From Carnobacterium viridans (GTDB lineage Bacteria > Bacillota > Bacilli > Lactobacillales > Carnobacteriaceae), in NCBI RefSeq assembly GCF_900102725.1, contig NZ_FNJW01000008.1, positions 806,001 to 870,000 of the forward strand: DNA of 64,000 nt. The letters run 5' to 3'. The notes under the pieces were generated by a model. That model was not told where the DNA came from. It did no database searches and saw only the letters and a list, made by a program, of their open reading frames with translations. Position numbers and translations under genes: made by a program. Of the stretch, positions 1 through 64,000 are shown piece by piece (the first letter of the stretch is position 1; every line of letters starts with the position of its first letter).

Positions 1-1205
1 AATTGACGAACTTGTGCTTGAATAGCTTCCATTTTTTCAGCATCTCCATTACTTGTCAATGTTTCAATTATGAATTCAGCTACCTTTTTAGAATCGGCTT
101 CATTAAATCCTCTTGTTGTAATAGCTGGCGTTCCAATGCGAATACCACTTGTTTTGAAGGGACTCAATGTTTCAAAAGGAATCGTATTTTTGTTGACAGT
201 TATGCCAACTTGATCTAAAAGAACCTCTGCTTCTTTTCCATTTAATCCGAAGTTTGTTACATCAAACAATAAAAGATGATTATCTGTTCCGCCACTAATC
301 AAATGACCAATGGATGCGTTAAGAACACTTTCCATGGCTTTAGCATTTTTAATGATTTGAGCAGCATACTCTTTAAATTCTGGAGTAGATGCTTCTTTTA
401 AAGCTACTGCTTTAGCAGCTATAACATGTTCTAAAGGACCACCTTGAATACCTGGGAAAATGGCACTATTGATTGCTTTGCTATATTTTTCTTTAGCTAA
501 GATCATTCCACCACGTGGTCCTCTTAATGTTTTATGGGTAGTTGTAGTGACAACATCTGCATAAGGAACAGGATTTTGATGTAAACCTCCAGCAATTAAG
601 CCTGCTATATGAGCCATATCAACCAGTAAATAAGCTCCGATTTCATCCGCAATTGTTCTAAACCGCGCAAAATCTATTTTTCTAGAGTACGCACTGGCTC
701 CTGCAACAATCAATTTAGGTTTATGTTGTTTAGCCAATTCTTCAACTACTTTATAATCGATTTCTTCTGTTTCTTTATCTACACCATAAGAGATAAAATT
801 GTACGTCTTGCCACTAAAGTTTACGGGAGATCCATGTGTTAAATGACCGCCATGGGTTAAATCCATGCCTAATACAGTATCTCCTGGGTTTATTAAAGCA
901 TTAAAAGCAGCCATATTAGCACTAGAACCTGAATGTGGCTGAACATTTACATATTCTGCTCCAAAAAGTTTTTTTGCACGTTCAATAGCTAAATTTTCAA
1001 CAACATCAATAAACTCACATCCGCCGTAATATCTTTTACCCGGATAGCCTTCTGCGTATTTATTCGTTAAAATACTTCCTTGTGCAGCAAGCACATCTTC
1101 AGACACAAAATTTTCTGAAGCGATTAATTCAATATTTTGTTCTTGTCTTTTGCTCTCTTTTTCAATGGCGTCAAAGATCTCTTTATCAATTTTTTTGTTA
1201 GTCAT
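1..1205 (-). CDS. glyA: Serine hydroxymethyltransferase, 3' end cut by the window edge
   Basis: PLP enzyme of the cytoplasm that interconverts serine and glycine while charging tetrahydrofolate with a one-carbon unit. The reading frame starts at the ATG at 1205 ([11 protein letters not shown]) and stays open to the left edge, giving 401 codons; the family is about 410-415 residues, so only the last dozen or so are missing. Family motifs seen are an N-terminal [12 protein letters not shown] block, [11 protein letters not shown] and the PLP-lysine block [15 protein letters not shown]. It is the last visible gene of the leftward tdk-prfA-prmC-ywlC-glyA run, 85 bases after the ywlC start-side neighbour ends at 1271. 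The ribosome site is a modest AAGGGTG. Identity is secure. Confidence 0.97.
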
Positions 1206-1270
1206 ATAGGCCACACCCTTCAATAGTTATGATAAACGCTTTTTGATTAGTTAACTCTACGAATTTATGG

Positions 1271-2290
1271 TTAGTCAAAAAAATGGTTCCCTGCTGCTTT
1301 TTGAAGCCGGTTCATATAAGCTTCGCCTAAGCCCTCTTGATCATGAGCTTCGGCTAAAATAAGTGTAGCATCTGTTGTTTCAAAGTATCTTAATCCTGAA
1401 TACAATCGTTTGGAAGCATCATAGATATTTTTATTTTCTCCTAATGAATAAACAGCTGTAACGCTGTCTTGGAATTGATTTAGGATATTTTGATTAGCTA
1501 AAAGACCGATCTTTTCACCTTGTTTTTGATACATTTTGATTGCTTTTTGCCAGATTTCACTTTCTCCAACAACAATAATCACAGGCTCATCAGGACTATA
1601 GTGCTTGTATTTCATACCTGGAGCTTTAGGAGCCTCTTCATTTGAAACCAAATGACGATCAACAAAAACAGTTCCTATGACTTTTTCCAACTCTTCTTTA
1701 GTCGTTGCTCCTGGTCTCAATATGATGGGTAGCATTGGATCAGTAATATCTAGAACAGTTGATTCCAATCCTACCCCGGTGTCTCCATCATCCAATACTC
1801 CTGCTATTTTACCTTTCATATCGTGGTAAACATGATCTGCGTTTGTTGGACTTGGCTTGCCAGATGTATTGGCACTTGGTCCAACAAGTGGCTTACCTGA
1901 TTCACGAATCAATTGAAGCGTTAATTCATTATCAGGCATCCGTATAGCCACACTCGCTAGACCAGCTGTAACGGTTGGTGCAAAAACATGATCCTTTACT
2001 TTAAAGATCAGGGTCAATGGACCTGGCCAAAAGGTTTGCATCAGCTTACTAGCTACTTCAGGCACTTCTTGTACATACTGACCAACTTCTTCTATCGCAG
2101 AGACATGCACGATTAACGGGTTGTCGCTTGGTCTCCCTTTTACTAAATAAACTTTTTTGACAGCTACTTCGTTTGTTGCATCACCTCCTAATCCATAAAC
2201 AGTTTCTGTGGGAAAAGAAATCAGTTCACCTTGTTGAATTTTTTGAGCTGCTTTATGCACCTCAGATGGTCGATATATAACAGTCTCCAC
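1271..2290 (-). CDS. ywlC: L-threonylcarbamoyladenylate synthase (Sua5/YwlC type)
   Basis: Makes threonylcarbamoyl-AMP from threonine, bicarbonate and ATP, the first step of the t6A37 modification in ANN-decoding tRNAs. The N-terminal half is a YrdC/Sua5 domain with the KGRPSDNPL and GPSANTSGKPSPT nucleotide-binding motifs; the C-terminal 130 residues are the Sua5 extension, so this is the long Sua5 type like B. subtilis YwlC rather than the short TsaC type. The longest frame begins with ATG at 2308, but that ATG lies upstream of a GGAGG. I chose GTG at 2290, seven bases after the GGAGG, giving 339 residues. It follows prmC in the same leftward run. Confidence 0.93.
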   Translation of the reverse strand: METVIYRPSEVHKAAQKIQQGELISFPTETVYGLGGDATNEVAVKKVYLVKGRPSDNPLIVHVSAIEEVGQYVQEVPEVASKLMQTFWPGPLTLIFKVKDHVFAPTVTAGLASVAIRMPDNELTLQLIRESGKPLVGPSANTSGKPSPTNADHVYHDMKGKIAGVLDDGDTGVGLESTVLDITDPMLPIILRPGATTKEELEKVIGTVFVDRHLVSNEEAPKAPGMKYKHYSPDEPVIIVVGESEIWQKAIKMYQKQGEKIGLLANQNILNQFQDSVTAVYSLGENKNIYDASKRLYSGLRYFETTDATLILAEAHDQEGLGEAYMNRLQKAAGNHFFD

Positions 2291-2350
2291 AGTTTTTCCT
2301 CCGTTCATTGCAAGAAAACGTATTGCATTTATTTAACTAGTGTTGAATCC

Positions 2351-3199
2351 TTATTTTGCTTTAACTTGGATCAAGCGTTCATTTCCACTCATATCTTTTT
2401 TAATGGTTACTTCAGCCAATGGAAAAGCCTCTTGAAAAAGCTTTTGAACTTTTTCACCTTGCTTAAATCCAATTTCTAAAACTATTTCACCACCTGGATT
2501 TAAAATAGCCGGAAGTTCTTTTGCTAGTCTTTGATACATAGCTAAACCATTGTTTTCAGCAAATAATGCTAAATGTGGTTCATAGTGTAAGACACTCTCA
2601 TCCATATAACTGATTTCATCGTTAGATATATATGGAGGATTCGAAAGAATGACATCAAATGTTTCAGTCTTTACTGGATTCGTTAAATCGCCTTCCAGAA
2701 AGCGAACATCTGCCTCTAAAGTCGTCGCATTTTCTTGAGCTACTTCTAGAGCTTTAGAAGAGATATCCGTGGCGGTCACTTCGTAAAGCGGTCGTTCTTT
2801 TTTTAGTGTGATCGCAATGATTCCTGTTCCAGTTCCAATATCCAAAACGGTTTTCTCTTGTTCTGTAGATGTGCTTTTCAAAAAAATATCTACAATTTCT
2901 TCTGTTTCTGGTCGTGGAATCAATGTATCTTTTGTTACTTTAAACTTTCGGTCGTAGAACCAACAGTAACCTAATAATTGTTGAATAGGGATACCAGAGC
3001 CATGATTGGATACATCCTGTAAGAGTTGGTGTTTCACATCTGATGGCATTTCTTCATTTAAATGCAACATAATATCCGTTTTCGACCAATTCAGGCGTTC
3101 TCTTAGCAAGATTTCAGCAGCAATGGGTTCTCTTTTACAGGTTTCTAAAAAAGAAGAAGCCCATTTCAGGACTTCTCTATAAGTTGTTTTACTCTTCAT
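2351..3199 (-). CDS. prmC: Release factor glutamine N5-methyltransferase
   Basis: SAM-dependent methylation of the GGQ glutamine in RF1 and RF2. The SAM motif DIGTGTG is at residues 120-126, the substrate-recognition NPPY at 187-190, and the family signature IPRPETE at 94-100. The frame is open to an ATG at 3232, but that start has no ribosome site. The ATG at 3199 has GGAG ten bases upstream and gives 282 residues, the usual size. It overlaps the prfA stop by 11 bases, so the enzyme is translationally coupled to its own substrate RF1, the standard arrangement. Confidence 0.95.
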
Positions 3200-4265
3200 G
3201 TTGCAATTGCTCCATTTTAGCTGTTTGATCATTTAAAATCAAAGCATCAATAATTTCATCTAATTTACCAGATAAAATTTGATCTAACTTTTGAATGGTC
3301 AATCCAATACGATGATCGGTAACACGGCTTTGTGGATAGTTATACGTACGGATACGTTCTGAACGATCTCCAGTTCCAACAGCGGATTTCCGTTCAGCAT
3401 CATACTCACTTTGAGCTGCTTGTTGGATATGGTCATATACTCTAGCACGCAAAACTTTCATCGCTTTCTCACGGTTTTTGATTTGTGAACGTTCATCTTG
3501 CATCGCTACAGCAATTCCTGTAGGTAAATGAGTCAACCGAACAGCAGATGCTGTTTTGTTAACGTGCTGTCCACCGGCTCCACTTGCATGGTAAATATCT
3601 GTACGGATATCTTTATCCGGCAAATCCAATTCCACTTCTTCAGCTTCCGGCATAACCACTACTGTTGCAGTAGAAGTATGGATACGCCCTTGTGATTCAG
3701 TTGACGGAACACGTTGAACACGATGAGCGCCATTTTCATATTTCAATTTAGAATACACATTATCGCCAGTAATCATTAAGGTAATTTCTTTGTACCCACC
3801 AATACCCGTAATGTTGGCATCTAACACTTCAGTTCTCCAACCTTGTGCGTCAGCGTATTTTTGATACATATTAAACAATGTTCCAGCAAATAATTGCGCT
3901 TCGTCTCCACCAGCTGCTCCACGAATTTCCATAATGATATTACGGTCATCATTTTCATCTTTTGGCAACATTAATACTTTCATTTTTTCTTCAATTTCTG
4001 TTTTTTCTTTCTTTAAATCGTTTAATTCTTCTTTTGCCATTTCAGCCATCTCAGCATCTAATTTTTCACCAAGCATTTCTTCAGTATCCGAAATGTCTTG
4101 ACTGACTTCTTTGTAACGACGATAAGTTGCAACTGTTTCACGAATAGCAGCTTCTTCTTTAGTCAGTTTCATTAGTCGCTTTGTATCACTGACCACCTCT
4201 GGGTCACTGAGCAATTCATTTAGTTCTTCATAGCGTCCTTCAACGCTTTCTAATCTATCAAACAT
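3189..4265 (-). CDS. prfA: Peptide chain release factor 1
   Basis: Decodes UAA and UAG stops and releases the peptide at the ribosome. The GGQ motif is at residues 231-233 inside [15 protein letters not shown]. The codon-recognition tripeptide of the PxT type is PST at 187-189. Length 358 residues is standard. The ATG at 4265 has AAGGAG upstream. It lies between tdk and prmC. Confidence 0.97.
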
Positions 4266-4337
4266 AAGTTATTCTCCTTTTCTTCTAAGCCTATTGCATC
4301 GTTGTGTCTTTAGCTGCCCTTCACAACACTATGAACG

Positions 4338-4919
4338 CTACAAGTCGTCCTTCAATAGCGGGTTGAAGTAATGTTTGCGACAAACCGGGAAATAACTTTC
4401 ATTGCCCCCTATTTGGATTTGAGCTCCTGCATAAACAGGTTTTCCATTAATCATACGCATGTTCATCGTGGCTTTTTTATGGCAGTACCAACAAATGGTT
4501 TTCATTTCTTCAATTTTATCCGCGTATAGCAATAAGTACTCTGAACCTTCAAACAGTTCATTTTTAAAGTCATTTTTTAATCCAAATGCCATAACTGGAA
4601 TATTTAATTCATCCACAATATGAGCCAATTGAAGGACATGCTCTTTTTTCAAAAATTGCGATTCATCAATTAGTACACATGCCGGTACATAATCCAATGC
4701 TTTTATCGTTTTAAAGACATTTGTTTCTTCAAATATTGCGATGCCTTCACGTCTTAAACCAATTCGACTAGATACTACACCAATTTCATCACGATCATCC
4801 AAACCGCTTGTCATAATGGCGACAGGTTTGTTTTGTTCTTCATAATTATATGCTACTTTTAAAATTTCAATCGTCTTTCCACTATTCATTGCTCCATATT
4901 TAAAAAAAAGTTGGGCCAT
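4338..4919 (-). CDS. tdk: Thymidine kinase (type II, zinc-containing)
   Basis: ATP-dependent phosphorylation of thymidine in the pyrimidine salvage pathway. P-loop GAMNSGKT at residues 9-16, Walker B-like DESQF at 85-89, and a structural zinc site formed by C143, C146, C180 and H183. Length 193 matches the family. A GAGG nine bases upstream supports the ATG at 4919. It is the first gene of the leftward operon and has its own promoter (4960-4988). Confidence 0.96.
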
Positions 4920-4959
4920 CTTGTTTTTTCCTCATTTCTCTCGTAGGAATCCATTATGA

Positions 4960-4988
4960 ATTATACGTTAAAAATATGTAAAAGTGAA
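4960..4988 (-). promoter_or_regulatory. Promoter for tdk-prfA-prmC-ywlC-glyA
   Basis: On the minus strand a perfect TATAAT -10 (4960-4965) and a TTCACT -35 (4983-4988) are separated by exactly 17 bases. The -10 lies about 40 bases upstream of the tdk start. Confidence 0.65.
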
Positions 4989-5102
4989 GCCTCACTCCTG
5001 ATTTTTAATGGATGAATCTTACATCAATTGTGAGAAAAGAGATTAAATTTGTCTTTAAAATGGACAAGTTAGGCAATTTTTAACAATTTCACAAGAATTA
5101 TG

Positions 5103-5111
5103 TGCTAGAAT
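5103..5111 (+). promoter_or_regulatory. Extended -10 promoter for murT-gatD
   Basis: TGC followed by TAGAAT makes an extended -10. The nearest -35-like TTAACA (5080-5085) is too far away (20-base spacer), so this would rely on the extended -10. It sits about 45 bases before the murT start. Confidence 0.45.
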
Positions 5112-5158
5112 ATCAAAGTAGCAAAAAAAAGTATTTTTAGTAATTGGAGGAAACTCAA

Positions 5159-6508
5159 TTGAGTATACGTAGTGCATTTGCCATTGCAGTAGGAAGAACA
5201 ACTAAATGGGGACTTCATACGTTCTTAAAAGGCGGGAGTAGTTATCCTGGTCAACTAACACAGAAGTTAGATCCTACCGTATTAGGTACTTTATCAAGAA
5301 ATTACGATGTAGTTATCGTTACCGGAACAAACGGTAAAACATTAACGACTGCATTGACTTACCAAGTCTTAAAACAAAAATATCCTGAAATTATTACAAA
5401 TCCTACTGGTGCAAATATGTTGCAAGGAATCATTTCGACTTTTCTTGAACATCATTCTTACACCAAAAATAGTGAGAAAAAAGCTGCTGTTCTTGAAGTA
5501 GATGAAGCTAGTTTGATTCATGTAACCAAATACATCAAGCCAAAAGCGATTGTCTTTACAAATGTTTTTCGTGATCAAATGGATCGCTATGGTGAAATTT
5601 ATACGACTTATCAAATGATGTTGAATGGCGCAGCGTTAGCTCCTGAGGCTTTGATTGTTAGCAATGGGGACGCTCCCATTTTCAATTCAAAAGAAACCAT
5701 TAATAAACGTGTGTACTTTGGTTTTGACCACCTTCCAGATGGTGAATTAAAAGCTCACTACAATACCGATGGTGTATTATGTCCACACTGCAACAATATT
5801 TTACATTACAAATTTTTAACCTATAGCAATCTCGGGAAATATTATTGTCCTAATTGTGATTTCAAACGTCCAGAATTGACGTATCGTTTAACGGATTTGA
5901 CTCATATGGATCATGAATCGTCTAAATTTGAAATCGATGGAGAAGACTTTGAAATTAAGATCGGTGGACAATACAATATTTATAATGCCTTAGCTGCTTA
6001 TAGCGTTGGTCGGATATTAGATGTTTCTACTGATCAAATTCGTGCTGGATTTTCCGCATCAAAACGTGTTTTTGGACGTCAAGAAGTCATCCAAATCGAT
6101 GACAAAGAAATTACAATCAACTTAGTTAAGAATCCTGTTGGTTTGAACCAGGTCTTGGATATGATCAACTTAACACCAGAGCCGTTCTCTCTCGTTTCAA
6201 TTTTAAATGCAAACTATGCGGATGGAACAGACGTCAGCTGGATCTGGGATGCAAATTACGAAATTGTTCCTAATATGAATATCCAACAAGTCACTGTTGG
6301 TGGTGAACGAGTAGAAGATATCACTGCTCGCTTGGAGGTTGCGGGAATTCCTGAAGAAGAACTTCAAGTTATACCAACTATTCCTGAAATAATTAAGAGC
6401 TTTAAAAACGCACCAACGAAAAAAATCTACGTCCTCGCTACTTATACTGCTGTCTTACAATTGCGTAAGGAACTAGCAAACCAGGGCTATATTAAGGGAG
6501 GTATGTAA
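5159..6508 (+). CDS. murT: Lipid II isoglutaminyl synthase, MurT subunit
   Basis: Mur-ligase-like subunit that activates the alpha-carboxyl of D-glutamate in lipid II so that ammonia from GatD converts it to D-isoglutamine; acts at the cytoplasmic face of the membrane. The ATP-binding motif GTNGKT is at residues 56-61. A zinc-ribbon insertion carries C208, C211, C230 and C233, characteristic of MurT rather than other Mur ligases. A C-terminal DUF1727 region follows. The frame can be read from a TTG at 5144, but that codon overlaps the GGAGG ribosome site; the real start is the TTG at 5159, eight bases after GGAGG, giving 449 residues. One base separates it from gatD. Confidence 0.94.
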
Positions 6509-6509
6509 G

Positions 6510-7187
6510 ATGATTGAATTAAATGTCTGTCATCTTTATGGTGATTTATTAAATACTTATGGAGACAACGGAAATTTATTGATGTTAAAACATCGCGCTA
6601 AAAAAAGAGGCGTTCAATTTAATATTGAAATCGTTAGTTTGAATGACCCATTTGATGCAACTAAATACGATTTAGTGTTCTTCGGCGGCGGGCAAGATTT
6701 TGAGCAAAGAATCGTTTCAAAAGATATTCAAGCTAAAAAAGAAGCTATTACGGAATACATCGAAAACGATGGCGTTACAGTCGGTATTTGTGGCGGGTTC
6801 CAATTATTGGGCCACTATTATGTAGACGCTGCAGGAAATAGAATCAACGGTATCGGTGCTTTGAACCACTACACCTTGAATCAAGACGACAATCGTTTTA
6901 TTGGTGATATTGTCATTAAAAATGATGAATTTGGTGAAACCTATAAAGGTTTTGAAAACCATAACGGTCGTACTTTTCTTGGTGAAGGCGTCAAACCACT
7001 GGGCGTTGTGGAAATGGGTTATGGCAATAATGGCGAAGATAAAACAGAAGGTGCGCATTACAAGCAAACGTACTGTTCCTATTTCCATGGACCCTTATTA
7101 GTTAGAAATACAACATTAACCGATCGCATTTTGAAAGAAGCTGTAAAAAAACGATTCCCTAAAGAAGCAGAAGAATTATTTGCTTAG
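6510..7187 (+). CDS. gatD: Lipid II isoglutaminyl synthase, GatD glutaminase subunit
   Basis: Class I glutamine amidotransferase of the CobB/CobQ-like type that supplies ammonia to MurT. The nucleophile is C94 in [11 protein letters not shown] and the catalytic histidine is H193 in YFHGPLL. Length is 225 residues. It starts two bases after the murT stop and is followed at once by a strong terminator, so murT-gatD is a closed two-gene operon. Confidence 0.95.
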
Positions 7188-7190
7188 TAA

Positions 7191-7250
7191 AAAAGCTCTA
7201 TATTGTTTGGTATGAGTGAACTACTCCCCAAACAATATAGAGCTTTTTAT
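7191..7250. terminator. Terminator after gatD, probably bidirectional
   Basis: A 20-bp arm AAAAGCTCTATATTGTTTGG (7191-7210) pairs perfectly with 7228-7247, with T-runs on both strands. It closes murT-gatD; manA on the other strand ends at 7293 and could share it. Confidence 0.85.
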
Positions 7251-7292
7251 TTTGTTATGGGACTAGTGTATCTAACCAGGAAGTTTAGCATC

Positions 7293-8237
7293 CTAGGCGT
7301 TTGAGGCAATAATTTCTAAGTTGCCTTCGATGGTCCATTCTTTAATATCGTTTGGCAAGATTAGGTGAGTTCCTTTTGTTAGTTCATATTCTCCAGCTTC
7401 GACAATCAATTTGCCGTTTCCATGTAACACGCTAACAAGGGTGTAAGGAGCCGTTGCAACAAAGTTGGCTTTGCCATTTACTTCCCATTTATAGACATCA
7501 AAAAATGAAGTCTTTACAAAGGTTGTGATTGTTGCGTCTCCCTGTTTCACACTGTTCATTTCAGGAGCTGGGTCAATATGAGGAACAGTTGTCACATCAA
7601 CGGATTGTTTGACATGCAATTCTCTTGTATTTCCTTGCTCATCTTTACGGTCATAATCATATACTCGATAAGTTGTATCACTGGATTGCTGTGTTTCCAG
7701 AATAGTAATACCTCCACCAATCGCATGGATCGTTCCACTTGGTACAAAGAAAAAATCTCCTTCTTTAACTTTAATGCGACGCAATAACGCATCCCATTTC
7801 CCATCAAGAATCATTTGTTCTAATTCTTCTTTTGTCTGAGCATGGTGTCCATAGATGATTTCTGAACCTTCATCCGCATCAATAACATACCAACATTCTG
7901 TCTTGCCCAATTCACCTTCGTGTTCCATGCCGTATTGATCATCGGGATGAACTTGAACCGATAAATCATCTGCTGCATCTAATATTTTCGTCAGCAAAGG
8001 GAAAACTTCTCCTTTTTCGTTGCCGAATACGTCACGGTGTTGATCCCATACTTCAGCTAGAGTCATGCCTTGGTAAGGTCCATTTTTTACTGTACTTGGC
8101 CCATTTGGATGAGCGCTGATGGCCCATGCTTCTCCAGTTTTATCACTTGGCAGATCATAGCCGAATACATCATGCAATTTTTTTCCACCCCAAATTTTTT
8201 CTTGCAACACAGGCGCTAATATCAATGGTTCATTCAT
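7293..8237 (-). CDS. manA: Mannose-6-phosphate isomerase, class I
   Basis: Zinc enzyme that interconverts mannose-6-P and fructose-6-P, linking mannose uptake to glycolysis and to GDP-mannose supply. The N-terminal EKIWGG block, zinc-ligand motif QVHPDD and FVPSGTIHAIG are all present. The frame is open to 8261, but a GGGGGAG site at about 8245-8251 points to the second of two adjacent ATGs (8237, spacing seven bases), giving 314 residues, normal for the short Gram-positive form. It lies about 20 bases downstream of the serine hydrolase gene on the same strand, probably cotranscribed. Confidence 0.93.
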   Translation of the reverse strand: MNEPLILAPVLQEKIWGGKKLHDVFGYDLPSDKTGEAWAISAHPNGPSTVKNGPYQGMTLAEVWDQHRDVFGNEKGEVFPLLTKILDAADDLSVQVHPDDQYGMEHEGELGKTECWYVIDADEGSEIIYGHHAQTKEELEQMILDGKWDALLRRIKVKEGDFFFVPSGTIHAIGGGITILETQQSSDTTYRVYDYDRKDEQGNTRELHVKQSVDVTTVPHIDPAPEMNSVKQGDATITTFVKTSFFDVYKWEVNGKANFVATAPYTLVSVLHGNGKLIVEAGEYELTKGTHLILPNDIKEWTIEGNLEIIASNA

Positions 8238-8260
8238 CATTTTGCTCCCCCTAAAATACA

Positions 8261-9283
8261 TTACTTATTCATGGCTTCCCTTTCTGCTAAGTAACAGTTT
8301 ATCAGAAGGTCTCGTTGGCTAAGATATTCTGACTTGTTATCATTAGTTGGATGAACACGATTGGACAGAAAAACAAACGCTTCTTTTTCTTTGACATCCA
8401 ATAAAATAAAGGTTCCTGTAAACCCAGTATGAAACAAATAATTCTTAATGCCGTTTTTCTTACTATCCCACCCCAGAGACCGGTTTAACTTACCAGTTGG
8501 TGTCCAATCTGTTAACAATGATAGCACAGTTGTTTCATTAAGAATACGTTTTCCATTAAATTTCCCTTTATTCAACATCATTTGACTAAAGGTTAAACAA
8601 TCTGTCAGCGTCGAAAATAATCCAGCACTTCCACAGTGATCCCCTAATATATACGCTTTAGGATCGTGGACCGCTCCTCTTATCAGCCCTCTCTTTTGAT
8701 CTACTTCAGTAGGAACACATTTTTGTAGATCAATAGGATGATAAGACGTGTCCTTTAAATCCAACGGCCTGCTAACACGAGCAGCAAACAGATTAGCCAA
8801 AGTGTCTTGCTCAATCTCTTCAATAATAAACCCTAATAAGATAAACCCTGTATCTGTATAGCGCACTTCTTCTCCAAAACCTTTTCCTACTGGCAAATGA
8901 AGAATAGCTTGCTTTAATTCTTTTGCAGATAAAGAATTACGATTTGGGATGTAACCTTCTAGTCCAGATGTATGAGTTAACAAATGTCTGATTGTTACCG
9001 CTTGGGCTGAAAAAGTTGGTAAATATTGTCTGACTTTATCATCAATCGCTAATTTACCTTCTTGCCACAGTTGCAAAATCATTGTTGTCGTTAACACTAC
9101 TTTTGTTAATGAAGCAATATCATAAATAGAATTTTCTCTGAGAGGTTCTTTTTCTGGAACTGTGGCAGATAAACCTTCATAATATTCCCGTTGTTTACCA
9201 TCTTTAATAAAGCCAAAACTTGCTCCCGGAAGTAAGTTATCTTCAATTAATTGTTGAATAAAAGCATTTGTTTTTGGGTACAT
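8261..9283 (-). CDS. Serine hydrolase of the beta-lactamase/class C PBP family
   Basis: The fold family includes class C beta-lactamases, DD-peptidases and esterases. The SxxK nucleophile motif is S58-LTK61, the second motif is Y142-T-D144 (YxN-like with Asp in place of Asn), and HTGFTG near residue 285 is the KTG-like third motif. There is no signal peptide or lipobox, so the protein is expected to be cytoplasmic, which argues against a beta-lactamase role. Length is 340 residues. Substrate is unknown. ATG at 9283 has a GGAG-type site. It precedes manA on the same strand. Confidence 0.82.
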   Translation of the reverse strand: MYPKTNAFIQQLIEDNLLPGASFGFIKDGKQREYYEGLSATVPEKEPLRENSIYDIASLTKVVLTTTMILQLWQEGKLAIDDKVRQYLPTFSAQAVTIRHLLTHTSGLEGYIPNRNSLSAKELKQAILHLPVGKGFGEEVRYTDTGFILLGFIIEEIEQDTLANLFAARVSRPLDLKDTSYHPIDLQKCVPTEVDQKRGLIRGAVHDPKAYILGDHCGSAGLFSTLTDCLTFSQMMLNKGKFNGKRILNETTVLSLLTDWTPTGKLNRSLGWDSKKNGIKNYLFHTGFTGTFILLDVKEKEAFVFLSNRVHPTNDNKSEYLSQRDLLINCYLAEREAMNK

Positions 9284-9393
9284 TTTATTCTCCTTTCTGG
9301 GTCATTTTCTATACTTCTACTTACTATTTCATCATTATAATGGAAGTTGCTGCTTTCTTCTATACTGACTTCTAATCGTTAGTTTTATGACAA

Positions 9394-9423
9394 CAAAAAA
9401 ACCAGCAAGAACTTTGCCGGTTT
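9394..9423 (-). terminator. Terminator reading leftward after repeat copy A
   Basis: Inverted arms around CCAGCAA (9402-9408) and TTGCCGG (9414-9420) are followed on the minus strand by a run of seven Ts. A leftward transcript from the VOC gene at 9704 would read through the whole repeat element before stopping here. Confidence 0.6.
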
Positions 9424-9436
9424 GATGTTTTACTCA

Positions 9437-9702
9437 GGCTCTATACTTTTTAGTGTTGATAGCTTAGTTAAATTAATGGCACGTAAATTCTGGAGGAATA
9501 GGGTTTGCTTGTAGCCATGAAAAGGATTCAATTCGAATTACAAAGCGTTGGCGCTTCAGCGATTACACTTTATTTTAGGCTTGAAAGCTCTGAAGACTAT
9601 GAACTTTAGGCTTCAGACATTCCCATGGCTCTCCACAAGCAAAACCGTCTATTCCAGAAGAAATTTTATTTTCTTCTATTCAACACCATTTGACGAAAAG
9701 TC
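9437..9702 (+). repeat. Dispersed quasi-palindromic element, copy A (266 bp)
   Basis: Full-length member of the family described at 24288, 57869 and 61551. Left end GGCTCTATAC, closing-stem arms GGGTTTGCTTGT...GCCATG and CATGGC...ACAAGCAAAACC, and right end ending AAAAGTC. Two of its internal arms carry mismatches (for example ACAAAGCG at 9540-9547 against CACTTTAT), so this copy looks partly decayed. It fills most of the 420-base gap between the serine hydrolase and VOC genes and ends one base before the VOC stop codon. Confidence 0.85.
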
Positions 9703-9703
9703 T

Positions 9704-10558
9704 TTATTCGTTAGTGGTTAGTTTCATTGTTATCCCATTAGTATCTTCTAACGAAAGTGTTTGTGTTGTTTCATCTACTTGATAAGGATATTCTTTTTCG
9801 TCAAGGTTGTTTTTTACTTGCGAAAATTCGTCATCAGTAACAATAATAGTAAAGTAATCTAATCCTCTTAGACCTTTTTGAGCGGCTGGAATATTTTTAC
9901 CAGCCCATACATTGGCTCCAATCTGGTGATGATACTCACCGGCTGCGAAGAATTTTGCTTGAGGTCCAAATTTAAATTTCAAATCAAACCCCAAAACATC
10001 TTGATAAAACATTTCCGTTTCTTCCAATTCAGCTACAAATAAATGAACATGTCCCATATACGTTCCTTTAGGCATTCCTTGAAATTCTTCTTTTGCTTCT
10101 CCTATTACACCTTCTGCATCCATCGGTTTTGTTACTCCAGCTATTTGGCCATCTGATCTGATATCCCACATTGATTTTGGCTTATCAGTATAAATTTCAA
10201 TACCATTGCCTTCTGGATCATCTAAATAAAGAGCTTCACTGTAACCATGATCGCTTGCTCCGGTTAACGGATATTTAGATACTAAAAGGTGATACAAGAT
10301 TTCTCCTAAGTCTTTACGAGTTGGCAGCAAAAATGCAAAATGGTACAATCCAGTTGTAGTTGGTTTTTCACCAGCCGGTACAACTGGTTGTAATTCCAAC
10401 AGGACTTGTTCTTCACCAAAAGCACCTAGTTCAAGACTTTGTTCTGTTTCATTTTTTATTTCTAAACCAATTACAGATGTATAGAAATTTTTCATATTCT
10501 CCATATTTTCAACATTTAATACCACTTTTCCAATAATCGTTTTCTCAGATAGCATCAT
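9704..10558 (-). CDS. VOC-family protein, extradiol dioxygenase/glyoxalase-like (CatE type)
   Basis: Two paired betaalphabetabetabeta modules of the vicinal-oxygen-chelate fold in 284 residues. Module 1 has GLYHFAF and the acidic GNGIEIYTD motif; module 2 has GHVHLFV and YHHQIGANVW, which together could supply metal ligands. The pattern resembles B. subtilis CatE (catechol-2,3-dioxygenase) but the substrate cannot be read from sequence. ATG at 10558 has GAGG eight bases upstream, and a good promoter lies at 10625-10653. Single gene; its 3' UTR would contain repeat copy A. Confidence 0.82.
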   Translation of the reverse strand: MMLSEKTIIGKVVLNVENMENMKNFYTSVIGLEIKNETEQSLELGAFGEEQVLLELQPVVPAGEKPTTTGLYHFAFLLPTRKDLGEILYHLLVSKYPLTGASDHGYSEALYLDDPEGNGIEIYTDKPKSMWDIRSDGQIAGVTKPMDAEGVIGEAKEEFQGMPKGTYMGHVHLFVAELEETEMFYQDVLGFDLKFKFGPQAKFFAAGEYHHQIGANVWAGKNIPAAQKGLRGLDYFTIIVTDDEFSQVKNNLDEKEYPYQVDETTQTLSLEDTNGITMKLTTNE

Positions 10559-10624
10559 TTGTTTCTTCCTCTTTTCTTTTTTTTATTGATCCACTAATGA
10601 CTCGTCGAACACTTACTTTTAATA

Positions 10625-10653
10625 AGTTTACTAACAATATCTTTTATTTGCAA
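10625..10653 (-). promoter_or_regulatory. Promoter of the VOC gene at 9704
   Basis: Minus-strand -35 TTGCAA (10648-10653), 17-base spacer, -10 TAAACT (10625-10630), about 65 bases upstream of the start codon. Confidence 0.65.
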
Positions 10654-10791
10654 GGCTTTTACATAAACTTCTTTTAGTAAAATAGACTATATGACTTTTT
10701 AGTTTGGAAATTATCCGTTAAAAAGGCGATTTTCACTTAATTTCTATTTTTTCGTCACACTTTTTTCATAATTGCGTACTATACTATGTAT

Positions 10792-10899
10792 ATACCAAAA
10801 CAACAAACCAACTTTTTCATATTTTCTTTTTTACTCCTCCAAAGTAAAAAGAATCCTTACCCTTTCCACTTTAGCGTTCCCCGCTAGAGTGGTTTTTTT
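10792..10899 (+). ncRNA. Candidate small RNA with a CU-rich anti-Shine-Dalgarno segment
   Basis: The 384-base gap between two leftward genes holds a rightward transcription unit with no convincing reading frame. A -10 TATACT lies at 10780-10785 (the -35 is poor) and an intrinsic terminator at 10866-10899. The expected transcript of about 108 nt contains TTTACTCCTCC near 10850, complementary to Shine-Dalgarno sequences, and a terminator loop with TTCCC. This is the layout of trans-acting sRNAs of Firmicutes, but no known family is recognised. The minus strand of the same segment could encode a 13-residue peptide after GGAGGAG, an alternative I consider less likely. Confidence 0.4.
10866..10899 (+). 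terminator. Terminator of the candidate sRNA
   Basis: CCACTTTAGCG (10866-10876) pairs with CGCTAGAGTGG (10882-10892) around a TTCCC loop and is followed by seven Ts. No annotated rightward gene precedes it, which is the main reason for proposing an RNA gene here. Confidence 0.75.
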
Positions 10900-10906
10900 G
10901 TATCAT

Positions 10907-10937
10907 AAAAAGCTGGGACTAAATCGTCCCAGCTTTC
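10907..10937 (-). terminator. Terminator after the MBL hydrolase gene
   Basis: AAAGCTGGGAC (10909-10919) pairs perfectly with 10926-10936, followed by a T-run on the minus strand, six bases beyond the stop codon at 10943. Confidence 0.8.
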
Positions 10938-10942
10938 AAAAA

Positions 10943-11566
10943 TTAGCCTTCTTTAAAAAAAGGATTCGTTCTTTTTTCATAACCGATTGTTGTTTCATCA
11001 CCGTGTCCTGGGTAGACACGCAAGTCATCTGATAAACAAAACAATTGCTCTTTAATACCTTTTAACAAGGCTTCAGAATCGCTGCCAGTCAAATCCGTTC
11101 GACCAATACTTCCCTTGAATAAGGCATCACCAGAGATCACAAAGTCAGCGAAAATAAAACTGACCCCACCCGGTGAATGGCCTGGTGTTGGGGCAACTTT
11201 AAATTGAAACCCTTCAATATCATATGTTTTCAGTAGTTCAAATTCAAATTCAGCCAGTTCTGCTGTAATAGGATGTCCTGAGTGAATCGAAAGGTTTAAT
11301 ATCGGATTGCCAAGCCATGCTTGTTCCAATTCACTAACATAAACGGGAATAGAATAACTTTTTCTGACTTCTTCTAAAGCACCGATATGATCATAATGCG
11401 TATGTGTCAATAAAATAGCGATAGGTACTACTTTTAGTTCATCTAAAACCTTTTTTATCTTTACAAATTCATCCCCAGGATCAACGATCAACGCTTTTCC
11501 TTCTTGATAGATAACATAACAATTTTCTCCGATCATTCCAGTAACAATTTTTTTAATCTGTGTCAT
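10943..11566 (-). CDS. MBL-fold metallohydrolase, glyoxalase II-like (YqgX type)
   Basis: Binuclear-metal hydrolase. The HxHxDH motif is HTHYDH at residues 55-60; the other metal ligands are H130 in TPGHSPGG, D147 in SGDALF and H188 in YPGHGDET. Length 207 residues fits the short hydroxyacylglutathione-hydrolase-like group present in Firmicutes. The physiological thioester substrate is not known. GGAG nine bases upstream supports the ATG at 11566. It is flanked by its own terminator and lies downstream of the ABC exporter genes on the same strand. Confidence 0.87.
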   Translation of the reverse strand: MTQIKKIVTGMIGENCYVIYQEGKALIVDPGDEFVKIKKVLDELKVVPIAILLTHTHYDHIGALEEVRKSYSIPVYVSELEQAWLGNPILNLSIHSGHPITAELAEFEFELLKTYDIEGFQFKVAPTPGHSPGGVSFIFADFVISGDALFKGSIGRTDLTGSDSEALLKGIKEQLFCLSDDLRVYPGHGDETTIGYEKRTNPFFKEG

Positions 11567-11678
11567 TTGTTTAAACTCCTTTTCTTCCTAACGTATAGGG
11601 CTAGTTTAGCAGAATTTATAAAAAAGGAACACAACGACGGTTTCAACTCATTTATATTGAGCTCACCAAAAGAGTCGA

Positions 11679-13538
11679 TTAACTAACTATTTGTTGAACA
11701 AATTGACTGTTGTATAAGTCAGCATAAAATCCATTTTTGGCCATCAATTCATCGTGAGTACCTGTTTCAATAACATCTCCATGGTTCATTACAATAATAT
11801 TATCGGCATCACGAATAGTAGAAAGTCGATGAGCCACTACAAAACTGGTTCTATTTTTCAGTAGTTTTCTCATCGCTTTTTGAATCAATACTTCTGTTCT
11901 TGTATCAACACTAGAAGTGGCTTCATCTAAAATTAGAATTTCTGGATCCACTAAAAAAGCACGCGCAATAGTAATCAATTGCCTTTGACCTGACGAGATA
12001 TTACTAGCTTCTTCATTCAATAAAGTTTCGTATCCATGAGGGAGTTTTCGTACAAAATCATCTACATGAGCCGCTTTTGCAGCATTATAAACCCGTTCGT
12101 CATCTTGGCCATATAATGCATTCCCATAACGAATATTGTCGATAATAGTACCATTAAACAACCAAGTGTCTTGCAGAACCATAGCAAAACGCGACCGTAC
12201 TTCTTCTCTGGAGAAATCTCTAATGTCCACACCGTCAAGCTTAATACTTCCGCCGCTTATATCATAAAAACGCTCTAACAAATTGATTAAGGTCGATTTT
12301 CCAGCACCAGTCGGTCCTACAATAGCAACCATTTGCCCTGCTTCAACGTTTAAATTAAAATCTTTCATCAATAATGGTTCATCTTTTCCGCCATAGCCAA
12401 ATTGAACATGCTCGAATTGTACCTTGTAAAGGGAGTTCTCTACAGGTGGAATAAAAGAAGATTCATTGGTCATCTCTTCTTCATCTAGCACTTCAAAAAC
12501 ACGCTCCGCTGAAGCCACGGTTGCTTGAATCATATTGATAAGATTCGCCATTTCACGAATAGGTTGGTTGAATTGATTTGAATATTGCAACATGGCTTGT
12601 ACATTTCCTAAGGTTACTGCTCCATTTGCAACAAAGATTCCACCAACTACAGCAACAGCCAGATACCCTAAGTTACGAATAAAGGCCATTAGTGGCATGA
12701 TTAATCCCGATAAAAACTGTGCTTTTCGCGAAGCTTGGTAGAGTTGGTCATTTTTTTCTTCAAATTTTATCATTTCAGTTTCTTCTTGATTGTAAGTTTT
12801 TACTACAACATGCCCTGCATACGTTTCTTCAACTTGATTATTCAATATTCCTAAACTTCTTTGCTGCACTGCAAATAATTTTTGCGACCTTGGAGCGATC
12901 AAGCTGATGGTCACAACGCTTATTGGAACAGTAATCAAGGTAACCAGTGTTAAGGTTCCGCTGATAGTAAACATCATGTACACTACTGCAAAAAAAGTGA
13001 CTAGACTGTTGACAAACTGAGTCAGTGTTTGCTGTAAAGTATTGGCAATTTGGTCCATATCGTTTACTGCACGAGACATAATGTCACCATTTGAATGGGT
13101 ATCATAATAATTCATCGGAACCCGGTTCATTTTATCTTTTAAATCTTTTCGTAAATCGTACACGGTCCTTTGGGCTACACGAGTCATTGTAAATTGTTGG
13201 AAGTAAGTGAAGATTGCAGAAAACAGATAAAGTATTGCCACAGTTACCAAGATGCTAGCAATTGAATTAAAATCGATTGGCAAAACCTCAACTAGCTGTC
13301 CCCCTTCTCGTGGCTGCATTCCGTCCATCACACCTTTAAATATTTCGGTTGTGGCTTTTCCTAAAATTTTTGGTGTCTGAGCCTGCAATACAATCGCTAT
13401 AATCGCTAAAATGAATACACCGATTAGCGCAACTAACCGTTTGGACATATAGCCAAGCAGTCTTTTTATTGTCTTCCAAAAATTTTTTGGTTTATTTTCA
13501 CGAAGAGATTTAGTTTGAGCGGGACTGTTTCGACTCAT
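11679..13538 (-). CDS. Heterodimeric ABC exporter, catalytically competent half
   Basis: Type IV ABC exporter half (TMD-NBD), 619 residues, with six membrane segments then Walker A GPTGAGKST, Q-loop, Walker B ILILDEATSSVD with the catalytic glutamate, and H-loop VAHRLST. Its own signature is degenerate (ISSGQRQ in place of LSGGQ). Its partner at 13538-15259 has the opposite pattern. That is the architecture of TM287/288- and LmrCD-type multidrug exporters: one composite ATP site is active and the other degenerate. Substrate probably amphiphilic drugs or lipids, by family. Start overlaps the partner's stop by one base (TAATG). Confidence 0.9.
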   Translation of the reverse strand: MSRNSPAQTKSLRENKPKNFWKTIKRLLGYMSKRLVALIGVFILAIIAIVLQAQTPKILGKATTEIFKGVMDGMQPREGGQLVEVLPIDFNSIASILVTVAILYLFSAIFTYFQQFTMTRVAQRTVYDLRKDLKDKMNRVPMNYYDTHSNGDIMSRAVNDMDQIANTLQQTLTQFVNSLVTFFAVVYMMFTISGTLTLVTLITVPISVVTISLIAPRSQKLFAVQQRSLGILNNQVEETYAGHVVVKTYNQEETEMIKFEEKNDQLYQASRKAQFLSGLIMPLMAFIRNLGYLAVAVVGGIFVANGAVTLGNVQAMLQYSNQFNQPIREMANLINMIQATVASAERVFEVLDEEEMTNESSFIPPVENSLYKVQFEHVQFGYGGKDEPLLMKDFNLNVEAGQMVAIVGPTGAGKSTLINLLERFYDISGGSIKLDGVDIRDFSREEVRSRFAMVLQDTWLFNGTIIDNIRYGNALYGQDDERVYNAAKAAHVDDFVRKLPHGYETLLNEEASNISSGQRQLITIARAFLVDPEILILDEATSSVDTRTEVLIQKAMRKLLKNRTSFVVAHRLSTIRDADNIIVMNHGDVIETGTHDELMAKNGFYADLYNSQFVQQIVS

Positions 13539-15259
13539 TACATCTCCTCCTCTTTCATCTGAGATCTCATGATTTCTTGGTAGGTCTCATTGGTGTTCTT
13601 TAACTCTTCATGTGTTCCTTTACCAACCATCTTTCCTTCTTCTAAAACAATGATGGTATCCGCTTGAATAACTGAGCTGATTCTTTGGGCAATAATCAAA
13701 ACTACTGAACTTCTAATTTCTGGGATCAAAGCTTTTCTCAACTTTACTTCCGTTTTAAAATCTAGTGCTGAAAAAGAATCGTCAAATATCATGATATCTG
13801 CCTTAGAAACGATTGCTCTAGCTATGTTTAATCGTTGTCTTTGCCCACCTGAGAAGTTCCCACCACCTTGTTCTACTAATGAATCTAAACCATTTGTCAA
13901 TTCAGAAATAAAATCAGCTGCTTGTGCGATTTCTAATGCACACCACATTTCTTCATCTGTTGCATCTGGTTTTCCGTATTGTAAATTTTCGCGAATCGTT
14001 CCTGTGAACAGTAAAGCTTTTTGCGGAGCATATCCTGTAAAACTGCGCAATTTTGACTGCTTCATTTTACGTATATCAACCCCATTAATAGTGATTCTTC
14101 CCGATTCAACATCATAAAAGCGTGTGAGTAAGTTTGCGATAGTTGTTTTTCCAGAACCTGTTCCTCCAACAATTGCGACTACCTCACCTTTTCTACCTTC
14201 AAAACTAATTCCTTCTAAAGCGAGTTTTTCTGCTCCCAAATAACGGTAATTTACTCCTTCGAAGGATAGCGAACCGACGTCTTTCTTTTGAATAGCAACT
14301 GGATGTTTAGGATCTTTAATGGTACTTTTCATAGCTAAAACGTCATTGATACGCGCTGCAGAAACTTGTCCCCTTGGAATAAATACAAAAACCATTGATA
14401 GCATCATAACGCTTATCAAAATTTGCATGGCATAAGTCAGAAAAGTCACTAAATTTCCAACTTCCATATCTCCTACACTGACGTACTCTCCGCCAAACCA
14501 AATGATGGCTATATTCGTTGCACTAACAATTAAAATCATGACCGGCATCATAAAGCTTATAATGGTTTGGGCCTTAATAGATGTCTCAGCAAAATCCTTA
14601 TTTGCTTCGTCAAAACGGTTCATTTCTGAATCATTTCGATTAAACGCACGAATCACACGAATCCCTGTAAGTCCTTCACGAAATATTAGATTTAATCGAT
14701 CTGTTTTCTTTTGCAATGATCTAAAATAAGGCACTGCAAAGTATAAAATCACTGCTATAAAAATTGCTAATATTGGAATGACATACATAAAGACTTGAGC
14801 CAATTTTGGTTCACGACTATAAGCCAATATCCCTGCTCCGAAAAGCATAATAGGAGCCATGATCATCATCCTCAGCATGATCATTGTAACTAATTGAATT
14901 TGTTCTACATCATTTGTTGTTCTAGTAATAAGAGAAGACGTTCCTATTTTATCTATTTCATCATTAGAAAAATAAGAAACTTTTCGGTAAATTTCCTTGC
15001 GTAAATTTCTTCCTAATTGTTGGGATTGTTGTGCAGCCAAATAAACATTGGCAATTGCAGCGAGTATGCTAACAAATGAAAACCCTAACATTTTAACACC
15101 TACAGAAATAATATAATTTACATCTCCCGTTGCTACTCCATTATCAATAATCTCCGCTGTTAAGGTGGGAAGATATAAATCTCCGACAACTTGAATGACC
15201 ATAAATACAACAGCCCAAAAAACAGCCCAATAATTCAATTTTTTTAATAAATTAAACAT
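13538..15259 (-). CDS. Heterodimeric ABC exporter, half with degenerate Walker B
   Basis: TMD-NBD half exporter of 573 residues. Walker A GGTGSGKTT and signature FSGGQRQR are canonical, but the Walker B glutamate is replaced by Asp (IMIFDDSFSALD) and the switch histidine region reads IAQRISS. The degenerate catalytic residue here combined with the intact glutamate in the next gene shows that the two act as an obligate heterodimer. First gene of the pair; a short GGAGG-type site precedes the ATG at 15259. Confidence 0.9.
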   Translation of the reverse strand: MFNLLKKLNYWAVFWAVVFMVIQVVGDLYLPTLTAEIIDNGVATGDVNYIISVGVKMLGFSFVSILAAIANVYLAAQQSQQLGRNLRKEIYRKVSYFSNDEIDKIGTSSLITRTTNDVEQIQLVTMIMLRMMIMAPIMLFGAGILAYSREPKLAQVFMYVIPILAIFIAVILYFAVPYFRSLQKKTDRLNLIFREGLTGIRVIRAFNRNDSEMNRFDEANKDFAETSIKAQTIISFMMPVMILIVSATNIAIIWFGGEYVSVGDMEVGNLVTFLTYAMQILISVMMLSMVFVFIPRGQVSAARINDVLAMKSTIKDPKHPVAIQKKDVGSLSFEGVNYRYLGAEKLALEGISFEGRKGEVVAIVGGTGSGKTTIANLLTRFYDVESGRITINGVDIRKMKQSKLRSFTGYAPQKALLFTGTIRENLQYGKPDATDEEMWCALEIAQAADFISELTNGLDSLVEQGGGNFSGGQRQRLNIARAIVSKADIMIFDDSFSALDFKTEVKLRKALIPEIRSSVVLIIAQRISSVIQADTIIVLEEGKMVGKGTHEELKNTNETYQEIMRSQMKEEEM

Positions 15260-15449
15260 CTTTTCCTCCTTGAGCTACGTTTTGGTTTAATAGTTATTCC
15301 ATCCTTATTTTATCGTCTAATGAATGTAGCAAGTTTAAGTCCTATTCTTTAGTTCTATCTGATTAAAGACAAATCAAAATTATGTTCCTTATTATAAGTA
15401 ACAATTTATTCTTTTTCAACTAACTATCCTTTCCTCCTAAATATTGGCC

Positions 15450-15484
15450 TTGTTGTTTAAGGTGTATTTTAGTAAACTACTAAA
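15450..15484 (+). promoter_or_regulatory. Azoreductase promoter with overlapping palindromic operator
   Basis: -35 TTGTTG (15450-15455), 17-base spacer, -10 TAAACT (15473-15478). Overlapping the -10 is a perfect inverted repeat TTTAGTA-AAC-TACTAAA (15468-15484). A repressor bound there would block RNA polymerase. The TACT/AGTA half-sites recall HxlR/MarR-type quinone sensors such as YodB, but the spacing differs, so the regulator is not identified. Confidence 0.5.
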
Positions 15485-15538
15485 GAGACAAGTAAGAGAG
15501 GGCTCTCAAATCAAAAAAATGAAAGAAGGATTCCATTT

Positions 15539-16162
15539 ATGACACATTTATTAGTTGTTCGTGCACACCCACTAGATAGCGAGCATTCTCGTTCGATGCA
15601 AGTGACTGATGCCTTCGTAAAATCATATACTGAAAGTCATCCTGAAGATACGATTGAAGACATTAATTTATATGATTTAGCTGTTCCAGATATCGACCGT
15701 AATCTACTACAAGCTTGGTCAGAGTTAGGTACTGGTATTGCTTTTGATGAATTATCAGAAGCCAAGCAGCAAAAAATCACTTTATTTAATGGATACACAA
15801 ACGGCTTTTTACATGCTGATAAAGTTGTTATCGCAAACCCTTTATGGAACTTAAATGTTCCCGCTCGTTTAAAAGCATGGGTCGATACGATTACTGTTGC
15901 TGGAAAGACATTTAAATACAATGAAAAAGGCGAAGCTGTTGGGCTTGCTGGTGATAAAAAAGTCTTACATATTCAAGCAAATGGTGGCGTTTATGACGGA
16001 AAAGATCCTGCCAATCAATATTTAAAAACGATTTTAACCTATATAGGTGTTAGTGATTTTCAAGAATTATTTGTTGAAGGTATGGACTATGCGCCTGACA
16101 AAGCAGCTGATATTATAGCTGAAGGAATTGAAAAGGCAACAGCCTTAGGAAAAACATTCTAG
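15539..16162 (+). CDS. azoR: FMN-dependent NADH:quinone/azo oxidoreductase
   Basis: Flavodoxin-like fold enzyme that performs two-electron reduction of quinones and azo compounds. In 207 residues it has the N-terminal phosphate-binding segment VVRAHPLDSEHSRS, the NPLWNLNVPARLKAWVD block that contacts FMN, and the HIQANGGVY loop, all typical of AzoR/AcpD. ATG at 15539 follows AAGGA. Monocistronic, with its own operator-bearing promoter and a terminator. Together with the VOC and flavin-reductase genes at 21694-24253 it suggests an electrophile-stress function, an inference from family roles. Confidence 0.92.
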   Translation: MTHLLVVRAHPLDSEHSRSMQVTDAFVKSYTESHPEDTIEDINLYDLAVPDIDRNLLQAWSELGTGIAFDELSEAKQQKITLFNGYTNGFLHADKVVIANPLWNLNVPARLKAWVDTITVAGKTFKYNEKGEAVGLAGDKKVLHIQANGGVYDGKDPANQYLKTILTYIGVSDFQELFVEGMDYAPDKAADIIAEGIEKATALGKTF

Positions 16163-16180
16163 CTAGTTGATTCATCTTTA

Positions 16181-16235
16181 AAAAACAGACTGAAAAAATT
16201 AGCTGTAGCAGCTTTTTTTTCCAGTCTGTTTTTCT
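16181..16235 (+). terminator. Terminator after azoR
   Basis: AAACAGACTG (16183-16192) pairs with CAGTCTGTTT (16222-16231) across an internal AGCTG/CAGCT hairpin and is followed by Ts. Confidence 0.75.
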
Positions 16236-16259
16236 TTATACTTATATTTTTTATTAACA

Positions 16260-17468
16260 CTAGTCTTTTTTTGATTTTCTCTTTACTGCTACAACTGGTG
16301 GTGGCGCTGGATTTTCATCATTGTCGTATAAACCAGTGTAGTCTTTATACCATCTAAAGAAATGAACAACGATAACCTTTAATACGGCATATCCTGGAAT
16401 ACCTAGAATTACACCAGGAACACCAAAAATTTTCCCAGCTGATAGCAAGACGATGATGATCGTAAGAGGATGAACCTCTAAGTTATTTCCTAGAATTTGC
16501 GGTTGGATCACTCTTCCTTCGATCGTTTGTTCAATAGCAAATACAATCAATACCTTGATCAACATACTTGGTGAGTCTACCAGAGCAATCACAATAGCTG
16601 GAACAGTTGCTAAAAATGAGCCTAGATAAGGAATCAGATTTAGGAATCCAGCTAGTACACCTAGAGTTACAGCATATTCCAATCCAATAATAGCAAATCC
16701 TATCCAAAACATTAAGCCGACAAAAAAAGCTACCATTAATTGACCACGTATATATTGACTAATTTGCATATTGATTTCGGATAACAATTGGTACGTACTA
16801 ACTCTCATTTTTGAAGGAATGATTTTCATTATGTGATAAGGAAGATTTTTTCCATCTTTCAGCAGGTAAAACAAGATAAACGGCATCGTGATAATCGCAA
16901 TGACAACATTTGTCAATGCTCCTACCACGCTTCCGATACTAGCGAAAGTTGAACCTACGAATCCATCCGCTTGTTCAGAAAAATTGGACATTATGTTTGT
17001 ATTGAAATCAGATAATCTTGTTTGAAATTCAGATAGCACATCACTTCTTAACCAACTATCAATTTGAGAAACAATATTGTCCCAATAAATTGGCCAGTTT
17101 TTAATGATACTAATGGTCTGTTCCTGAATGATTGGAATCAACGTTGTAATTCCCCAAACAATTAAAGCTCCTATAACAATAAATATCCAAGTTATACCTA
17201 ACAAACGGGGAATTTTTTTCCGCTCCATCCAATCGACCAAAGGATTAACTAAGTAATACAACACTCCTGCTAAAATAACCGGTAATCCAATAATACTTAA
17301 AAAATCTCTAATTGGTGAAAAAACATACTCAACTTTTGGAAACACTAATAGGTTTAAAAAAACCAAAAGAGTAATCAATAAAATTGAAACGACTTTATTA
17401 TTCAAAAACCATCTCCAAAACCACGTTGCTTTCTCACTGGTTTTGTTTTTTATTTTTTCTTCGCCCAT
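16260..17468 (-). CDS. AI-2E family transporter (PF01594-type permease)
   Basis: Polytopic membrane protein of 402 residues with about eight predicted helices: two near the N-terminus, a long extracytoplasmic segment, then a C-terminal cluster including LNLIPYLGSFLATVPAIV and GVPGVILGIPGYAVLKV, which mark the family. Members export or permeate diverse solutes, including AI-2 or sodium/protons; the substrate here is unknown. The tail is basic and charged. ATG at 17468 has AGAGGTG upstream. Lies 39 bases downstream of the PTS IIA-like gene, likely one operon. Confidence 0.88.
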   Translation of the reverse strand: MGEEKIKNKTSEKATWFWRWFLNNKVVSILLITLLVFLNLLVFPKVEYVFSPIRDFLSIIGLPVILAGVLYYLVNPLVDWMERKKIPRLLGITWIFIVIGALIVWGITTLIPIIQEQTISIIKNWPIYWDNIVSQIDSWLRSDVLSEFQTRLSDFNTNIMSNFSEQADGFVGSTFASIGSVVGALTNVVIAIITMPFILFYLLKDGKNLPYHIMKIIPSKMRVSTYQLLSEINMQISQYIRGQLMVAFFVGLMFWIGFAIIGLEYAVTLGVLAGFLNLIPYLGSFLATVPAIVIALVDSPSMLIKVLIVFAIEQTIEGRVIQPQILGNNLEVHPLTIIIVLLSAGKIFGVPGVILGIPGYAVLKVIVVHFFRWYKDYTGLYDNDENPAPPPVVAVKRKSKKD

Positions 17469-17507
17469 GTCTTCACCTCTCTCATCTGTCCCAATACACT
17501 TATAATT

Positions 17508-17867
17508 CTAATTGTTGTAACTTATTTTAGTTCCCACAGATACTTCAGGCAACTCATGTGGCGCTAAATAAATACCGCTTTCGATTCGATCATCCTTTGG
17601 AACTTCTGAAAACGAAAGGGTAACGTGTCCAATAGTATTCAAATTTTCATTTGCTAAACTTCCGACTGTTTCAATAGTATATACCTTTTCATCAAAAGAA
17701 ATTGTATCCCCTGTTTGTAATTTTACTGTTTCTTTATCTTCTTCAAAAGATTGAATAATGGCTACGGTACGAATTTCCTCTGTAGCTTGCTCTCCAAATA
17801 AAATTATCATTGGATCTTTTTTGCTAATAGCATTTTCTCCGATTGCAGTTATTGTTCCAATTAACAT
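17508..17867 (-). CDS. Stand-alone PTS glucitol/sorbitol-type IIA protein
   Basis: About 119 residues matching the GutA/SrlB fold: an N-terminal GTITAIGENA strand and the conserved TVGSLANENLNTIGHVTLSF block, where the histidine in GHVTL is the likely phospho-acceptor. No IIB or IIC sorbitol subunits or sorbitol dehydrogenase lie nearby, so it is an orphan and may have a regulatory or scavenging role. The frame is open to a GTG at 17885, but an AAAGGA site fits the ATG at 17867 (spacing nine). It is the first gene of a pair with the AI-2E permease. Confidence 0.82.
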   Translation of the reverse strand: MLIGTITAIGENAISKKDPMIILFGEQATEEIRTVAIIQSFEEDKETVKLQTGDTISFDEKVYTIETVGSLANENLNTIGHVTLSFSEVPKDDRIESGIYLAPHELPEVSVGTKISYNN

Positions 17868-18074
17868 ATTATCCATTCCTTTCACATTTTCATATTCTTC
17901 TATTCTTATTTATTTTACCATATTCACTCTTCTAAGGGTTACTAAATGGTAACCTTCCTAATAAACAATAGTAAATCATTCTTTTAAAAATGCTTATAGT
18001 GATTGCTACATGTTAATGAGACTGGTATGATAAATTAAACTAGACTAGACTACCCAATAATGGAGGTGGATTTT

Positions 18075-20180
18075 ATGAATTCTACTACTAATGAGCAACA
18101 CTTAAAAATAGAACAAGCTGAAAAGATAATTAAAGAGCTTCGTCATCCATCATTTAGGTTGACAAAACAAGACGATAACTTAATGACCACGGTCACTCTA
18201 ACAAAGGATGTTTCAACGGAATTCAAAGAATTTTTCATCTTACATAGAGAAACTGGAAAAAAATATTCTTTTAAAGCAGATAATACTAATGAATTCTATT
18301 CTTTTTCAGTTGACATACGTTCTTTTATTAAAAAATATGTTCCCGAGAATCCAAAAGAACATTTTGAATTTTATTTTACTGTTCGTTATTTAATAGACGA
18401 TCATGAAATCGAAAAAGATGAACCTTTATCTCTGAACCGTTTTACTCATTATGAATCCTTTGGGTTGACGGAAGTACAGGATAGCGGTCATCATCTTTAT
18501 CCTTATTTTAGTCGTAAAACACAAGGATTTTGTTTTACCATCAATATTCCAGTCCGCAGTGTACGCTATATTCAAGATTCAACAATCGATACTCTTCAAT
18601 TGAAAAAAGACACTTTAGCACTAACAGGTACAATCGTAACAAAAGCGATTCCTATTAATCGGGTTGACACTGTAATGGTGGGAAGAAAATTCGGTCATCG
18701 CCAAGTCATCCATTCAGATCATCAACTTACAGATTCAACTGATGGAACACATCTCCATTGTTACGATTATCAAATTAATATAGATTTAGAAGAATGTGCC
18801 CGCGATTTTTTTATCAGCAACACAATTGACGAGGATTTTGATTTATACTTCGAACTGTATTTAAATGGTTTTTTTAATCCGACTATTATTCGTGTGTCTA
18901 ATCCCAGCGATGCAAATGCCAAGAAAAATTACACTAGTTTTTCTTATTCTTATGGAAAAAACACTAAGTTTTTAGCTCCTAATTTTACCGGACAATCAAA
19001 CAACTTTATTCTTTCTGTGACAAATTTTGAAAAAGAAACTGTCGAATATATGAATGAACTCTTCCCCTTTGCGCCTGTTTTACGCCCTTTTTATAGTAAT
19101 CGAGGTATTTGGATCATTGGTGAAACTCCTATGGAAGCTAAAAATAACGGGTGGGCTTTTTATCGTTACATGAGACAACGGTATCCAGAAAAAGAAGTTT
19201 ATTATGTCATTGACAAAACTTCGCCTGACTACGCTAAAGCTGCAGCTTTAGGAGAAGATCACCTTTTGATTTATAAATCAAAAAAATACATTTGGGCTTT
19301 ATTAATGGCACAATTATTGATTACAACTGAAGAACCTTCTGCTATCTTGCCAACACGCAATCCTTTGTGGCTAGATGGATTGAGCGCTAAGAAAGTTGTT
19401 TTGCAGAAAAATGTTCTTGGTTTGCAAGATAGTAGAGCTAGTTTAGAATACGATACTAAGCGATTCAAAGCAGATTTATTTTTTGTCAGTTCAAAAACGG
19501 AGAAACGACTAGCAATCGAAACCTTAAACTTTCCTGAAGATAAAATTTCTATCACTGGTTTACCTCGTTTTGATGAGCTACTAAAGGACGAGTCTCTTTC
19601 AGCAAGTAAACATCAGCTGCTTATTTTTCCGATGAATCATGATTCTGGTTTATACTACCAATCGGACGTCATTGAACATTTGACTTTATCTTTTATTTCG
19701 CTATTAAAAAACCCTATATTTTTAGACTTTGTTCAGCAGTACCAACTAGAGGTTGTAATAGCTCTTCCTACTGCGATGCTCCATTACGTAACAGCCTTTA
19801 CTGAATGTAATTGTACTGTCTTGCTTCAAAGTCAAGAAAACATCCAACAACTGATTAAAGAGAGCAGCCTTTTGATCACAGATGCGGATCCTATTGCTTT
19901 TGATTTTAGTTTCTTACTAAAACCAGTTTTATTTTATCAACCAGATATTAAAACTTTGGCTTCTGAAGTGCCATTTAATTCGACTCATATTTATTTAAAT
20001 GAGCTACCGGGTGAAATTACAACTTCTGAAGAAAGTTTGATTCATTTGCTGGAACAAATCGGTATAAATCAATTTCAGGTTTCTCGTAAAAACCAACAAA
20101 AAGCAGATGCACTGCTTTACTATCATGATACTCAATCAAATCAGCGAATCTATGAAGCAATTACAAATCTTCTTCATTAA
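18075..20180 (+). CDS. CDP-glycerol glycerophosphotransferase homologue with lost catalytic motifs
   Basis: About 701 residues. The C-terminal 360 residues follow the TagF/TarL fold, with GWAFYRYMRQRYPEKEVYYV, LITTEEPS, FFVSSKTEKR and SITGLPRFDELLKD all recognisable. The residues that do chemistry are missing: the family LQHGV motif reads LQKNV (residues 443-447), the HP motif is replaced by ALPTAM (about 563-568), and ITDYSS reads ITDADP (about 601-606). The N-terminal 330 residues are an unrecognised region. The frame opens at 18060, but that ATG is inside the GGAGGTGG site; the start is the ATG at 18075. Function cannot be assumed to be teichoic acid polymerisation; a pseudoenzyme or a different transferase is possible. 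Confidence 0.8.
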   Translation: MNSTTNEQHLKIEQAEKIIKELRHPSFRLTKQDDNLMTTVTLTKDVSTEFKEFFILHRETGKKYSFKADNTNEFYSFSVDIRSFIKKYVPENPKEHFEFYFTVRYLIDDHEIEKDEPLSLNRFTHYESFGLTEVQDSGHHLYPYFSRKTQGFCFTINIPVRSVRYIQDSTIDTLQLKKDTLALTGTIVTKAIPINRVDTVMVGRKFGHRQVIHSDHQLTDSTDGTHLHCYDYQINIDLEECARDFFISNTIDEDFDLYFELYLNGFFNPTIIRVSNPSDANAKKNYTSFSYSYGKNTKFLAPNFTGQSNNFILSVTNFEKETVEYMNELFPFAPVLRPFYSNRGIWIIGETPMEAKNNGWAFYRYMRQRYPEKEVYYVIDKTSPDYAKAAALGEDHLLIYKSKKYIWALLMAQLLITTEEPSAILPTRNPLWLDGLSAKKVVLQKNVLGLQDSRASLEYDTKRFKADLFFVSSKTEKRLAIETLNFPEDKISITGLPRFDELLKDESLSASKHQLLIFPMNHDSGLYYQSDVIEHLTLSFISLLKNPIFLDFVQQYQLEVVIALPTAMLHYVTAFTECNCTVLLQSQENIQQLIKESSLLITDADPIAFDFSFLLKPVLFYQPDIKTLASEVPFNSTHIYLNELPGEITTSEESLIHLLEQIGINQFQVSRKNQQKADALLYYHDTQSNQRIYEAITNLLH

Positions 20181-20200
20181 TCGAATGATTCCAATCATGA

Positions 20201-20349
20201 AAAAAGTTCTTTAACAACTTCTTCTGGAATGGACGGGTTTGCTTACTTGTAGCCATGGGACCTTTACACGGCTACAAGCACCCCCTATTCCTTCAGCAAT
20301 TTTGGATAATCGATTTAATGGATCTATCAACACCAAAAAATATACAGCC
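20201..20349 (-). repeat. Dispersed quasi-palindromic element, core-only copy C (149 bp)
   Basis: Read on the minus strand it begins GGCTGTATATTTTTTGGTGT, has the closing-stem arms GCTTGTAGCC and GGCTACAAG around a nine-base loop (TAAAGGTCC), then AAACCCGTCCATTCCAGAAG. The three internal arms of the full elements are absent, so this is either a deletion derivative or an ancestral core. It lies between the stop codon at 20180 and a terminator at 20351. Confidence 0.75.
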
Positions 20350-20350
20350 C

Positions 20351-20385
20351 AAAAAGACACTTTTTTTCTAAAAAGTGTCTTTTTA
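20351..20385. terminator. Terminator after repeat copy C
   Basis: AAAAAGACACTTTTT (20351-20365) pairs with AAAAAGTGTCTTTTT around a short loop, with T-runs both ways. It would end transcripts from the gene at 18075. Confidence 0.8.
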
Positions 20386-20458
20386 CTTTAATTCTTTAAC
20401 TAGCAAGTGCTATACTTGAAATTGAAAACTGTTACATAAAACCAAGGAGGCTTTATCA

Positions 20459-21517
20459 ATGAAAGAAACCATTTATTTAGGAACCTATACTAAAGGAAAC
20501 AGTGAAGGTATATATGAGATCATCTTAAATACTCAGACAAAACGATTAGAAGAAGCAAAACTTTTAGCAAAAGTAGGCAATCCTACTTATTTAGCTTTAT
20601 CAAATGGAAAAGATATCATTTATTCTGTTAGTAAAACGGCTACTGGTGGTGGACTTGCTGCATTTAAGAAAAAACCTGCAACATCTTATGAAAATACAGC
20701 AACTTTATTTGAGAAAACAAGTGAATTAATTGAAGAAAATGCTGCTCCACCATGTTACGTCGCTTACGATGCCGATCGCTCATTAGTTTATACAACCAGC
20801 TATCATGATGGCTTTGTTTCTGTTTACAAAACAGATAATAAAGGCAACTTAACCTTAACAGATGTTAAGCAACATGAAGGATCCAGCATTCATGAAAACC
20901 AAGAAAAAGCTCATGCACATTACCTTAATCTTACGCCAGATCGTCAATATGTAGTTGCTTGTGATTTAGGGACAGACAAAGTTTACACTTACAAAGTTTC
21001 TGAAGATGGAAAATTAGATTTAGCATCTACGTATACGGCTAAGCCTGGTACAGGTCCTCGTCACTTAGTTTTTCATCCAAATGGTAAATTTGCTTACCTT
21101 GTCGGAGAGTTAACGAGCGAAATTGTTGTATTAGCTTACAATGCTGCTGATGGTTCATTCGAAACTGTACAAACAGTTTCTTCTATTCCAGACACACATA
21201 CTACTTTCAATAGTGGATCAGCTGTGCGCGTTACTGAAGACGGTCGTTTCTTGTATTCTTCTAATCGTGGCCATAATTCAATTGCGGTATATGCAATTAA
21301 TGAAACGGGAGATTCTATTGAGCGTATTCAGTTGATTCCGTCTGAAGGAGATACTCCTCGTGATTTCGCACTAGACCCTTCTGAGCAATTTGTCGTCGTT
21401 GGCCATCAAAATTCTGATAAATTGACTTTATTTGAAAGAGATGCAGAAACTGGTCTACTGTCTCTGCTTCAAAAAGATGTTTATGCTCCAGAATGTGTTT
21501 GTGTCACATTTGACTAA
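20459..21517 (+). CDS. Lactonase-family seven-bladed beta-propeller protein (YkgB type)
   Basis: A 352-residue protein of the 6-phosphogluconolactonase/3-carboxymuconate cyclase family (PF10282 type). Repeated blades are evident: GNPTYLALS, HAHYLNLTPDRQYVVACDLGTD, GPRHLVFHPNGKFAYLV and RVTEDGRFLYSSNRGHNSI. It may hydrolyse 6-phosphogluconolactone in the oxidative pentose phosphate pathway, but family members differ in substrate. GGAGG precedes the ATG at 20459. Monocistronic with a terminator at 21531. No zwf or gnd gene is in view. Confidence 0.86.
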   Translation: MKETIYLGTYTKGNSEGIYEIILNTQTKRLEEAKLLAKVGNPTYLALSNGKDIIYSVSKTATGGGLAAFKKKPATSYENTATLFEKTSELIEENAAPPCYVAYDADRSLVYTTSYHDGFVSVYKTDNKGNLTLTDVKQHEGSSIHENQEKAHAHYLNLTPDRQYVVACDLGTDKVYTYKVSEDGKLDLASTYTAKPGTGPRHLVFHPNGKFAYLVGELTSEIVVLAYNAADGSFETVQTVSSIPDTHTTFNSGSAVRVTEDGRFLYSSNRGHNSIAVYAINETGDSIERIQLIPSEGDTPRDFALDPSEQFVVVGHQNSDKLTLFERDAETGLLSLLQKDVYAPECVCVTFD

Positions 21518-21530
21518 CGCCAAGTAAAAA

Positions 21531-21570
21531 CTAATCTGAACCTATAATGGGTTCGGATTGGTTTTTTATT
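21531..21570 (+). terminator. Terminator after the lactonase gene
   Basis: AATCTGAACC pairs with GGGTTCGGATT (allowing one bulge) around TATAAT and is followed by GGTTTTTT. Confidence 0.75.
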
Positions 21571-21609
21571 TTTATCTCAGTAACATTTATCTCTAATTAA
21601 ACTTATTTA

Positions 21610-21638
21610 TTGTAAGTGATTGTATGGTATGTTATAGT
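21610..21638 (+). promoter_or_regulatory. Promoter of the VOC-VOC-flavin reductase operon
   Basis: -35 TTGTAA (21610-21615), 17-base spacer, -10 TATAGT (21633-21638). Two TATCTC motifs lie just upstream (about 21573 and 21590); they resemble half of the MhqR operator of B. subtilis, but the inverted second half is absent, so this is only suggestive. Confidence 0.6.
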
Positions 21639-21693
21639 TACGTTATAAATTCATTTCATTGATTCATTGTTAGACGAAAGGAGATTTTATTTC

Positions 21694-22596
21694 ATGATTA
21701 AAGGCATCCATCATATCTCAGCTTTCACTAAATCAGCTAGAGAGAATCATTTTTTCTATACCTCTGTTCTTGGATTGCGCTTTGTAAAAAACACAGTCAA
21801 TCAAGAAAATACAGCTGTGCGGCATTTATTTTATGGAGATTATCAAGGAAACCCTGGTACTCTGCTGACTTTTTTTGAATTAAAGAATGTTGGCAGTGCT
21901 TATCCTGAAAATAATTATTTCTCCACAGTTGCCTTAAAAATTCCTAAAGGCATGTTAACGTATTGGGAATCTCGTTTAGCGCGTTATTCAATTGAAACCA
22001 CATTGGATCAAAATGAACCGATTCTATTCTTTAAAGATCCTGATTCCTTTGAACTGTCTCTGATAGAAGTTGATGACGTGATTTTACCTGAGAATGCGAC
22101 TAAGCATTCAGATGTCCCACCCGCAAATCAGATCATAGGAATTTTTGAAAGTTTTCTTAAAGTTGAGCGTCCTGAAGAAACGCTTTCTTTTTTATTCGAT
22201 TATTTAGGTTTATCTTTATCTAATCAAAGACAACGCGTTCAACTTGATCACCAAGATGTTTTCACATCTGTTACTTCTAGCCGAAAGACAAATTTATCTC
22301 GAATGGGAAGAGGATCGATTGACCATATTGCTTATACCGTTCATTCATCTAAAGAGCTAGAAGAGATGTATCAAAAAGCTGTACGAATGGAAATTCCCAT
22401 TGATCAATATGTTGAACGAGGTTATTTTAAAAGCTTATATGTAAAAGAACCAAACGGTCTACGAATTGAATTAGCCACTGAAACTCCTGGCTTTATACTT
22501 GATGAACCCTTTGATACATTAGGAACAACACTAGCACTACCCGCTTTCTTAGAAAACAAACGAGCAGAAATCGAAGCTCAATTGGAGGATTTTTAA
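21694..22596 (+). CDS. VOC-family ring-cleaving dioxygenase-like protein (MhqE/MhqO type), first of a tandem pair
   Basis: A 300-residue two-module vicinal-oxygen-chelate protein. Metal-ligand histidines are expected in IKGIHHISAFT (residues 4-5) and SIDHIAYTV, with a glutamate in GLRIELATETPG. Proteins of this group are induced by quinones and hydroquinones in Bacillus and are thought to open aromatic rings. The longest frame begins with TTG at 21667, but GGAG ten bases before the ATG at 21694 sets the start. The next gene starts two bases after this stop and has its GGAGGA inside this gene, so translation is coupled. Confidence 0.88.
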   Translation: MIKGIHHISAFTKSARENHFFYTSVLGLRFVKNTVNQENTAVRHLFYGDYQGNPGTLLTFFELKNVGSAYPENNYFSTVALKIPKGMLTYWESRLARYSIETTLDQNEPILFFKDPDSFELSLIEVDDVILPENATKHSDVPPANQIIGIFESFLKVERPEETLSFLFDYLGLSLSNQRQRVQLDHQDVFTSVTSSRKTNLSRMGRGSIDHIAYTVHSSKELEEMYQKAVRMEIPIDQYVERGYFKSLYVKEPNGLRIELATETPGFILDEPFDTLGTTLALPAFLENKRAEIEAQLEDF

Positions 22597-22597
22597 T

Positions 22598-23587
22598 ATG
22601 AATGGATTAAAAGGGATTCACCACGTAACAGCTATTACAAGTAGCGCAGAAAAGATTTATGACTTCTTTACGAACGTTTTGGGTGTCCGCTTAGTAAAAA
22701 AGACAGTAAACCAAGATGACATTCAAACGTATCACCTTTTCTTTTCAGATGATAAAGGCAGCGCAGGTACAGATATGACATTTTTTGATTTCCCTGGTAT
22801 TCCTAAAGGTTCAAAAGGAACCAATGATATCTCAAAGACTTCTTTACGCGTGCCAAGTGATGCTGCTTTAGATTATTGGGTCAAACGATTTGATAAATAT
22901 AACGTATCACATAAAGAAATCTCAGAACAATTTGGGGTCAAAGTGTTGGCTTTTCATGATTTTGATGATCAACACTATCAATTGATTTCAGATGAAAACA
23001 ATGTAGGAATAGCTTCTGGTATCCCATGGCATAAAGGCCCAGTTCCAGATGAATTTGCTATTACTGGTTTAGGTCCTATCTTTTTACGTGTGAAAAATTT
23101 TGACTTTATGAAAGAAATTTTGGAGAAAGTCTTGCTGTTTAAAGAGATAGCTAAAGAAGGCAATTATCACCAATTTGAAGTTGGCGAAGGCGGAAATGGC
23201 GCGCAAGTAATTGTTGAGTACAGCGCTCTGCTTCCCGATGCACGACAAGGTTATGGAAATGTGCATCACGTTGCATTCCGTGTAGAGGATCGTGCTGTTT
23301 TAGAAGAATGGATTCAACGAATGAACCAATTTGGGTTGCCAACTTCTGGTTATGTCGATCGTTTTTACTTTGAATCTCTTTATGCCCGTGTATCTCCAGG
23401 TATTTTGTTTGAATTTGCAACGGATGGTCCTGGTTTTATCGACGATGAAGAACATTACGAAATATTAGGTGAAACCTTAGCCTTACCACCAAAATTCAGG
23501 GATCAACGTACCGAGATAGAAAAATTGGTTCGGCCGATAGATACCGTTCGCAGTACAAAAGTATTTCAAAAAGAGTATTTAGATTAA
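22598..23587 (+). CDS. VOC-family ring-cleaving dioxygenase-like protein (MhqA type), second of the pair
   Basis: A 329-residue paralogue of the preceding gene with the same layout: LKGIHHVTAITS at the N-terminus, GYGNVHHVAFRVED at the start of module 2, and GILFEFATDGPGF near the C-terminus, which together supply the usual His-His-Glu metal site. It has a C-terminal extension of about 25 residues beyond its neighbour. The tandem pair probably arose by duplication. The next gene, a flavin reductase, follows 45 bases later. Confidence 0.89.
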   Translation: MNGLKGIHHVTAITSSAEKIYDFFTNVLGVRLVKKTVNQDDIQTYHLFFSDDKGSAGTDMTFFDFPGIPKGSKGTNDISKTSLRVPSDAALDYWVKRFDKYNVSHKEISEQFGVKVLAFHDFDDQHYQLISDENNVGIASGIPWHKGPVPDEFAITGLGPIFLRVKNFDFMKEILEKVLLFKEIAKEGNYHQFEVGEGGNGAQVIVEYSALLPDARQGYGNVHHVAFRVEDRAVLEEWIQRMNQFGLPTSGYVDRFYFESLYARVSPGILFEFATDGPGFIDDEEHYEILGETLALPPKFRDQRTEIEKLVRPIDTVRSTKVFQKEYLD

Positions 23588-23632
23588 AATCTATTTTTAT
23601 AGTTAAAATTAACTTTTAGGAAGTGACCAATT

Positions 23633-24253
23633 ATGTTTCACTATACAGCAGAACAATTAAACAAAAAACAGCAGTACAAATTTGTTAGCGGAAGTGTGAT
23701 TCCACGTCCAATCGCTTGGGTCACCACTTTGTCAAAAGATGGTTCCGTAGTAAATGCCGCTCCTTTCAGTTTCTTCAGTGCAGCATCCAATGAATTACCT
23801 TTATTAACCGTTGCTATCTTAAGAAAAGATGGCGTTATTAAAGACACCGCTCGTAATATTCTTGATCGAAAAGAAGCGGTTGTACACATTGTTGATCAAT
23901 CTGTCGTTGAGGATATGAACCAAACATCTGCCCCACTCTCACCAGACGAGAGTGAGTTGGACCACACAAGCTTAACATTGATTGATAGTCTGAGCGTGCA
24001 GGTTCCTTCTATTGTTGAAGCTAAAATTCGTTTTGAAGGTGTCTTACATCAATATGTACCAATTAAAGATGAGCACGACAATATTGTAACGGACTTCTTT
24101 TTTATTCGAGTAACGGATTTCTTTTTTGACGAGACGGTCTTTGATCAAGAAAAAGAATATATTTTAACGGATAAATTAAATCCCGTTGCACGACTTGCCG
24201 GTAACCAATACGCTACACTAGATGAAGAATTCACTATTGTACGTCCAACATAA
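23633..24253 (+). CDS. Flavin reductase family protein (FMN-binding split barrel)
   Basis: A 206-residue protein with the flavin-reductase-like signature: SGSVIPRPIAWVTTLSKDG near the N-terminus, NAAPFSFFSAASNELPLL for FMN binding, and LNPVARLAGNQYA towards the C-terminus. It may use or supply reduced flavin to the two upstream dioxygenase-like enzymes. AGGAAGTG precedes the ATG. It is the last gene of the cassette and is followed by a disrupted terminator region containing repeat copy D. Confidence 0.87.
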   Translation: MFHYTAEQLNKKQQYKFVSGSVIPRPIAWVTTLSKDGSVVNAAPFSFFSAASNELPLLTVAILRKDGVIKDTARNILDRKEAVVHIVDQSVVEDMNQTSAPLSPDESELDHTSLTLIDSLSVQVPSIVEAKIRFEGVLHQYVPIKDEHDNIVTDFFFIRVTDFFFDETVFDQEKEYILTDKLNPVARLAGNQYATLDEEFTIVRPT

Positions 24254-24257
24254 ACTA

Positions 24258-24287
24258 AGAAAGAGCCGCTCAACAAGAAAAAATTTC
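24258..24287 (+). repeat. Duplicated terminator arm, left copy
   Basis: The segment AGAAAGAGCCGCTCAACAAG followed by AAAAAATTTC nearly repeats 24548-24574 (AGAAAGAGTCGCTCAAGAAA then AAATTTC). The two copies flank element D and differ by one substitution and a two- to three-base indel. Confidence 0.7.
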
Positions 24288-24547
24288 GGCTCAATACTTT
24301 TTAGTGTTGATAACTTAGTTAAATGAATGGCACGAAATTTTTGAAGGAATAGGGTTTGCTTGTAGCCATGCATTAGATTCAATGCGAATTATATAGCGTT
24401 AATGCTTTAGCAGTTACGCTATATTTGAGGCTTGAAAGCTCTGAAGATTACAGGCTTCAGACGTTCCCATGGCTCTCCACAAGCAAACCCGTCTATTCCA
24501 GAAGAATTTTTTTCTTCTATTAAAATAAAACCAATTGATGAAGAGTC
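24288..24547 (+). repeat. Dispersed quasi-palindromic element, copy D (260 bp)
   Basis: Full-length copy. It has left end GGCTCAATAC, outer repeat AGTGTTGATA, closing stem GGGTTTGCTTGT-AGCCATG with CATGGC-TCTCC-ACAAGCAAACCC, arm 1 GCATT...AATGC, arm 2 ATATAGCG (24391-24398) with CGCTATAT (24417-24424), arm 3 TCTGAAG...CTTCAGA, arm 4 AGAAGAA...TTCTTCT, and right end GAAGAGTC. It is flanked by imperfect direct repeats of a terminator arm (24258-24287 and 24548-24574). Confidence 0.9.
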
Positions 24548-24552
24548 AGAAA

Positions 24553-24592
24553 GAGTCGCTCAAGAAAAAATTTCTTGAGCGACTCTTTTTTT
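24553..24592 (+). terminator. Terminator downstream of repeat copy D
   Basis: GAGTCGCTCAAGAAA (24553-24567) pairs perfectly with 24571-24585 and is followed by seven Ts. It ends six bases before the stop of the leftward ABC permease gene. Confidence 0.85.
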
Positions 24593-24597
24593 GGATT

Positions 24598-26253
24598 TCA
24601 TTGTTTTATTGGACGATTGCATTCATGTAAATACAACAGGACTGTACCGATTAAAATAAATAGATTTATACCTAATGTAATGGTACTGATTTCTAACGAA
24701 AGAATGCCTATATTAGCTATTACTCCGAATAATAAAATGATCAGCATACCGCCTAACAGTCCTATTAGGCTCATCATACTCTGCTTAACAAGTTGTGTCT
24801 CATCTTGCCAGTCATAATAAGCCATCCTATTTCCAATAAAAATACCTCCTACTGCTGTAAATAATAAAAAGCTAAGTGGTGTAACGATTATCATAATTGT
24901 TTCAATGAGGCTCGTTTTTAAAGAGATACTAAATAATAGTGAACAGACAAGTGATGTTGGAATCGTAAACGTCAAATTGGTTAGTAAATAACTGTCATAT
25001 AGGGTCTTTGGAGAAATTGGCAATGATTTAATCAACCAGACGTTTTTCCCTTCTAATGCGAGTGAGATAGTGGCTGTATTTGTCATAGAAACCATAGCCG
25101 CAATAATGTAACCAGCAGCATTTTTTGCGATTGGAAAATAGTCAGCTAAATCAAGACTCTGCACTATTTTCTCAGGTCCTATGGTTAATGTACTAATAGC
25201 TAATAAAATGGCAAGAACACAACCAACCAATAAGTTTGTGGCAGCTACTGTTGACTTTAAGATTCGCATCAGTGTCTTTTTATACAATGCCAAAAGCACC
25301 CCACGTTGACGCAACACCCCGATTTTATAATTTCCCTTGCTGCTATGTGAAGACAGTGCTGTATTGATTTGTTTGTATTTTATGGATAACAACTGTAAAA
25401 ATAGGAAGTACAAACCAATAGAAATAATCACAAAGATCAGAAAAGAATGGAGTTTTCCATCCACTACTGCTTCTTTAAACAATTTTATAGGTAAGTATAA
25501 TTGGTTCAATCTATCAGAAATAAAAGGAGCTAAATTCGAAAATGCTTCCGCATTCAGGTTTCCTGTTTGAGAATCAACAAGTTCTCCAAATCCTAAATCT
25601 GCTGTTGAAACAGTCATAAGAAAAATCAAAAACACGACTACTGATCCGATGGAAAGGACTGTAGATACTGCATTTGTGTATTTAAATTTAGAAGAAATTG
25701 CCGTAACTACTGTTCCAAAAACAGCTGCAATAACAGTAGGAATCAAGCTAACTAAAAAGATGCTGACAAACCAAAAAAGATGAGTTATAAAATCAGGCTG
25801 TTCAAAAAATAAATAAATCATTCCCATTGGAAATATAACGAGAAAAGCAATAAAAGTATTCCAAATATACATATTCAAAAAGCGGCTGCTAATAATTGTC
25901 CTTACAGTTATTGGTAAAGACATGACTAAATCATAATCACTAAAATTAAAAAATTCTCCATTTGATTTAAATAATGAAAATGTTAAAGTAAGCACGCTGC
26001 TGATAAAGATAGCAATACTAGGAATCAGGTCTGTCATTCCTAAATAAACATAGCTGTACGCCACTCCACCACAATAAGAAATGATCATAAGTAGAACCAG
26101 GCCAATAGCTACGGCTACTGCAATTTTACTATTTCTTTTGCGTTTATCCTTTTCATAACGAAAAACATTCCAACCAAGTTGCTCTACTAATCTGTTTTTA
26201 GCAAGAAGCCAACTTAGATTTTTCCGTTTTAATTTCGCAGCTTTAGTATTCAT
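24598..26253 (-). CDS. ABC-2 type exporter permease, 551 residues
   Basis: Large membrane protein with about 12 hydrophobic segments and a basic N-terminus (KAAKLKRKNLSW). It resembles the putative ABC exporter group found beside short ATPases (SkfF/PF16949-like) more than the usual 6-helix ABC-2 permease. The ATPase gene lies 24 bases upstream on the same strand and surely encodes its partner. The exported substrate is unknown: peptides, bacteriocins or lipids are possible. No precursor peptide or immunity gene is visible beside it. Confidence 0.82.
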   Translation of the reverse strand: MNTKAAKLKRKNLSWLLAKNRLVEQLGWNVFRYEKDKRKRNSKIAVAVAIGLVLLMIISYCGGVAYSYVYLGMTDLIPSIAIFISSVLTLTFSLFKSNGEFFNFSDYDLVMSLPITVRTIISSRFLNMYIWNTFIAFLVIFPMGMIYLFFEQPDFITHLFWFVSIFLVSLIPTVIAAVFGTVVTAISSKFKYTNAVSTVLSIGSVVVFLIFLMTVSTADLGFGELVDSQTGNLNAEAFSNLAPFISDRLNQLYLPIKLFKEAVVDGKLHSFLIFVIISIGLYFLFLQLLSIKYKQINTALSSHSSKGNYKIGVLRQRGVLLALYKKTLMRILKSTVAATNLLVGCVLAILLAISTLTIGPEKIVQSLDLADYFPIAKNAAGYIIAAMVSMTNTATISLALEGKNVWLIKSLPISPKTLYDSYLLTNLTFTIPTSLVCSLLFSISLKTSLIETIMIIVTPLSFLLFTAVGGIFIGNRMAYYDWQDETQLVKQSMMSLIGLLGGMLIILLFGVIANIGILSLEISTITLGINLFILIGTVLLYLHECNRPIKQ

Positions 26254-26277
26254 ACCTTACAGTACCCTCCTCTTCTT

Positions 26278-27003
26278 TTATAATTCTTGGTTCAGCATGT
26301 CTATAAAAATTTCCTCTAGAGAACTCCCTTTTTTCTCTTTTAACATGTCTTCCATCGTTCCTGAAAAAACAAGTTTCCCATGATTGATCATCGCTACTTT
26401 ATTGCAAAGCTTTTCTGCAGTATCCAGTACATGTGTTGAAAAGAAAACGGAACTTCCCTGTGCACAAAGTTCATTCATGATTTCTTTTAGTACAACCGCA
26501 GCTTTAGGATCCAGGCCTACAAAAGGTTCATCTAATACAAGTAGCTTTGGCTTATGAATCACAGCCGAAATAATAGCAAGTTTTTGTTTCATACCATGTG
26601 AGTAAGAAGAAATTAGGGCTCCCAAGTTTCCAGTGATTTCAAATAAATCTGCATATTTTTTCATGTTCTCTTCTCGAACAGTTGAAGGAACACCAAAAAT
26701 ATCTGCTATAAAATTCAGATACTGAATACCAGTCATATATTCGTATAAATCTGGATTATCTGGTATATAGGCTATCACTTGCTTGCATAAAAGCGGTTCA
26801 GTTTTCATTGAATGACCGTCAATAAAAATTTTTCCTTCTTCATAGTCAAGAATACCCACTATCGATTTGATTGTCGTACTTTTCCCTGCTCCATTATGAC
26901 CAATAAAACCAAAAATATCTCCTTCTTCTACTTTAAAGCTGATATCGTCTACTGCTTTTTTTCCACCTTTATACGTCTTAGTGAAATGTTTGATTGTTAA
27001 CAT
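26278..27003 (-). CDS. ABC transporter ATP-binding protein, partner of the ABC-2 permease
   Basis: A 241-residue nucleotide-binding subunit with Walker A GHNGAGKST, signature YSHGMKQK (variant of LSGGQ), Walker B LLVLDEPFVGLD and switch STHVLD. The frame is open to 27072, but GAGG nine bases before the ATG at 27003 marks the start; the extra N-terminal 23 codons are basic and unlike the family. The upstream gap (27004-27319) holds no gene. Confidence 0.9.
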   Translation of the reverse strand: MLTIKHFTKTYKGGKKAVDDISFKVEEGDIFGFIGHNGAGKSTTIKSIVGILDYEEGKIFIDGHSMKTEPLLCKQVIAYIPDNPDLYEYMTGIQYLNFIADIFGVPSTVREENMKKYADLFEITGNLGALISSYSHGMKQKLAIISAVIHKPKLLVLDEPFVGLDPKAAVVLKEIMNELCAQGSSVFFSTHVLDTAEKLCNKVAMINHGKLVFSGTMEDMLKEKKGSSLEEIFIDMLNQEL

Positions 27004-27237
27004 TTCATACTTCCTCTCTGATTTATGTACTTGTTTCACCAACACTTTATTTTTTTTATAGTTCGTTCTCATTTTGTTCTGGAATATGTAATAGAGTTTT
27101 TATTTGTCTACTATAAATCATCATAACCTCTTTTGTTTTACTTTACAGCAATTTTTATAAGCAAACTAGATTCACTTAATTATTTCTGGAAAATTAGTGA
27201 AAATCTCTATTCATCTCAGTTGATTTAGTGATACAAA

Positions 27238-27281
27238 TACACCCCGAAAACTAGAATTCACTCTAGCTTTCGGGGTGTAAA
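27238..27281. terminator. Terminator between the Crr-like gene and the ABC genes
   Basis: ACACCCCGAAA (27239-27249) pairs with TTTCGGGGTGT, closed by a second inner stem CTAGA/TCTAG. The loop side on the minus strand ends transcripts of the gene at 27320. The rest of the 316-base gap 27004-27319 is AT-rich with no reading frame of note. Confidence 0.7.
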
Positions 27282-27319
27282 TTGTATCAAATTTGATTTC
27301 AAAAACTGATTACAGTTTT

Positions 27320-27829
27320 TTATGCTTTTGCTGTAAGTGTTCCAATTTCTGCTGAAGCAGAAGCTTGTCCTTTTCCACTTAAAGTGAAATCAGCTACTTT
27401 ATCCATATTTGTAAAGACTACAACCATTGCGTTATCTTTTCCAGCAGCTTCAAGAGCAACTAAGTCAACTGTAGAAACTAATGTTTCAGGTGTTACTTGG
27501 TCTCCTTCAACTACTGAGTTAGTAAATGGTCCACCATTTAGTTCAACAGTATCTAGACCCATGTGTAAGAGTACTTCTACTCCATTTGGAAGTTCAATTC
27601 CAATGGCATGCTTAGTTGGAAATACACTGACAACTTTCCCAGTTACTGGAGAATAAATTTTTCCGTCTGTTGGGATAACTGCAAATCCATCACCCATCAT
27701 CTTTTGTGAGAAAACTGGATCTGCTACTTCTTCAATAGCTACCACTGTCCCATTTGCAGGTGCGAATAATTTTGCTGCTGCGCTGCTTTCCTTTTTAGTA
27801 TCTTTTTTCAAAAAATCAAACATTCCCAT
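27320..27829 (-). CDS. PTS glucose-type IIA protein (Crr-like), stand-alone
   Basis: A 169-residue EIIA of the glucose family. The two active-site histidines are in KHAIGIEL and VLLHMGLDTV, and DPVFSQKMMGDGFAV is the usual N-terminal block. It receives phosphate from HPr and passes it to a glucose-family IIB. It lies upstream of the ABC genes and downstream of the GH3 glycosidase on the same strand but has its own terminator. ATG at 27829 has AGGA upstream. Confidence 0.92.
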   Translation of the reverse strand: MGMFDFLKKDTKKESSAAAKLFAPANGTVVAIEEVADPVFSQKMMGDGFAVIPTDGKIYSPVTGKVVSVFPTKHAIGIELPNGVEVLLHMGLDTVELNGGPFTNSVVEGDQVTPETLVSTVDLVALEAAGKDNAMVVVFTNMDKVADFTLSGKGQASASAEIGTLTAKA

Positions 27830-27966
27830 TTCATTTCCTACTTTCTCTATTTTATAGTCTGCTTCTTACCAATTGAACAATAAGAAGTTTGCACCTTATG
27901 ATACCATAAAAGACAGCCTAAAGAGAACAAAAATAGCTGTTACTTGACTATTAATTGTCTTTTTAT

Positions 27967-30123
27967 TCACTTCTTTTTAAAATCTAAATAAATCGTTTCA
28001 ATTTCCAGCTCTTCGCTATTAGAGCCTATCATTACATCAAATTCCCCAGCTTCAACGGATACAGATAAATCTTGATGAACATATTTAAAATCTTGTTTTT
28101 GCAACTGAAATACCACTTCAGCTGATTGACCTGGTTCTAAAAATATTTTTTTGAACCTTTTTAATTCTTTAACTGGGCGAACAACTTCGCCTACTTTATC
28201 TCTGATATATAACTGAACGATTTCAGCACCTGAAAGGTTCCCGTTATTTGTAATCGTAACTTCAATACGGACCTCTTCCTTAGACTCAGCTACAGTAACC
28301 TGCATTGGACTATACTTAAATTCTGTATAACTTAAACCAAAACCAAAAGGAAAAAGAGGACTGTTCTCGACATCCAAATACCTTGAAAGATACTTATCAT
28401 CTTGATTATAGGGTGTCAATGGGCGTCCAGTGCTGTCTTGATTGTAATAAAGAGGGACTTGCCCAACTGTTCTTGGAAAAGACATCGTTAGTTTGCCACT
28501 TGGATTTTTTTGTCCAAATAAAAGATTTGCAACTGCTGATCCAGCTTCTGTACCTGGAAACCAAGCTTCTATCATACTGTCCACATCTTGACTAATATCC
28601 GTCAAATCTAAAGGTCTGCCATTGAATAGAATCAAATGAATGGGCTTAGATGTCGTGCGAAGATTCTTGATCAACTGAATCTGTTCTGCCGGCAATTTAA
28701 GGTTGCTTCGACTTGCTCCTTCTCCACTCATATAGGAAGATTCTCCACCTACAATTATTATCACATCAACATTTTTAACTTCTGTTAGCCAGTCTTTATG
28801 ATTTTCATTTTTCAAAGGAGAATAGGTTTTCAAAACTATCGATTCTTTTGAAACATGTTGCAGCAATCCTTCATAGACAGACACACTTTCGCTTTGTTGT
28901 CCTTTCCAAGACCATGCGCCTAGAACATCTTTGGATTGCTCTTCAGGAACAAATAATGCGATTTTTTGCTGGATGTCTAAAGGCAAAACTTGTTTTTCAT
29001 TTTTTAATAATACCATTGATTCTTCGGCTATCTTCCTAGCTTTTTCTCGATGTTTTAGACTAAATACGATTGTCTTTTCTTCTTTACTATTTGCACCGCG
29101 ATAAGGATCTTCAAATAGGCCCAGCTCATTTTTCAATGTTAAAATACGCCATACCGCTTCATCAAGAAGAGATTCAGATATTTCCCCTTCTTCTATTAGA
29201 TCATGTAAATGATTCAAATATCCGCCTGTCATCATCTCGATATCCACGCCAGCTTTTAGTGCTAGCCTAGCGGCTTGCTTTAAATCAGCTGCAATCCCAT
29301 GTGAAATCATTTCGCCAACTGAGGCCCAATCTGATATTAGAACACCTTGAAAGCCAAATTCTTTTCGCAAAATATCCCGCATCAAAGGTTTATTGGCAGT
29401 AGCTGGAACACCATCAAGTGAATTAAATGCCGTCATTACTAGTTTACTGCCTTCATCGATTCCTGCTTGATAAGCGGGCAGGTACATTTCTCTTAACGTT
29501 CGTTCAGACAATTCAACAGTATTGTATTCACGGCCAGCTATGGGTGCACCATATCCAGCAAAGTGTTTGATACAAGCTGCTACACTCATTTTATTATTTA
29601 TTAAATCTTTCCCTTGATAGCCTCTGACAAAAGCGCGTGCGTATAGTTGATTCAGATAAGGATCTTCTCCAGTAGATTCCATGACTCTTCCCCAGCGGGC
29701 ATCACGAACTAAATCGACCATAGGCGCAAAGGTAACATGTAAACCAGAAACAGCTGCTTCCTTTGCAGATAGAATAGCACTTTCTTCAGCCAAATTAGGA
29801 TCCCATGTGCTAGCTATACCTAAGGGGATTGGAAAAATCGTTCGGTATCCATGAATGACATCCGCCATAAATAATAGTGGTATTCCTAGACGACTTTTTG
29901 CTAAATGTTCCTTTTGGATGTCTATTAATGTTTGAGCACCAGATACGCCAAGTACTGAACCAATTGTAGACATTTTCTCTGGAGATAAATTCATTTCATG
30001 CATGGGACCAGTGTTTTCACTATCTTCTTCTTTATAAAATTCTCCTGCTAATTGGACCATTTGACCAATTTTTTCTTCTCTTGTCATTTTACCTAATAGA
30101 TGATGCAGCTGAATTGAGTCCAT
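27967..30123 (-). CDS. Glycoside hydrolase family 3 beta-glucosidase/beta-glycosidase
   Basis: A 718-residue GH3 enzyme of the BglX type: an N-terminal TIM barrel with the nucleophile aspartate in GVLISDWASVGEM (the SDW motif), KHFAGYG, an alpha/beta sandwich domain, then a C-terminal fibronectin-III-like domain (about 620-718, SGAEIVQLYIRD). There is no signal peptide, so it acts on imported sugars. The frame opens at 30171, but GGAGG six bases before the ATG at 30123 marks the start. A cre-like site at 30191-30204 suggests carbon catabolite control. Confidence 0.91.
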   Translation of the reverse strand: MDSIQLHHLLGKMTREEKIGQMVQLAGEFYKEEDSENTGPMHEMNLSPEKMSTIGSVLGVSGAQTLIDIQKEHLAKSRLGIPLLFMADVIHGYRTIFPIPLGIASTWDPNLAEESAILSAKEAAVSGLHVTFAPMVDLVRDARWGRVMESTGEDPYLNQLYARAFVRGYQGKDLINNKMSVAACIKHFAGYGAPIAGREYNTVELSERTLREMYLPAYQAGIDEGSKLVMTAFNSLDGVPATANKPLMRDILRKEFGFQGVLISDWASVGEMISHGIAADLKQAARLALKAGVDIEMMTGGYLNHLHDLIEEGEISESLLDEAVWRILTLKNELGLFEDPYRGANSKEEKTIVFSLKHREKARKIAEESMVLLKNEKQVLPLDIQQKIALFVPEEQSKDVLGAWSWKGQQSESVSVYEGLLQHVSKESIVLKTYSPLKNENHKDWLTEVKNVDVIIIVGGESSYMSGEGASRSNLKLPAEQIQLIKNLRTTSKPIHLILFNGRPLDLTDISQDVDSMIEAWFPGTEAGSAVANLLFGQKNPSGKLTMSFPRTVGQVPLYYNQDSTGRPLTPYNQDDKYLSRYLDVENSPLFPFGFGLSYTEFKYSPMQVTVAESKEEVRIEVTITNNGNLSGAEIVQLYIRDKVGEVVRPVKELKRFKKIFLEPGQSAEVVFQLQKQDFKYVHQDLSVSVEAGEFDVMIGSNSEELEIETIYLDFKKK

Positions 30124-30190
30124 AAAAATCCTCCTTATTATTTTTTTATTTACACGGAATAGTTCCTCCAAATTTGACTAACTCCGTCAG

Positions 30191-30204
30191 ATAAACCGTT
30201 TTCA
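30191..30204 (-). promoter_or_regulatory. cre-like CcpA site upstream of the GH3 gene
   Basis: TGAAAACGGTTTAT on the minus strand matches the consensus TGWAANCGNTNWCA at 12 of 14 positions, about 70 bases upstream of the start codon. The last two positions deviate. Confidence 0.45.
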
Positions 30205-30250
30205 CAACATCACTGTATCATCATTTTTTTTGTTTCTCAAACGATACCCG

Positions 30251-30278
30251 TTTAAAAGTATGCTATAGTTATTATAAT
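30251..30278 (+). promoter_or_regulatory. Promoter of the YeiH-family gene
   Basis: -35 TTTAAA (30251-30256), 16-base spacer, perfect -10 TATAAT (30273-30278), 24 bases before the ATG. Confidence 0.6.
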
Positions 30279-30302
30279 TCTTATAGAAAGGACGATTAAT
30301 AG

Positions 30303-31286
30303 ATGAAAAAAATTAGTAAAGGGCTTTTTCTTTCCATTGCAATTGCACTTATTGCTACACTATTTGGAAATGTATTTCCTATTATTGGCAGTGCTGTATT
30401 TGCTATTATAATAGGTTTATTATTAAACAACACAATCAGTATCCCCGTTGACTTTCAGCCAGGTATCAAATTTTCTTCTAAAAAAATTCTGCAAGCTTCG
30501 ATTGTCTTATTAGGTTTTAGCTTATCTATTCAAGATATTCAATCAACGGGGCTTTCATCTCTAAGCGTTACGCTGATTACAATTGTTGTCGCTTTTATCA
30601 GTGCTTTTTTAATTGGAAAATGGTTAAAAATTCCGGTGAACACGGCAACTTTAATAGGAGTAGGAACAGCCATATGTGGAGGTTCAGCAATTGCTGCTGT
30701 TTCGCCCATCATTGAGGCAAAAGATGAAGAAATCGCTTTATCCATCTCGACTATTTTCTTATTTAATATTGTAGCGGTCTTTTTGTTTCCTTTTATAGGA
30801 CACTTAATGAATTTATCAGATAGCGGCTTTGGTTTATGGGCAGGAACAGCTATTAATGACACTTCTTCAGTTGTAGCGGCAGGTTATAGTTACAGTGAAT
30901 CTGCTGGAGATTATGCTACCATTGTAAAATTGACTAGAGCTACATTGATCATACCTGTATCATTACTAATTGCTGGCATCCAACTTTATAAGAAACGACG
31001 CAATGCTGAGAAAGTTTCGTTAAAACAAATCTTCCCATGGTTTATTTTATGGTTTCTAGTTGCTTCTCTAATCAGTAGTACCGGTATACTTCCTGAACTA
31101 TTTATCACTTCTGCCAAATGGCTTTCACGTTTCATGATTGCAATGGCATTAGCTTCGATTGGTTTATCTGCTAATGTTAAAGAGCTCTTAAAGACAGGCG
31201 TGAAACCAGTTTTACTTGGTTTGATGACTTGGTTCTTTGTGGCAGCTAGCAGTTTACTGGTCCAGTTCATTCAAGGTCAACTTTAA
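30303..31286 (+). CDS. YeiH-family putative sulfate exporter (UPF0324)
   Basis: A 327-residue membrane protein with about 10 helices. The family motif GVGTAICGGSAIAAVSP and the GTAINDTSSVVAAG segment identify the Cons_hypoth698 (PF03601-type) group, annotated as putative sulfate exporters but experimentally poorly defined. An AAAGGA site precedes the ATG at 30303. It is monocistronic. Confidence 0.88.
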   Translation: MKKISKGLFLSIAIALIATLFGNVFPIIGSAVFAIIIGLLLNNTISIPVDFQPGIKFSSKKILQASIVLLGFSLSIQDIQSTGLSSLSVTLITIVVAFISAFLIGKWLKIPVNTATLIGVGTAICGGSAIAAVSPIIEAKDEEIALSISTIFLFNIVAVFLFPFIGHLMNLSDSGFGLWAGTAINDTSSVVAAGYSYSESAGDYATIVKLTRATLIIPVSLLIAGIQLYKKRRNAEKVSLKQIFPWFILWFLVASLISSTGILPELFITSAKWLSRFMIAMALASIGLSANVKELLKTGVKPVLLGLMTWFFVAASSLLVQFIQGQL

Positions 31287-31425
31287 TTCTATTTTTAAAA
31301 ACTACTGATAGTCTGATTAAAAAGTTCCTTAATTTTGTCTAAAGACTATAGGATAAAGAACTAAATTTGGGTATACTTATTTTTGTGAGTCTTAATTCAC
31401 ATTTTTGATTTGAAAGGAGAACAAC

Positions 31426-32250
31426 ATGATTTTTATTGAATTATTAAAAGCGGCATTTTTAGGAATTGTCGAAGGAGTTACGGAATGGCTACCGATTAGT
31501 AGCACAGGTCATATGATTTTGGTAGAGCAATTTATTAATTTAGATGCTTCAGCAGGATTTAAAGAAATGTTTTTTGTCGTCATCCAATTAGGTGCCATTT
31601 TGGCGGTAGTATTACTTTATTTTCATAAGTTAAACCCATTTTCACCAAAGAAGACGACACAAGAAAAGAAAGACACGCTTTCTATCTGGTATAAAGTAAT
31701 TATTGGGGTGCTTCCGGCAGCCGTATTAGGTTTTCTATTTGATGATTGGTTAAATGAACATTTATACAATTATTGGACAGTTGCCATTATGCTTATTGTT
31801 TACGGAATTTTATTTATTGTTATTGAAAATCGGAATAAAGGAAAAGAAAGTTCGATCACTTCTTTTAAAGATTTGACGTATAAAACTGCCTTTCTGATTG
31901 GGATGTTCCAAGTTCTTTCATTAATTCCCGGTACTTCTCGTTCGGGAGCAACCATCCTGGGTGCTATCCTAATCGGTACTTCTCGTTTCGTTGCTACAGA
32001 ATATTCATTTTTCTTATCGATTCCAATTATGTTTGGCGCAAGTTTCCTTAAACTGATTAAGTTTGGGTTTGCCTTTACAGGTATGGAAGTAGCGATTCTT
32101 TTAACAGGTATGGTAGTTGCATTTGTAGTTTCTATTATCTCGATTAAATTCTTGATGGGCTACATTAAAAACAATGACTTTAAAGCTTTTGGTTGGTACA
32201 GAATTATTCTAGGTGTACTCGTTATTGCGTATTTTCTTTTATTCGGTTAA
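31426..32250 (+). CDS. uppP: Undecaprenyl-diphosphatase
   Basis: Membrane phosphatase that recycles undecaprenyl-PP to the carrier used in peptidoglycan and teichoic acid synthesis; also confers bacitracin tolerance. The two catalytic motifs are [18 protein letters not shown] at residues 12-29 and PGTSRSG near 168. Length 274 is standard. GGAG precedes the ATG and a terminator follows. Monocistronic. Confidence 0.96.
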
Positions 32251-32286
32251 TTACTAGATCGCTTAAGGTAAACATTTTAGCTCAAA

Positions 32287-32340
32287 AATTCATTCTCACT
32301 CTTAATGTTTTTTCATTAAAAGTGAGAATGAATTTTTTTT
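32287..32340 (+). terminator. Terminator after uppP
   Basis: CATTCTCACT (32291-32300) pairs with AGTGAGAATG (32321-32330), with TTAATG/CATTA inside, followed by eight Ts. Confidence 0.85.
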
Positions 32341-32375
32341 AGCTGTTTCCAGCTTTTCTGATTATCATTTGGCCT

Positions 32376-32462
32376 CACTCTTCCATGAAATGACCTTTGA
32401 TGGACAAGTGAACCCAAGAAAAGGTGTCACTTATCCATGGAGGCTAGTTTCACATAAGAGTG
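32376..32462. repeat. Long imperfect hairpin, separate from the 260-bp family
   Basis: The arm starting CACTCTTCCATGAAATGACC (32376) pairs over about 36 bases with the arm ending ATAAGAGTG (32462), around the loop ACCCAAGAAAAGGTG. It sits in the 292-base gap between the uppP and aspartokinase terminators, which are convergent. No other copy is evident in this window. Confidence 0.6.
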
Positions 32463-32472
32463 AAGCACGAAA

Positions 32473-32504
32473 AAATCCCACTCTTCCAAGGAAGAATGAG
32501 ATTA
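32473..32504 (-). terminator. Terminator after aspartate kinase
   Basis: AATCCCACTCTTCC pairs with GGAAGAATGAGATT around a two-base loop, followed on the minus strand by six Ts. Confidence 0.75.
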
Positions 32505-32542
32505 ACAACCATTGATAGTGTTCCAGAGTTTTTATAAAACTC

Positions 32543-33895
32543 TTATTTTACAAAAAACGCTTCATATAATGCTTTTACTGCTAGGTCTTCGTGTTTAGCC
32601 TGAATACCAAACATGACACTAACTTCTGAAGCTCCTTGGTTGATCATATCGATATTGATAGTATTCTCAGAAAATGCTGTCGCTGCTTTGGACATCGTAA
32701 ACATTTTTTCGCGCATACCCTCTCCTACAATCATGATCAAGGCAATGTTGCGTTCAACTGTTACGCTATCTGCATCCAACTCTTCTTTTAATTGTACTAA
32801 TAAAGAGTCTTCTTCTTCTGTAGTCATTTGATTGCTGTGCAAAATAATCGTTAAATTATCAATTCCTGAAGGCATGTGTTCATAACTGATCCCTTTTGAT
32901 TCCAGAATTTCCAAAACCTTTCGCCCAAAACCAATTTCTCGGTTCATCAGATACTTATCAATATAAATACTGCTGAAGCCGCTTGAACTAGCAATCCCTA
33001 TGACACTTTGTTCTGACATTTGACGTTCTTTCATGATTCGTGTACCCGGTGCTGATGGATTATTTGTATTTTTGATTTGAACTGGAATTCCTAATTTAAA
33101 TGCCGGTTGCAAAGCTTCATCATGTAAAACTGAAAATCCACCATATGAAAGCTCGCGCATTTCACGATAAGTTAACTCTTTTATACCAATAGGATTCTCT
33201 ACCACGTTAGGATTAGCGGCAAAAATAGCATCGACATCTGTAAAGTTCTCATACAAACCTGCTTTTATCCCATTTGCTAAAATTGATCCAGTAATATCTG
33301 ATCCACCTCTAGAAAAAGTACACGCTTTTCCATCCTTAGTGTAGCCAAAGAATCCAGGGAAAATAATAACTTCTTTACTCTCGCGCAGTTTATACAATTG
33401 TTCGTAACTTTCCGGTAAAACTTGAGCATTTCCTGGTTCATTTGTTACGACCAAGCCTGCTTCTTTGGGATCCATATAACGAGCTGGCACACCTTCTTGA
33501 TTAAAATAAGCCGCTACTAACTTGGCGTTATTATTCTCACCACTTGCTTTAAAAGCATCTAAATAATAATCAGGTTCGTCTTTATTGCCGTTAACTAATG
33601 AATCTAAATTGGTCCGGATTTCATCAATAATTTCATTCCCCAACCCTAACTCTTCTGCAATACTTTGGTACCGATTTATAATTTTACTCAATACCGCACT
33701 ATAATCATGTCCGACAAGTGCTTTCATTCCAAATCCAATCAACAGGTCTGTTACTTTTTCATCTTCTGCTGAACGCTTACCAGGAGCCGATACGACAACT
33801 ATTTTCCGTGCAGCATCTTCTTTTACGATTTGCACTACTTTTTTTAACTGACTTCCTGAAGCTAAAGAGCTTCCACCAAATTTAATCACGTTCAT
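32543..33895 (-). CDS. Aspartate kinase
   Basis: First step of the aspartate family pathway (lysine, diaminopimelate, methionine, threonine). The N-terminal KFGGSSLASG and central FSRGGSDITGS motifs mark the kinase domain; two C-terminal ACT domains (from about residue 305) bind regulatory amino acids. Length 450, like the single-chain class III enzymes. The frame is open to 33916, but AAAGGA fits the ATG at 33895. It is single; no asd or dap genes are adjacent, so I do not assign lysC, dapG or thrA. The 309-base upstream gap (33896-34204) shows no lysine riboswitch-like long structure. Confidence 0.93.
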   Translation of the reverse strand: MNVIKFGGSSLASGSQLKKVVQIVKEDAARKIVVVSAPGKRSAEDEKVTDLLIGFGMKALVGHDYSAVLSKIINRYQSIAEELGLGNEIIDEIRTNLDSLVNGNKDEPDYYLDAFKASGENNNAKLVAAYFNQEGVPARYMDPKEAGLVVTNEPGNAQVLPESYEQLYKLRESKEVIIFPGFFGYTKDGKACTFSRGGSDITGSILANGIKAGLYENFTDVDAIFAANPNVVENPIGIKELTYREMRELSYGGFSVLHDEALQPAFKLGIPVQIKNTNNPSAPGTRIMKERQMSEQSVIGIASSSGFSSIYIDKYLMNREIGFGRKVLEILESKGISYEHMPSGIDNLTIILHSNQMTTEEEDSLLVQLKEELDADSVTVERNIALIMIVGEGMREKMFTMSKAATAFSENTINIDMINQGASEVSVMFGIQAKHEDLAVKALYEAFFVK

Positions 33896-34151
33896 CAAAG
33901 TAACATCCTTTATCATTTTTTATTTACTTTCTATTATCACCATACAAGAGAGAAAAAGCTTATTTCTATATTTTGGACTGTTTTTTGTTGATAATCAAGT
34001 CTTTCTATTGATTTAAGAAAAAAAGTAGCTATATTTCATTTATTCTTGCTTTTTTGCTTTTAGTAATCTATTTAACATCAATTTGACATCAAAATAATAC
34101 TTTAGTCCCTATTTAATTCACTTAAATAAGCATATAATAAAGGAGTTGAAA

Positions 34152-34208
34152 TTGACAACACTTTTTACGCACTTATTCTATTACTTATTTATGGGAGAAA
34201 AAATATGA
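34152..34208 (+). other. Possible 18-residue leader reading frame
   Basis: A TTG six bases after AAAGGAG (34139-34145) opens a frame MTTLFTHLFYYLFMGEKI that ends at a TGA overlapping the ATG of the next gene (ATATGA). It could couple translation or act as a leader peptide. The same region also contains a -35 TTGACA (34152-34157) and -10 TATTCT (34174-34179), in which case transcription starts inside it and the frame is not translated. Confidence 0.25.
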
Positions 34209-34579
34209 AGATCACTAAATACATTAATTATTTTCTAGGATTTTCTGTTGTGGCAGGGTTATTGGGAAATTCTGTTTCAAGGAAAAAAAATACGTTGTCT
34301 AAACGTAAATTCATTCAAGATCCCTTATCCTCTTTTATTGGAACTTGGAGCAATCAAGAAACAAATGATAAACGGAGGTTTTTAAAAATAACAAAAGAAG
34401 GCGAGTTTCTTATCAATGATCAGCTTATTGTAGGAAGCATCACTTCTATCTCCCATCAACAACTTGTTTTCACTGATCATTACGGCTATGAATTAATCGC
34501 TAAACGTCAAGCGAATAATACGTTGTCTTTTTATGATGATGCAGATGAGAAAGATTATTTATTTGTTTTAACAGAGTAA
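34205..34579 (+). CDS. Small DUF4828-like protein of unknown function
   Basis: 124 residues with an N-terminal hydrophobic segment (residues 7-24), a basic stretch, and then a beta-rich domain beginning SFIGTWSNQE, with paired strands such as LKITKEGEFLINDQ and VFTDHYGYELIAKRQ. It resembles the DUF4828 group of Lactobacillales, an identification I hold loosely. GGGAG precedes the ATG. A terminator follows directly. Probably membrane-anchored. Function unknown. Confidence 0.7.
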   Translation: MKITKYINYFLGFSVVAGLLGNSVSRKKNTLSKRKFIQDPLSSFIGTWSNQETNDKRRFLKITKEGEFLINDQLIVGSITSISHQQLVFTDHYGYELIAKRQANNTLSFYDDADEKDYLFVLTE

Positions 34580-34581
34580 AA

Positions 34582-34618
34582 CCCGTCCATGATATCAACC
34601 TCATGGGTGGGTTTTACT
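34582..34618 (+). terminator. Terminator after the DUF4828-like gene
   Basis: AACCCGTCCATGA pairs with TCATGGGTGGGTT around TATCAACC (with G-T pairs), followed by TTTT. Confidence 0.7.
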
Positions 34619-34663
34619 CGTTCTATTTATATCTATTAGTGAACTTATTTTCTATATCCGTTA

Positions 34664-34672
34664 TGTTATAAT
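34664..34672 (+). promoter_or_regulatory. Extended -10 promoter of the small membrane protein gene
   Basis: TGT followed by a perfect TATAAT (34667-34672). Transcription would start near 34679, downstream of the ATG at 34675, which supports the TTG start at 34717 for the next gene. Confidence 0.6.
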
Positions 34673-34716
34673 AAATGTTCACACCATTCTTCATTGCTCA
34701 GAAAGGAGTACTGCTC

Positions 34717-35073
34717 TTGTTCCAATACCTTTTAATCGGGTTGATTGCTTTTTACGTGATGGGTAATTTATTAGCCTTACGTTATTTTAGTGCCTATGAT
34801 TTTGAGAGTCAGTTTGTACGTATTTTTCTTGTGAATGATCGTAGGATCATTAAAAACATCAAAGAAAAAGCAACTGTACCGCTAGTTAAAAAGCTAAAGC
34901 AAGTTTTTAGCCTTCAGCTCATTGCCAAAATCATTATTTATTCTCTCTTTGTTCACTTTTATCTTGGAGATAACACAGCTGTGAGTGTTTTTATTTTAGC
35001 TACTTTGTTTGTTTGCAATATTCTCTTTGATTTACAAACAAATCGTATCGTTTCTAAAGCAAATCAATCCTAA
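34717..35073 (+). CDS. Small membrane protein of unknown function
   Basis: 118 residues with an N-terminal helix (FQYLLIGLIAFYVMGNLLAL), a basic cytoplasmic-looking middle, and two C-terminal helices (about 75-108). I do not recognise the family. The frame opens at 34675, but AAAGGAG at about 34702-34708 is correctly spaced for the TTG at 34717 and the promoter -10 overlaps the upstream codons. Followed by a terminator. Monocistronic. Confidence 0.65.
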   Translation: MFQYLLIGLIAFYVMGNLLALRYFSAYDFESQFVRIFLVNDRRIIKNIKEKATVPLVKKLKQVFSLQLIAKIIIYSLFVHFYLGDNTAVSVFILATLFVCNILFDLQTNRIVSKANQS

Positions 35074-35090
35074 ACATGTAGTTAAATAGA

Positions 35091-35136
35091 AAGAGCTCTA
35101 AATCAAAGATACTAGATCTTTATTTAGAGCTCTTCT
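35091..35136. terminator. Convergent terminator between the membrane protein and OppA genes
   Basis: AAGAGCTCTAAAT (35091-35103) pairs perfectly with ATTTAGAGCTCTT (35122-35134) in the space between convergent genes. Confidence 0.75.
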
Positions 35137-35183
35137 GATTTTTAGTCCTGCCTATTAAAGGATGACTCAAGCTTAGTCAACGT

Positions 35184-36857
35184 TTAGTGTGCTTCAATAT
35201 AAGCATCTTTGTAAGTGTATTTAGCTCCAACTTGGTGATTGTAAATATTCTTAACATATTCTTTTTGTAAAGTTGCTGCAGCTCTTTGGAATAGAGGGGC
35301 AACACCTGCTTCTTCTAATAAGATTTTTTCTGCATCAAGCAAGTTTGTCCAACGTGCATCAACATCTGTTGCGTTCTCTCCTTTAGATAAAGCAACTAGT
35401 TCGTCAAATTCTGCATTACTATAGCTAGAACGGTTGTATGGACTTTCTGATGTCATTAAATCAATAAAGTTTACTGGATCAGCAAAGTCAGCTCCCCAAC
35501 CACCTAAAGCAAAATCGTAATCTTGTTTTGTTTGCAATTCTAAACGAGATTTAAAAGGAACGTTTTTCAAGGTCACTTCTACACCAGGCAAATTCGTTTC
35601 AATTTGATCTTTCATGTAAGCTCCAACTTTTTTATTTGTTTCATCATCGTCACCAAGTAACTCTAATGTTACAGTATCTGTACCTAGTTCAGACTTAGCT
35701 GCTTCCCAATATTCTTTAGCTGCATCAGCATCAAAGGCTAGGTAGTCTCCAGATTCTGCACGGAAGTCATCTCCAGAAGTTGGATTCGCTGCTAACTCAG
35801 AAGGAACAAGACCTCCTACTGTTTGAGAACCATTTGCTAAGATTTCGCTAACCAATAGTTCATGATCATAAGCAGTTGCAATTGCTTTACGTAAATTTTC
35901 ATTAGCTAAAGGTGTTTCTTCTCCATTTTTTTCTTGATTCAATTGAAGATAAGACGTTCTTGCTTCTGTTTCAACAGTATAATCTGCATTATCTTTGTAT
36001 TGTTTAGCAAACTCACCGGTTAAATTAACTCGATCAATTTGACCAGAATCGTATAAGTTTAGCGCTGTAGACGTTTCTTTAATAACTTCAACATTAATTT
36101 CTTCTAAAGTAACATTTTCAGCATCCCAATAATCATCATTCTTCTCGTAAGTCCAATTTAAATTTGTTCCATCCCATTTAGTGAATGTGAAGGGCCCATT
36201 AAAGACCATTGTTTCTGCTGAAGTCCCATATTTATCTCCTTGTTCTTCTACAAATGCTTGATTTTGAGGGTAGAATGTTGGAAAGGCCATTAAAGAAATA
36301 AAGTATGGTACCGGTGTTTCCATCGTAACTTTTAATTCATAATCGCCAACAGCTTCCACTCCTAAAGTTTCAGGTTCAGCCTCTCCACCAATGATAGCTG
36401 TTGCATTTTTGATTCCTTCAAATAAGTAAGAATAAGAAGCGGCTGTTTCAGGATTAACAACCCTTTGCCAAGCGTATACAAAATCCTTAGCTGTTACAGG
36501 ATCGCCATTTGACCAAGTTGTATCTTCACGTAATTTAAAGGTATACTCTAAACCATCCTCACTGACTGTTGCTTCTTCTTGAGCTAAAGCTGGAACAGGT
36601 TGGCTATCCTTATCAAGGCGGTACAATCCTTCATTGATGTTATTAAAAACGGTAAAACTAACTGTATCTGTAGCTAATGCTGTATCTCCTGTAGGCAATT
36701 CAGCAATCTCAACTAAGTTCAGTACTTGTTCTTCTGCTAAATCCCCTTCGCCTGAATTTGATGAAGATGTTTCACTATCTGCTTCATTTCCACAAGCTAC
36801 CAAAATACCTGCCGTTAATAATAAGGCTCCAGATTTCCACCATTTCTTCTTCTCCAT
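35184..36857 (-). CDS. Oligopeptide ABC transporter substrate-binding lipoprotein (OppA type)
   Basis: 557-residue extracellular lipoprotein. Lipobox ILVAC places the lipidated cysteine at residue 22. It belongs to the SBP_bac_5 group: NNINEGLYRLD, EYTFKLREDTTWSNGDPVTAKDF and YAWQRVVNPETAASYSYLFEG are family blocks. It delivers peptides to an Opp permease. No oppBCDF genes are adjacent, so it is an orphan receptor, common in lactic acid bacteria. GGGGGA precedes the ATG, with a strong promoter at 36933-36961. Confidence 0.93.
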   Translation of the reverse strand: MEKKKWWKSGALLLTAGILVACGNEADSETSSSNSGEGDLAEEQVLNLVEIAELPTGDTALATDTVSFTVFNNINEGLYRLDKDSQPVPALAQEEATVSEDGLEYTFKLREDTTWSNGDPVTAKDFVYAWQRVVNPETAASYSYLFEGIKNATAIIGGEAEPETLGVEAVGDYELKVTMETPVPYFISLMAFPTFYPQNQAFVEEQGDKYGTSAETMVFNGPFTFTKWDGTNLNWTYEKNDDYWDAENVTLEEINVEVIKETSTALNLYDSGQIDRVNLTGEFAKQYKDNADYTVETEARTSYLQLNQEKNGEETPLANENLRKAIATAYDHELLVSEILANGSQTVGGLVPSELAANPTSGDDFRAESGDYLAFDADAAKEYWEAAKSELGTDTVTLELLGDDDETNKKVGAYMKDQIETNLPGVEVTLKNVPFKSRLELQTKQDYDFALGGWGADFADPVNFIDLMTSESPYNRSSYSNAEFDELVALSKGENATDVDARWTNLLDAEKILLEEAGVAPLFQRAAATLQKEYVKNIYNHQVGAKYTYKDAYIEAH

Positions 36858-36932
36858 AACTAAATCCCCCGTTTTTAACCTTATTTTAATCTTATTTTAA
36901 TCTTTTTTTAATTAAATTAGAACTTGATAACA

Positions 36933-36961
36933 AATATACACAATCCATTTATTATTTGCAA
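36933..36961 (-). promoter_or_regulatory. Promoter of the OppA-type gene
   Basis: Minus-strand -35 TTGCAA (36956-36961), 17-base spacer, -10 TATATT (36933-36938). Confidence 0.65.
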
Positions 36962-36991
36962 GCTTTTTTTTATCTAAAAAATCAACTTTAA

Positions 36992-37021
36992 TTGACTTTT
37001 AAGCTTCGTTACCTTTATGCT
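36992..37021 (+). promoter_or_regulatory. Promoter of the DsbA-family gene
   Basis: -35 TTGACT (36992-36997), 18-base spacer, -10 TATGCT (37016-37021), 36 bases before the ATG. Confidence 0.5.
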
Positions 37022-37056
37022 TATCATTAGTAAGTATTTTTAAGGAGTGATTAAAG

Positions 37057-37683
37057 ATGAAAATTGCAATCTGGTCGGACTTCGTATGCCCTTTTTGTTA
37101 TATTGGAAAACGTCATTTAGAAGCCGCAATTAAAGACCGTACAGACATAGAAATCGAATTTCATAGTTATGAACTGGATCCAACAGCACCCGAAAAGGTT
37201 GAAGGTACGATGGAAGAGTATTTTGCTGAACATAAAGGAATGAGCGTTGATCAAGCTCAATCAATGTTTAATCAAGTTACTCAAATGGCTAATAATGTTG
37301 ATTTAGATTACCATTATGAGACTATTCAACATGGTAATACGTTAAAACCACATCGTTTATTTCAGTTTGCCAAAGAACAAGGTAAAGGAAATGAATTTAT
37401 GGAATTAGCTAAAAAAGCTTATTTTATTGAAGGCAAATGGTTAAATGATGATGATTTCTTAGTTCACATAGCCGAATCAATTGGATTAGAAGAAGCACGT
37501 GTTAGAGAAATTCTAACTTCAAATGCTTATTTAGATGCTGTACGTTTAGATCAAGCTCAAGCAGTTGAAATCGGCGTTCAAGGTGTCCCTTTCTTTGTTA
37601 TCGATGAACAATATGGTGTTAGTGGTGCTCAACCTATCGAAGTATTTGAGCAAGTATTAGCAGAAATTGATGCTAAATCATAA
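37057..37683 (+). CDS. DsbA-family (FrnE-like) thiol oxidoreductase
   Basis: 208-residue thioredoxin-fold protein with an inserted helical domain. The active site is CPFCYIG (residues 11-17) in IWSDFVCPFCYIGKRHLE, and the cis-proline loop is GVPFFVID. It has no signal peptide, so it acts in the cytoplasm, as FrnE/polyketide-oxidoreductase-like members do. GGAG precedes the ATG at 37057. Monocistronic with a terminator. Confidence 0.92.
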   Translation: MKIAIWSDFVCPFCYIGKRHLEAAIKDRTDIEIEFHSYELDPTAPEKVEGTMEEYFAEHKGMSVDQAQSMFNQVTQMANNVDLDYHYETIQHGNTLKPHRLFQFAKEQGKGNEFMELAKKAYFIEGKWLNDDDFLVHIAESIGLEEARVREILTSNAYLDAVRLDQAQAVEIGVQGVPFFVIDEQYGVSGAQPIEVFEQVLAEIDAKS

Positions 37684-37694
37684 ATAGACCAACA

Positions 37695-37729
37695 AAAAGA
37701 GCTGAGAATAAATTCTCAGCTCTTTTTTG
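37695..37729 (+). terminator. Terminator after the DsbA-family gene
   Basis: AAAAAGAGCTGAGAAT pairs with ATTCTCAGCTCTTTTTT almost without a loop; T-run on both strands. Confidence 0.85.
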
Positions 37730-37825
37730 TTGATTCCATCTACTATAATTCTCTACCCTAAGGCAAATTAGTTTTCTTTATCAGCTAGAAAGCTAAAATA
37801 GAATTAACAAGATAGGAGGAACATC

Positions 37826-38560
37826 ATGTATATTTTGCTCAATTTTTTTTGTGCAGTAGGCTTTGCTTTAATTCATTTTTTCTCTAAATCTGTTCGCTTT
37901 GCGAATGTAGTGCCCAGAACCAAATTTTTATCTTTTTCAGCTGGAGTTTCTGTTGCCTATGTCTTTGTCCATTTATTGCCAGAATTAAACCACTACCAGG
38001 AAGTATTAATCAATGAACTAAAAAATAGTCCGTGGAGGTACTTAGAACACCATATTTATGTCATTGCTTTAGCTGGACTAGTCTTGTTCTATTCTTTAGA
38101 ACGATTAGTCAAGCTTTCTAAAAATAATCCTCACTTTAAACAATCTGAAAATGCTAGTTCAGGTATATTTTGGCTTCATATTGGTTCCTTTTTTATTTAC
38201 AATGCCATTATTGGGTATTTGCTTGTACAAGAAGAGTTCAACAATGTTCTTGGAATGTTATTTTATTTTATCGCATTAGGTGTTCATTTTATAACCAATG
38301 ATTGGAGTTTACGTAAAGAGCATCAACACACTTATGATCAATATGGTAGAGTACTTTTAACTGTAGCTATTCTTTTGGGATGGCTACTCGGAGCATTAAC
38401 AGAACTAAATGAACTACTACTCTCTATTTTACAAGCCTTTATAGCCGGTGGTGTTATCCTCAATGTCATGAAAGAAGAACTTCCTCAAGAACAAGAAAGC
38501 AGCATAAGCAGTTTTTTAATTGGCTCGTTTGGATACTCTCTTCTGCTAATCTTCCTCTAA
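37826..38560 (+). CDS. Seven- to eight-helix membrane protein, weakly ZIP-transporter-like
   Basis: 244 residues with about eight hydrophobic segments. FSAGVSVAYVFVHLLPEL resembles the ZIP helix with a metal-site His, and ALGVHFITNDWSLRKEH and LLSILQAFIAGGVILNVMKEELP echo ZIP helices 5 and 7, but the usual HxxPEG-type motif is not intact. I would call it a ZIP-like membrane protein of unknown substrate. GGAGG six bases before the ATG. A truncated repeat (copy E) and a terminator follow. Confidence 0.6.
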   Translation: MYILLNFFCAVGFALIHFFSKSVRFANVVPRTKFLSFSAGVSVAYVFVHLLPELNHYQEVLINELKNSPWRYLEHHIYVIALAGLVLFYSLERLVKLSKNNPHFKQSENASSGIFWLHIGSFFIYNAIIGYLLVQEEFNNVLGMLFYFIALGVHFITNDWSLRKEHQHTYDQYGRVLLTVAILLGWLLGALTELNELLLSILQAFIAGGVILNVMKEELPQEQESSISSFLIGSFGYSLLLIFL

Positions 38561-38581
38561 AGTTCATTTTGAGCACACAGA

Positions 38582-38643
38582 AAAACCCGTCTATTCCAGA
38601 AGAAATTTTATTTTCTTCTATTCAATACCATTTGACGAAGAGT
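38582..38643 (+). repeat. Dispersed element, right-half remnant (copy E, 62 bp)
   Basis: Only the 3' part of the 260-bp element is present: AAACCCGTCTATTCCAGAAG, the arm AGAAGAAA...TTTCTTCT and the outer end CTATTCAATACCATTTGACG. It begins about 20 bases after the stop at 38560 and ends just before a terminator. Confidence 0.8.
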
Positions 38644-38644
38644 A

Positions 38645-38687
38645 AAAACCCCTTGGAATCAGAAATTTGATTCCAAGGGGTTTTTTA
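38645..38687. terminator. Convergent terminator after the ZIP-like and purine permease genes
   Basis: AAAAACCCCTTGGAATCA pairs with the complementary arm at about 38668-38686 around GAAATT; Ts on both strands. Confidence 0.85.
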
Positions 38688-38708
38688 ACCTGGTTTAGTA
38701 CTGTTAAA

Positions 38709-39986
38709 TTAGATAATTGCAATAGCAACCATCGTAAGCAGGAATAAGAAAGATACGACTTTCATCGCTTTTTTTACTACGAAAAATTCACCATTTGCTA
38801 ACTTAAATATAGGATAAGCTACAAAACCAAAAGCTAATCCATCAACAATACTTGATGTTAAAGGAATCATCACTACAATTAAAAAGGCAGGGAACCATTC
38901 ACTAAAATCATCAAATGGAATATGTTTTAAATTTTCCATCATAATTGCTCCAGTGATTACGATAACAGGTGATAGTGCGGCATTCGGAATATAAGACAAC
39001 AATGGTGTGAAAACTAGTGAAAGTAAAAATAGTCCTCCAGCAAACACAGCTGTTAATCCGGTCTTCCCACCCGCTTTAATACCTGACGCACTTTCAGCTG
39101 CTGGTATAGTCGGGCTCGTTCCAAGTAAACTTGATACAAGCGTCATGATTCCACTGACTTTAAAAGCACTTGTAAAACGAGTCTTATCTTCTAACATACC
39201 TTCAAATAAACCTATAGATTCAAAAATTAAAATCATTGTCAAAGAAAATACAGCTAAAATAAACGGCACACTAAGGACTGTTGAAAAATCAAATGCTCCT
39301 ACAAGTGCCGGATAGTCTGAAAGATTACTCAATGAAAACGAAGAAGCTCCTACTTCATGAACACCAGTTACCAAAGAAATAATTGTGATAACAGCAATTC
39401 CAATAAAAAAGCTACCCGGTACGTTTCTTAAGTAGAGCACACCGGATAATAAAATCCCAATAACAGTGAATAAGACAAGTGGCTGAGACAAATCTCCTAA
39501 TGTAATAAATGAGTTGGCTCCTCCATCAGCAAGAATACCACCATTTTCTAATCCAATGACGACCAAGAAAAGTCCAATCCCAGCTGTGATGCCATGTTTT
39601 AATGAATCAGGAATCGCTTCCACTAATAACTTGCTGATAGAAGTATAAGCAATACAAGTAAATATTATTCCAGAAACAAAAACTACAGCTAAGGCTTGCT
39701 GCCAAGATAGCTCCAATGAACCTACGATTGTATACGTAAAGAAAGCATTGACTCCCATACCAGGAGTGAGCACCAGTGGAGCATTTCCCCATAAACCCAT
39801 TAAAATGCTTCCAACAGCAGAAACTAAAATCGTACCGAACACACTTAACTCAGGTGGAATCCCTGCTTCAGCTAATATTAATGGATTGACTATAATAATA
39901 TACGATAGCGCGAAAAATGATGTAATACCCGCTATCATTTCTTGCTTAATACTTGTTTGGTTTTCTTTCAATTTAAAAAAGTTCAC
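38709..39986 (-). CDS. AzgA/PbuG-type purine permease (NCS2-like)
   Basis: Proton-coupled uptake of hypoxanthine, guanine or adenine. 425 residues and about 13 helices; GMGVNAFFTYTIV and GTSPTIPAAESASGI are signature blocks of the AzgA group. The frame is open to 40106, but the extra 40 codons have no family character, and GGAG upstream of the GTG at 39986 marks the start. An unusually long 5' UTR (39987-40103) follows the promoter at 40110-40138. Confidence 0.9.
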   Translation of the reverse strand: MNFFKLKENQTSIKQEMIAGITSFFALSYIIIVNPLILAEAGIPPELSVFGTILVSAVGSILMGLWGNAPLVLTPGMGVNAFFTYTIVGSLELSWQQALAVVFVSGIIFTCIAYTSISKLLVEAIPDSLKHGITAGIGLFLVVIGLENGGILADGGANSFITLGDLSQPLVLFTVIGILLSGVLYLRNVPGSFFIGIAVITIISLVTGVHEVGASSFSLSNLSDYPALVGAFDFSTVLSVPFILAVFSLTMILIFESIGLFEGMLEDKTRFTSAFKVSGIMTLVSSLLGTSPTIPAAESASGIKAGGKTGLTAVFAGGLFLLSLVFTPLLSYIPNAALSPVIVITGAIMMENLKHIPFDDFSEWFPAFLIVVMIPLTSSIVDGLAFGFVAYPIFKLANGEFFVVKKAMKVVSFLFLLTMVAIAII

Positions 39987-40103
39987 TATTTTTTCTCCTT
40001 TTCGATGTGTTTTCTCAAACACAAGTAATCTGGAGACATGGGCTGCAGTCTTTTTAAAGCTTGCACAGCAAAAAAGAAAGTTTTCTTTCCTTACACGCCC
40101 CAA
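39987..40103 (-). promoter_or_regulatory. 117-base 5' UTR of the purine permease gene
   Basis: The leader contains a 7-bp hairpin TGTGTTT-TCTC-AAACACA (40006-40023) close to the ribosome site and further short pairings upstream (GGAAAG...CTTTC). It does not show the conserved pattern of a purine aptamer. Whether it is regulatory is open. Confidence 0.3.
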
Positions 40104-40109
40104 CATTTC

Positions 40110-40138
40110 ATTTTACCATCAATGGTACAAAAAGTCAT
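40110..40138 (-). promoter_or_regulatory. Promoter of the purine permease gene
   Basis: Minus-strand -35 ATGACT (40133-40138), 17-base spacer, -10 TAAAAT (40110-40115). Confidence 0.5.
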
Positions 40139-40156
40139 GTACTTTTTCAATATGAT

Positions 40157-40212
40157 AGAAAGACAAAAAGAAGCACTCAACAGAGAAATGACATTCTCTG
40201 TTGAGTGCTCCT
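40157..40212 (-). terminator. Terminator of the glycogen operon
   Basis: GCACTCAACAGAGAA pairs with TTCTCTGTTGAGTGC around a short loop and is followed on the minus strand by TTCTTTTT, 16 bases past the last glycogen-operon stop. Confidence 0.85.
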
Positions 40213-40227
40213 TCATTTATTCGTTGT

Positions 40228-42087
40228 TTAAATTATAGTGGTCTTTATCGATCGACTCTTTTCTTTTACCAATAGAATTGCTTTGTTAGGTTGTAGTTGA
40301 ATATGATTTAGGTGATTTTCATCTAAAAAAGATGAAAATTTAAAGTCATACTGTTCTGGAATATCAGCTATTTCTAACCGTTTTTCTTTATTAGCTGTGT
40401 TTAAAATCATAATGACAAACTCTTCCTGATTGCTAAACCTAACGATTCCCATCAATTCATCTTGTGAAAAAGAATAAAAATCGCCTTCTTTCAAACTCGT
40501 TTCTTTGCTGCGGATAATGGCTAATTTTTTTACAAAAGTTTGAATCTCTTTGTTCTCTTTTCCCCACGGATACATCCGTCGATTATCAGGATCTGCTTTT
40601 CCTGCTACACCTGCTTCATCCCCATAATAAAGACAAGGAACTCCTGGAACGATAAACAATAATGCCATTGCTTGTTTTAACTTTGTTACATCTTGGTTTA
40701 AGACCGTGTAGATTCGTTCGGTATCATGCGTGCCAATATTATTAAAATTGCTTTTAAAAGCTTCTGCAGGATAATTTTCTTTTAAGTTCATCCACTTCTC
40801 AGCAGCTTCTTGCGGAGTTATTGACCTTTGAAGAAGACCAATAATAATTTCCCGAAAAGGGTAATTCATCGCTCCATGCAGTTGACCTCCTTCAATGTAA
40901 TGACGGCGTTTATTATAAGCAATTTTATTTGAGGCATCTTCCCACACCTCTCCAATCAATACTGAATCTTCAACTGTTTCTTCTAACGCCAATCTCATTC
41001 CTTTTAATACATCATCAGATAGTTCATCTGCTACATCTAAACGCCAACCGCCTAATCCTAATTTTGACCATTTGCGGATGACACTATTTTGATCTTTATA
41101 CAAAAATGACTGAACCCTTGGATTTTGGGTATTCAACTTAGGTAAATCTTTTACCCCCCACCATGATTCGTAGCGATCCGGAAATTTTTCAAACGTGTAC
41201 CACTCAAAATAACGACTTTCCTTAGATTGATAAGCCCCCATCCCCGGATACGTTCCATACCGATTGAAGTAACGGCTGTCTGCACCCGAATGATTAAATA
41301 CGCCATCTAAGATAATCCGCATCTCGAACTCTTTTGCTTCTTGAATCAGTTCCTTAAACGTGTTTTCATCACCAAACATTGGATCGATTTTCAAATAGTC
41401 GCCTGTATCGTATTTGTGATTGCTTCGAGCCTCAAACAACGGACTAAGATATAAAATAGTGATTCCCATTTCTTTTAAATAAGGTAATTTTTGGATGATA
41501 CCTGTTAAATTGCCACCATAAAATTCCCAACGAACAATTTCCCCATTTTTATCTTTAATGTACATAGGCAGATCTTCCTGATTAGCATAGAGAAAGGAAT
41601 TTTGTTTAGGATTCAATACCTTTCCATTTTCATTGCCATTGTAAAAACGATCTACAAAAATATGATAAGCTATTCCCTCACGATACCATTTAGGTGAAGG
41701 GTCTGTATATAAATAACTCGTTAGTTGATAAGGCTTCACCTCATGTTCTTGTTTATAAACTTGGCCTTCTCCACCCTTGAATCGTTGATTGTTCCCATAA
41801 TAAACGACTTCATCTTTTTGATCTTTTTGAACAAGTACTTTAAAAAAATAATAATACAATCCTTGTCCTTCCGTTAATTGAATCGTAACTTGGTATTGGA
41901 ACTGTCCGATAGAATGCATCTTGACTTCAAATGTATCTCCAAAATCCTTTTGTACAATCAGGTAGACTGGTTCGATTACCGGCCACTTGCATGTAATCGT
42001 AAAAGTTACTTTTTGATTGATTGGTACAGCTCCAAATGGTTTTTTGTATTCTGATAACCACGAATTGTAATAAATCTTTTCAGTCAT
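40228..42087 (-). CDS. GH13 neopullulanase/maltogenic amylase-type enzyme
   Basis: 619-residue alpha-amylase-superfamily enzyme with an N-terminal starch-binding-like domain (about 1-125) characteristic of the neopullulanase/cyclomaltodextrinase group. GH13 regions: ILDGVFNHSG, GGWRLDVADE with the catalytic Asp, LIGEVWEDA with the acid Glu, and NIGTHDTER. No signal peptide, so it debranches or trims intracellular glycogen. Last gene of the glg operon, 43 bases after glgP. GAGG before ATG 42087. Confidence 0.9.
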   Translation of the reverse strand: MTEKIYYNSWLSEYKKPFGAVPINQKVTFTITCKWPVIEPVYLIVQKDFGDTFEVKMHSIGQFQYQVTIQLTEGQGLYYYFFKVLVQKDQKDEVVYYGNNQRFKGGEGQVYKQEHEVKPYQLTSYLYTDPSPKWYREGIAYHIFVDRFYNGNENGKVLNPKQNSFLYANQEDLPMYIKDKNGEIVRWEFYGGNLTGIIQKLPYLKEMGITILYLSPLFEARSNHKYDTGDYLKIDPMFGDENTFKELIQEAKEFEMRIILDGVFNHSGADSRYFNRYGTYPGMGAYQSKESRYFEWYTFEKFPDRYESWWGVKDLPKLNTQNPRVQSFLYKDQNSVIRKWSKLGLGGWRLDVADELSDDVLKGMRLALEETVEDSVLIGEVWEDASNKIAYNKRRHYIEGGQLHGAMNYPFREIIIGLLQRSITPQEAAEKWMNLKENYPAEAFKSNFNNIGTHDTERIYTVLNQDVTKLKQAMALLFIVPGVPCLYYGDEAGVAGKADPDNRRMYPWGKENKEIQTFVKKLAIIRSKETSLKEGDFYSFSQDELMGIVRFSNQEEFVIMILNTANKEKRLEIADIPEQYDFKFSSFLDENHLNHIQLQPNKAILLVKEKSRSIKTTII

Positions 42088-42130
42088 TTTAATTCCTCAG
42101 TTCTATTGTAGTTGCTGTCTGCTTGCTTTT

Positions 42131-44563
42131 TTATATTGGCTGGTTGCCTTTTAAGAAAGAAGCATGTTTTTCAGCTTTCCCTTTAACATTCCATATTTCA
42201 TCAGCGTAGCGCATGATTGTGAAATCGGCAGAAAAGGGACCTGAACTTGCAATATTGATTAATGCCTTTTGGTTCCACGCCAGTTTATTTTGGTATAAGG
42301 TATCCGCTCTTTCTTGAGCTGCAACAAAACTTGCAAAATCTTGCAAAACATAATACTCATCATTAAATAGTGTTAATGAATCATAAATTACTCGGCCTTC
42401 TTCTTCGATGCCTGGAATAGTTCCATTTATTAAACAATTCAGAACTCGTTTCAGACGCGGATTAGCTTCCATAACAGCTATCGAAGAATAATTACCCTCT
42501 CGATTTATCTGATTAACTTCATCATTCGTCAAACCAAACAGAAAAATATTGTCTTCCCCTACTAGATCTTTTATTTCAATATTAGCACCATCCAATGTTG
42601 CCATGGTCAAAGCACCATTTAACATCAACTTCATGTTACTTGTTCCTGAAGCTTCTTTTCCTGCTAATGATATTTGTTCACTGATATCTGCAGCTGGAAT
42701 AATCAACTCAGCTAATGAAACGCCATAGTTCTCTACAAATACCACTTTCATTTTATTACCTATATCTGGATCGTTATTTACTAAATGAGCTAATGCATTA
42801 ATAAACTTAATGATTTGTTTTGCATAAATGTAACTAGGAGCTGCTTTTGCCCCAAAAATAAAGACTCTTGGCTGTAATTCAAGAGTGGAATCTTCTTTGA
42901 TTTTCAAATAACGGTCTAAAATATGCAATGCATTCAATAATTGGCGCTTATATGCATGTAATCTTTTTATTTGCACATCAAATAATGCTGTAGGGTCAAT
43001 TTCGATACCATATTTTTCTTTTACATAAACCGCAAACCGTTTTTTATTTTCAAGTTTGATATCAGATAATTGGTTTAGTGTTTCTGAATCTTTTGAATAG
43101 GCCTTAAACTGTCTTAATTCAGCTGGATTTACTTTCCACTCTTGATCAATCTTGTCATCAATCAGCTGCGTTAACTTTTCGTTAGCTAAATGAAGCCATC
43201 GTCTTTGTGTAATTCCATTCGTTTTATTATTAAATTTTGATGGATACATTTTATAAAAATCGTGCAGCGTTTCTTCTTTTAAAATATCTGTATGTAATTG
43301 GGCAACCCCATTTACACTGTGACTTCCAATGATTGCTAAGTGGGCCATTTTAACATAGCCTTCTGAAATAATGGTAGTCCGATACGTCAGTTCTTCTCCG
43401 TATAAGGAGATTTTTCTATCTAGATGGCGTTGATTGATTGCTTCAATGATTTGATAAATACGAGGTAGCAACTCTCGAACCATGTCGACCGGCCATTTTT
43501 CCATAGCTTCTTGCATAATGGTGTGGTTGGTATAACTAATAGACTTTTTCGTAATATCCCATGCATTTTCCCAACTATGTCCTTCTTCGTCTAATAAAAT
43601 GCGCATCAATTCTGGAACACATAAAGCTGGATGTGTATCGTTTACGTGAATAGCGATTTTATTTGGAAAATCACTCCATGGCTGACCTTGTTTTTTGAAA
43701 AAACGTACAATACTTTGAATACCAGCAGATGTAAAGAAGTACTCTTGTCTCAATCGAAGAAGTTGTCCTTCGTAATTTGAATCATCTGGATAAAGTACCT
43801 CTGTAATCTGGTTAACTACTTCTCGTTCCGCAATCGTCTTGTAACGTATCTCTTCTTCAGGAGGAATTTCAGCCGACCATAAGCGAAGATTGTTTACAAC
43901 ATTATTCTCATACCCTACCATTCCTGTATCATAAGGCACAGCTAAAATATTTTGGGTATTTGAATAGATAGGACGCAATTTATTTTCGCCATCTTCTTTC
44001 AAATATACCTCGCCGCCATAACGAACCATGACAGCTTTATTTTCTTTTCTGACTTCCCAAACATTTCCGTTACGTAGCCAGTTCTCTGGCAATTCAACTT
44101 GATACCCATCTACAAATTTTTGCTGAAACAAACCGTAGCGGTAACGAATACCTGTGCCGTTACCCGGAATACCCAAAGAAGCAATTGAATCCATAAAGCA
44201 AGAAGCTAATCGTCCTAACCCACCATTACCTAAAGCTGGATCTACTTCTGATTTTACAATCGCTTCGAAATCTAATCCCATTTCAGCAATTCCTTCTCGC
44301 ACAGTAGTTAAAATACCTAAATTCAATAAATTGCTTTTCAACATACGCCCAGGTAAAAATTCCATTGAAAAGTAGTAGACTTGTTTTACTTGTTCTTCTA
44401 AATACAGTTGATTGGTTTTGTTCCAATTATCAGAAGAATAGCTTTTTATAAAATTGCCTAAAGCCGTATATTGCTGTATGGAAGAAGTATCTTCTAAGTT
44501 TGAGGCATAAAGCCCTTCAATTATTTTCTCAAATTCTTCTTTAAATTTAGTAGTTGTCAGCAT
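42131..44563 (-). CDS. glgP: Glycogen/starch phosphorylase
   Basis: PLP-dependent phosphorolysis of alpha-1,4 glucans to glucose-1-phosphate. 810 residues, normal length. PLP lysine lies in EASGTSNMKLMLNGA; the N-terminal EPDAALGNGGLGRL-like block reads VDPALGNGGLGRLASC. GAGGAG precedes the ATG at 44563. It is separated from glgA by 119 bases containing an inverted repeat (44629-44677) that may modulate expression within the operon. Confidence 0.96.
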   Translation of the reverse strand: MLTTTKFKEEFEKIIEGLYASNLEDTSSIQQYTALGNFIKSYSSDNWNKTNQLYLEEQVKQVYYFSMEFLPGRMLKSNLLNLGILTTVREGIAEMGLDFEAIVKSEVDPALGNGGLGRLASCFMDSIASLGIPGNGTGIRYRYGLFQQKFVDGYQVELPENWLRNGNVWEVRKENKAVMVRYGGEVYLKEDGENKLRPIYSNTQNILAVPYDTGMVGYENNVVNNLRLWSAEIPPEEEIRYKTIAEREVVNQITEVLYPDDSNYEGQLLRLRQEYFFTSAGIQSIVRFFKKQGQPWSDFPNKIAIHVNDTHPALCVPELMRILLDEEGHSWENAWDITKKSISYTNHTIMQEAMEKWPVDMVRELLPRIYQIIEAINQRHLDRKISLYGEELTYRTTIISEGYVKMAHLAIIGSHSVNGVAQLHTDILKEETLHDFYKMYPSKFNNKTNGITQRRWLHLANEKLTQLIDDKIDQEWKVNPAELRQFKAYSKDSETLNQLSDIKLENKKRFAVYVKEKYGIEIDPTALFDVQIKRLHAYKRQLLNALHILDRYLKIKEDSTLELQPRVFIFGAKAAPSYIYAKQIIKFINALAHLVNNDPDIGNKMKVVFVENYGVSLAELIIPAADISEQISLAGKEASGTSNMKLMLNGALTMATLDGANIEIKDLVGEDNIFLFGLTNDEVNQINREGNYSSIAVMEANPRLKRVLNCLINGTIPGIEEEGRVIYDSLTLFNDEYYVLQDFASFVAAQERADTLYQNKLAWNQKALINIASSGPFSADFTIMRYADEIWNVKGKAEKHASFLKGNQPI

Positions 44564-44628
44564 TATTTTTTTCTCCTCGTATTCTTTTTTGATAAAACTA
44601 ATTAATTTCCACTAAATAAAGAAACTTC

Positions 44629-44677
44629 AACAGTCAAAATAAGAATAGTTACCTATTTTTATGTGCCTGTTGAAGCT
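44629..44677 (-). promoter_or_regulatory. Inverted repeat between glgA and glgP
   Basis: CTTCAACAG and CTGTTGAAG are separated by about 31 bases, followed on the minus strand by TTTCTTT. Possibly a leaky intercistronic terminator or processing/stability hairpin. Confidence 0.45.
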
Positions 44678-44682
44678 CTTCA

Positions 44683-46119
44683 TTATGTTCTAAGCATTGC
44701 AGTATAAACTTGTATATATTCGTTAGTGGATTTTTCCCAACTAAAGTCTTTTGACATGGCTTGTTTTACTAATGACGCCCAATTTTTAGGCTCATCATAA
44801 TAGACAGTCAATGCACGATCAATCGTTTCGACCATGACCGACGAACGGAAATCATTGAAGCTAAACCCAGTCCCTTTTCCTGTATATGGATTGTAAGGCT
44901 GAACGGTGTCTTTTAATCCACCTGTTTCATGAACGATTGGCAAGGTACCGTATCGTAATGAGTTAAGTTGAGACAACCCACAGGGTTCAAATGCTGAGGG
45001 CATAATAAATAAATCGCTTCCTGCATAAATGTGCTGGGCTAAAGCCACATCAAAATCAACAATCATTTTAAATTTTTCTGGATATTTCCAAGTGAAATAA
45101 TTGAAACTGTCTTCGTATTCCTTTTCACCGGTACCTAATATGAGAACTTGAATATTACGATGCATCAGTTCATCAATTTTATCACGCAATAAGTTGCAGC
45201 CTTTTTGAGTCGTTAACCTACTCACCATAGACATTAATGCTGTTTTTTCATTTACCGGTAATCCTACTCGCTCTTGCAAAGTTGTTTTATTAACCGCTTT
45301 TCCTTTTAAATTTTTTGTAGAAAAATGTGCTGGAATAACATTATCTGTCTCAGGATTAAAGACCTCATAATCAATCCCATTTAAAATACCTTTTAATTTG
45401 TAACTATTGAACCGTAATACACCGTCTAAATTTTCACCAAATTGAGGTGTTTGGATCTCCTGTGCATATGTTGGACTAACTGTTGTGACTTGATCCGCAT
45501 AAAAAATCCCACCTTTTAAACAATTGATATCATCATAATATTTTAAGCCGTGTTCGTGAAAGGCATTGTACCCTATTCCATACAAATCTGATAGTACAAG
45601 TTGGTCAAATACACCTTGAAACTGCAAATTATGAATAGTCAAAATCGTTTTTATCGATTGGTAACTTGTGATCCATTGATATTTATCCTTTAGCAAAACT
45701 GGAATAATAGATGTATGCCAGTCGTTCACATGTAAAATATCGGGGATAAAGTCTATTTTTTCCAACATCTCACAAATGGCTTGCGCAAAAAAAGCAAATC
45801 GTTCGCCATCATCGTCAAAACCATAAATGCTAGAGCGGTTAAAATAATACAAATTGTCAATAAAGTAATAGTGAATGTTGTCTTTCTTTAATTTTTTAAT
45901 TCCACAATATTGACTCCTCCAGCCAACCTTCACTTCGAACTGTGCTACATCTACTAATTGGTTTTTATATCTTTGAGGCATGGTACTATATAAAGGCAAT
46001 ACAACACGTACATCTATCCCTTGCTTTTTCAATTCTTTTGGCAAAGCACCTGCGACGTCCCCTAAACCCCCAGTCTTAAAAAAAGGAGCGCATTCTGCCG
46101 CAGCAAATAAAACCTTCAT
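44683..46119 (-). CDS. glgA: Glycogen synthase
   Basis: Transfers glucose from ADP-glucose to the non-reducing end of glycogen. GT5 enzyme of 478 residues: the KTGGLGDV sugar-nucleotide motif lies near residue 15, and the C-terminal ITTQKG-type (RLTTQKG) and PSAFEPCGLSQLNSLRYG motifs are present. The frame is open to 46140, but GGAG ten bases before the ATG at 46119 sets the start. Follows glgD by four bases. Confidence 0.96.
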   Translation of the reverse strand: MKVLFAAAECAPFFKTGGLGDVAGALPKELKKQGIDVRVVLPLYSTMPQRYKNQLVDVAQFEVKVGWRSQYCGIKKLKKDNIHYYFIDNLYYFNRSSIYGFDDDGERFAFFAQAICEMLEKIDFIPDILHVNDWHTSIIPVLLKDKYQWITSYQSIKTILTIHNLQFQGVFDQLVLSDLYGIGYNAFHEHGLKYYDDINCLKGGIFYADQVTTVSPTYAQEIQTPQFGENLDGVLRFNSYKLKGILNGIDYEVFNPETDNVIPAHFSTKNLKGKAVNKTTLQERVGLPVNEKTALMSMVSRLTTQKGCNLLRDKIDELMHRNIQVLILGTGEKEYEDSFNYFTWKYPEKFKMIVDFDVALAQHIYAGSDLFIMPSAFEPCGLSQLNSLRYGTLPIVHETGGLKDTVQPYNPYTGKGTGFSFNDFRSSVMVETIDRALTVYYDEPKNWASLVKQAMSKDFSWEKSTNEYIQVYTAMLRT

Positions 46120-46123
46120 TTTT

Positions 46124-47296
46124 TCAGCTCTCCTTTTCAACTGTTAGTTCACTATTTTTTTCTATCACTATAGGATTTTCTTTTGTTCCTATTAGCTGAA
46201 CTCCCGGACCAATTTTTACGCCTTTATCTAAAATAACGTACTGCAATTCTGCACCTTGAGCAATTTTACACCCTTGCATAATTAAAGAATATTTGACCGT
46301 TGCTGTTTTTTCTATGATGACTTTCCGAAAAACAATTGAATCTTCAACCGTTCCATCAATCACACAATCACTTGCCAACTGCGAATTACTGATATCCGCT
46401 TCTTTTGAATAATAGGTAGGCGCCCCATTTTTTACTTTTGTAATAACCGGTTGACTACGATAAAATAATGCATTGTAATTATCTTCATCTAACAAATCCA
46501 TGTTCGCCTGATAATAACTTGAAATATTATCGATATTTTTCAAGTATCCTGTATATTCAAAACTATTCACACTAATTTCTTTTAAACTATGTCTAATTAA
46601 AACATTGATGTCTCCTTTTATTCGATTACTAGCTGCTTCTCTTGTTAATTCAATAAATTTTTCAGCTCTCATAATTGCAATTCCCATACCGACTGCTATT
46701 TTTGTTTCTTCACTTGGAAGTTCATGAGCTGTAAGCAAATCAATGACCTTACTTTCTCCTTCTCCTTCAAAAATGAGGCATGTATCAATAGAATCTGGTG
46801 AACAAAATTCTCTAGAAACATTTTTATATACAACTGTAACATCTGATTTACTTTCAATATGATTTCTTAACACTGCCTTAAGATCGACATTGCACAGCAT
46901 TTTGCTACCCATAACAACTACATATCCTTTAGTTGAATGTTGGACAAAGTCTATTTGGTCTTGGTAATAACTGCTAATTTGACCTGATTCCAACTGCTCA
47001 ACAGCTTCTTTTATTTCGGCTCCAGAATGAATAAATAACCCGCCTCCAACGGTAGATTCCATTCCCCAAGGGTAACCACTTCGTACATGATCCATTAAAG
47101 CTCTTGCCCTACCTCTTACAAATATAGCAACTGAAGTTACCTCTGCACTATATAAACTTGAAAGCGGAAAATCAATCAGCCTGTAACGTGAACCAAATGG
47201 CAATGCAGCAACTGCTCTTCTTTTTGTTAAAGGCATTAATTGAGATTCTGATTCATCCAAATTCAATACTGCACATAATTGTTCATTAGTCTTCAT
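46124..47296 (-). CDS. glgD: ADP-glucose pyrophosphorylase-like regulatory subunit
   Basis: Paralogue of GlgC that forms the heterotetramer with it in Firmicutes; catalytic motifs are altered relative to GlgC (the N-terminal GGxGxRL nucleotide loop is not conserved), as expected for a regulatory GlgD. 390 residues with a left-handed beta-helix C-terminal end (hexapeptide-like [20 protein letters not shown]). It overlaps the glgC stop by 11 bases, so the two subunits are translated together. Confidence 0.94.
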
Positions 47297-48434
47297 CTTT
47301 TAGCCCTCCTACCTCTTCTGCATAGCCAACAACCGTAATCTTTTTTTCTTCACCGTTCAGTTGCGCTCCATCATGAATTTTTGCATTTTCTCCAATGATG
47401 GCACAATTGATTGTTACATTTTCTCCTATCGTCACATTTGCCATAATCAAGCTGTCTTTTATGATAGAATTTTTCCCCACTTTAACATTATGAGATAAAA
47501 TAGAATGATTGATTTCTCCGGCGATATAACACCCATCCGCAATCATGGAGTCTGCAACTTTTGATGACTTAGTTAAAAATTGAGGTGGAGCAGAAGGATT
47601 TTGTGTATACACTCTCCACGATGAATCTCTTATATTTAAAGCATGGTTTGGATCTAAAAACTCCATATTTGCTTCCCACAAACTTTCAATTGTTCCAACA
47701 TCTTTCCAGTAATCTTTAAATGCATAAGCAAATATATTTTCACTATTTCTTAAGTACGCTGGAATAACGTCTTTTCCAAAATCTTCCATTGTACGGTTTT
47801 TAGCATGGTTATCAACGAGGTAACTTTTTAGCATAGGCCAATCAAAAATGTAAATTCCCATGGAAGCTAAATTACTTTTAGGTTCTGATGGTTTTTCTTC
47901 AAATTCAATAATTCGATCTGTCTGATCAGTATTCATAATTCCAAATCGAGGTGCTTCTTCAAGAGGAACTGGGATGACTCCTACTGTTAGAGCTGCGTTT
48001 TTTTCTTTATGGAATGCAATCATATCTTGATAGTCCATTTTATAAATATGATCTCCTGAAAGAACCAATAAGTATTCTGGATTATACCGATCGATAAAAT
48101 CAATATTTTGATAAATAGCATGCGCTGTACCTTTAAACCATTTTTCTCCATCAACACTTGAATAGGGTTGTAGAATAGTAGCGCCGCCATCATGCGTGTT
48201 CAGTCCCCAGCTTTCTCCATTTCCGACATGAGTATTTAATTCCAGAGGCTGATATTGAGTGACTACCCCAACATTTTTAATCCCTGAATTAGCACAATTA
48301 CTTAACGCAAAATCGATGATCCTATATTTTCCACCAAATGGTACAGCCGGTTTAGCAATATCTTTGGTTAACTTTCCAAGCCTCGTTCCCTGTCCGCCCG
48401 CTAAAATCATAGCTAATGTCTCTGTTTTTTTCAT
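47286..48434 (-). CDS. glgC: Glucose-1-phosphate adenylyltransferase
   Basis: Makes ADP-glucose from glucose-1-P and ATP, the committed step of glycogen synthesis. The nucleotide loop [28 protein letters not shown]-type motif starts near residue 11; 382 residues; the C-terminal region is a hexapeptide beta-helix. The ATG at 48434 lacks a clear ribosome site close by, unlike its neighbours, although the N-terminus [16 protein letters not shown] is unmistakable. Confidence 0.96.
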
Positions 48435-48488
48435 TGTACTATCGGAAGAATCTGCTTAGCATCCTTCCTCTACCCTCCTTTTTATCCA

Positions 48489-50414
48489 TTAATTTTTTGG
48501 CACTCCAAAAATTCTTTTTGGTCTTAAAATCAAAACACTCATTGCCGGTACAATCAATTCAATAGTGTAATCTTGCTGGTGAGTGGTTTCTTTTATTGTC
48601 TTGAATGGTCCTTGCAGCTTTGTCCAGACGCCACCATATTCATGCATCTCAGTATTTAAACACTCTTCATAAGTTCCTTCAAAAGGAACGCCTATTTTAT
48701 ACCCTTTACGTTCATTTGGAACAAAATTACAAATGACGATTACAAAATCACGCGTTTTTTTACCTTTACGTATGAAAGATAAAATGGTTTCAGTAGCGTT
48801 ATCTGCATCTAAAATTTGAATACCTTGCGTTTGATGATCTATTTCCCAAAGTGCGTGTTCCTTTTTATACAACATATTTAGCGATTCCATAAAATGTAGA
48901 TGTTTAGCATTCATTTCATCAGCTAAGCTTTCCCACTCTAATCCTTCATGAATCCGCCATTCCAGAAACTGACCGTAATCATTTCCCATAAAATTTAATT
49001 TTTTACCTGGGTGAACCATCATATACGCTTCTAAGGTACGCAAACTGGCAAATTGATTGTATCGATCGCCCGGCATTTTATGCATCAATGATTTCTTTCC
49101 ATGGACCACTTCATCATGAGAAAATGGTAAAATGAAATTTTCGTTGAATGCATACATGAAAGAAAAAGTGATTAAATTAAAATGATGTTTGCGAGATGAA
49201 GGATTCATTTCAAAAAACTTCAGTGTGTCATTCATCCAACCCATGTTCCATTTGTAATTAAACCCTAAACCGCCCATATAGACAGGTTTTGTGACCTTTG
49301 ACCAGGCAGTACTTTCTTCAGCTATCATAAGTGTATCAGGATGCCTTTCAAATACTTTTTCATTTAATTTCTGTATGAATTTGACACCAACTTTATTATG
49401 GTTGCTTCCATCTTCATTAGGTTTCCATTCACCAATATCGTAATCAAGATACAACATACTCGATACTGCATCAACTCTTAACCCATCTAAATGAAATTGT
49501 TCGATCCAATAAAGCGCATTTGAAATCAAAAAACTCTGAACTTGGTCCTTCCCTAAGTCAAAATTCATAGTACCCCATCGATTATTTTCTGCTTTGTCCT
49601 TATCTTTGTATTCAAATTGAGGTGTTCCATCAAAATAAACCATTCCGTAATCATTTCGATTGAAATGACCCGGTACCCAATCCATTAACACTCCAATATT
49701 TGCCAGATGAGCCGCTTCTACAAAATTTTGAAATTCTTCCATAGTTCCAAACTTCGAAGACACTGCATAATAACCAGTCAATTGGTACCCCCAAGATGCG
49801 TCTAAGGGATGTTCCATCAGTGGCATAAATTCAATATGTGTGTACCCCATTTTTTTTACATAAGGAATTAATTCTTGTTGCAATTCGGGAATGGTGTACC
49901 ATGAATCATCTTCGTGGTGCTTCCAAGAGCTGAGGTGTACTTCATAAATGTTCAGGGGACGTTCATAAATAGAAAAGCGTTTCTTACTTGCTGTCCAAAG
50001 GCCATCTCGCCATTTTTTTTCAGGCAAATTTTTTACGATTGATGCATCGTTAGGCCTTACTTCAAATTCAAAAGCATATGGGTCAATTTTTAATTTTACC
50101 GTTCCATCAGATTGTTCTATTCGATACTTATAGCATTGCCCTTCAATTGCTTGTTCATTGAACACCGTCCAACAGCCAGTTTCCCCTATTCTTTCCATTT
50201 CAATTCCCATGTGCCAATCTGAAAATTCGCCTGTTAAACCAACGCTTTTTGCATTAGGAGCCCAAACAGTAAACCGAAAACCATCTTTTCCTTTGTAACT
50301 ATCTTTTTTACATCCCATCGTTAAATAACTATCAAAATGCTCACCTGTGTTAAATAAATATAATTCTTTTTCAAGATTATTTTTGGTTTCTTCATCCATC
50401 GATTTATTCGCCAC
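48489..50414 (-). CDS. glgB: 1,4-alpha-glucan branching enzyme
   Basis: Creates alpha-1,6 branches in glycogen. GH13 enzyme of about 641 residues with an N-terminal CBM48 domain (FRFTVWAPNAKSVGLTG), then catalytic motifs DWVPGHFNRND, GLRVDAVSSMLYLDYD with the nucleophile Asp, AEESTAWSKV with the acid Glu, and LPFSHDEVVHGKKS. First gene of the operon. The longest frame begins TTG at 50429; GGGAG is placed for the GTG at 50414, but an ATG at 50399 remains possible. A cre-overlapped promoter lies upstream. Confidence 0.94.
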   Translation of the reverse strand: MANKSMDEETKNNLEKELYLFNTGEHFDSYLTMGCKKDSYKGKDGFRFTVWAPNAKSVGLTGEFSDWHMGIEMERIGETGCWTVFNEQAIEGQCYKYRIEQSDGTVKLKIDPYAFEFEVRPNDASIVKNLPEKKWRDGLWTASKKRFSIYERPLNIYEVHLSSWKHHEDDSWYTIPELQQELIPYVKKMGYTHIEFMPLMEHPLDASWGYQLTGYYAVSSKFGTMEEFQNFVEAAHLANIGVLMDWVPGHFNRNDYGMVYFDGTPQFEYKDKDKAENNRWGTMNFDLGKDQVQSFLISNALYWIEQFHLDGLRVDAVSSMLYLDYDIGEWKPNEDGSNHNKVGVKFIQKLNEKVFERHPDTLMIAEESTAWSKVTKPVYMGGLGFNYKWNMGWMNDTLKFFEMNPSSRKHHFNLITFSFMYAFNENFILPFSHDEVVHGKKSLMHKMPGDRYNQFASLRTLEAYMMVHPGKKLNFMGNDYGQFLEWRIHEGLEWESLADEMNAKHLHFMESLNMLYKKEHALWEIDHQTQGIQILDADNATETILSFIRKGKKTRDFVIVICNFVPNERKGYKIGVPFEGTYEECLNTEMHEYGGVWTKLQGPFKTIKETTHQQDYTIELIVPAMSVLILRPKRIFGVPKN

Positions 50415-50550
50415 TCTCTTCACTCCCAACTTTGCGTCTGTTATTTTATCATCATTCTATCATTATATTTTCATTTTACAGTGTATTTATCTAATAATCG
50501 ACTTTTTTTTAATTTTTTTTACAATTATTTTACTTTTTAACTCTATAGTT

Positions 50551-50580
50551 AGTATACCACTCTTTTAAGAAAACGCTTAC
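50551..50580 (-). promoter_or_regulatory. glg operon promoter with overlapping cre-like site
   Basis: Minus-strand extended -10 TGGTATACT (TATACT at 50551-50556). A GTAAGCGTTTTCTT motif at 50567-50580 covers the -35 region and matches the CcpA cre consensus at about 12 of 14 positions. CcpA bound here would exclude polymerase, so the operon is probably repressed by rich sugar. Confidence 0.55.
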
Positions 50581-50679
50581 TCATATGATGGTGAAAGAAT
50601 TCGTAGTTTTTTGGGAGAATAAAACAAAAACTTAATTGTTTTTATTTTTTATTAATTGAATTTTCTTATCTCATAATTT

Positions 50680-50760
50680 AATAGTAGAGGGAATGGCCTA
50701 TGCACCCAGAAAACCGATTAGACTCCCAATAATAAGTCGGGCTAATCGAAAATGAACTAA
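50680..50760 (+). other. Gap 50415-50924: small hairpin and promoter only
   Basis: The 510-base gap between divergent glgB and nfeD carries no gene I trust. A hairpin CGATTAG...CTAATCG lies near 50714-50747, and an extended -10 TGGTAAAAT at 50843-50851 could serve nfeD. A reading frame open from 50781 runs into nfeD but lacks a ribosome site. Confidence 0.35.
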
Positions 50761-50924
50761 ATCTAGTGTAAATTAAGCTGTTGATAAATTTGAAAGTAAC
50801 ACAAACAAATGTTGAGTTAAAAGTGCGTTACGGTGTTACTAATGGTAAAATGATAGTAGGTAAGTCCAACCATAACTTAGTCAGGCAACTATTAAAGGAG
50901 CTTATCGTAAAGGGGGTGAACAGA

Positions 50925-51524
50925 TTGGAAATACTATTATTGACTGTTGGTTTTGTTGGTTTAGTAATAGCGGCATTAACGCCTCAATCCACTTTAGGAG
51001 GACTATTAGCATTAGCAAGTTTTGGTGGCTATTTTTATTTAAATAGTCTAGAAAATTGGATTCCCATTATTATTTTTATTTTAGGGATCTGTCTTCTGAT
51101 TTTTGAAGTTTTTATACCAGACTTTGGAGTAGCAGGCATAATTGGTTTTCTTTTAATTATCGGCGGTGTCTATTTAACCAATAATGATTTAGGAACAACC
51201 TTGCGCGATTTAAGTATCGCTGTGGTCGCATCTTCATTCTTAGTGATCATGCTTATAAGAAGGGGTTACTCGCTGACACATTTACAAAAACTCGTTCTTA
51301 ATAATAACTTAGATAAAAAAAGCGGATTTTCGAGCAACAATGACGCTACAGCTTATTTAGGAAAAACTGGAAAAACAACTACTTCTCTTAGACCATCTGG
51401 AAAAGTAGCATTCGATGGTACAGAGTTAGATGTTGTCAGTACAGGCGAACACATAGACGAAGGCGTTCCCGTTATTGTCACAAAAGTAGAAGGATATAAA
51501 ATTAGTGTTAGGAGAGTGGATTAA
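50925..51524 (+). CDS. Short NfeD-family membrane protein, partner of flotillin
   Basis: About 199 residues: three to four membrane helices (residues 3-110, including [20 protein letters not shown]) followed by a C-terminal OB-fold domain ([21 protein letters not shown] to ISVRRVD). It lacks the N-terminal ClpP-like protease domain of long NfeD proteins. The frame is open from 50781, but AAAGGGGG eight bases before the TTG at 50925 and a promoter near 50846 indicate that start. Overlaps the ribosome site of floA. Confidence 0.82.
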
Positions 51525-51526
51525 AC

Positions 51527-52528
51527 ATGACAACAGTTGCAGAGAGCCCCACAAATTGGATTGGCTTTTTATTCATAGCCATTATCGTTATTATCGTTAT
51601 TAGTTTATTTTTCCGTTTTGTACCCGTTGGATTATGGGTTACTGCCTACTTCTCAGGTGTAAAAGTTAATATAGGAACACTTGTAGGAATGCGCTTAAGA
51701 CGAGTGACTCCGCAAAATATCATTCGTCCATTAATCAAAGCAACTAAAGCTGGTTTAGATATCGATATCAACGAATTAGAAGCCCATTATTTAGCTGGTG
51801 GGGACATCAATCAAGTGATTGACGCTTTAATTGCCGCACAACGTGCAAACATTGACTTAGTTTTCAAACAAGCTGCTGCAATTGACTTAGCAGGAAGAAA
51901 TGTTTTTGAAGCTGTTCAAGTCAGTGTTAATCCTAAAGTAATTGAAACACCTGTCATTGCTGCAATGGCAATGAACGGCATCGAAGTTAAAGCTCGTGCT
52001 AAAGTAACTGTTCGTGCAAATATCGAACGCTTAGTCGGTGGAGCTGGTGAAGAAACCATTATTGCTCGTGTTGGTGAAGGAATTGTAACAACCGTTGGTA
52101 GTGCAGCAAGACATACGGATGTACTAGAAAATCCGGATTCTATCTCAAAAACTGTTTTAAGAAAAGGGTTAGATTCTGGTACGGCTTTTGAAATTCTTTC
52201 CATTGATATCGCAGATATTGATGTTGGTCGTAATATTGGCGCCAGCTTACAAATGGAACAAGCCCAAGCGGATAAAAATATCGCACAAGCTAAAGCAGAA
52301 GAAAGACGTTCTATGGCGATTGCACAAGAACAAGAAATGATTGCTGAAGTTCAAAAAATGCGCGCACGCGTAGTTGAAGCTGAAGCTGAAGTACCTTTAG
52401 CATTAGCCGAAGCTCTAAAATCAGGAAACTTGGGTGCAATGGATTATTACAATATGAATAATGTTAATGCCGATACTAAAATGAGAAATTCTATTTCAGA
52501 TTCTACTGAGAGAGAAAGTGATAGATAA
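51527..52528 (+). CDS. floA: Flotillin-like protein FloA
   Basis: 333 residues, the usual FloA length. An N-terminal hairpin/helix ([20 protein letters not shown]) anchors it to the membrane, followed by an SPFH/PHB-like domain and a C-terminal coiled coil rich in AQAKAEERR and [11 protein letters not shown]. It organises functional membrane microdomains. Two bases after nfeD, one-base overlap (TAATG) with the next gene, so nfeD-floA-unknown is one translationally coupled operon. Confidence 0.95.
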
Positions 52529-53139
52529 TGAATACTTTAATAGCCCTTGTCGTTTTATTTCTTATAGGGACTACATTCTTTTCTATTATCGCTACTATTT
52601 ACCGCTTTTTCATTACGTCTATCGGAGGCAACTCTTCTCCATCACAAAGTAATCAAAGGCAAACTTATCAAAGAGAAGATTTAAAAAATAAGGATTCTCT
52701 TTCTTTAAAAGATGCTTTTCTAACAAATAATACCACTAGACAAAAATATGCAAGCAATGCTAATGGGGCTTCACAAAAACGAAACCAACAAGCACATTCA
52801 AAACAATTGTCTAGTCGTATGCAACAAGATGCAACTCGTAGAAGAGCCGAAAATCTACAACAAAACACCAAAAGAAAATCAGAACCCGTTCACTCTTCTA
52901 CTGCTCCAAAATCAACTCTATTTAATGAAAATGATATTAAGAAAAGTAAAAGTCAGACGCTTTTTGATAAAGATGACCTAACTTCATTAACCCCAATTGA
53001 TAAGGTAACTTCTACCAAAAAATCAAGTTATCAAACTGAGGTTAGAGCTAAAAATCTTCATTTTCAAAATGACTATGTAAAAGGAATTATCTACAAAGAA
53101 ATTTTAGATAAACCTGTTAGTTTAAGAAACAATAAGTAA
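52528..53139 (+). CDS. Membrane-anchored, Lys/Gln/Ser-rich protein of unknown function in the floA operon
   Basis: 203 residues: one N-terminal transmembrane helix (ALVVLFLIGTTFFSIIATIY, residues 6-25) and a long low-complexity, probably disordered tail rich in Lys, Gln, Asn and Ser, with two short repeats related to STLFNENDIKK and QTLFDKDDL, and a more hydrophobic C-terminal end (FQNDYVKGIIYKEILDKP). I do not recognise a family. Its one-base overlap with floA implies a shared function, perhaps a scaffold or tether. The start has only weak SD. Confidence 0.75.
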   Translation: MNTLIALVVLFLIGTTFFSIIATIYRFFITSIGGNSSPSQSNQRQTYQREDLKNKDSLSLKDAFLTNNTTRQKYASNANGASQKRNQQAHSKQLSSRMQQDATRRRAENLQQNTKRKSEPVHSSTAPKSTLFNENDIKKSKSQTLFDKDDLTSLTPIDKVTSTKKSSYQTEVRAKNLHFQNDYVKGIIYKEILDKPVSLRNNK

Positions 53140-53149
53140 AGCAATAAAT

Positions 53150-53192
53150 AAACCAATAAGGAAGTTCTTAGAGAACTTCCTTATTGGTTTAT
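53150..53192. terminator. Convergent terminator of the floA operon and amt gene
   Basis: AAACCAATAAGGAAGTTCT pairs with its complement at about 53172-53190 around a three-base loop, with AT-rich tails on both strands. Confidence 0.85.
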
Positions 53193-53200
53193 TTTATTTA

Positions 53201-54970
53201 TTAGACCCTAACTTCTTCTTTCTCTTCATCATATTCTAAAGCTTTTGTTCCTTGGTCTCCGGAACTGACTCGAACGACATTTTCAACATTGTAGACAAAA
53301 ATTTTCCCATCTCCAACAGTACCCGTATATAGCGCTTTTCGAGCTGTTTCTATAACCAAAGAAACTGGAATACTGCTAACCACTACTTCTAATCTTATCT
53401 TAGGAAGCAAATCTGCTTCGATTTCAACTCCTCTATAATAAGCTGTTTGGCCTTTTTGAAGGCCATATCCTTGTACTTTTGTTACTGTCATACCTGTGAT
53501 ACCAACACCATTTAAAGATTTTTTCAAATTTTCAAATTTAGACTCATTTGTTATAATGTCCACTTTCATTAAACGAGTCTCTTCCTTTTCACCAGATGTA
53601 AAAGGTTGCTTTACCTGTTGATGAATGTCAACTGTTTCACGACTCTCTTCCTCATCGATAGCAAGAGGTCCTACACCTGAAAAGGCTAATTCAAGTTCTG
53701 GACTTTCAAATTTTAATCCTTCGAATAGAGGTTTTTGGCCAAACGGAACCGTTACAAAGTCACCATAGCTTGATTCTAATCCGTGTTCTGAAATATCCAT
53801 CCCTGCAATTTCTTCTTCTTCTGTTACTCGTAACCCAATTGTCTTATCAACAAGTTTAAACGTAATGAACATAGTAATCGTTACCCATGCTACGACGGCA
53901 ATAACTCCTAATAATTGAACACCTAAGAGGCTAACACCTCCGCCATAAAGTAGACCATCGTCAGTCGCAAAAACGCCTACTAAAATCGTTCCTAAAGCAC
54001 CCGAAATTCCATGTACTCCAAAAGCACCAACTGGATCATCAATTTTAGCCTTTTTTTCGACAAATTCTATTCCATAGACTAACGCAATAGAAGAAATTGC
54101 TCCTATTGCTACAGCTCCAAATGGTGAAACTATTGCACATCCAGCTGTAATCCCTACTAAACCAGCTAGCGAACCATTTAGCGTCATAGAAATATCTGGT
54201 TTTCCGTATTTTGTCCATGTAATCACCATAGCAACTAAGGTAGCCGTTACTGCAGATAAATTTGTATTTAAAAAGATCGTCCCAATAAGAGCTAATGTTT
54301 CGTCACCCGTGGCAGAGACCGTTGAAGCACCGTTAAATCCAAACCAAGCAAACCAAAGAATGAAAACGCCTAAGGCTCCTAATGTTAGACTATGTCCTGG
54401 AATAGCTTTTGCTTTTCCATCATTGTCGTATTTTCCAATTCTAGCCCCAACAAGTTTTGCTCCGATTAGAGCTGTTACTCCACCAACCATATGAACAGCT
54501 GTCGAACCAGCAAAATCGACAAATCCTAATTGTGCTAACCATCCTCCACCCCAAATCCAATGTCCTGAAATAGGATAAACAACTGTAGAAATAACCAACG
54601 TGTAAACTAGGTATGCACTAAATTTTGTTCTTTCTGCCATTGAGCCAGAAACAATCGTTGCGGCAGTTGCAGCAAAGACCGTTTGAAACATTAAAAATAC
54701 ATATCCAGGTATAGTGGTGTCATAATTGCCTTGTACAAATAAATCCGGTGTTCCAAATAACCCAGCTATACTGGGACCAAACATTACTCCAAAACCAATA
54801 ATCCAGTACATTAAAGATCCTAATACAAAATCCATCAAATTTTTCATGATAATATTACCAGCATTTTTTGCTCTAGTAAATCCCGTTTCAACCATTGCAA
54901 AACCTGCTTGCATAAAAAACACTAAAACTGTTCCAATAAGAACCCATAACGTATCCACAGATGAAAACAT
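53201..54970 (-). CDS. Ammonium transporter fused to a PII signalling domain
   Basis: 589 residues. Residues 1-400 are a complete Amt channel with eleven helices and the twin histidines in TAVHMVGG and GVHGISG. A linker of about 65 residues follows. From about residue 470 on comes a full PII (GlnB/GlnK) domain: MKVDIITN, T-loop QGYGLQKGQTAYYRGVEIEADLLPK with the tyrosine equivalent to Y51, and the signature TGTVGDGKIFVYNVENVVRV. In most bacteria the two are separate adjacent genes. GGAGG seven bases before the ATG at 54970 sets the start (the frame opens at 55009). No glutamine synthetase or GlnD gene is nearby. Confidence 0.94.
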   Translation of the reverse strand: MFSSVDTLWVLIGTVLVFFMQAGFAMVETGFTRAKNAGNIIMKNLMDFVLGSLMYWIIGFGVMFGPSIAGLFGTPDLFVQGNYDTTIPGYVFLMFQTVFAATAATIVSGSMAERTKFSAYLVYTLVISTVVYPISGHWIWGGGWLAQLGFVDFAGSTAVHMVGGVTALIGAKLVGARIGKYDNDGKAKAIPGHSLTLGALGVFILWFAWFGFNGASTVSATGDETLALIGTIFLNTNLSAVTATLVAMVITWTKYGKPDISMTLNGSLAGLVGITAGCAIVSPFGAVAIGAISSIALVYGIEFVEKKAKIDDPVGAFGVHGISGALGTILVGVFATDDGLLYGGGVSLLGVQLLGVIAVVAWVTITMFITFKLVDKTIGLRVTEEEEIAGMDISEHGLESSYGDFVTVPFGQKPLFEGLKFESPELELAFSGVGPLAIDEEESRETVDIHQQVKQPFTSGEKEETRLMKVDIITNESKFENLKKSLNGVGITGMTVTKVQGYGLQKGQTAYYRGVEIEADLLPKIRLEVVVSSIPVSLVIETARKALYTGTVGDGKIFVYNVENVVRVSSGDQGTKALEYDEEKEEVRV

Positions 54971-55057
54971 ATTCTTACCTCCTTTTTTATATGTTATAAA
55001 ATCTAACACTAAAGAAAGGTTTAAACAAGCTTTTTAAGTTTAAATGAAAAATTAACC

Positions 55058-55112
55058 TAAAAAAGCTTTCAATCCATGTCATATAACATAACATGGTTTG
55101 AAAGCTTTTTAT
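55058..55112. terminator. Terminator of the ROK gene
   Basis: AAAGCTTTCAATCCATGT pairs with ACATGGTTTGAAAGCTTT (one mismatch) around CATATAACATA, with T-runs on both strands. Confidence 0.75.
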
Positions 55113-55115
55113 TTT

Positions 55116-56015
55116 TTATTCTTCATTTAATTTATAATTGTATAAAGCACCAATGATATTTCCATTGTTTCCAAACTTACTTTTCATTATTTCAGGTACA
55201 ATAAATACGCCCTCACCTAACTCCTCTTCATACACTTTCCTTACGTTTTCTTTTATCAGTTGAATCAATAATGGATTTCCACTGATCCCACCGCTGATAA
55301 TAATTCTTTCTGGATCTAAAATAGTTTGTAAGTTGAACAATTGAATAGCTAACGTATAGCAGTAATCATTCAAACAAGATGCAGCTTTTTTATTTCCAGC
55401 TTTAATTAGTTCAAACATCTTAAAACCATCCATAGATTCTAATGGTAGGTTGCATTGCGAAGCTATTTTTTTAAACAAGTGACTTATTCCATTTTGATAC
55501 CCAAACATATAGGATGCATCTTTGCTTCTCGCCGTATTCGTTTTAATAAATGAAAATTCTCCAGCAGAATAGTGCTGTCCTTTCAACACGGCACCGTTTA
55601 CTACTATTCCTCCACCGATACCCGTTCCAAGATTCAGCATGATTCCGTGTTGAATCCCTTTTAAATTCCCTTTCCACAATTCTCCAAGGGTTGCTGCTTT
55701 GCCATCATTTTCTACATGAATCGTCGTTGGACATCTCATTTCCAATATCTCAATCATATTCATTTTCTTAATGTAATTTAATGATCCGCCATGAACAGCG
55801 TATCCAGTTTTGGAATGAATAATTCCCGGCATACTAATGGCCATACCTTCAATTTGATGAGCATATTCATCATAAATATCTCCCATCATATCTAGGAAAT
55901 GCGTTAACGATTTCATAGGTGTTTTTCTAGTCTTAATTTCCCCTAATTCACCTTGATCATTAATCAATCCATAATTCGTTTCTGTTCCTCCAATATCAAT
56001 ACCTAGATAATACAC
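55116..56015 (-). CDS. ROK-family sugar kinase-like protein
   Basis: 299 residues with the ROK ATP motif GIDIGGTETNYG at the N-terminus, VENDGKAATLGE and the phosphate block LNLGTGIGGGIVVNG. The ROK zinc motif CxCGxxGC, usual between the catalytic His region and helix 6, is absent, so this could be a zinc-less kinase such as a beta-glucoside kinase; the substrate sugar is unknown. The frame is open to 56042, but AAGGAGG eight bases before the GTG at 56015 marks the start. No repressor DNA-binding domain. The adjacent genes give no pathway. Confidence 0.83.
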   Translation of the reverse strand: MYYLGIDIGGTETNYGLINDQGELGEIKTRKTPMKSLTHFLDMMGDIYDEYAHQIEGMAISMPGIIHSKTGYAVHGGSLNYIKKMNMIEILEMRCPTTIHVENDGKAATLGELWKGNLKGIQHGIMLNLGTGIGGGIVVNGAVLKGQHYSAGEFSFIKTNTARSKDASYMFGYQNGISHLFKKIASQCNLPLESMDGFKMFELIKAGNKKAASCLNDYCYTLAIQLFNLQTILDPERIIISGGISGNPLLIQLIKENVRKVYEEELGEGVFIVPEIMKSKFGNNGNIIGALYNYKLNEE

Positions 56016-56230
56016 TATTTTCGCCTCCTTCATCATTTCCACTCTACTTTTCTTGCCTTTAGTTTACCACTATCTGTTAGTGAATAGAACGGTTACACGC
56101 TATCCATTTTTTTACTTTTATCTCAGTTATTCTCAAAATGAATGCCGTTGTTTATTTCAGCTTACAATTGTTATGTAATACTATTCTAGCTTTTTGTTAC
56201 ACAACTAACATCCTATCTGCTCATTATCTA

Positions 56231-56239
56231 TGCTATACT
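56231..56239 (+). promoter_or_regulatory. Extended -10 promoter of the M23 hydrolase gene
   Basis: TGC followed by TATACT (56234-56239). Upstream at 56162-56178 is a TTACA-N7-TGTAA inverted repeat that could be an operator; it does not match the tandem WalR box pattern. Confidence 0.5.
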
Positions 56240-56281
56240 TTTTAAGTATGAAAATGTAAGACGATTTATGGGGGTAAACTA

Positions 56282-57808
56282 TTGAAAAAGAGAGTATTAG
56301 CAGGAATTATGGCTTCGATGATGTTCGCTAGTCCATTTCTACCAACTGTTGTTCAAGCAGATACATTGGAAGAAATGGAACAGAAAAAAAACGAACTTGA
56401 ATCACAATCATCAGAGCTTAATAATAGAATTCAAGAGCAAGACGAAACTTTAAACGACTTAGAAACAGAAAAAGGTCATTTAGAATCAGACATCACTACA
56501 CTGCAAGTTCAAATAGACGAAACGGTAATGAAATTACATGATCAAGAACAAAAATTAGAAGAGTCTAAAGCAAAAGTTGAACAATTAAAAAATGAAATTG
56601 AAGCTTTAAAAGAATTAATTGCTCAACGGACAGGCAAACTTGAAAACCAAGCACGTTCTGTACAAACGGACGGCAGTGCTTCTAATTTAATAGGCCTTAT
56701 TGTAACTGCTGAAAGTTTTTCAGACTTAGTAGGCCGCATAGGTATTGTTAATCAACTTGTTACTGCTAATAAAACTATTGTAACTGAACAAGAAACGGAC
56801 CAAACAGCACTAGAAGCAAATGAAGCAGAAGCTGAAGATGAAAAAGTTGCGATTGAAGAAACTAAAAATGCGATTGAATTATCAAAAAACAACCTAGTTG
56901 CTCAAAAAGCTGAAATGGATGATAAAATCGTCCAAGTTGCTATTCAATACGATATGACAGAAGATGAAAAAAATACATTTGTTAAAGAACAGCAAGTAAT
57001 CGCTACTCAAACAAGTACGTTATCTGAAGAAATGCAAAAAGAACGTCAACGTATTATTGAGGAAGAACAAGCAAGACAGTTAGCCATTCAACAGGCTGCT
57101 GAAGAAGAAGCTAAAAAAGCTGCTGAAGAAGAAGAAGCTAGATTAACTGCCGTTGCGGCTCAAGAAAAAGCTGAGCAAGAAGAAGCTTCTAAAAAAGTTG
57201 TCGAACAAAAAACAACAATTGCCAGCTCTTCTCCTAATAAATCAACAAGTGCTAATAAATCGAGCAGTTCATCAAACAGTTCTAGTAATTCAAAAGCTTC
57301 AAGTAACTCAAAAGCTTCAAGTAACTCAAAAGCTTCAAGTAACTCAAGTTCGTCAAAAAAACCGGCTATTACACCCAAACCACAACCAAAACCAGAAATA
57401 CAACCAGAATCAAAACCATCATCTAATTCAGGTTTTATTCATCCTAGTGGCGGATATTCAACTTCACCTTATGGTTACCGTATACATCCAATTACGGGCG
57501 AGCATAAATTACATGGAGGAATTGACTTTGGCGGTGGCGGAGCAATCGTAGCCTCTCAAAGTGGTACAGTTGTCATTGCAGGATATCATTCATCATGGGG
57601 TTACTATGTAAAAATCGACCATGGAAATGGTATGCTAACTCTTTATGCTCATATGGTTGCAGGAAGTTTGCTGGTTTCTCCCGGACAACAAGTCTCTCAA
57701 GGCCAACAAATTGGAACAATGGGAACAACTGGATCTTCTACCGGGGTACATTTGCATTTTGAAATGTACAAAAATGGCTCTCGTGTTAACCCTGCTTCTT
57801 ATTTATAA
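56282..57808 (+). CDS. Secreted M23 (LytM) peptidoglycan hydrolase with coiled-coil stalk
   Basis: 508 residues. A signal peptide (residues 1-26, cleavage after VVQA) precedes a coiled-coil region of about 210 residues (PcsB/CwlO-like), an Ala/Glu-rich linker, a Ser/Asn/Lys low-complexity linker with three SNSKAS-type units, and a C-terminal M23 peptidase with HGGIDFG and GVHLHFEM zinc motifs. It cleaves peptide cross-links at division or elongation sites; the coiled coil suggests FtsEX-type control by analogy with PcsB, not seen here. TTG start at 56282 follows GGGGG. Confidence 0.92.
   Translation: MKKRVLAGIMASMMFASPFLPTVVQADTLEEMEQKKNELESQSSELNNRIQEQDETLNDLETEKGHLESDITTLQVQIDETVMKLHDQEQKLEESKAKVEQLKNEIEALKELIAQRTGKLENQARSVQTDGSASNLIGLIVTAESFSDLVGRIGIVNQLVTANKTIVTEQETDQTALEANEAEAEDEKVAIEETKNAIELSKNNLVAQKAEMDDKIVQVAIQYDMTEDEKNTFVKEQQVIATQTSTLSEEMQKERQRIIEEEQARQLAIQQAAEEEAKKAAEEEEARLTAVAAQEKAEQEEASKKVVEQKTTIASSSPNKSTSANKSSSSSNSSSNSKASSNSKASSNSKASSNSSSSKKPAITPKPQPKPEIQPESKPSSNSGFIHPSGGYSTSPYGYRIHPITGEHKLHGGIDFGGGGAIVASQSGTVVIAGYHSSWGYYVKIDHGNGMLTLYAHMVAGSLLVSPGQQVSQGQQIGTMGTTGSSTGVHLHFEMYKNGSRVNPASYL
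57287..57340 (+). repeat. Three 18-bp tandem units in the M23 hydrolase linker
   Basis: AACTCAAAAGCTTCAAGT is repeated three times (first copy with AATTC), encoding SNSKAS units. Tandem repeats of this kind can change number between strains. Confidence 0.85.
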
Positions 57809-57824
57809 ATAGAAAAGTTAAAAC

Positions 57825-57868
57825 AAAAGACAGAAAGTTCAACTTTACACTGAACTTTCTGTCTTTTT
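57825..57868. terminator. Terminator after the M23 hydrolase gene
   Basis: AAAAGACAGAAAGTTCA (57825-57841) pairs perfectly with 57851-57867 around ACTTTACAC, with T-runs on both strands. It can also end the leftward ECF transcript after repeat copy F. Confidence 0.85.
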
Positions 57869-58126
57869 GACACTTCGTTAAATAGTGTTGATAGAAGAAA
57901 ATAAAATTTCTTCTGGAATAGACGGGATTTGCTTGTGGAGAGCCATGGAATCGTCTGAAGTCTGTAGTCTTCAGAGCTTTCAAGCCTTAAACAAAGCGTA
58001 ATCGCCAACGCGCCAACGCTTTGTAATTCGCATTGAATTCAATGCATGGCTACAAGCAAACCCTATTCCTCCAGAATTTTTGTGTCATTAATTTAACTAA
58101 GCTATCAACACTAAAAGTATAGAGCC
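57869..58126 (-). repeat. Dispersed quasi-palindromic element, copy F (258 bp, inverted orientation)
   Basis: Read on the minus strand: GGCTCTATACTTTTAGTGTT, closing stem GGGTTTGCTTGT-AGCCATG with CATGGC-TCTCC-ACAAGCAAATCCC, arm 1 GCATT...AATGC, arm 2 ACAAAGCG (complement of 58017-58024) with CGCTTTGT, arm 3 TCTGAAG...CTTCAGA, and an outer end whose complement reads TAGTGTTGATAG, a perfect match to the other end. It lies between the ECF S-component stop at 58134 and the terminator at 57825-57868. Confidence 0.9.
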
Positions 58127-58133
58127 TTCTTTT

Positions 58134-58685
58134 TTACTTCCAATCACCATTGGAGTAATACTTGTTAAGAAACTTTTTTAATAAAGGAAATAAAATTGGT
58201 GCTAGAATCAAATAAAATCCACTATTTCCTACTGCGTGCATGGTATCAAAAGGAATACCCGAAGCATAATAAATCCAAAAATTTTGAATGCCAAAAAAGG
58301 GAGCTTGGACTAGTGAAATAACGAATCCGTATAAATAACCTGTAAATCCCGCATAGAAAACCATCAAGACAAAAGGAATTTTTTTTAATATCGGTTTGAT
58401 CACTAGTCCAGTAACCAAGACCACTACAAAGAATGATAAAATTTGAGCAATTGTCCAAACACCCATTCCAAGCGTCATATTGGATAAAAGAATCGACAAT
58501 ACCGCTACAATTAGGGCATCACTTATTCCTAATGTTAACGTTAAAATAATTAAGATAACCGTTACTGGCTGGACATTCGGCAAGAACTGGAGCAACTGAC
58601 GACTAACTTGGCAAAGTGCCGTGAGAAAGGCAAGTAAGGTTATTCTTTGAATGGATAGTTTTCCAGCACTTTTATTGTGAAGCAT
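58134..58685 (-). CDS. ECF transporter S component, probably for cobalamin
   Basis: 183 residues, five to six helices, with the N-terminal IQRITLLAFLTALCQVSR-type S-component start and GFYLILAPILFPLLKKFL at the end. S components bind the vitamin and dock on a shared EcfAA'T module, which is not in this window. The substrate is inferred from operon partners (DUF4430 lipoprotein and PduO adenosyltransferase). ATG overlaps the DUF4430 stop by 14 bases, so coupling replaces a clear ribosome site. Confidence 0.84.
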   Translation of the reverse strand: MLHNKSAGKLSIQRITLLAFLTALCQVSRQLLQFLPNVQPVTVILIILTLTLGISDALIVAVLSILLSNMTLGMGVWTIAQILSFFVVVLVTGLVIKPILKKIPFVLMVFYAGFTGYLYGFVISLVQAPFFGIQNFWIYYASGIPFDTMHAVGNSGFYLILAPILFPLLKKFLNKYYSNGDWK

Positions 58686-59091
58686 TTAGAAACCACTTCA
58701 CTTGATCTCCATCTTGTAACTCGTATTCGGCAGCTCCTACAGTTGGATTTGTATTGTTTACTTCGTACATCCAGTACTTCCCTGCTTTTTCGTCTTGTTT
58801 CATTCCTTCAATAGACGTAATAAAACCGCCTTCTTCAACTACTTCATATTCTTTTTTAAGGGCTTCTAAGACCGTAGTGCCCTCGGATACTTCTAATTTT
58901 TTTGTGGCAGTGTCAACTTCTTTTTCGTCTTCTTCTAATACAATATCAATAGAAAGTGTTTCATTTACCTGACTTTCTACTAAAGAAGTGCTTTTTGCAG
59001 CAGAAGAGTCTGATTCTTGTCTAGCCGTTTCTCCACAGGCTACTAAACTAAGGGCTGTTACCCCTATAAGTGCTAATTTAATTAGTTTCAT
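58672..59091 (-). CDS. DUF4430 (transcobalamin-like) lipoprotein
   Basis: 139 residues. Lipobox LSLVAC gives a lipidated cysteine at residue 19, so it is displayed on the outer face of the membrane. The C-terminal 100 residues fit the DUF4430 domain, related to the C-terminal domain of human intrinsic factor/transcobalamin: TVLEALKKEYEVVEEGGFITSIEG and KYWMYEVNNTNPTVGAAEYELQDGDQVKWFLN. It likely captures a corrinoid and hands it to the S component just downstream. GGAGG precedes the ATG at 59091. Confidence 0.86.
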   Translation of the reverse strand: MKLIKLALIGVTALSLVACGETARQESDSSAAKSTSLVESQVNETLSIDIVLEEDEKEVDTATKKLEVSEGTTVLEALKKEYEVVEEGGFITSIEGMKQDEKAGKYWMYEVNNTNPTVGAAEYELQDGDQVKWFLNASQ

Positions 59092-59135
59092 CTTATTTAT
59101 TCCTCCAATTATCGAATAACGTTACTCACTTTTTT

Positions 59136-59720
59136 TTAATTTAAATCCTCTTTTTTTAATTCAGGGTGGAAAACTTTTCCTCCTCTTTCATATAAAATTT
59201 CTTTTACGTTGTAGCGGTTATTGACCGCTCTAGCAACAGCGAAAAAATAATCAGATAATCGATTCATATAAACTGCTACATATTGATTCACCGTTTCTCC
59301 AAACCCTAGACTAACGATAGATCTTTCTGTTCTTCTAACAACTGTTCGTGCCATATGTAAAAGACTAGCTGTCGGATGTCCACCTGGTAACACAAATGAT
59401 AAAATCTCAGGAGCTTTATCGGCATAACCATCAATACTCATTTCTAAGTTTTGCACCATTTCTTTTGTTACTTTATAGGTTCCTTTCCCATGGGGAGTAG
59501 CTAAGTCTGTTCCGCAATCAAATAGATTCTGCTGGATTTCAATAAGTTCTCCTTTTAACGATGAATCTCTTTCTTCTAATTGGCTCACAATATATCCGAT
59601 CAATGAATTCAGTTCATCCATTGTTCCATAGGCATCCACCCGATTTGCGTCTTTTCTTACCTTCTCGCCGCCAATTAAACTTGTATACCCTTTATCGCCC
59701 GTCTTTGTATAAAGTTGCAC
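59136..59720 (-). CDS. Cob(I)yrinic acid a,c-diamide adenosyltransferase (PduO/MMAB type)
   Basis: Transfers the 5'-deoxyadenosyl group of ATP to cob(I)alamin. 194 residues; KTGDKGYTSLIGGEKVRK (ATP site), VRRTERS and VYMNRLSDYFFAVAR are family signatures. The frame opens at 59747, but GGGAGG upstream of GTG 59720 decides the start. First gene of the pduO-DUF4430-ECF S operon; no cobalamin riboswitch is evident in the roughly 90 bases upstream. Confidence 0.92.
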   Translation of the reverse strand: MQLYTKTGDKGYTSLIGGEKVRKDANRVDAYGTMDELNSLIGYIVSQLEERDSSLKGELIEIQQNLFDCGTDLATPHGKGTYKVTKEMVQNLEMSIDGYADKAPEILSFVLPGGHPTASLLHMARTVVRRTERSIVSLGFGETVNQYVAVYMNRLSDYFFAVARAVNNRYNVKEILYERGGKVFHPELKKEDLN

Positions 59721-59807
59721 AAAAATCCCCCTCCCATTTAGTTGCATCTGTTTAAAACCACTATATATCAGATGGATTTATTTTTCAACCACAACATGTA
59801 GTGGTAA

Positions 59808-59844
59808 CAAAAAAAGATTGAGTTTAATAACTCAATCTTTTTTA
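59808..59844. terminator. Terminator of the CAP-domain gene region
   Basis: AAAAAAGATTGAG (59811-59823) pairs with CTCAATCTTTTTT around an eight-base loop; T-runs on both strands. It separates the CAP gene from the pduO operon. Confidence 0.85.
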
Positions 59845-59876
59845 CTATTCATCTGATGGATTTATGCATAATTCAC

Positions 59877-60524
59877 TTATAACGGTGTTCCAAAAATTTG
59901 AACAATGTAAAGATTGGTGCCATCATAATGAACCCCAATTCCCACTTCCTCAAAATCCTTCTTTATCATATTTTCATAATGTCCTGAACTATCTTTTAAT
60001 CCTTTAAACAACCATTCAGCCATTTCTTTTTCCGCTAGATAATAAGTTCCCATTGCTAAATTTTCTCCTGCTAATCGGTAAGAATAGTTAACTTCCGGCT
60101 CTTCTAATACGGTAAAAGTAGCTTTTCCATCTGGTCGTGTATGAGAAAACGATTCTTCTGTTTCATTTGCTCGTATATTAGCTGCTTTTTTTAATTGATC
60201 ATTTGAAGTTACTGGTGCGACACCCACTTCACTTCTTAAATCATTTAATAACTCTAACATCCGGTTCTCCACAACTGCAACGTCAATTTCATTGGTTTCT
60301 GTTAAATCATTCGTGCTTGTTGAATTCGCACTCGTTGCTTGTTCTTGTTCACTAGTATCTGGCGACTCTTCTACAAGTACTAATGAATCATCTTTCAATT
60401 TATTCTCCATTAGAGAGATAGTCTCACCAATTTTTGTACCTTCTAAAATAGTCGAACTGCCAAGCCAGTAGCCAAAACCAATCAATACGATTAATAGTAA
60501 ACTATATGAGAAAAATTTCCTCAT
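59877..60524 (-). CDS. CAP/SCP-domain protein, membrane-anchored and extracellular
   Basis: 215 residues. An N-terminal hydrophobic segment (LLLIVLIGFGYWLGSS) anchors or exports the protein; a Ser/Thr/Glu/Gln linker follows, then a CAP domain with SFSHTRPDG, GENLAMGTY and SSGHYENM, the cavity histidine and glutamate residues of the fold. The function of bacterial CAP proteins is mostly unknown. AAAGG nine bases before the ATG at 60524. Monocistronic. Confidence 0.88.
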   Translation of the reverse strand: MRKFFSYSLLLIVLIGFGYWLGSSTILEGTKIGETISLMENKLKDDSLVLVEESPDTSEQEQATSANSTSTNDLTETNEIDVAVVENRMLELLNDLRSEVGVAPVTSNDQLKKAANIRANETEESFSHTRPDGKATFTVLEEPEVNYSYRLAGENLAMGTYYLAEKEMAEWLFKGLKDSSGHYENMIKKDFEEVGIGVHYDGTNLYIVQIFGTPL

Positions 60525-60714
60525 TCCATCAAACCTTTCTTTTTGTACTCATTCACTTACAGCATGTAGTATACCAAAAATGATTGAGTACAGACATACG
60601 TTAAAAATAAAACGATTGTTATGTTCTCACATTTAAACTTGTTCATTTTACCAACCTTTAAATTTATTTAATTGCCTTTATTCTGTTGAAAGTTCTATCT
60701 TCACATAAAATTAA

Positions 60715-60723
60715 TGGTATACT
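60715..60723 (+). promoter_or_regulatory. Extended -10 promoter of the HAD phosphatase gene
   Basis: TGG followed by TATACT (60718-60723). The longest reading frame starts at 60714 inside this promoter, which supports the internal TTG start at 60774. Confidence 0.6.
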
Positions 60724-60773
60724 TTTGTGTGAAAATAGTTACAACAATTCATTTATTAAAGGGGGCTGCTCAT

Positions 60774-61550
60774 TTGAAAAGTTACCAAACACTTTTATTT
60801 GATGTAGATGATACACTGCTTGATTTCAAAGCAGCTGAAAATTATGCTTTACAAAAATTGTTTAGCGAACACAATGTTGTCTTAACAGATGATATTAAAC
60901 AATTTTATCAAGAAATGAACCAAAAGTTATGGTCTTCTTTTGAAAAAGGAGAGCTTGAACGGGAAGAATTATTGCATACTCGTTTTTCAATTTTGTTTAA
61001 AAAAATTGGGTTAACTTTAGATGGCGTTCATCTAGATAACTTATATAGAGAATATCTAGAAGAAAGTGCGGTGCTGATTGATGGCGCGACATCTTTACTT
61101 CAAAAACTAGCCAAACAGTATGACCTTTATGTGGTTACGAATGGTGTTGCACGTACACAGTTTATCCGTCTAAACAACTCAAATCTGAGCACTTATTTTA
61201 AAGATATTTTTGTTTCTGAAGAAATTGGCTATCAAAAACCGATGAAAGAATTTTTTAATCACGTTTTCGAAAAAATCCCTCATTGTTCTGCGGATAAGAC
61301 ATTAATCATTGGAGATTCTTTAACTTCTGATATTCAAGGTGGAATCAATGCCGGGATCGATACATGTTGGTTTAATCCTAAAGGACCTATAAATACAACA
61401 CTTCTTCCAACTTATGAGATTAACCGACTACAAACATTAGAAAATTTACTTTTAACACCTAATTCTCCAGTGGAAACACCTAATTCTCCAGTGGAAACAC
61501 CTAATTCTCCAGTGGAAACACCTAATACACATTCTGTATTAACTTTTTAA
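60774..61550 (+). CDS. HAD-superfamily phosphatase of the YjjG/YfnB type
   Basis: 258 residues. HAD motif I is DVDDT (residues 10-14), motif II VVTNG, motif III the lysine in GYQKP, and motif IV GDSLTSDIQGG. The YjjG group hydrolyses non-canonical pyrimidine nucleotides. The start is the TTG at 60774, eight bases after GGGGG. The C-terminus is unusual: three copies of a seven-residue unit (TPNSPVE) encoded by perfect 21-bp tandem repeats, absent from the usual family. Repeat element G begins immediately after the stop codon. Confidence 0.88.
   Translation: MKSYQTLLFDVDDTLLDFKAAENYALQKLFSEHNVVLTDDIKQFYQEMNQKLWSSFEKGELEREELLHTRFSILFKKIGLTLDGVHLDNLYREYLEESAVLIDGATSLLQKLAKQYDLYVVTNGVARTQFIRLNNSNLSTYFKDIFVSEEIGYQKPMKEFFNHVFEKIPHCSADKTLIIGDSLTSDIQGGINAGIDTCWFNPKGPINTTLLPTYEINRLQTLENLLLTPNSPVETPNSPVETPNSPVETPNTHSVLTF
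61455..61526 (+). repeat. Three perfect 21-bp tandem repeats at the 3' end of the HAD gene
   Basis: Units at 61455-61475, 61476-61496 and 61497-61517 are identical (ACACCTAATTCTCCAGTGGA plus A), with a partial fourth to 61526. They keep frame, so copy-number change would alter only the tail length. Confidence 0.95.
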
Positions 61551-61806
61551 AGCTCTCTACTTTTTAGTGTTGTTAGCTTAGATAAATTGGTTACAAGATA
61601 TTTCTGGAGGAATAGGGTTTGCTTGTAGCTTGCATTGGATTCAATGCGAATGATAAAGCGTTAATGCTTTAGCAGTTACGCTTTATTTGAGGCTTGAAAG
61701 CTCTGAAGACTACAGGTTTCAGACGTTCCCATGGCTCTCCACAAGCAAACCCGTCTATTCCAGAAGAATTTTTATTTTCTTCTCTCAACATTATTTCCTA
61801 GGTGTA
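61551..61806 (+). repeat. Dispersed quasi-palindromic element, copy G (about 256 bp)
   Basis: Full copy beginning directly after the HAD stop. Left end AGCTCTCTAC, outer AGTGTTGTTAG, closing stem GGGTTTGCTTGTAGC with CATGGC-TCTCC-ACAAGCAAACCC, arm 1 GCATT...AATGC, arm 2 ATAAAGCG (61653-61660) with CGCTTTAT (61679-61686), arm 3 TCTGAAG...TTTCAGA, arm 4 AGAAGAA...TTCTTCT; the right end has diverged after CTCAACATTATTTCC. Confidence 0.9.
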
Positions 61807-61815
61807 GTCAAGTAA

Positions 61816-61869
61816 TAAAAAAGATTAAAGACCATTCTCTTATTTCGAGAGTGATCTTTAATCTTTTTT
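61816..61869. terminator. Convergent terminator after repeat copy G
   Basis: AAAAAAGATTAAAGA pairs with TCTTTAATCTTTTTT, with an inner ATTCTC/GAGAGT stem. It serves the HAD gene and the convergent gcv genes. Confidence 0.85.
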
Positions 61870-61873
61870 CTAT

Positions 61874-63331
61874 TTATGGTGTATATTTAACAATCAATTG
61901 TCTTGCTGCTTTTACTTCGTCTAACCGTTTTACAAAAGTTGTATGCGGTGCTGTTAACACTAACTCTGGTGTTTCTTCAATTTCTTTAGCAATTTGAATC
62001 AGTGCCTCTGCAAATGTATCTAACGTCTCTTTTGTTTCCGTTTCTGTTGGTTCAATCATTAATGCTTCTTCCACAATTAAAGGGAAATAAACCGTTGGAG
62101 CGTAATAACCAAAATCAAGAATCCGTTTTGCAATACTAGTCGTTGGAACCCCAAGTTTTTTCTGTCTTGATCCGGATAAAACAAATTCATGTTTGCTGTA
62201 TTGAGTATAAGGTGTATCGTAATAAGGTTCTAATTTCTTACGTAAATAATTGGCATGCAATACGGCACTTTCGGATACTTGTCTTAATCCTTCTGGCCCC
62301 ATTGTACGTATATACGTATATGCACGAACATTAACCCCAAAATTTCCATAATAGCCTTTTACTCGACCAATAGAATCAGGATAGTTCGTATTTAAGACAT
62401 ACTGACCTTCTTGTTTTTCAATTCGTGGAATCGGTAAATATTGAATTAAAAATTCTTTGACCCCTACTGGACCAGAACCCGGACCTCCTCCTCCATGTGG
62501 AGTACTAAAGGATTTATGTAGATTCAAATGAACGATATCAAAACCCATCATTCCTGGAGTTGTCTGACCTAAAATAGCATTCAAATTTGCCCCATCATAA
62601 TAAACAAGTCCACCGGCTTGATGAACAATTTCAGCCATCTCTATAATGTCTTTCTCAAAAATACCTAATGTATTCGGATTGGTCAACATCAGCCCGGCAG
62701 TATCATTGCCAACTTGTTTCTTTAGTTCGACTAAATCCACTGTTCCATTCGTATTAGACGGGATTTCTACAACATCAAAACCGGCAGCATGAGCACTAGC
62801 AGGATTGGTTCCATGAGCAGAATCTGGAACTAAAATCTTCGTTCTAATTGCCCTATCACCATTTTTAATGTGATAGCCCTTCATCATCATTAAACCCGTC
62901 CATTCCCCTTGAGCACCAGCAGCTGGTTGCAAAGTAATGGCATCCATACCGGATATAACTTGCAGGTCTTCTTGTAACTCATACAGCAATTGAAAAGCTC
63001 CTTGAACTGTTTCAATCGGTTGAAACGGGTGAATTGCTGCGAATCCGTCATAACGAGCGACATCTTCATTAATTTTTGGATTGTATTTCATCGTACATGA
63101 ACCCAGTGGGTAAAAGCCATTATCCACACCAAAGTTTTTTGTTGATAAAGAAGTATAATGCCTCATCAATTGAGGTTCTGACACTTCTGGCAAGTCAGCT
63201 GGCTCTTGGCGAACCAAGTGTTCTGGAAACTTAGCTATCAAATCAACTGAAGGAACATCACTTTCGGGAAGGCTAAAAGCAGTACGTCCGGTTTGGCTTA
63301 TTTCAAAAATCAGTTCATTGTATTCCATCAT
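61874..63331 (-). CDS. gcvPB: Glycine dehydrogenase (decarboxylating) subunit 2
   Basis: PLP-containing half of the split P-protein of the glycine cleavage system. 485 residues. The PLP lysine is in [23 protein letters not shown], and the N-terminal half has the family block [13 protein letters not shown]. The gene starts at ATG ATG overlapping the gcvPA TGA stop (coupled), with GGAGGG upstream. Forms the complex with GcvPA, then works with GcvT, GcvH and a lipoamide dehydrogenase (none in view). Confidence 0.96.
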
Positions 63332-64000
63332 TTAGTCATGCCCTCCAGTGCTTCAATAAATTGATCGATTTCTTCTTTTGTACGTTGCTCCGTAACAGCT
63401 ATTAAAACTTCATTCTCCCATCCATAATCAGGCTCTAAATCATATCCTCCAATAAATCCTCTTTGAAGCAACTCTTGATTGATTGCTCCGACTGGTTTAT
63501 TCAGCTGAAGAATAAATTCATTGAAAAAAGCTGCTTTATTTTTTATTGAGAAACCTTTACTCTCCAATTGTTTCGCCATGTAAGCTGCTTTTTCAATATT
63601 GAGTTGAGCCATCTTCTGTAAGCCTTCTTTACCTAAAGCAGACATAAAAACAGATGACGCTAAAGCATTTAACGCTTGGTTTGAACTCATATAGGAAGTC
63701 GCTTTTTCTCGGCGAATATGTTGTTCACGGGCTTGAAGAGTTAAAACAAAGCCGCGTTTCCCTTCAGTATCCGTAGTTTGACCAACGATACGTCCAGGAA
63801 TCTTACGCATATGTTTCTTCTTAACTGCAAAATAACCGCAGTGGGGTCCGCCAAAGTTCATGGCTAATCCCATGGGTTGCATGTCCCCCACAACAATATC
63901 CGCTCCTAACTTACCAGGTGATTCTAATAAGGCAAGAGCTAAAGGATTTGCCATAACAATAAGCAAAGCTTTTTTGGATGCTGCCAGTTCTTTAATTGCC
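63328..64000 (-). CDS. gcvPA: Glycine dehydrogenase (decarboxylating) subunit 1, 5' part outside the window
   Basis: C-terminal 223 residues only; the frame runs off the right edge, so the start and the N-terminal half are missing (full-length proteins are about 445-450). The visible part has [23 protein letters not shown] and [28 protein letters not shown], diagnostic for GcvPA. Overlaps gcvPB by four bases. Confidence 0.95.

Follow-up and report, generated by a model that had tools for sequence, protein, structure and literature searches.

A probable cobalamin-salvage operon of Carnobacterium viridans pairs a transcobalamin-like DUF4430 lipoprotein with a CbrT-type ECF S component

Introduction

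CbrT of Lactobacillus delbrueckii is a proven carrier that transports vitamin B12 and cobinamide; it binds B12 at ~9 nM and cobinamide at ~36 nM, about fourfold more weakly (PMC5997447). The ECF-CbrT transporter of this species needs no lipoprotein to move B12, whether in E. coli or in liposomes, and hemin neither competes with B12 nor inhibits it (PMC5997447). Transcobalamin-like surface proteins encoded with CbiO/CbiQ-type ECF genes were predicted in 2007 to scavenge B12, and such domains were predicted to occur in bacteria without B12 synthesis (Burroughs et al., PMC1796856). The transcobalamin-like clade is marked by a hairpin that follows the helix and contacts the base of B12, and a base-stacking position has been described (PMC1796856). 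The isolated beta domain of human transcobalamin binds CNCbl and cobinamide in crystals; the two domains of the complete protein join only once B12 is added (PMC5599065). A proteomics table of 2023 lists a lactobacillus protein as an "additional lipoprotein component of putative cobalamin ECF transporter" (PMC9963975).

Here we analysed a 64,000-nucleotide stretch of the Carnobacterium viridans genome (contig NZ_FNJW01000008.1, positions 806,001 to 870,000; hereafter the window), in which genes for a PduO-type adenosyltransferase, a DUF4430 lipoprotein and a CbrT-type S component lie together. The best explanation for this locus, with a probability of roughly 0.8, is a cobalamin-salvage operon whose DUF4430 lipoprotein is a cobalamin-binding accessory of CbrT and may hand the vitamin over to it.

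Results

Organization of the operon

All three genes lie on the minus strand (Table 1). The preliminary description had them overlapping or nearly so, and they are indeed near-contiguous, with a 44-nt gap between pduO and the DUF4430 gene and a 14-nt overlap between the DUF4430 gene and cbrT. A longer pduO reading frame with an ATG at 59747 is less likely because a GGGAGGGGG ribosome site precedes the GTG at 59720. The sequence GGAGG is located 10 nt 5′ of the ATG of the lipoprotein gene. The sigma-70 promoter candidate upstream of pduO carries little weight, since such sites are no commoner in the region than in shuffled sequences. Further upstream, an AT-rich hairpin would part the CAP-domain gene from the operon; the terminator scan, for which this hairpin is too AT-rich, does not call it. 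The stem-loop 3′ of cbrT is common to cbrT and the convergent M23 peptidase gene.

Table 1. Features of the operon in the window and of the larger related operons
Feature	Position	Strand	Description
pduO	59136..59720	-	PduO-type cob(I)alamin adenosyltransferase, 194 aa, GTG start; TIGR00636, PF01923
DUF4430 lipoprotein gene	58672..59091	-	139 aa; PF14478 profile
cbrT	58134..58685	-	cobalamin-type ECF S component by homology to PDB 6fnp_A, 183 aa
Overlap of DUF4430 stop and cbrT start	58672..58685	-	14 nt
pduO-DUF4430 gap	59092..59135	-	44 nt
Possible sigma-70 promoter upstream of pduO	59760..59788	-	TTGAAA-17-TATAGT; 10/12 consensus positions
AT-rich hairpin, then T run	59809..59845	-	read directly in the sequence
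Terminator-like stem-loop 3′ of cbrT	57825..57867	-	19 pairs; count of such stem-loops not above shuffles
Complete toroid/DUF4430 ECF operons	L179:2779-14223, L181:3322-14946, L184:2045-9802, L182:19-10832		related Lactobacillales

A dispersed, MITE-like repeat of ~240 nt was seen at four places in the window (57880-58120, 61796-61562, 9691-9443 and 24523-24294), with partial copies elsewhere. The copies are 86-88% identical; their ends (AGTGTTGATAG...CTATCAACACT) are near-palindromic, and they are predicted to fold strongly (-82 to -87 kcal/mol). A pair of them, in opposite orientation, brackets pduO-DUF4430-cbrT together with the CAP and HAD neighbours. A HAD hydrolase carries C-terminal SPVETPN repeats, encoded at 61454-61526 by a perfect 21-nt tandem repeat of 3.5 copies. 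The window also encodes an ammonium transporter with a C-terminally fused P-II regulatory domain (53201-55009, minus strand; PF00909 + PF00543).

The S component is a CbrT homolog

A search of the PDB with the S component returned only 6fnp_A (L. delbrueckii CbrT) at E ≤ 1 (single-sequence phmmer, E 7.3e-30). A profile of the 29-member CbrT family likewise had 6fnp_A as the sole chain at E ≤ 1 (E 5.5e-44), and the window CbrT is 41% identical to 6fnp over 155 aligned columns. The FolT NCBIfam model reached no more than 13.5 bits (cut-off, 60), and with CbrT as the sole PDB relative, a specificity for biotin, riboflavin or folate was rejected. The PDB match and the FolT score below cut-off thus place the S component in the cobalamin (CbrT) clade and outside the biotin, riboflavin and folate clades, in agreement with the cobalamin role first proposed for it. 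The same genome encodes a complete common ECF module (EcfA, EcfA′ and EcfT; locus L065). Homology identifies the window CbrT as the predicted B12-binding membrane subunit, partnered with this common EcfA-EcfA′-EcfT motor of the cell.

No natural DUF4430-CbrT fusion occurred among the fetched loci. One CbrT reading frame of 376 aa (L148:2096-3226) has a second half that by eye resembles an acyl-CoA thioesterase, a downstream enzyme, and is possibly a gene fusion.

The DUF4430 lipoprotein has the fold of a transcobalamin beta domain

The lipoprotein matched PF14478 at 77.9 bits (curated cut-off, 23.8). It consists of a signal peptide with lipobox LVAC and Cys19, an acidic/serine linker at about residues 20-44, and a transcobalamin-like beta-grasp domain at residues 45-139. 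The preliminary description called it a surface protein; it is a membrane-anchored lipoprotein, but with a linker of ~25 residues and no wall anchor, so that "surface" is an overstatement. Cys19, W107, N112, A120 and D129 were invariant in 42 DUF4430 sequences.

The AlphaFold2 model was confident over residues 45-139, with pLDDT blocks mostly of 88-97 over 51-139. All 19 Foldseek matches at E ≤ 0.001 were mammalian transcobalamin, haptocorrin or intrinsic factor, or 3u7z, and the best unrelated match was at E 0.01. VIA-align gave Z values of 12.9-14.4 for the beta domains of the three carriers and for 3u7z, with haptocorrin at the top; the next fold had a Z of 9.1. 3u7z is a bacterial protein of unknown function, which the DUF4430 family profile matched at E 9.5e-6; the same profile matched haptocorrin weakly (E 0.15). 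Single-sequence phmmer with the lipoprotein matched no B12 carrier, and the relation is visible only by profile and fold comparison. The model, Foldseek and VIA-align results agree with the earlier proposal that the fold is related to that of transcobalamin and intrinsic factor, specifically to their beta domain.

In the model, helix 74-81 is followed by a beta-hairpin with strands 84-87 and 90-94. Position 90 was hydrophobic (F, L or M) in 40 of the 42 sequences and is a candidate for the base-stacking residue. Profile, beta-grasp fold and hairpin with its conserved hydrophobic residue all assign the protein to the transcobalamin-like (DUF4430/SLBB) clade. It does not have the complete transcobalamin/intrinsic factor architecture: its 139 aa form one domain and include no alpha-alpha toroid, which was seen only in larger proteins of relatives. 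Because the lone human beta domain binds its ligand, half a transcobalamin is expected to bind B12, with an affinity below that of the whole. The beta-grasp fold is common, as Z 7-9 matches to ubiquitin-like sulfur carriers show, and a common fold does not prove a common ligand for the lipoprotein. A search of the open-access literature found no binding data or bench experiment on a lone bacterial DUF4430 protein.

DUF4430 and CbrT co-occur and are adjacent

Among 395 Lactobacillales genomes, 244 had CbrT, 250 had DUF4430 and 238 had both, giving an odds ratio of 459 that is inflated by phylogenetic relatedness; the adjacency, Listeria and regulation results do not rest on this ratio alone. 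Only 6 of the 395 genomes had CbrT without DUF4430. The opposite was seen in 12 of the 395, some of which have a longer DUF4430 protein in another neighbourhood. Of the 89 genomes in which matches to both were listed, 71 had the DUF4430 gene immediately 5′ of cbrT and in the same orientation. Adjacency was also counted in 80 named loci that had been fetched by CbrT alone. By script, DUF4430 adjoined cbrT on the same strand in 65 of them; reading of the other rows added 3 same-strand overlaps and 2 adjoining genes on the opposite strand, so that the two were neighbours in 70/80. The gene order is reversed in some loci, with DUF4430 and cbrT still adjacent, and in most related loci the two genes overlap, by anything from a few nt to about 50. 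Such linkage greatly exceeds chance, and the co-occurrence check called for at the outset was strongly positive for this pair.

In 25 Listeria genomes, the pair and B12 synthesis excluded each other (p = 5e-6). The 15 genomes with the B12-synthesis gene cbiD had neither CbrT nor DUF4430; both were found in 9 of the 10 without cbiD.

DUF4430 proteins of ~180-270 aa were also observed in a conserved neighbourhood without CbrT (L158, L160-L167 and L177), and several of them have a second, weak DUF4430-like stretch.

B12 riboswitches and larger relatives

A B12 riboswitch was found in 20 of 60 named CbrT loci scanned, always upstream of DUF4430 as the first gene. Pisciglobus, Atopococcus, Desemzia and Lacticigenium have it in the space that separates pduO from DUF4430. 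In other Carnobacteriaceae, an AdoCbl riboswitch with a terminator fills the pduO-DUF4430 gap (Rfam AdoCbl matches in L070-L074), and in a sister genus (L008, L009) this gap measures 208-212 nt and keeps the riboswitch core. The window operon had no B12 riboswitch at the gathering or a relaxed threshold, and there was no riboswitch core in its 44-nt gap or in the gaps of two congeners (47 and 50 nt). Within the window's genus, the gap has shrunk to 44-50 nt, with loss of the riboswitch.

Four loci (L179, L181, L182 and L184) contain complete ECF operons with EcfT, a double EcfA and a CbrT-like S component having extra N-terminal segments. These operons encode long secreted proteins (up to 2231 aa) with an alpha-alpha toroid plus, in most, DUF4430, as well as further DUF4430 proteins. 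The alpha-alpha toroid is the fold class of the alpha domain of transcobalamin. A B12 riboswitch is located upstream of the large operons in L179, L181 and L184. Operons of this type are the bacterial counterpart of a whole transcobalamin, as foreseen in PMC1796856. Because relatives carry these larger toroid and DUF4430 ECF operons, the window holds the smallest version of a family of systems.

PduO and use of imported B12

PduO scored 204.8 bits against the TIGR00636 equivalog (cut-off, 108.45) and 192 bits against PF01923. It is the loose member of the trio, above cut-off in 142 of the 395 Lactobacillales genomes as compared with 244 for CbrT and 250 for DUF4430; many genomes have the DUF4430-CbrT pair without PduO. 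The C. viridans genome encodes the AdoCbl-dependent class II ribonucleotide reductase NrdJ (1571 bits), along with two class Ib reductases, and also QueG. Two other candidate B12 consumers were sought in this genome, EutB (ethanolamine lyase) and a B12-binding-domain enzyme such as MetH; neither was found, NrdJ and QueG being found instead. QueG or PduO was present in 242 of the 244 CbrT-bearing Lactobacillales genomes, and where PduO is missing, as in many lactic acid bacteria, QueG may be the chief user of B12. In 12 of the 80 named CbrT loci, queG was observed near cbrT, mostly on the opposite strand (e.g. Tetragenococcus, L099).

Discussion

From the CbrT homology, the fold, the co-occurrence, the Listeria exclusion and the riboswitches, we infer an operon for B12 salvage, in which cobalamin is very probably captured by the lipoprotein for CbrT. 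The evidence strongly supports a service of the DUF4430 lipoprotein in CbrT-based B12 uptake. On comparative grounds it is very probably an extracytoplasmic cobalamin-binding accessory of CbrT, a single lipid-tethered beta domain of the transcobalamin type. The preliminary description was right about the cobalamin S component, the beta-domain fold and the co-occurrence. Its claim of a new mixed design did not hold: the combination of lipoprotein and ECF genes had been predicted in 2007 (PMC1796856) and annotated in the 2023 table (PMC9963975). The idea of an S component that needs a lipoprotein was not borne out either, since L. delbrueckii ECF-CbrT transports B12 without one (PMC5997447). The present analysis adds a quantified pairing of DUF4430 with the sole S-component family of proven B12 transport, together with the mutual exclusion with cbiD in Listeria, the position of the riboswitches and the minimal form that has a beta domain only.

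Other roles for the lipoprotein were considered. It could be dedicated to cobinamide or to other corrinoids for which CbrT is a poorer carrier, and so widen the range of usable precursors. Haptocorrin, the top match by Z, binds cobinamide tightly (PMC5599065), and the affinity of CbrT for cobinamide is about fourfold below that for B12 (PMC5997447); however, no cobinamide-salvage genes were seen in the operon neighbourhood, and we consider this specialization unlikely. Somewhat less likely again is a lipoprotein that binds no B12 and supports CbrT structurally, in its insertion, its reorientation or its finding of the motor. The frequent gene overlap, which suggests coupled and similar expression, and the ability of CbrT to bind B12 at about 9 nM by itself (PMC5997447) would fit such a role. 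On the other hand, the lipoprotein has the fold of a B12 carrier and keeps the ligand-contacting hairpin, and DUF4430 is joined to alpha-alpha toroids in large secreted proteins that B12 riboswitches control and that are unlikely to act as chaperones.

The pair might also import heme or another tetrapyrrole, with the transcobalamin-like fold turned to a different ring. The heme-uptake operon of L. sakei (LhaSTA) reportedly includes extracellular proteins, so a DUF4430-type protein could figure in that system. An ECF-like heme-uptake system is reported for L. sakei, as cited in PMC7299338 and PMC7872071. This is the most improbable of the alternatives, given that hemin is no competitor of B12 for ECF-CbrT (PMC5997447), that the gene neighbour is PduO, that B12 riboswitches control the pair in 20/60 relatives and the toroid and DUF4430 ECF operons in L179, L181 and L184, and that cbiD-bearing Listeria species are without the pair.

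As a cobalamin-capturing accessory of CbrT, the lipoprotein is probably not obligatory and at most a helper, because L. delbrueckii ECF-CbrT works without one (PMC5997447). It should matter mainly at very low B12, since that transporter works alone in E. coli and in liposomes. The lipoprotein would bind B12 weakly and reversibly at the outer face of the membrane, raising its local concentration, and would then hand it to CbrT, perhaps via a short-lived sandwich, with CbrT standing where transcobalamin has its alpha domain. The motor would pull the loaded CbrT over, and B12 would be released inside. By homology, PduO would convert the imported corrinoid to adenosylcobalamin, the cofactor of NrdJ; QueG would use cobalamin. 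A bolder version, which we put forward tentatively and think will rather fail than hold, is that lipoprotein and CbrT form one composite B12 site, a split transcobalamin with cobalamin held between the beta domain and the outer face of CbrT. If so, B12 itself would trigger both assembly and hand-over, and the membrane carrier would be one half of a transcobalamin.

S components are thought to bind their substrates unaided; the pairing described here says that, for the largest vitamin, bacteria usually retain a capture protein. The pairing is tight, often riboswitch-controlled and often overlapping, and is found in a large part of the lactic acid bacteria as well as in some bacilli. Through it, the B12 carriers of animals are linked to a bacterial uptake system, and a likely function can be given to a widespread domain that is still named as one of "unknown function" (DUF4430).

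The closest described system, ECF-CbrT of L. delbrueckii (PDB 6fnp; PMC5997447), shares with C. viridans a homologous S component, a linked pduO, a common ECF module and, in the genome, NrdJ as a consumer of B12. The genes of L. delbrueckii form an nrdJ-cbrS-cbrT-pduO cluster (PMC5997447), whereas the Carnobacterium nrdJ is at another site in the genome and cbrT is overlapped by the gene for a DUF4430 lipoprotein. No lipoprotein is described in the L. delbrueckii study, and the transporter examined there functions on its own. With the transcobalamin-like SLBB clade (Burroughs et al. 2007, PMC1796856; Pfam DUF4430), the window protein shares the secreted beta-grasp domain, the hairpin insert and the ECF neighbours. 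Bearers of that clade are B12-importing Gram-positive bacteria, and the domain was predicted there to scavenge B12. The operons stressed in that study include genes for CbiO and CbiQ and in many cases an alpha-alpha toroid (PMC1796856), whereas the window encodes only a single beta domain, and its CbrT has to rely on an ECF module from another part of the genome. Human transcobalamin, haptocorrin and intrinsic factor have the same beta-domain fold (Z 12.9-14.4); unlike them, the window lipoprotein has no alpha domain, is lipid-anchored, and would work with a bacterial transporter subunit instead of an endocytic receptor. The BtuG-type lipoproteins of gut Bacteroides have a fold unrelated to that of the DUF4430 lipoprotein. 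They belong to a Gram-negative outer-membrane system, and the likeness is one of function only: in both cases, a B12-capturing lipoprotein would stand ahead of a membrane transporter (PMC6143338).
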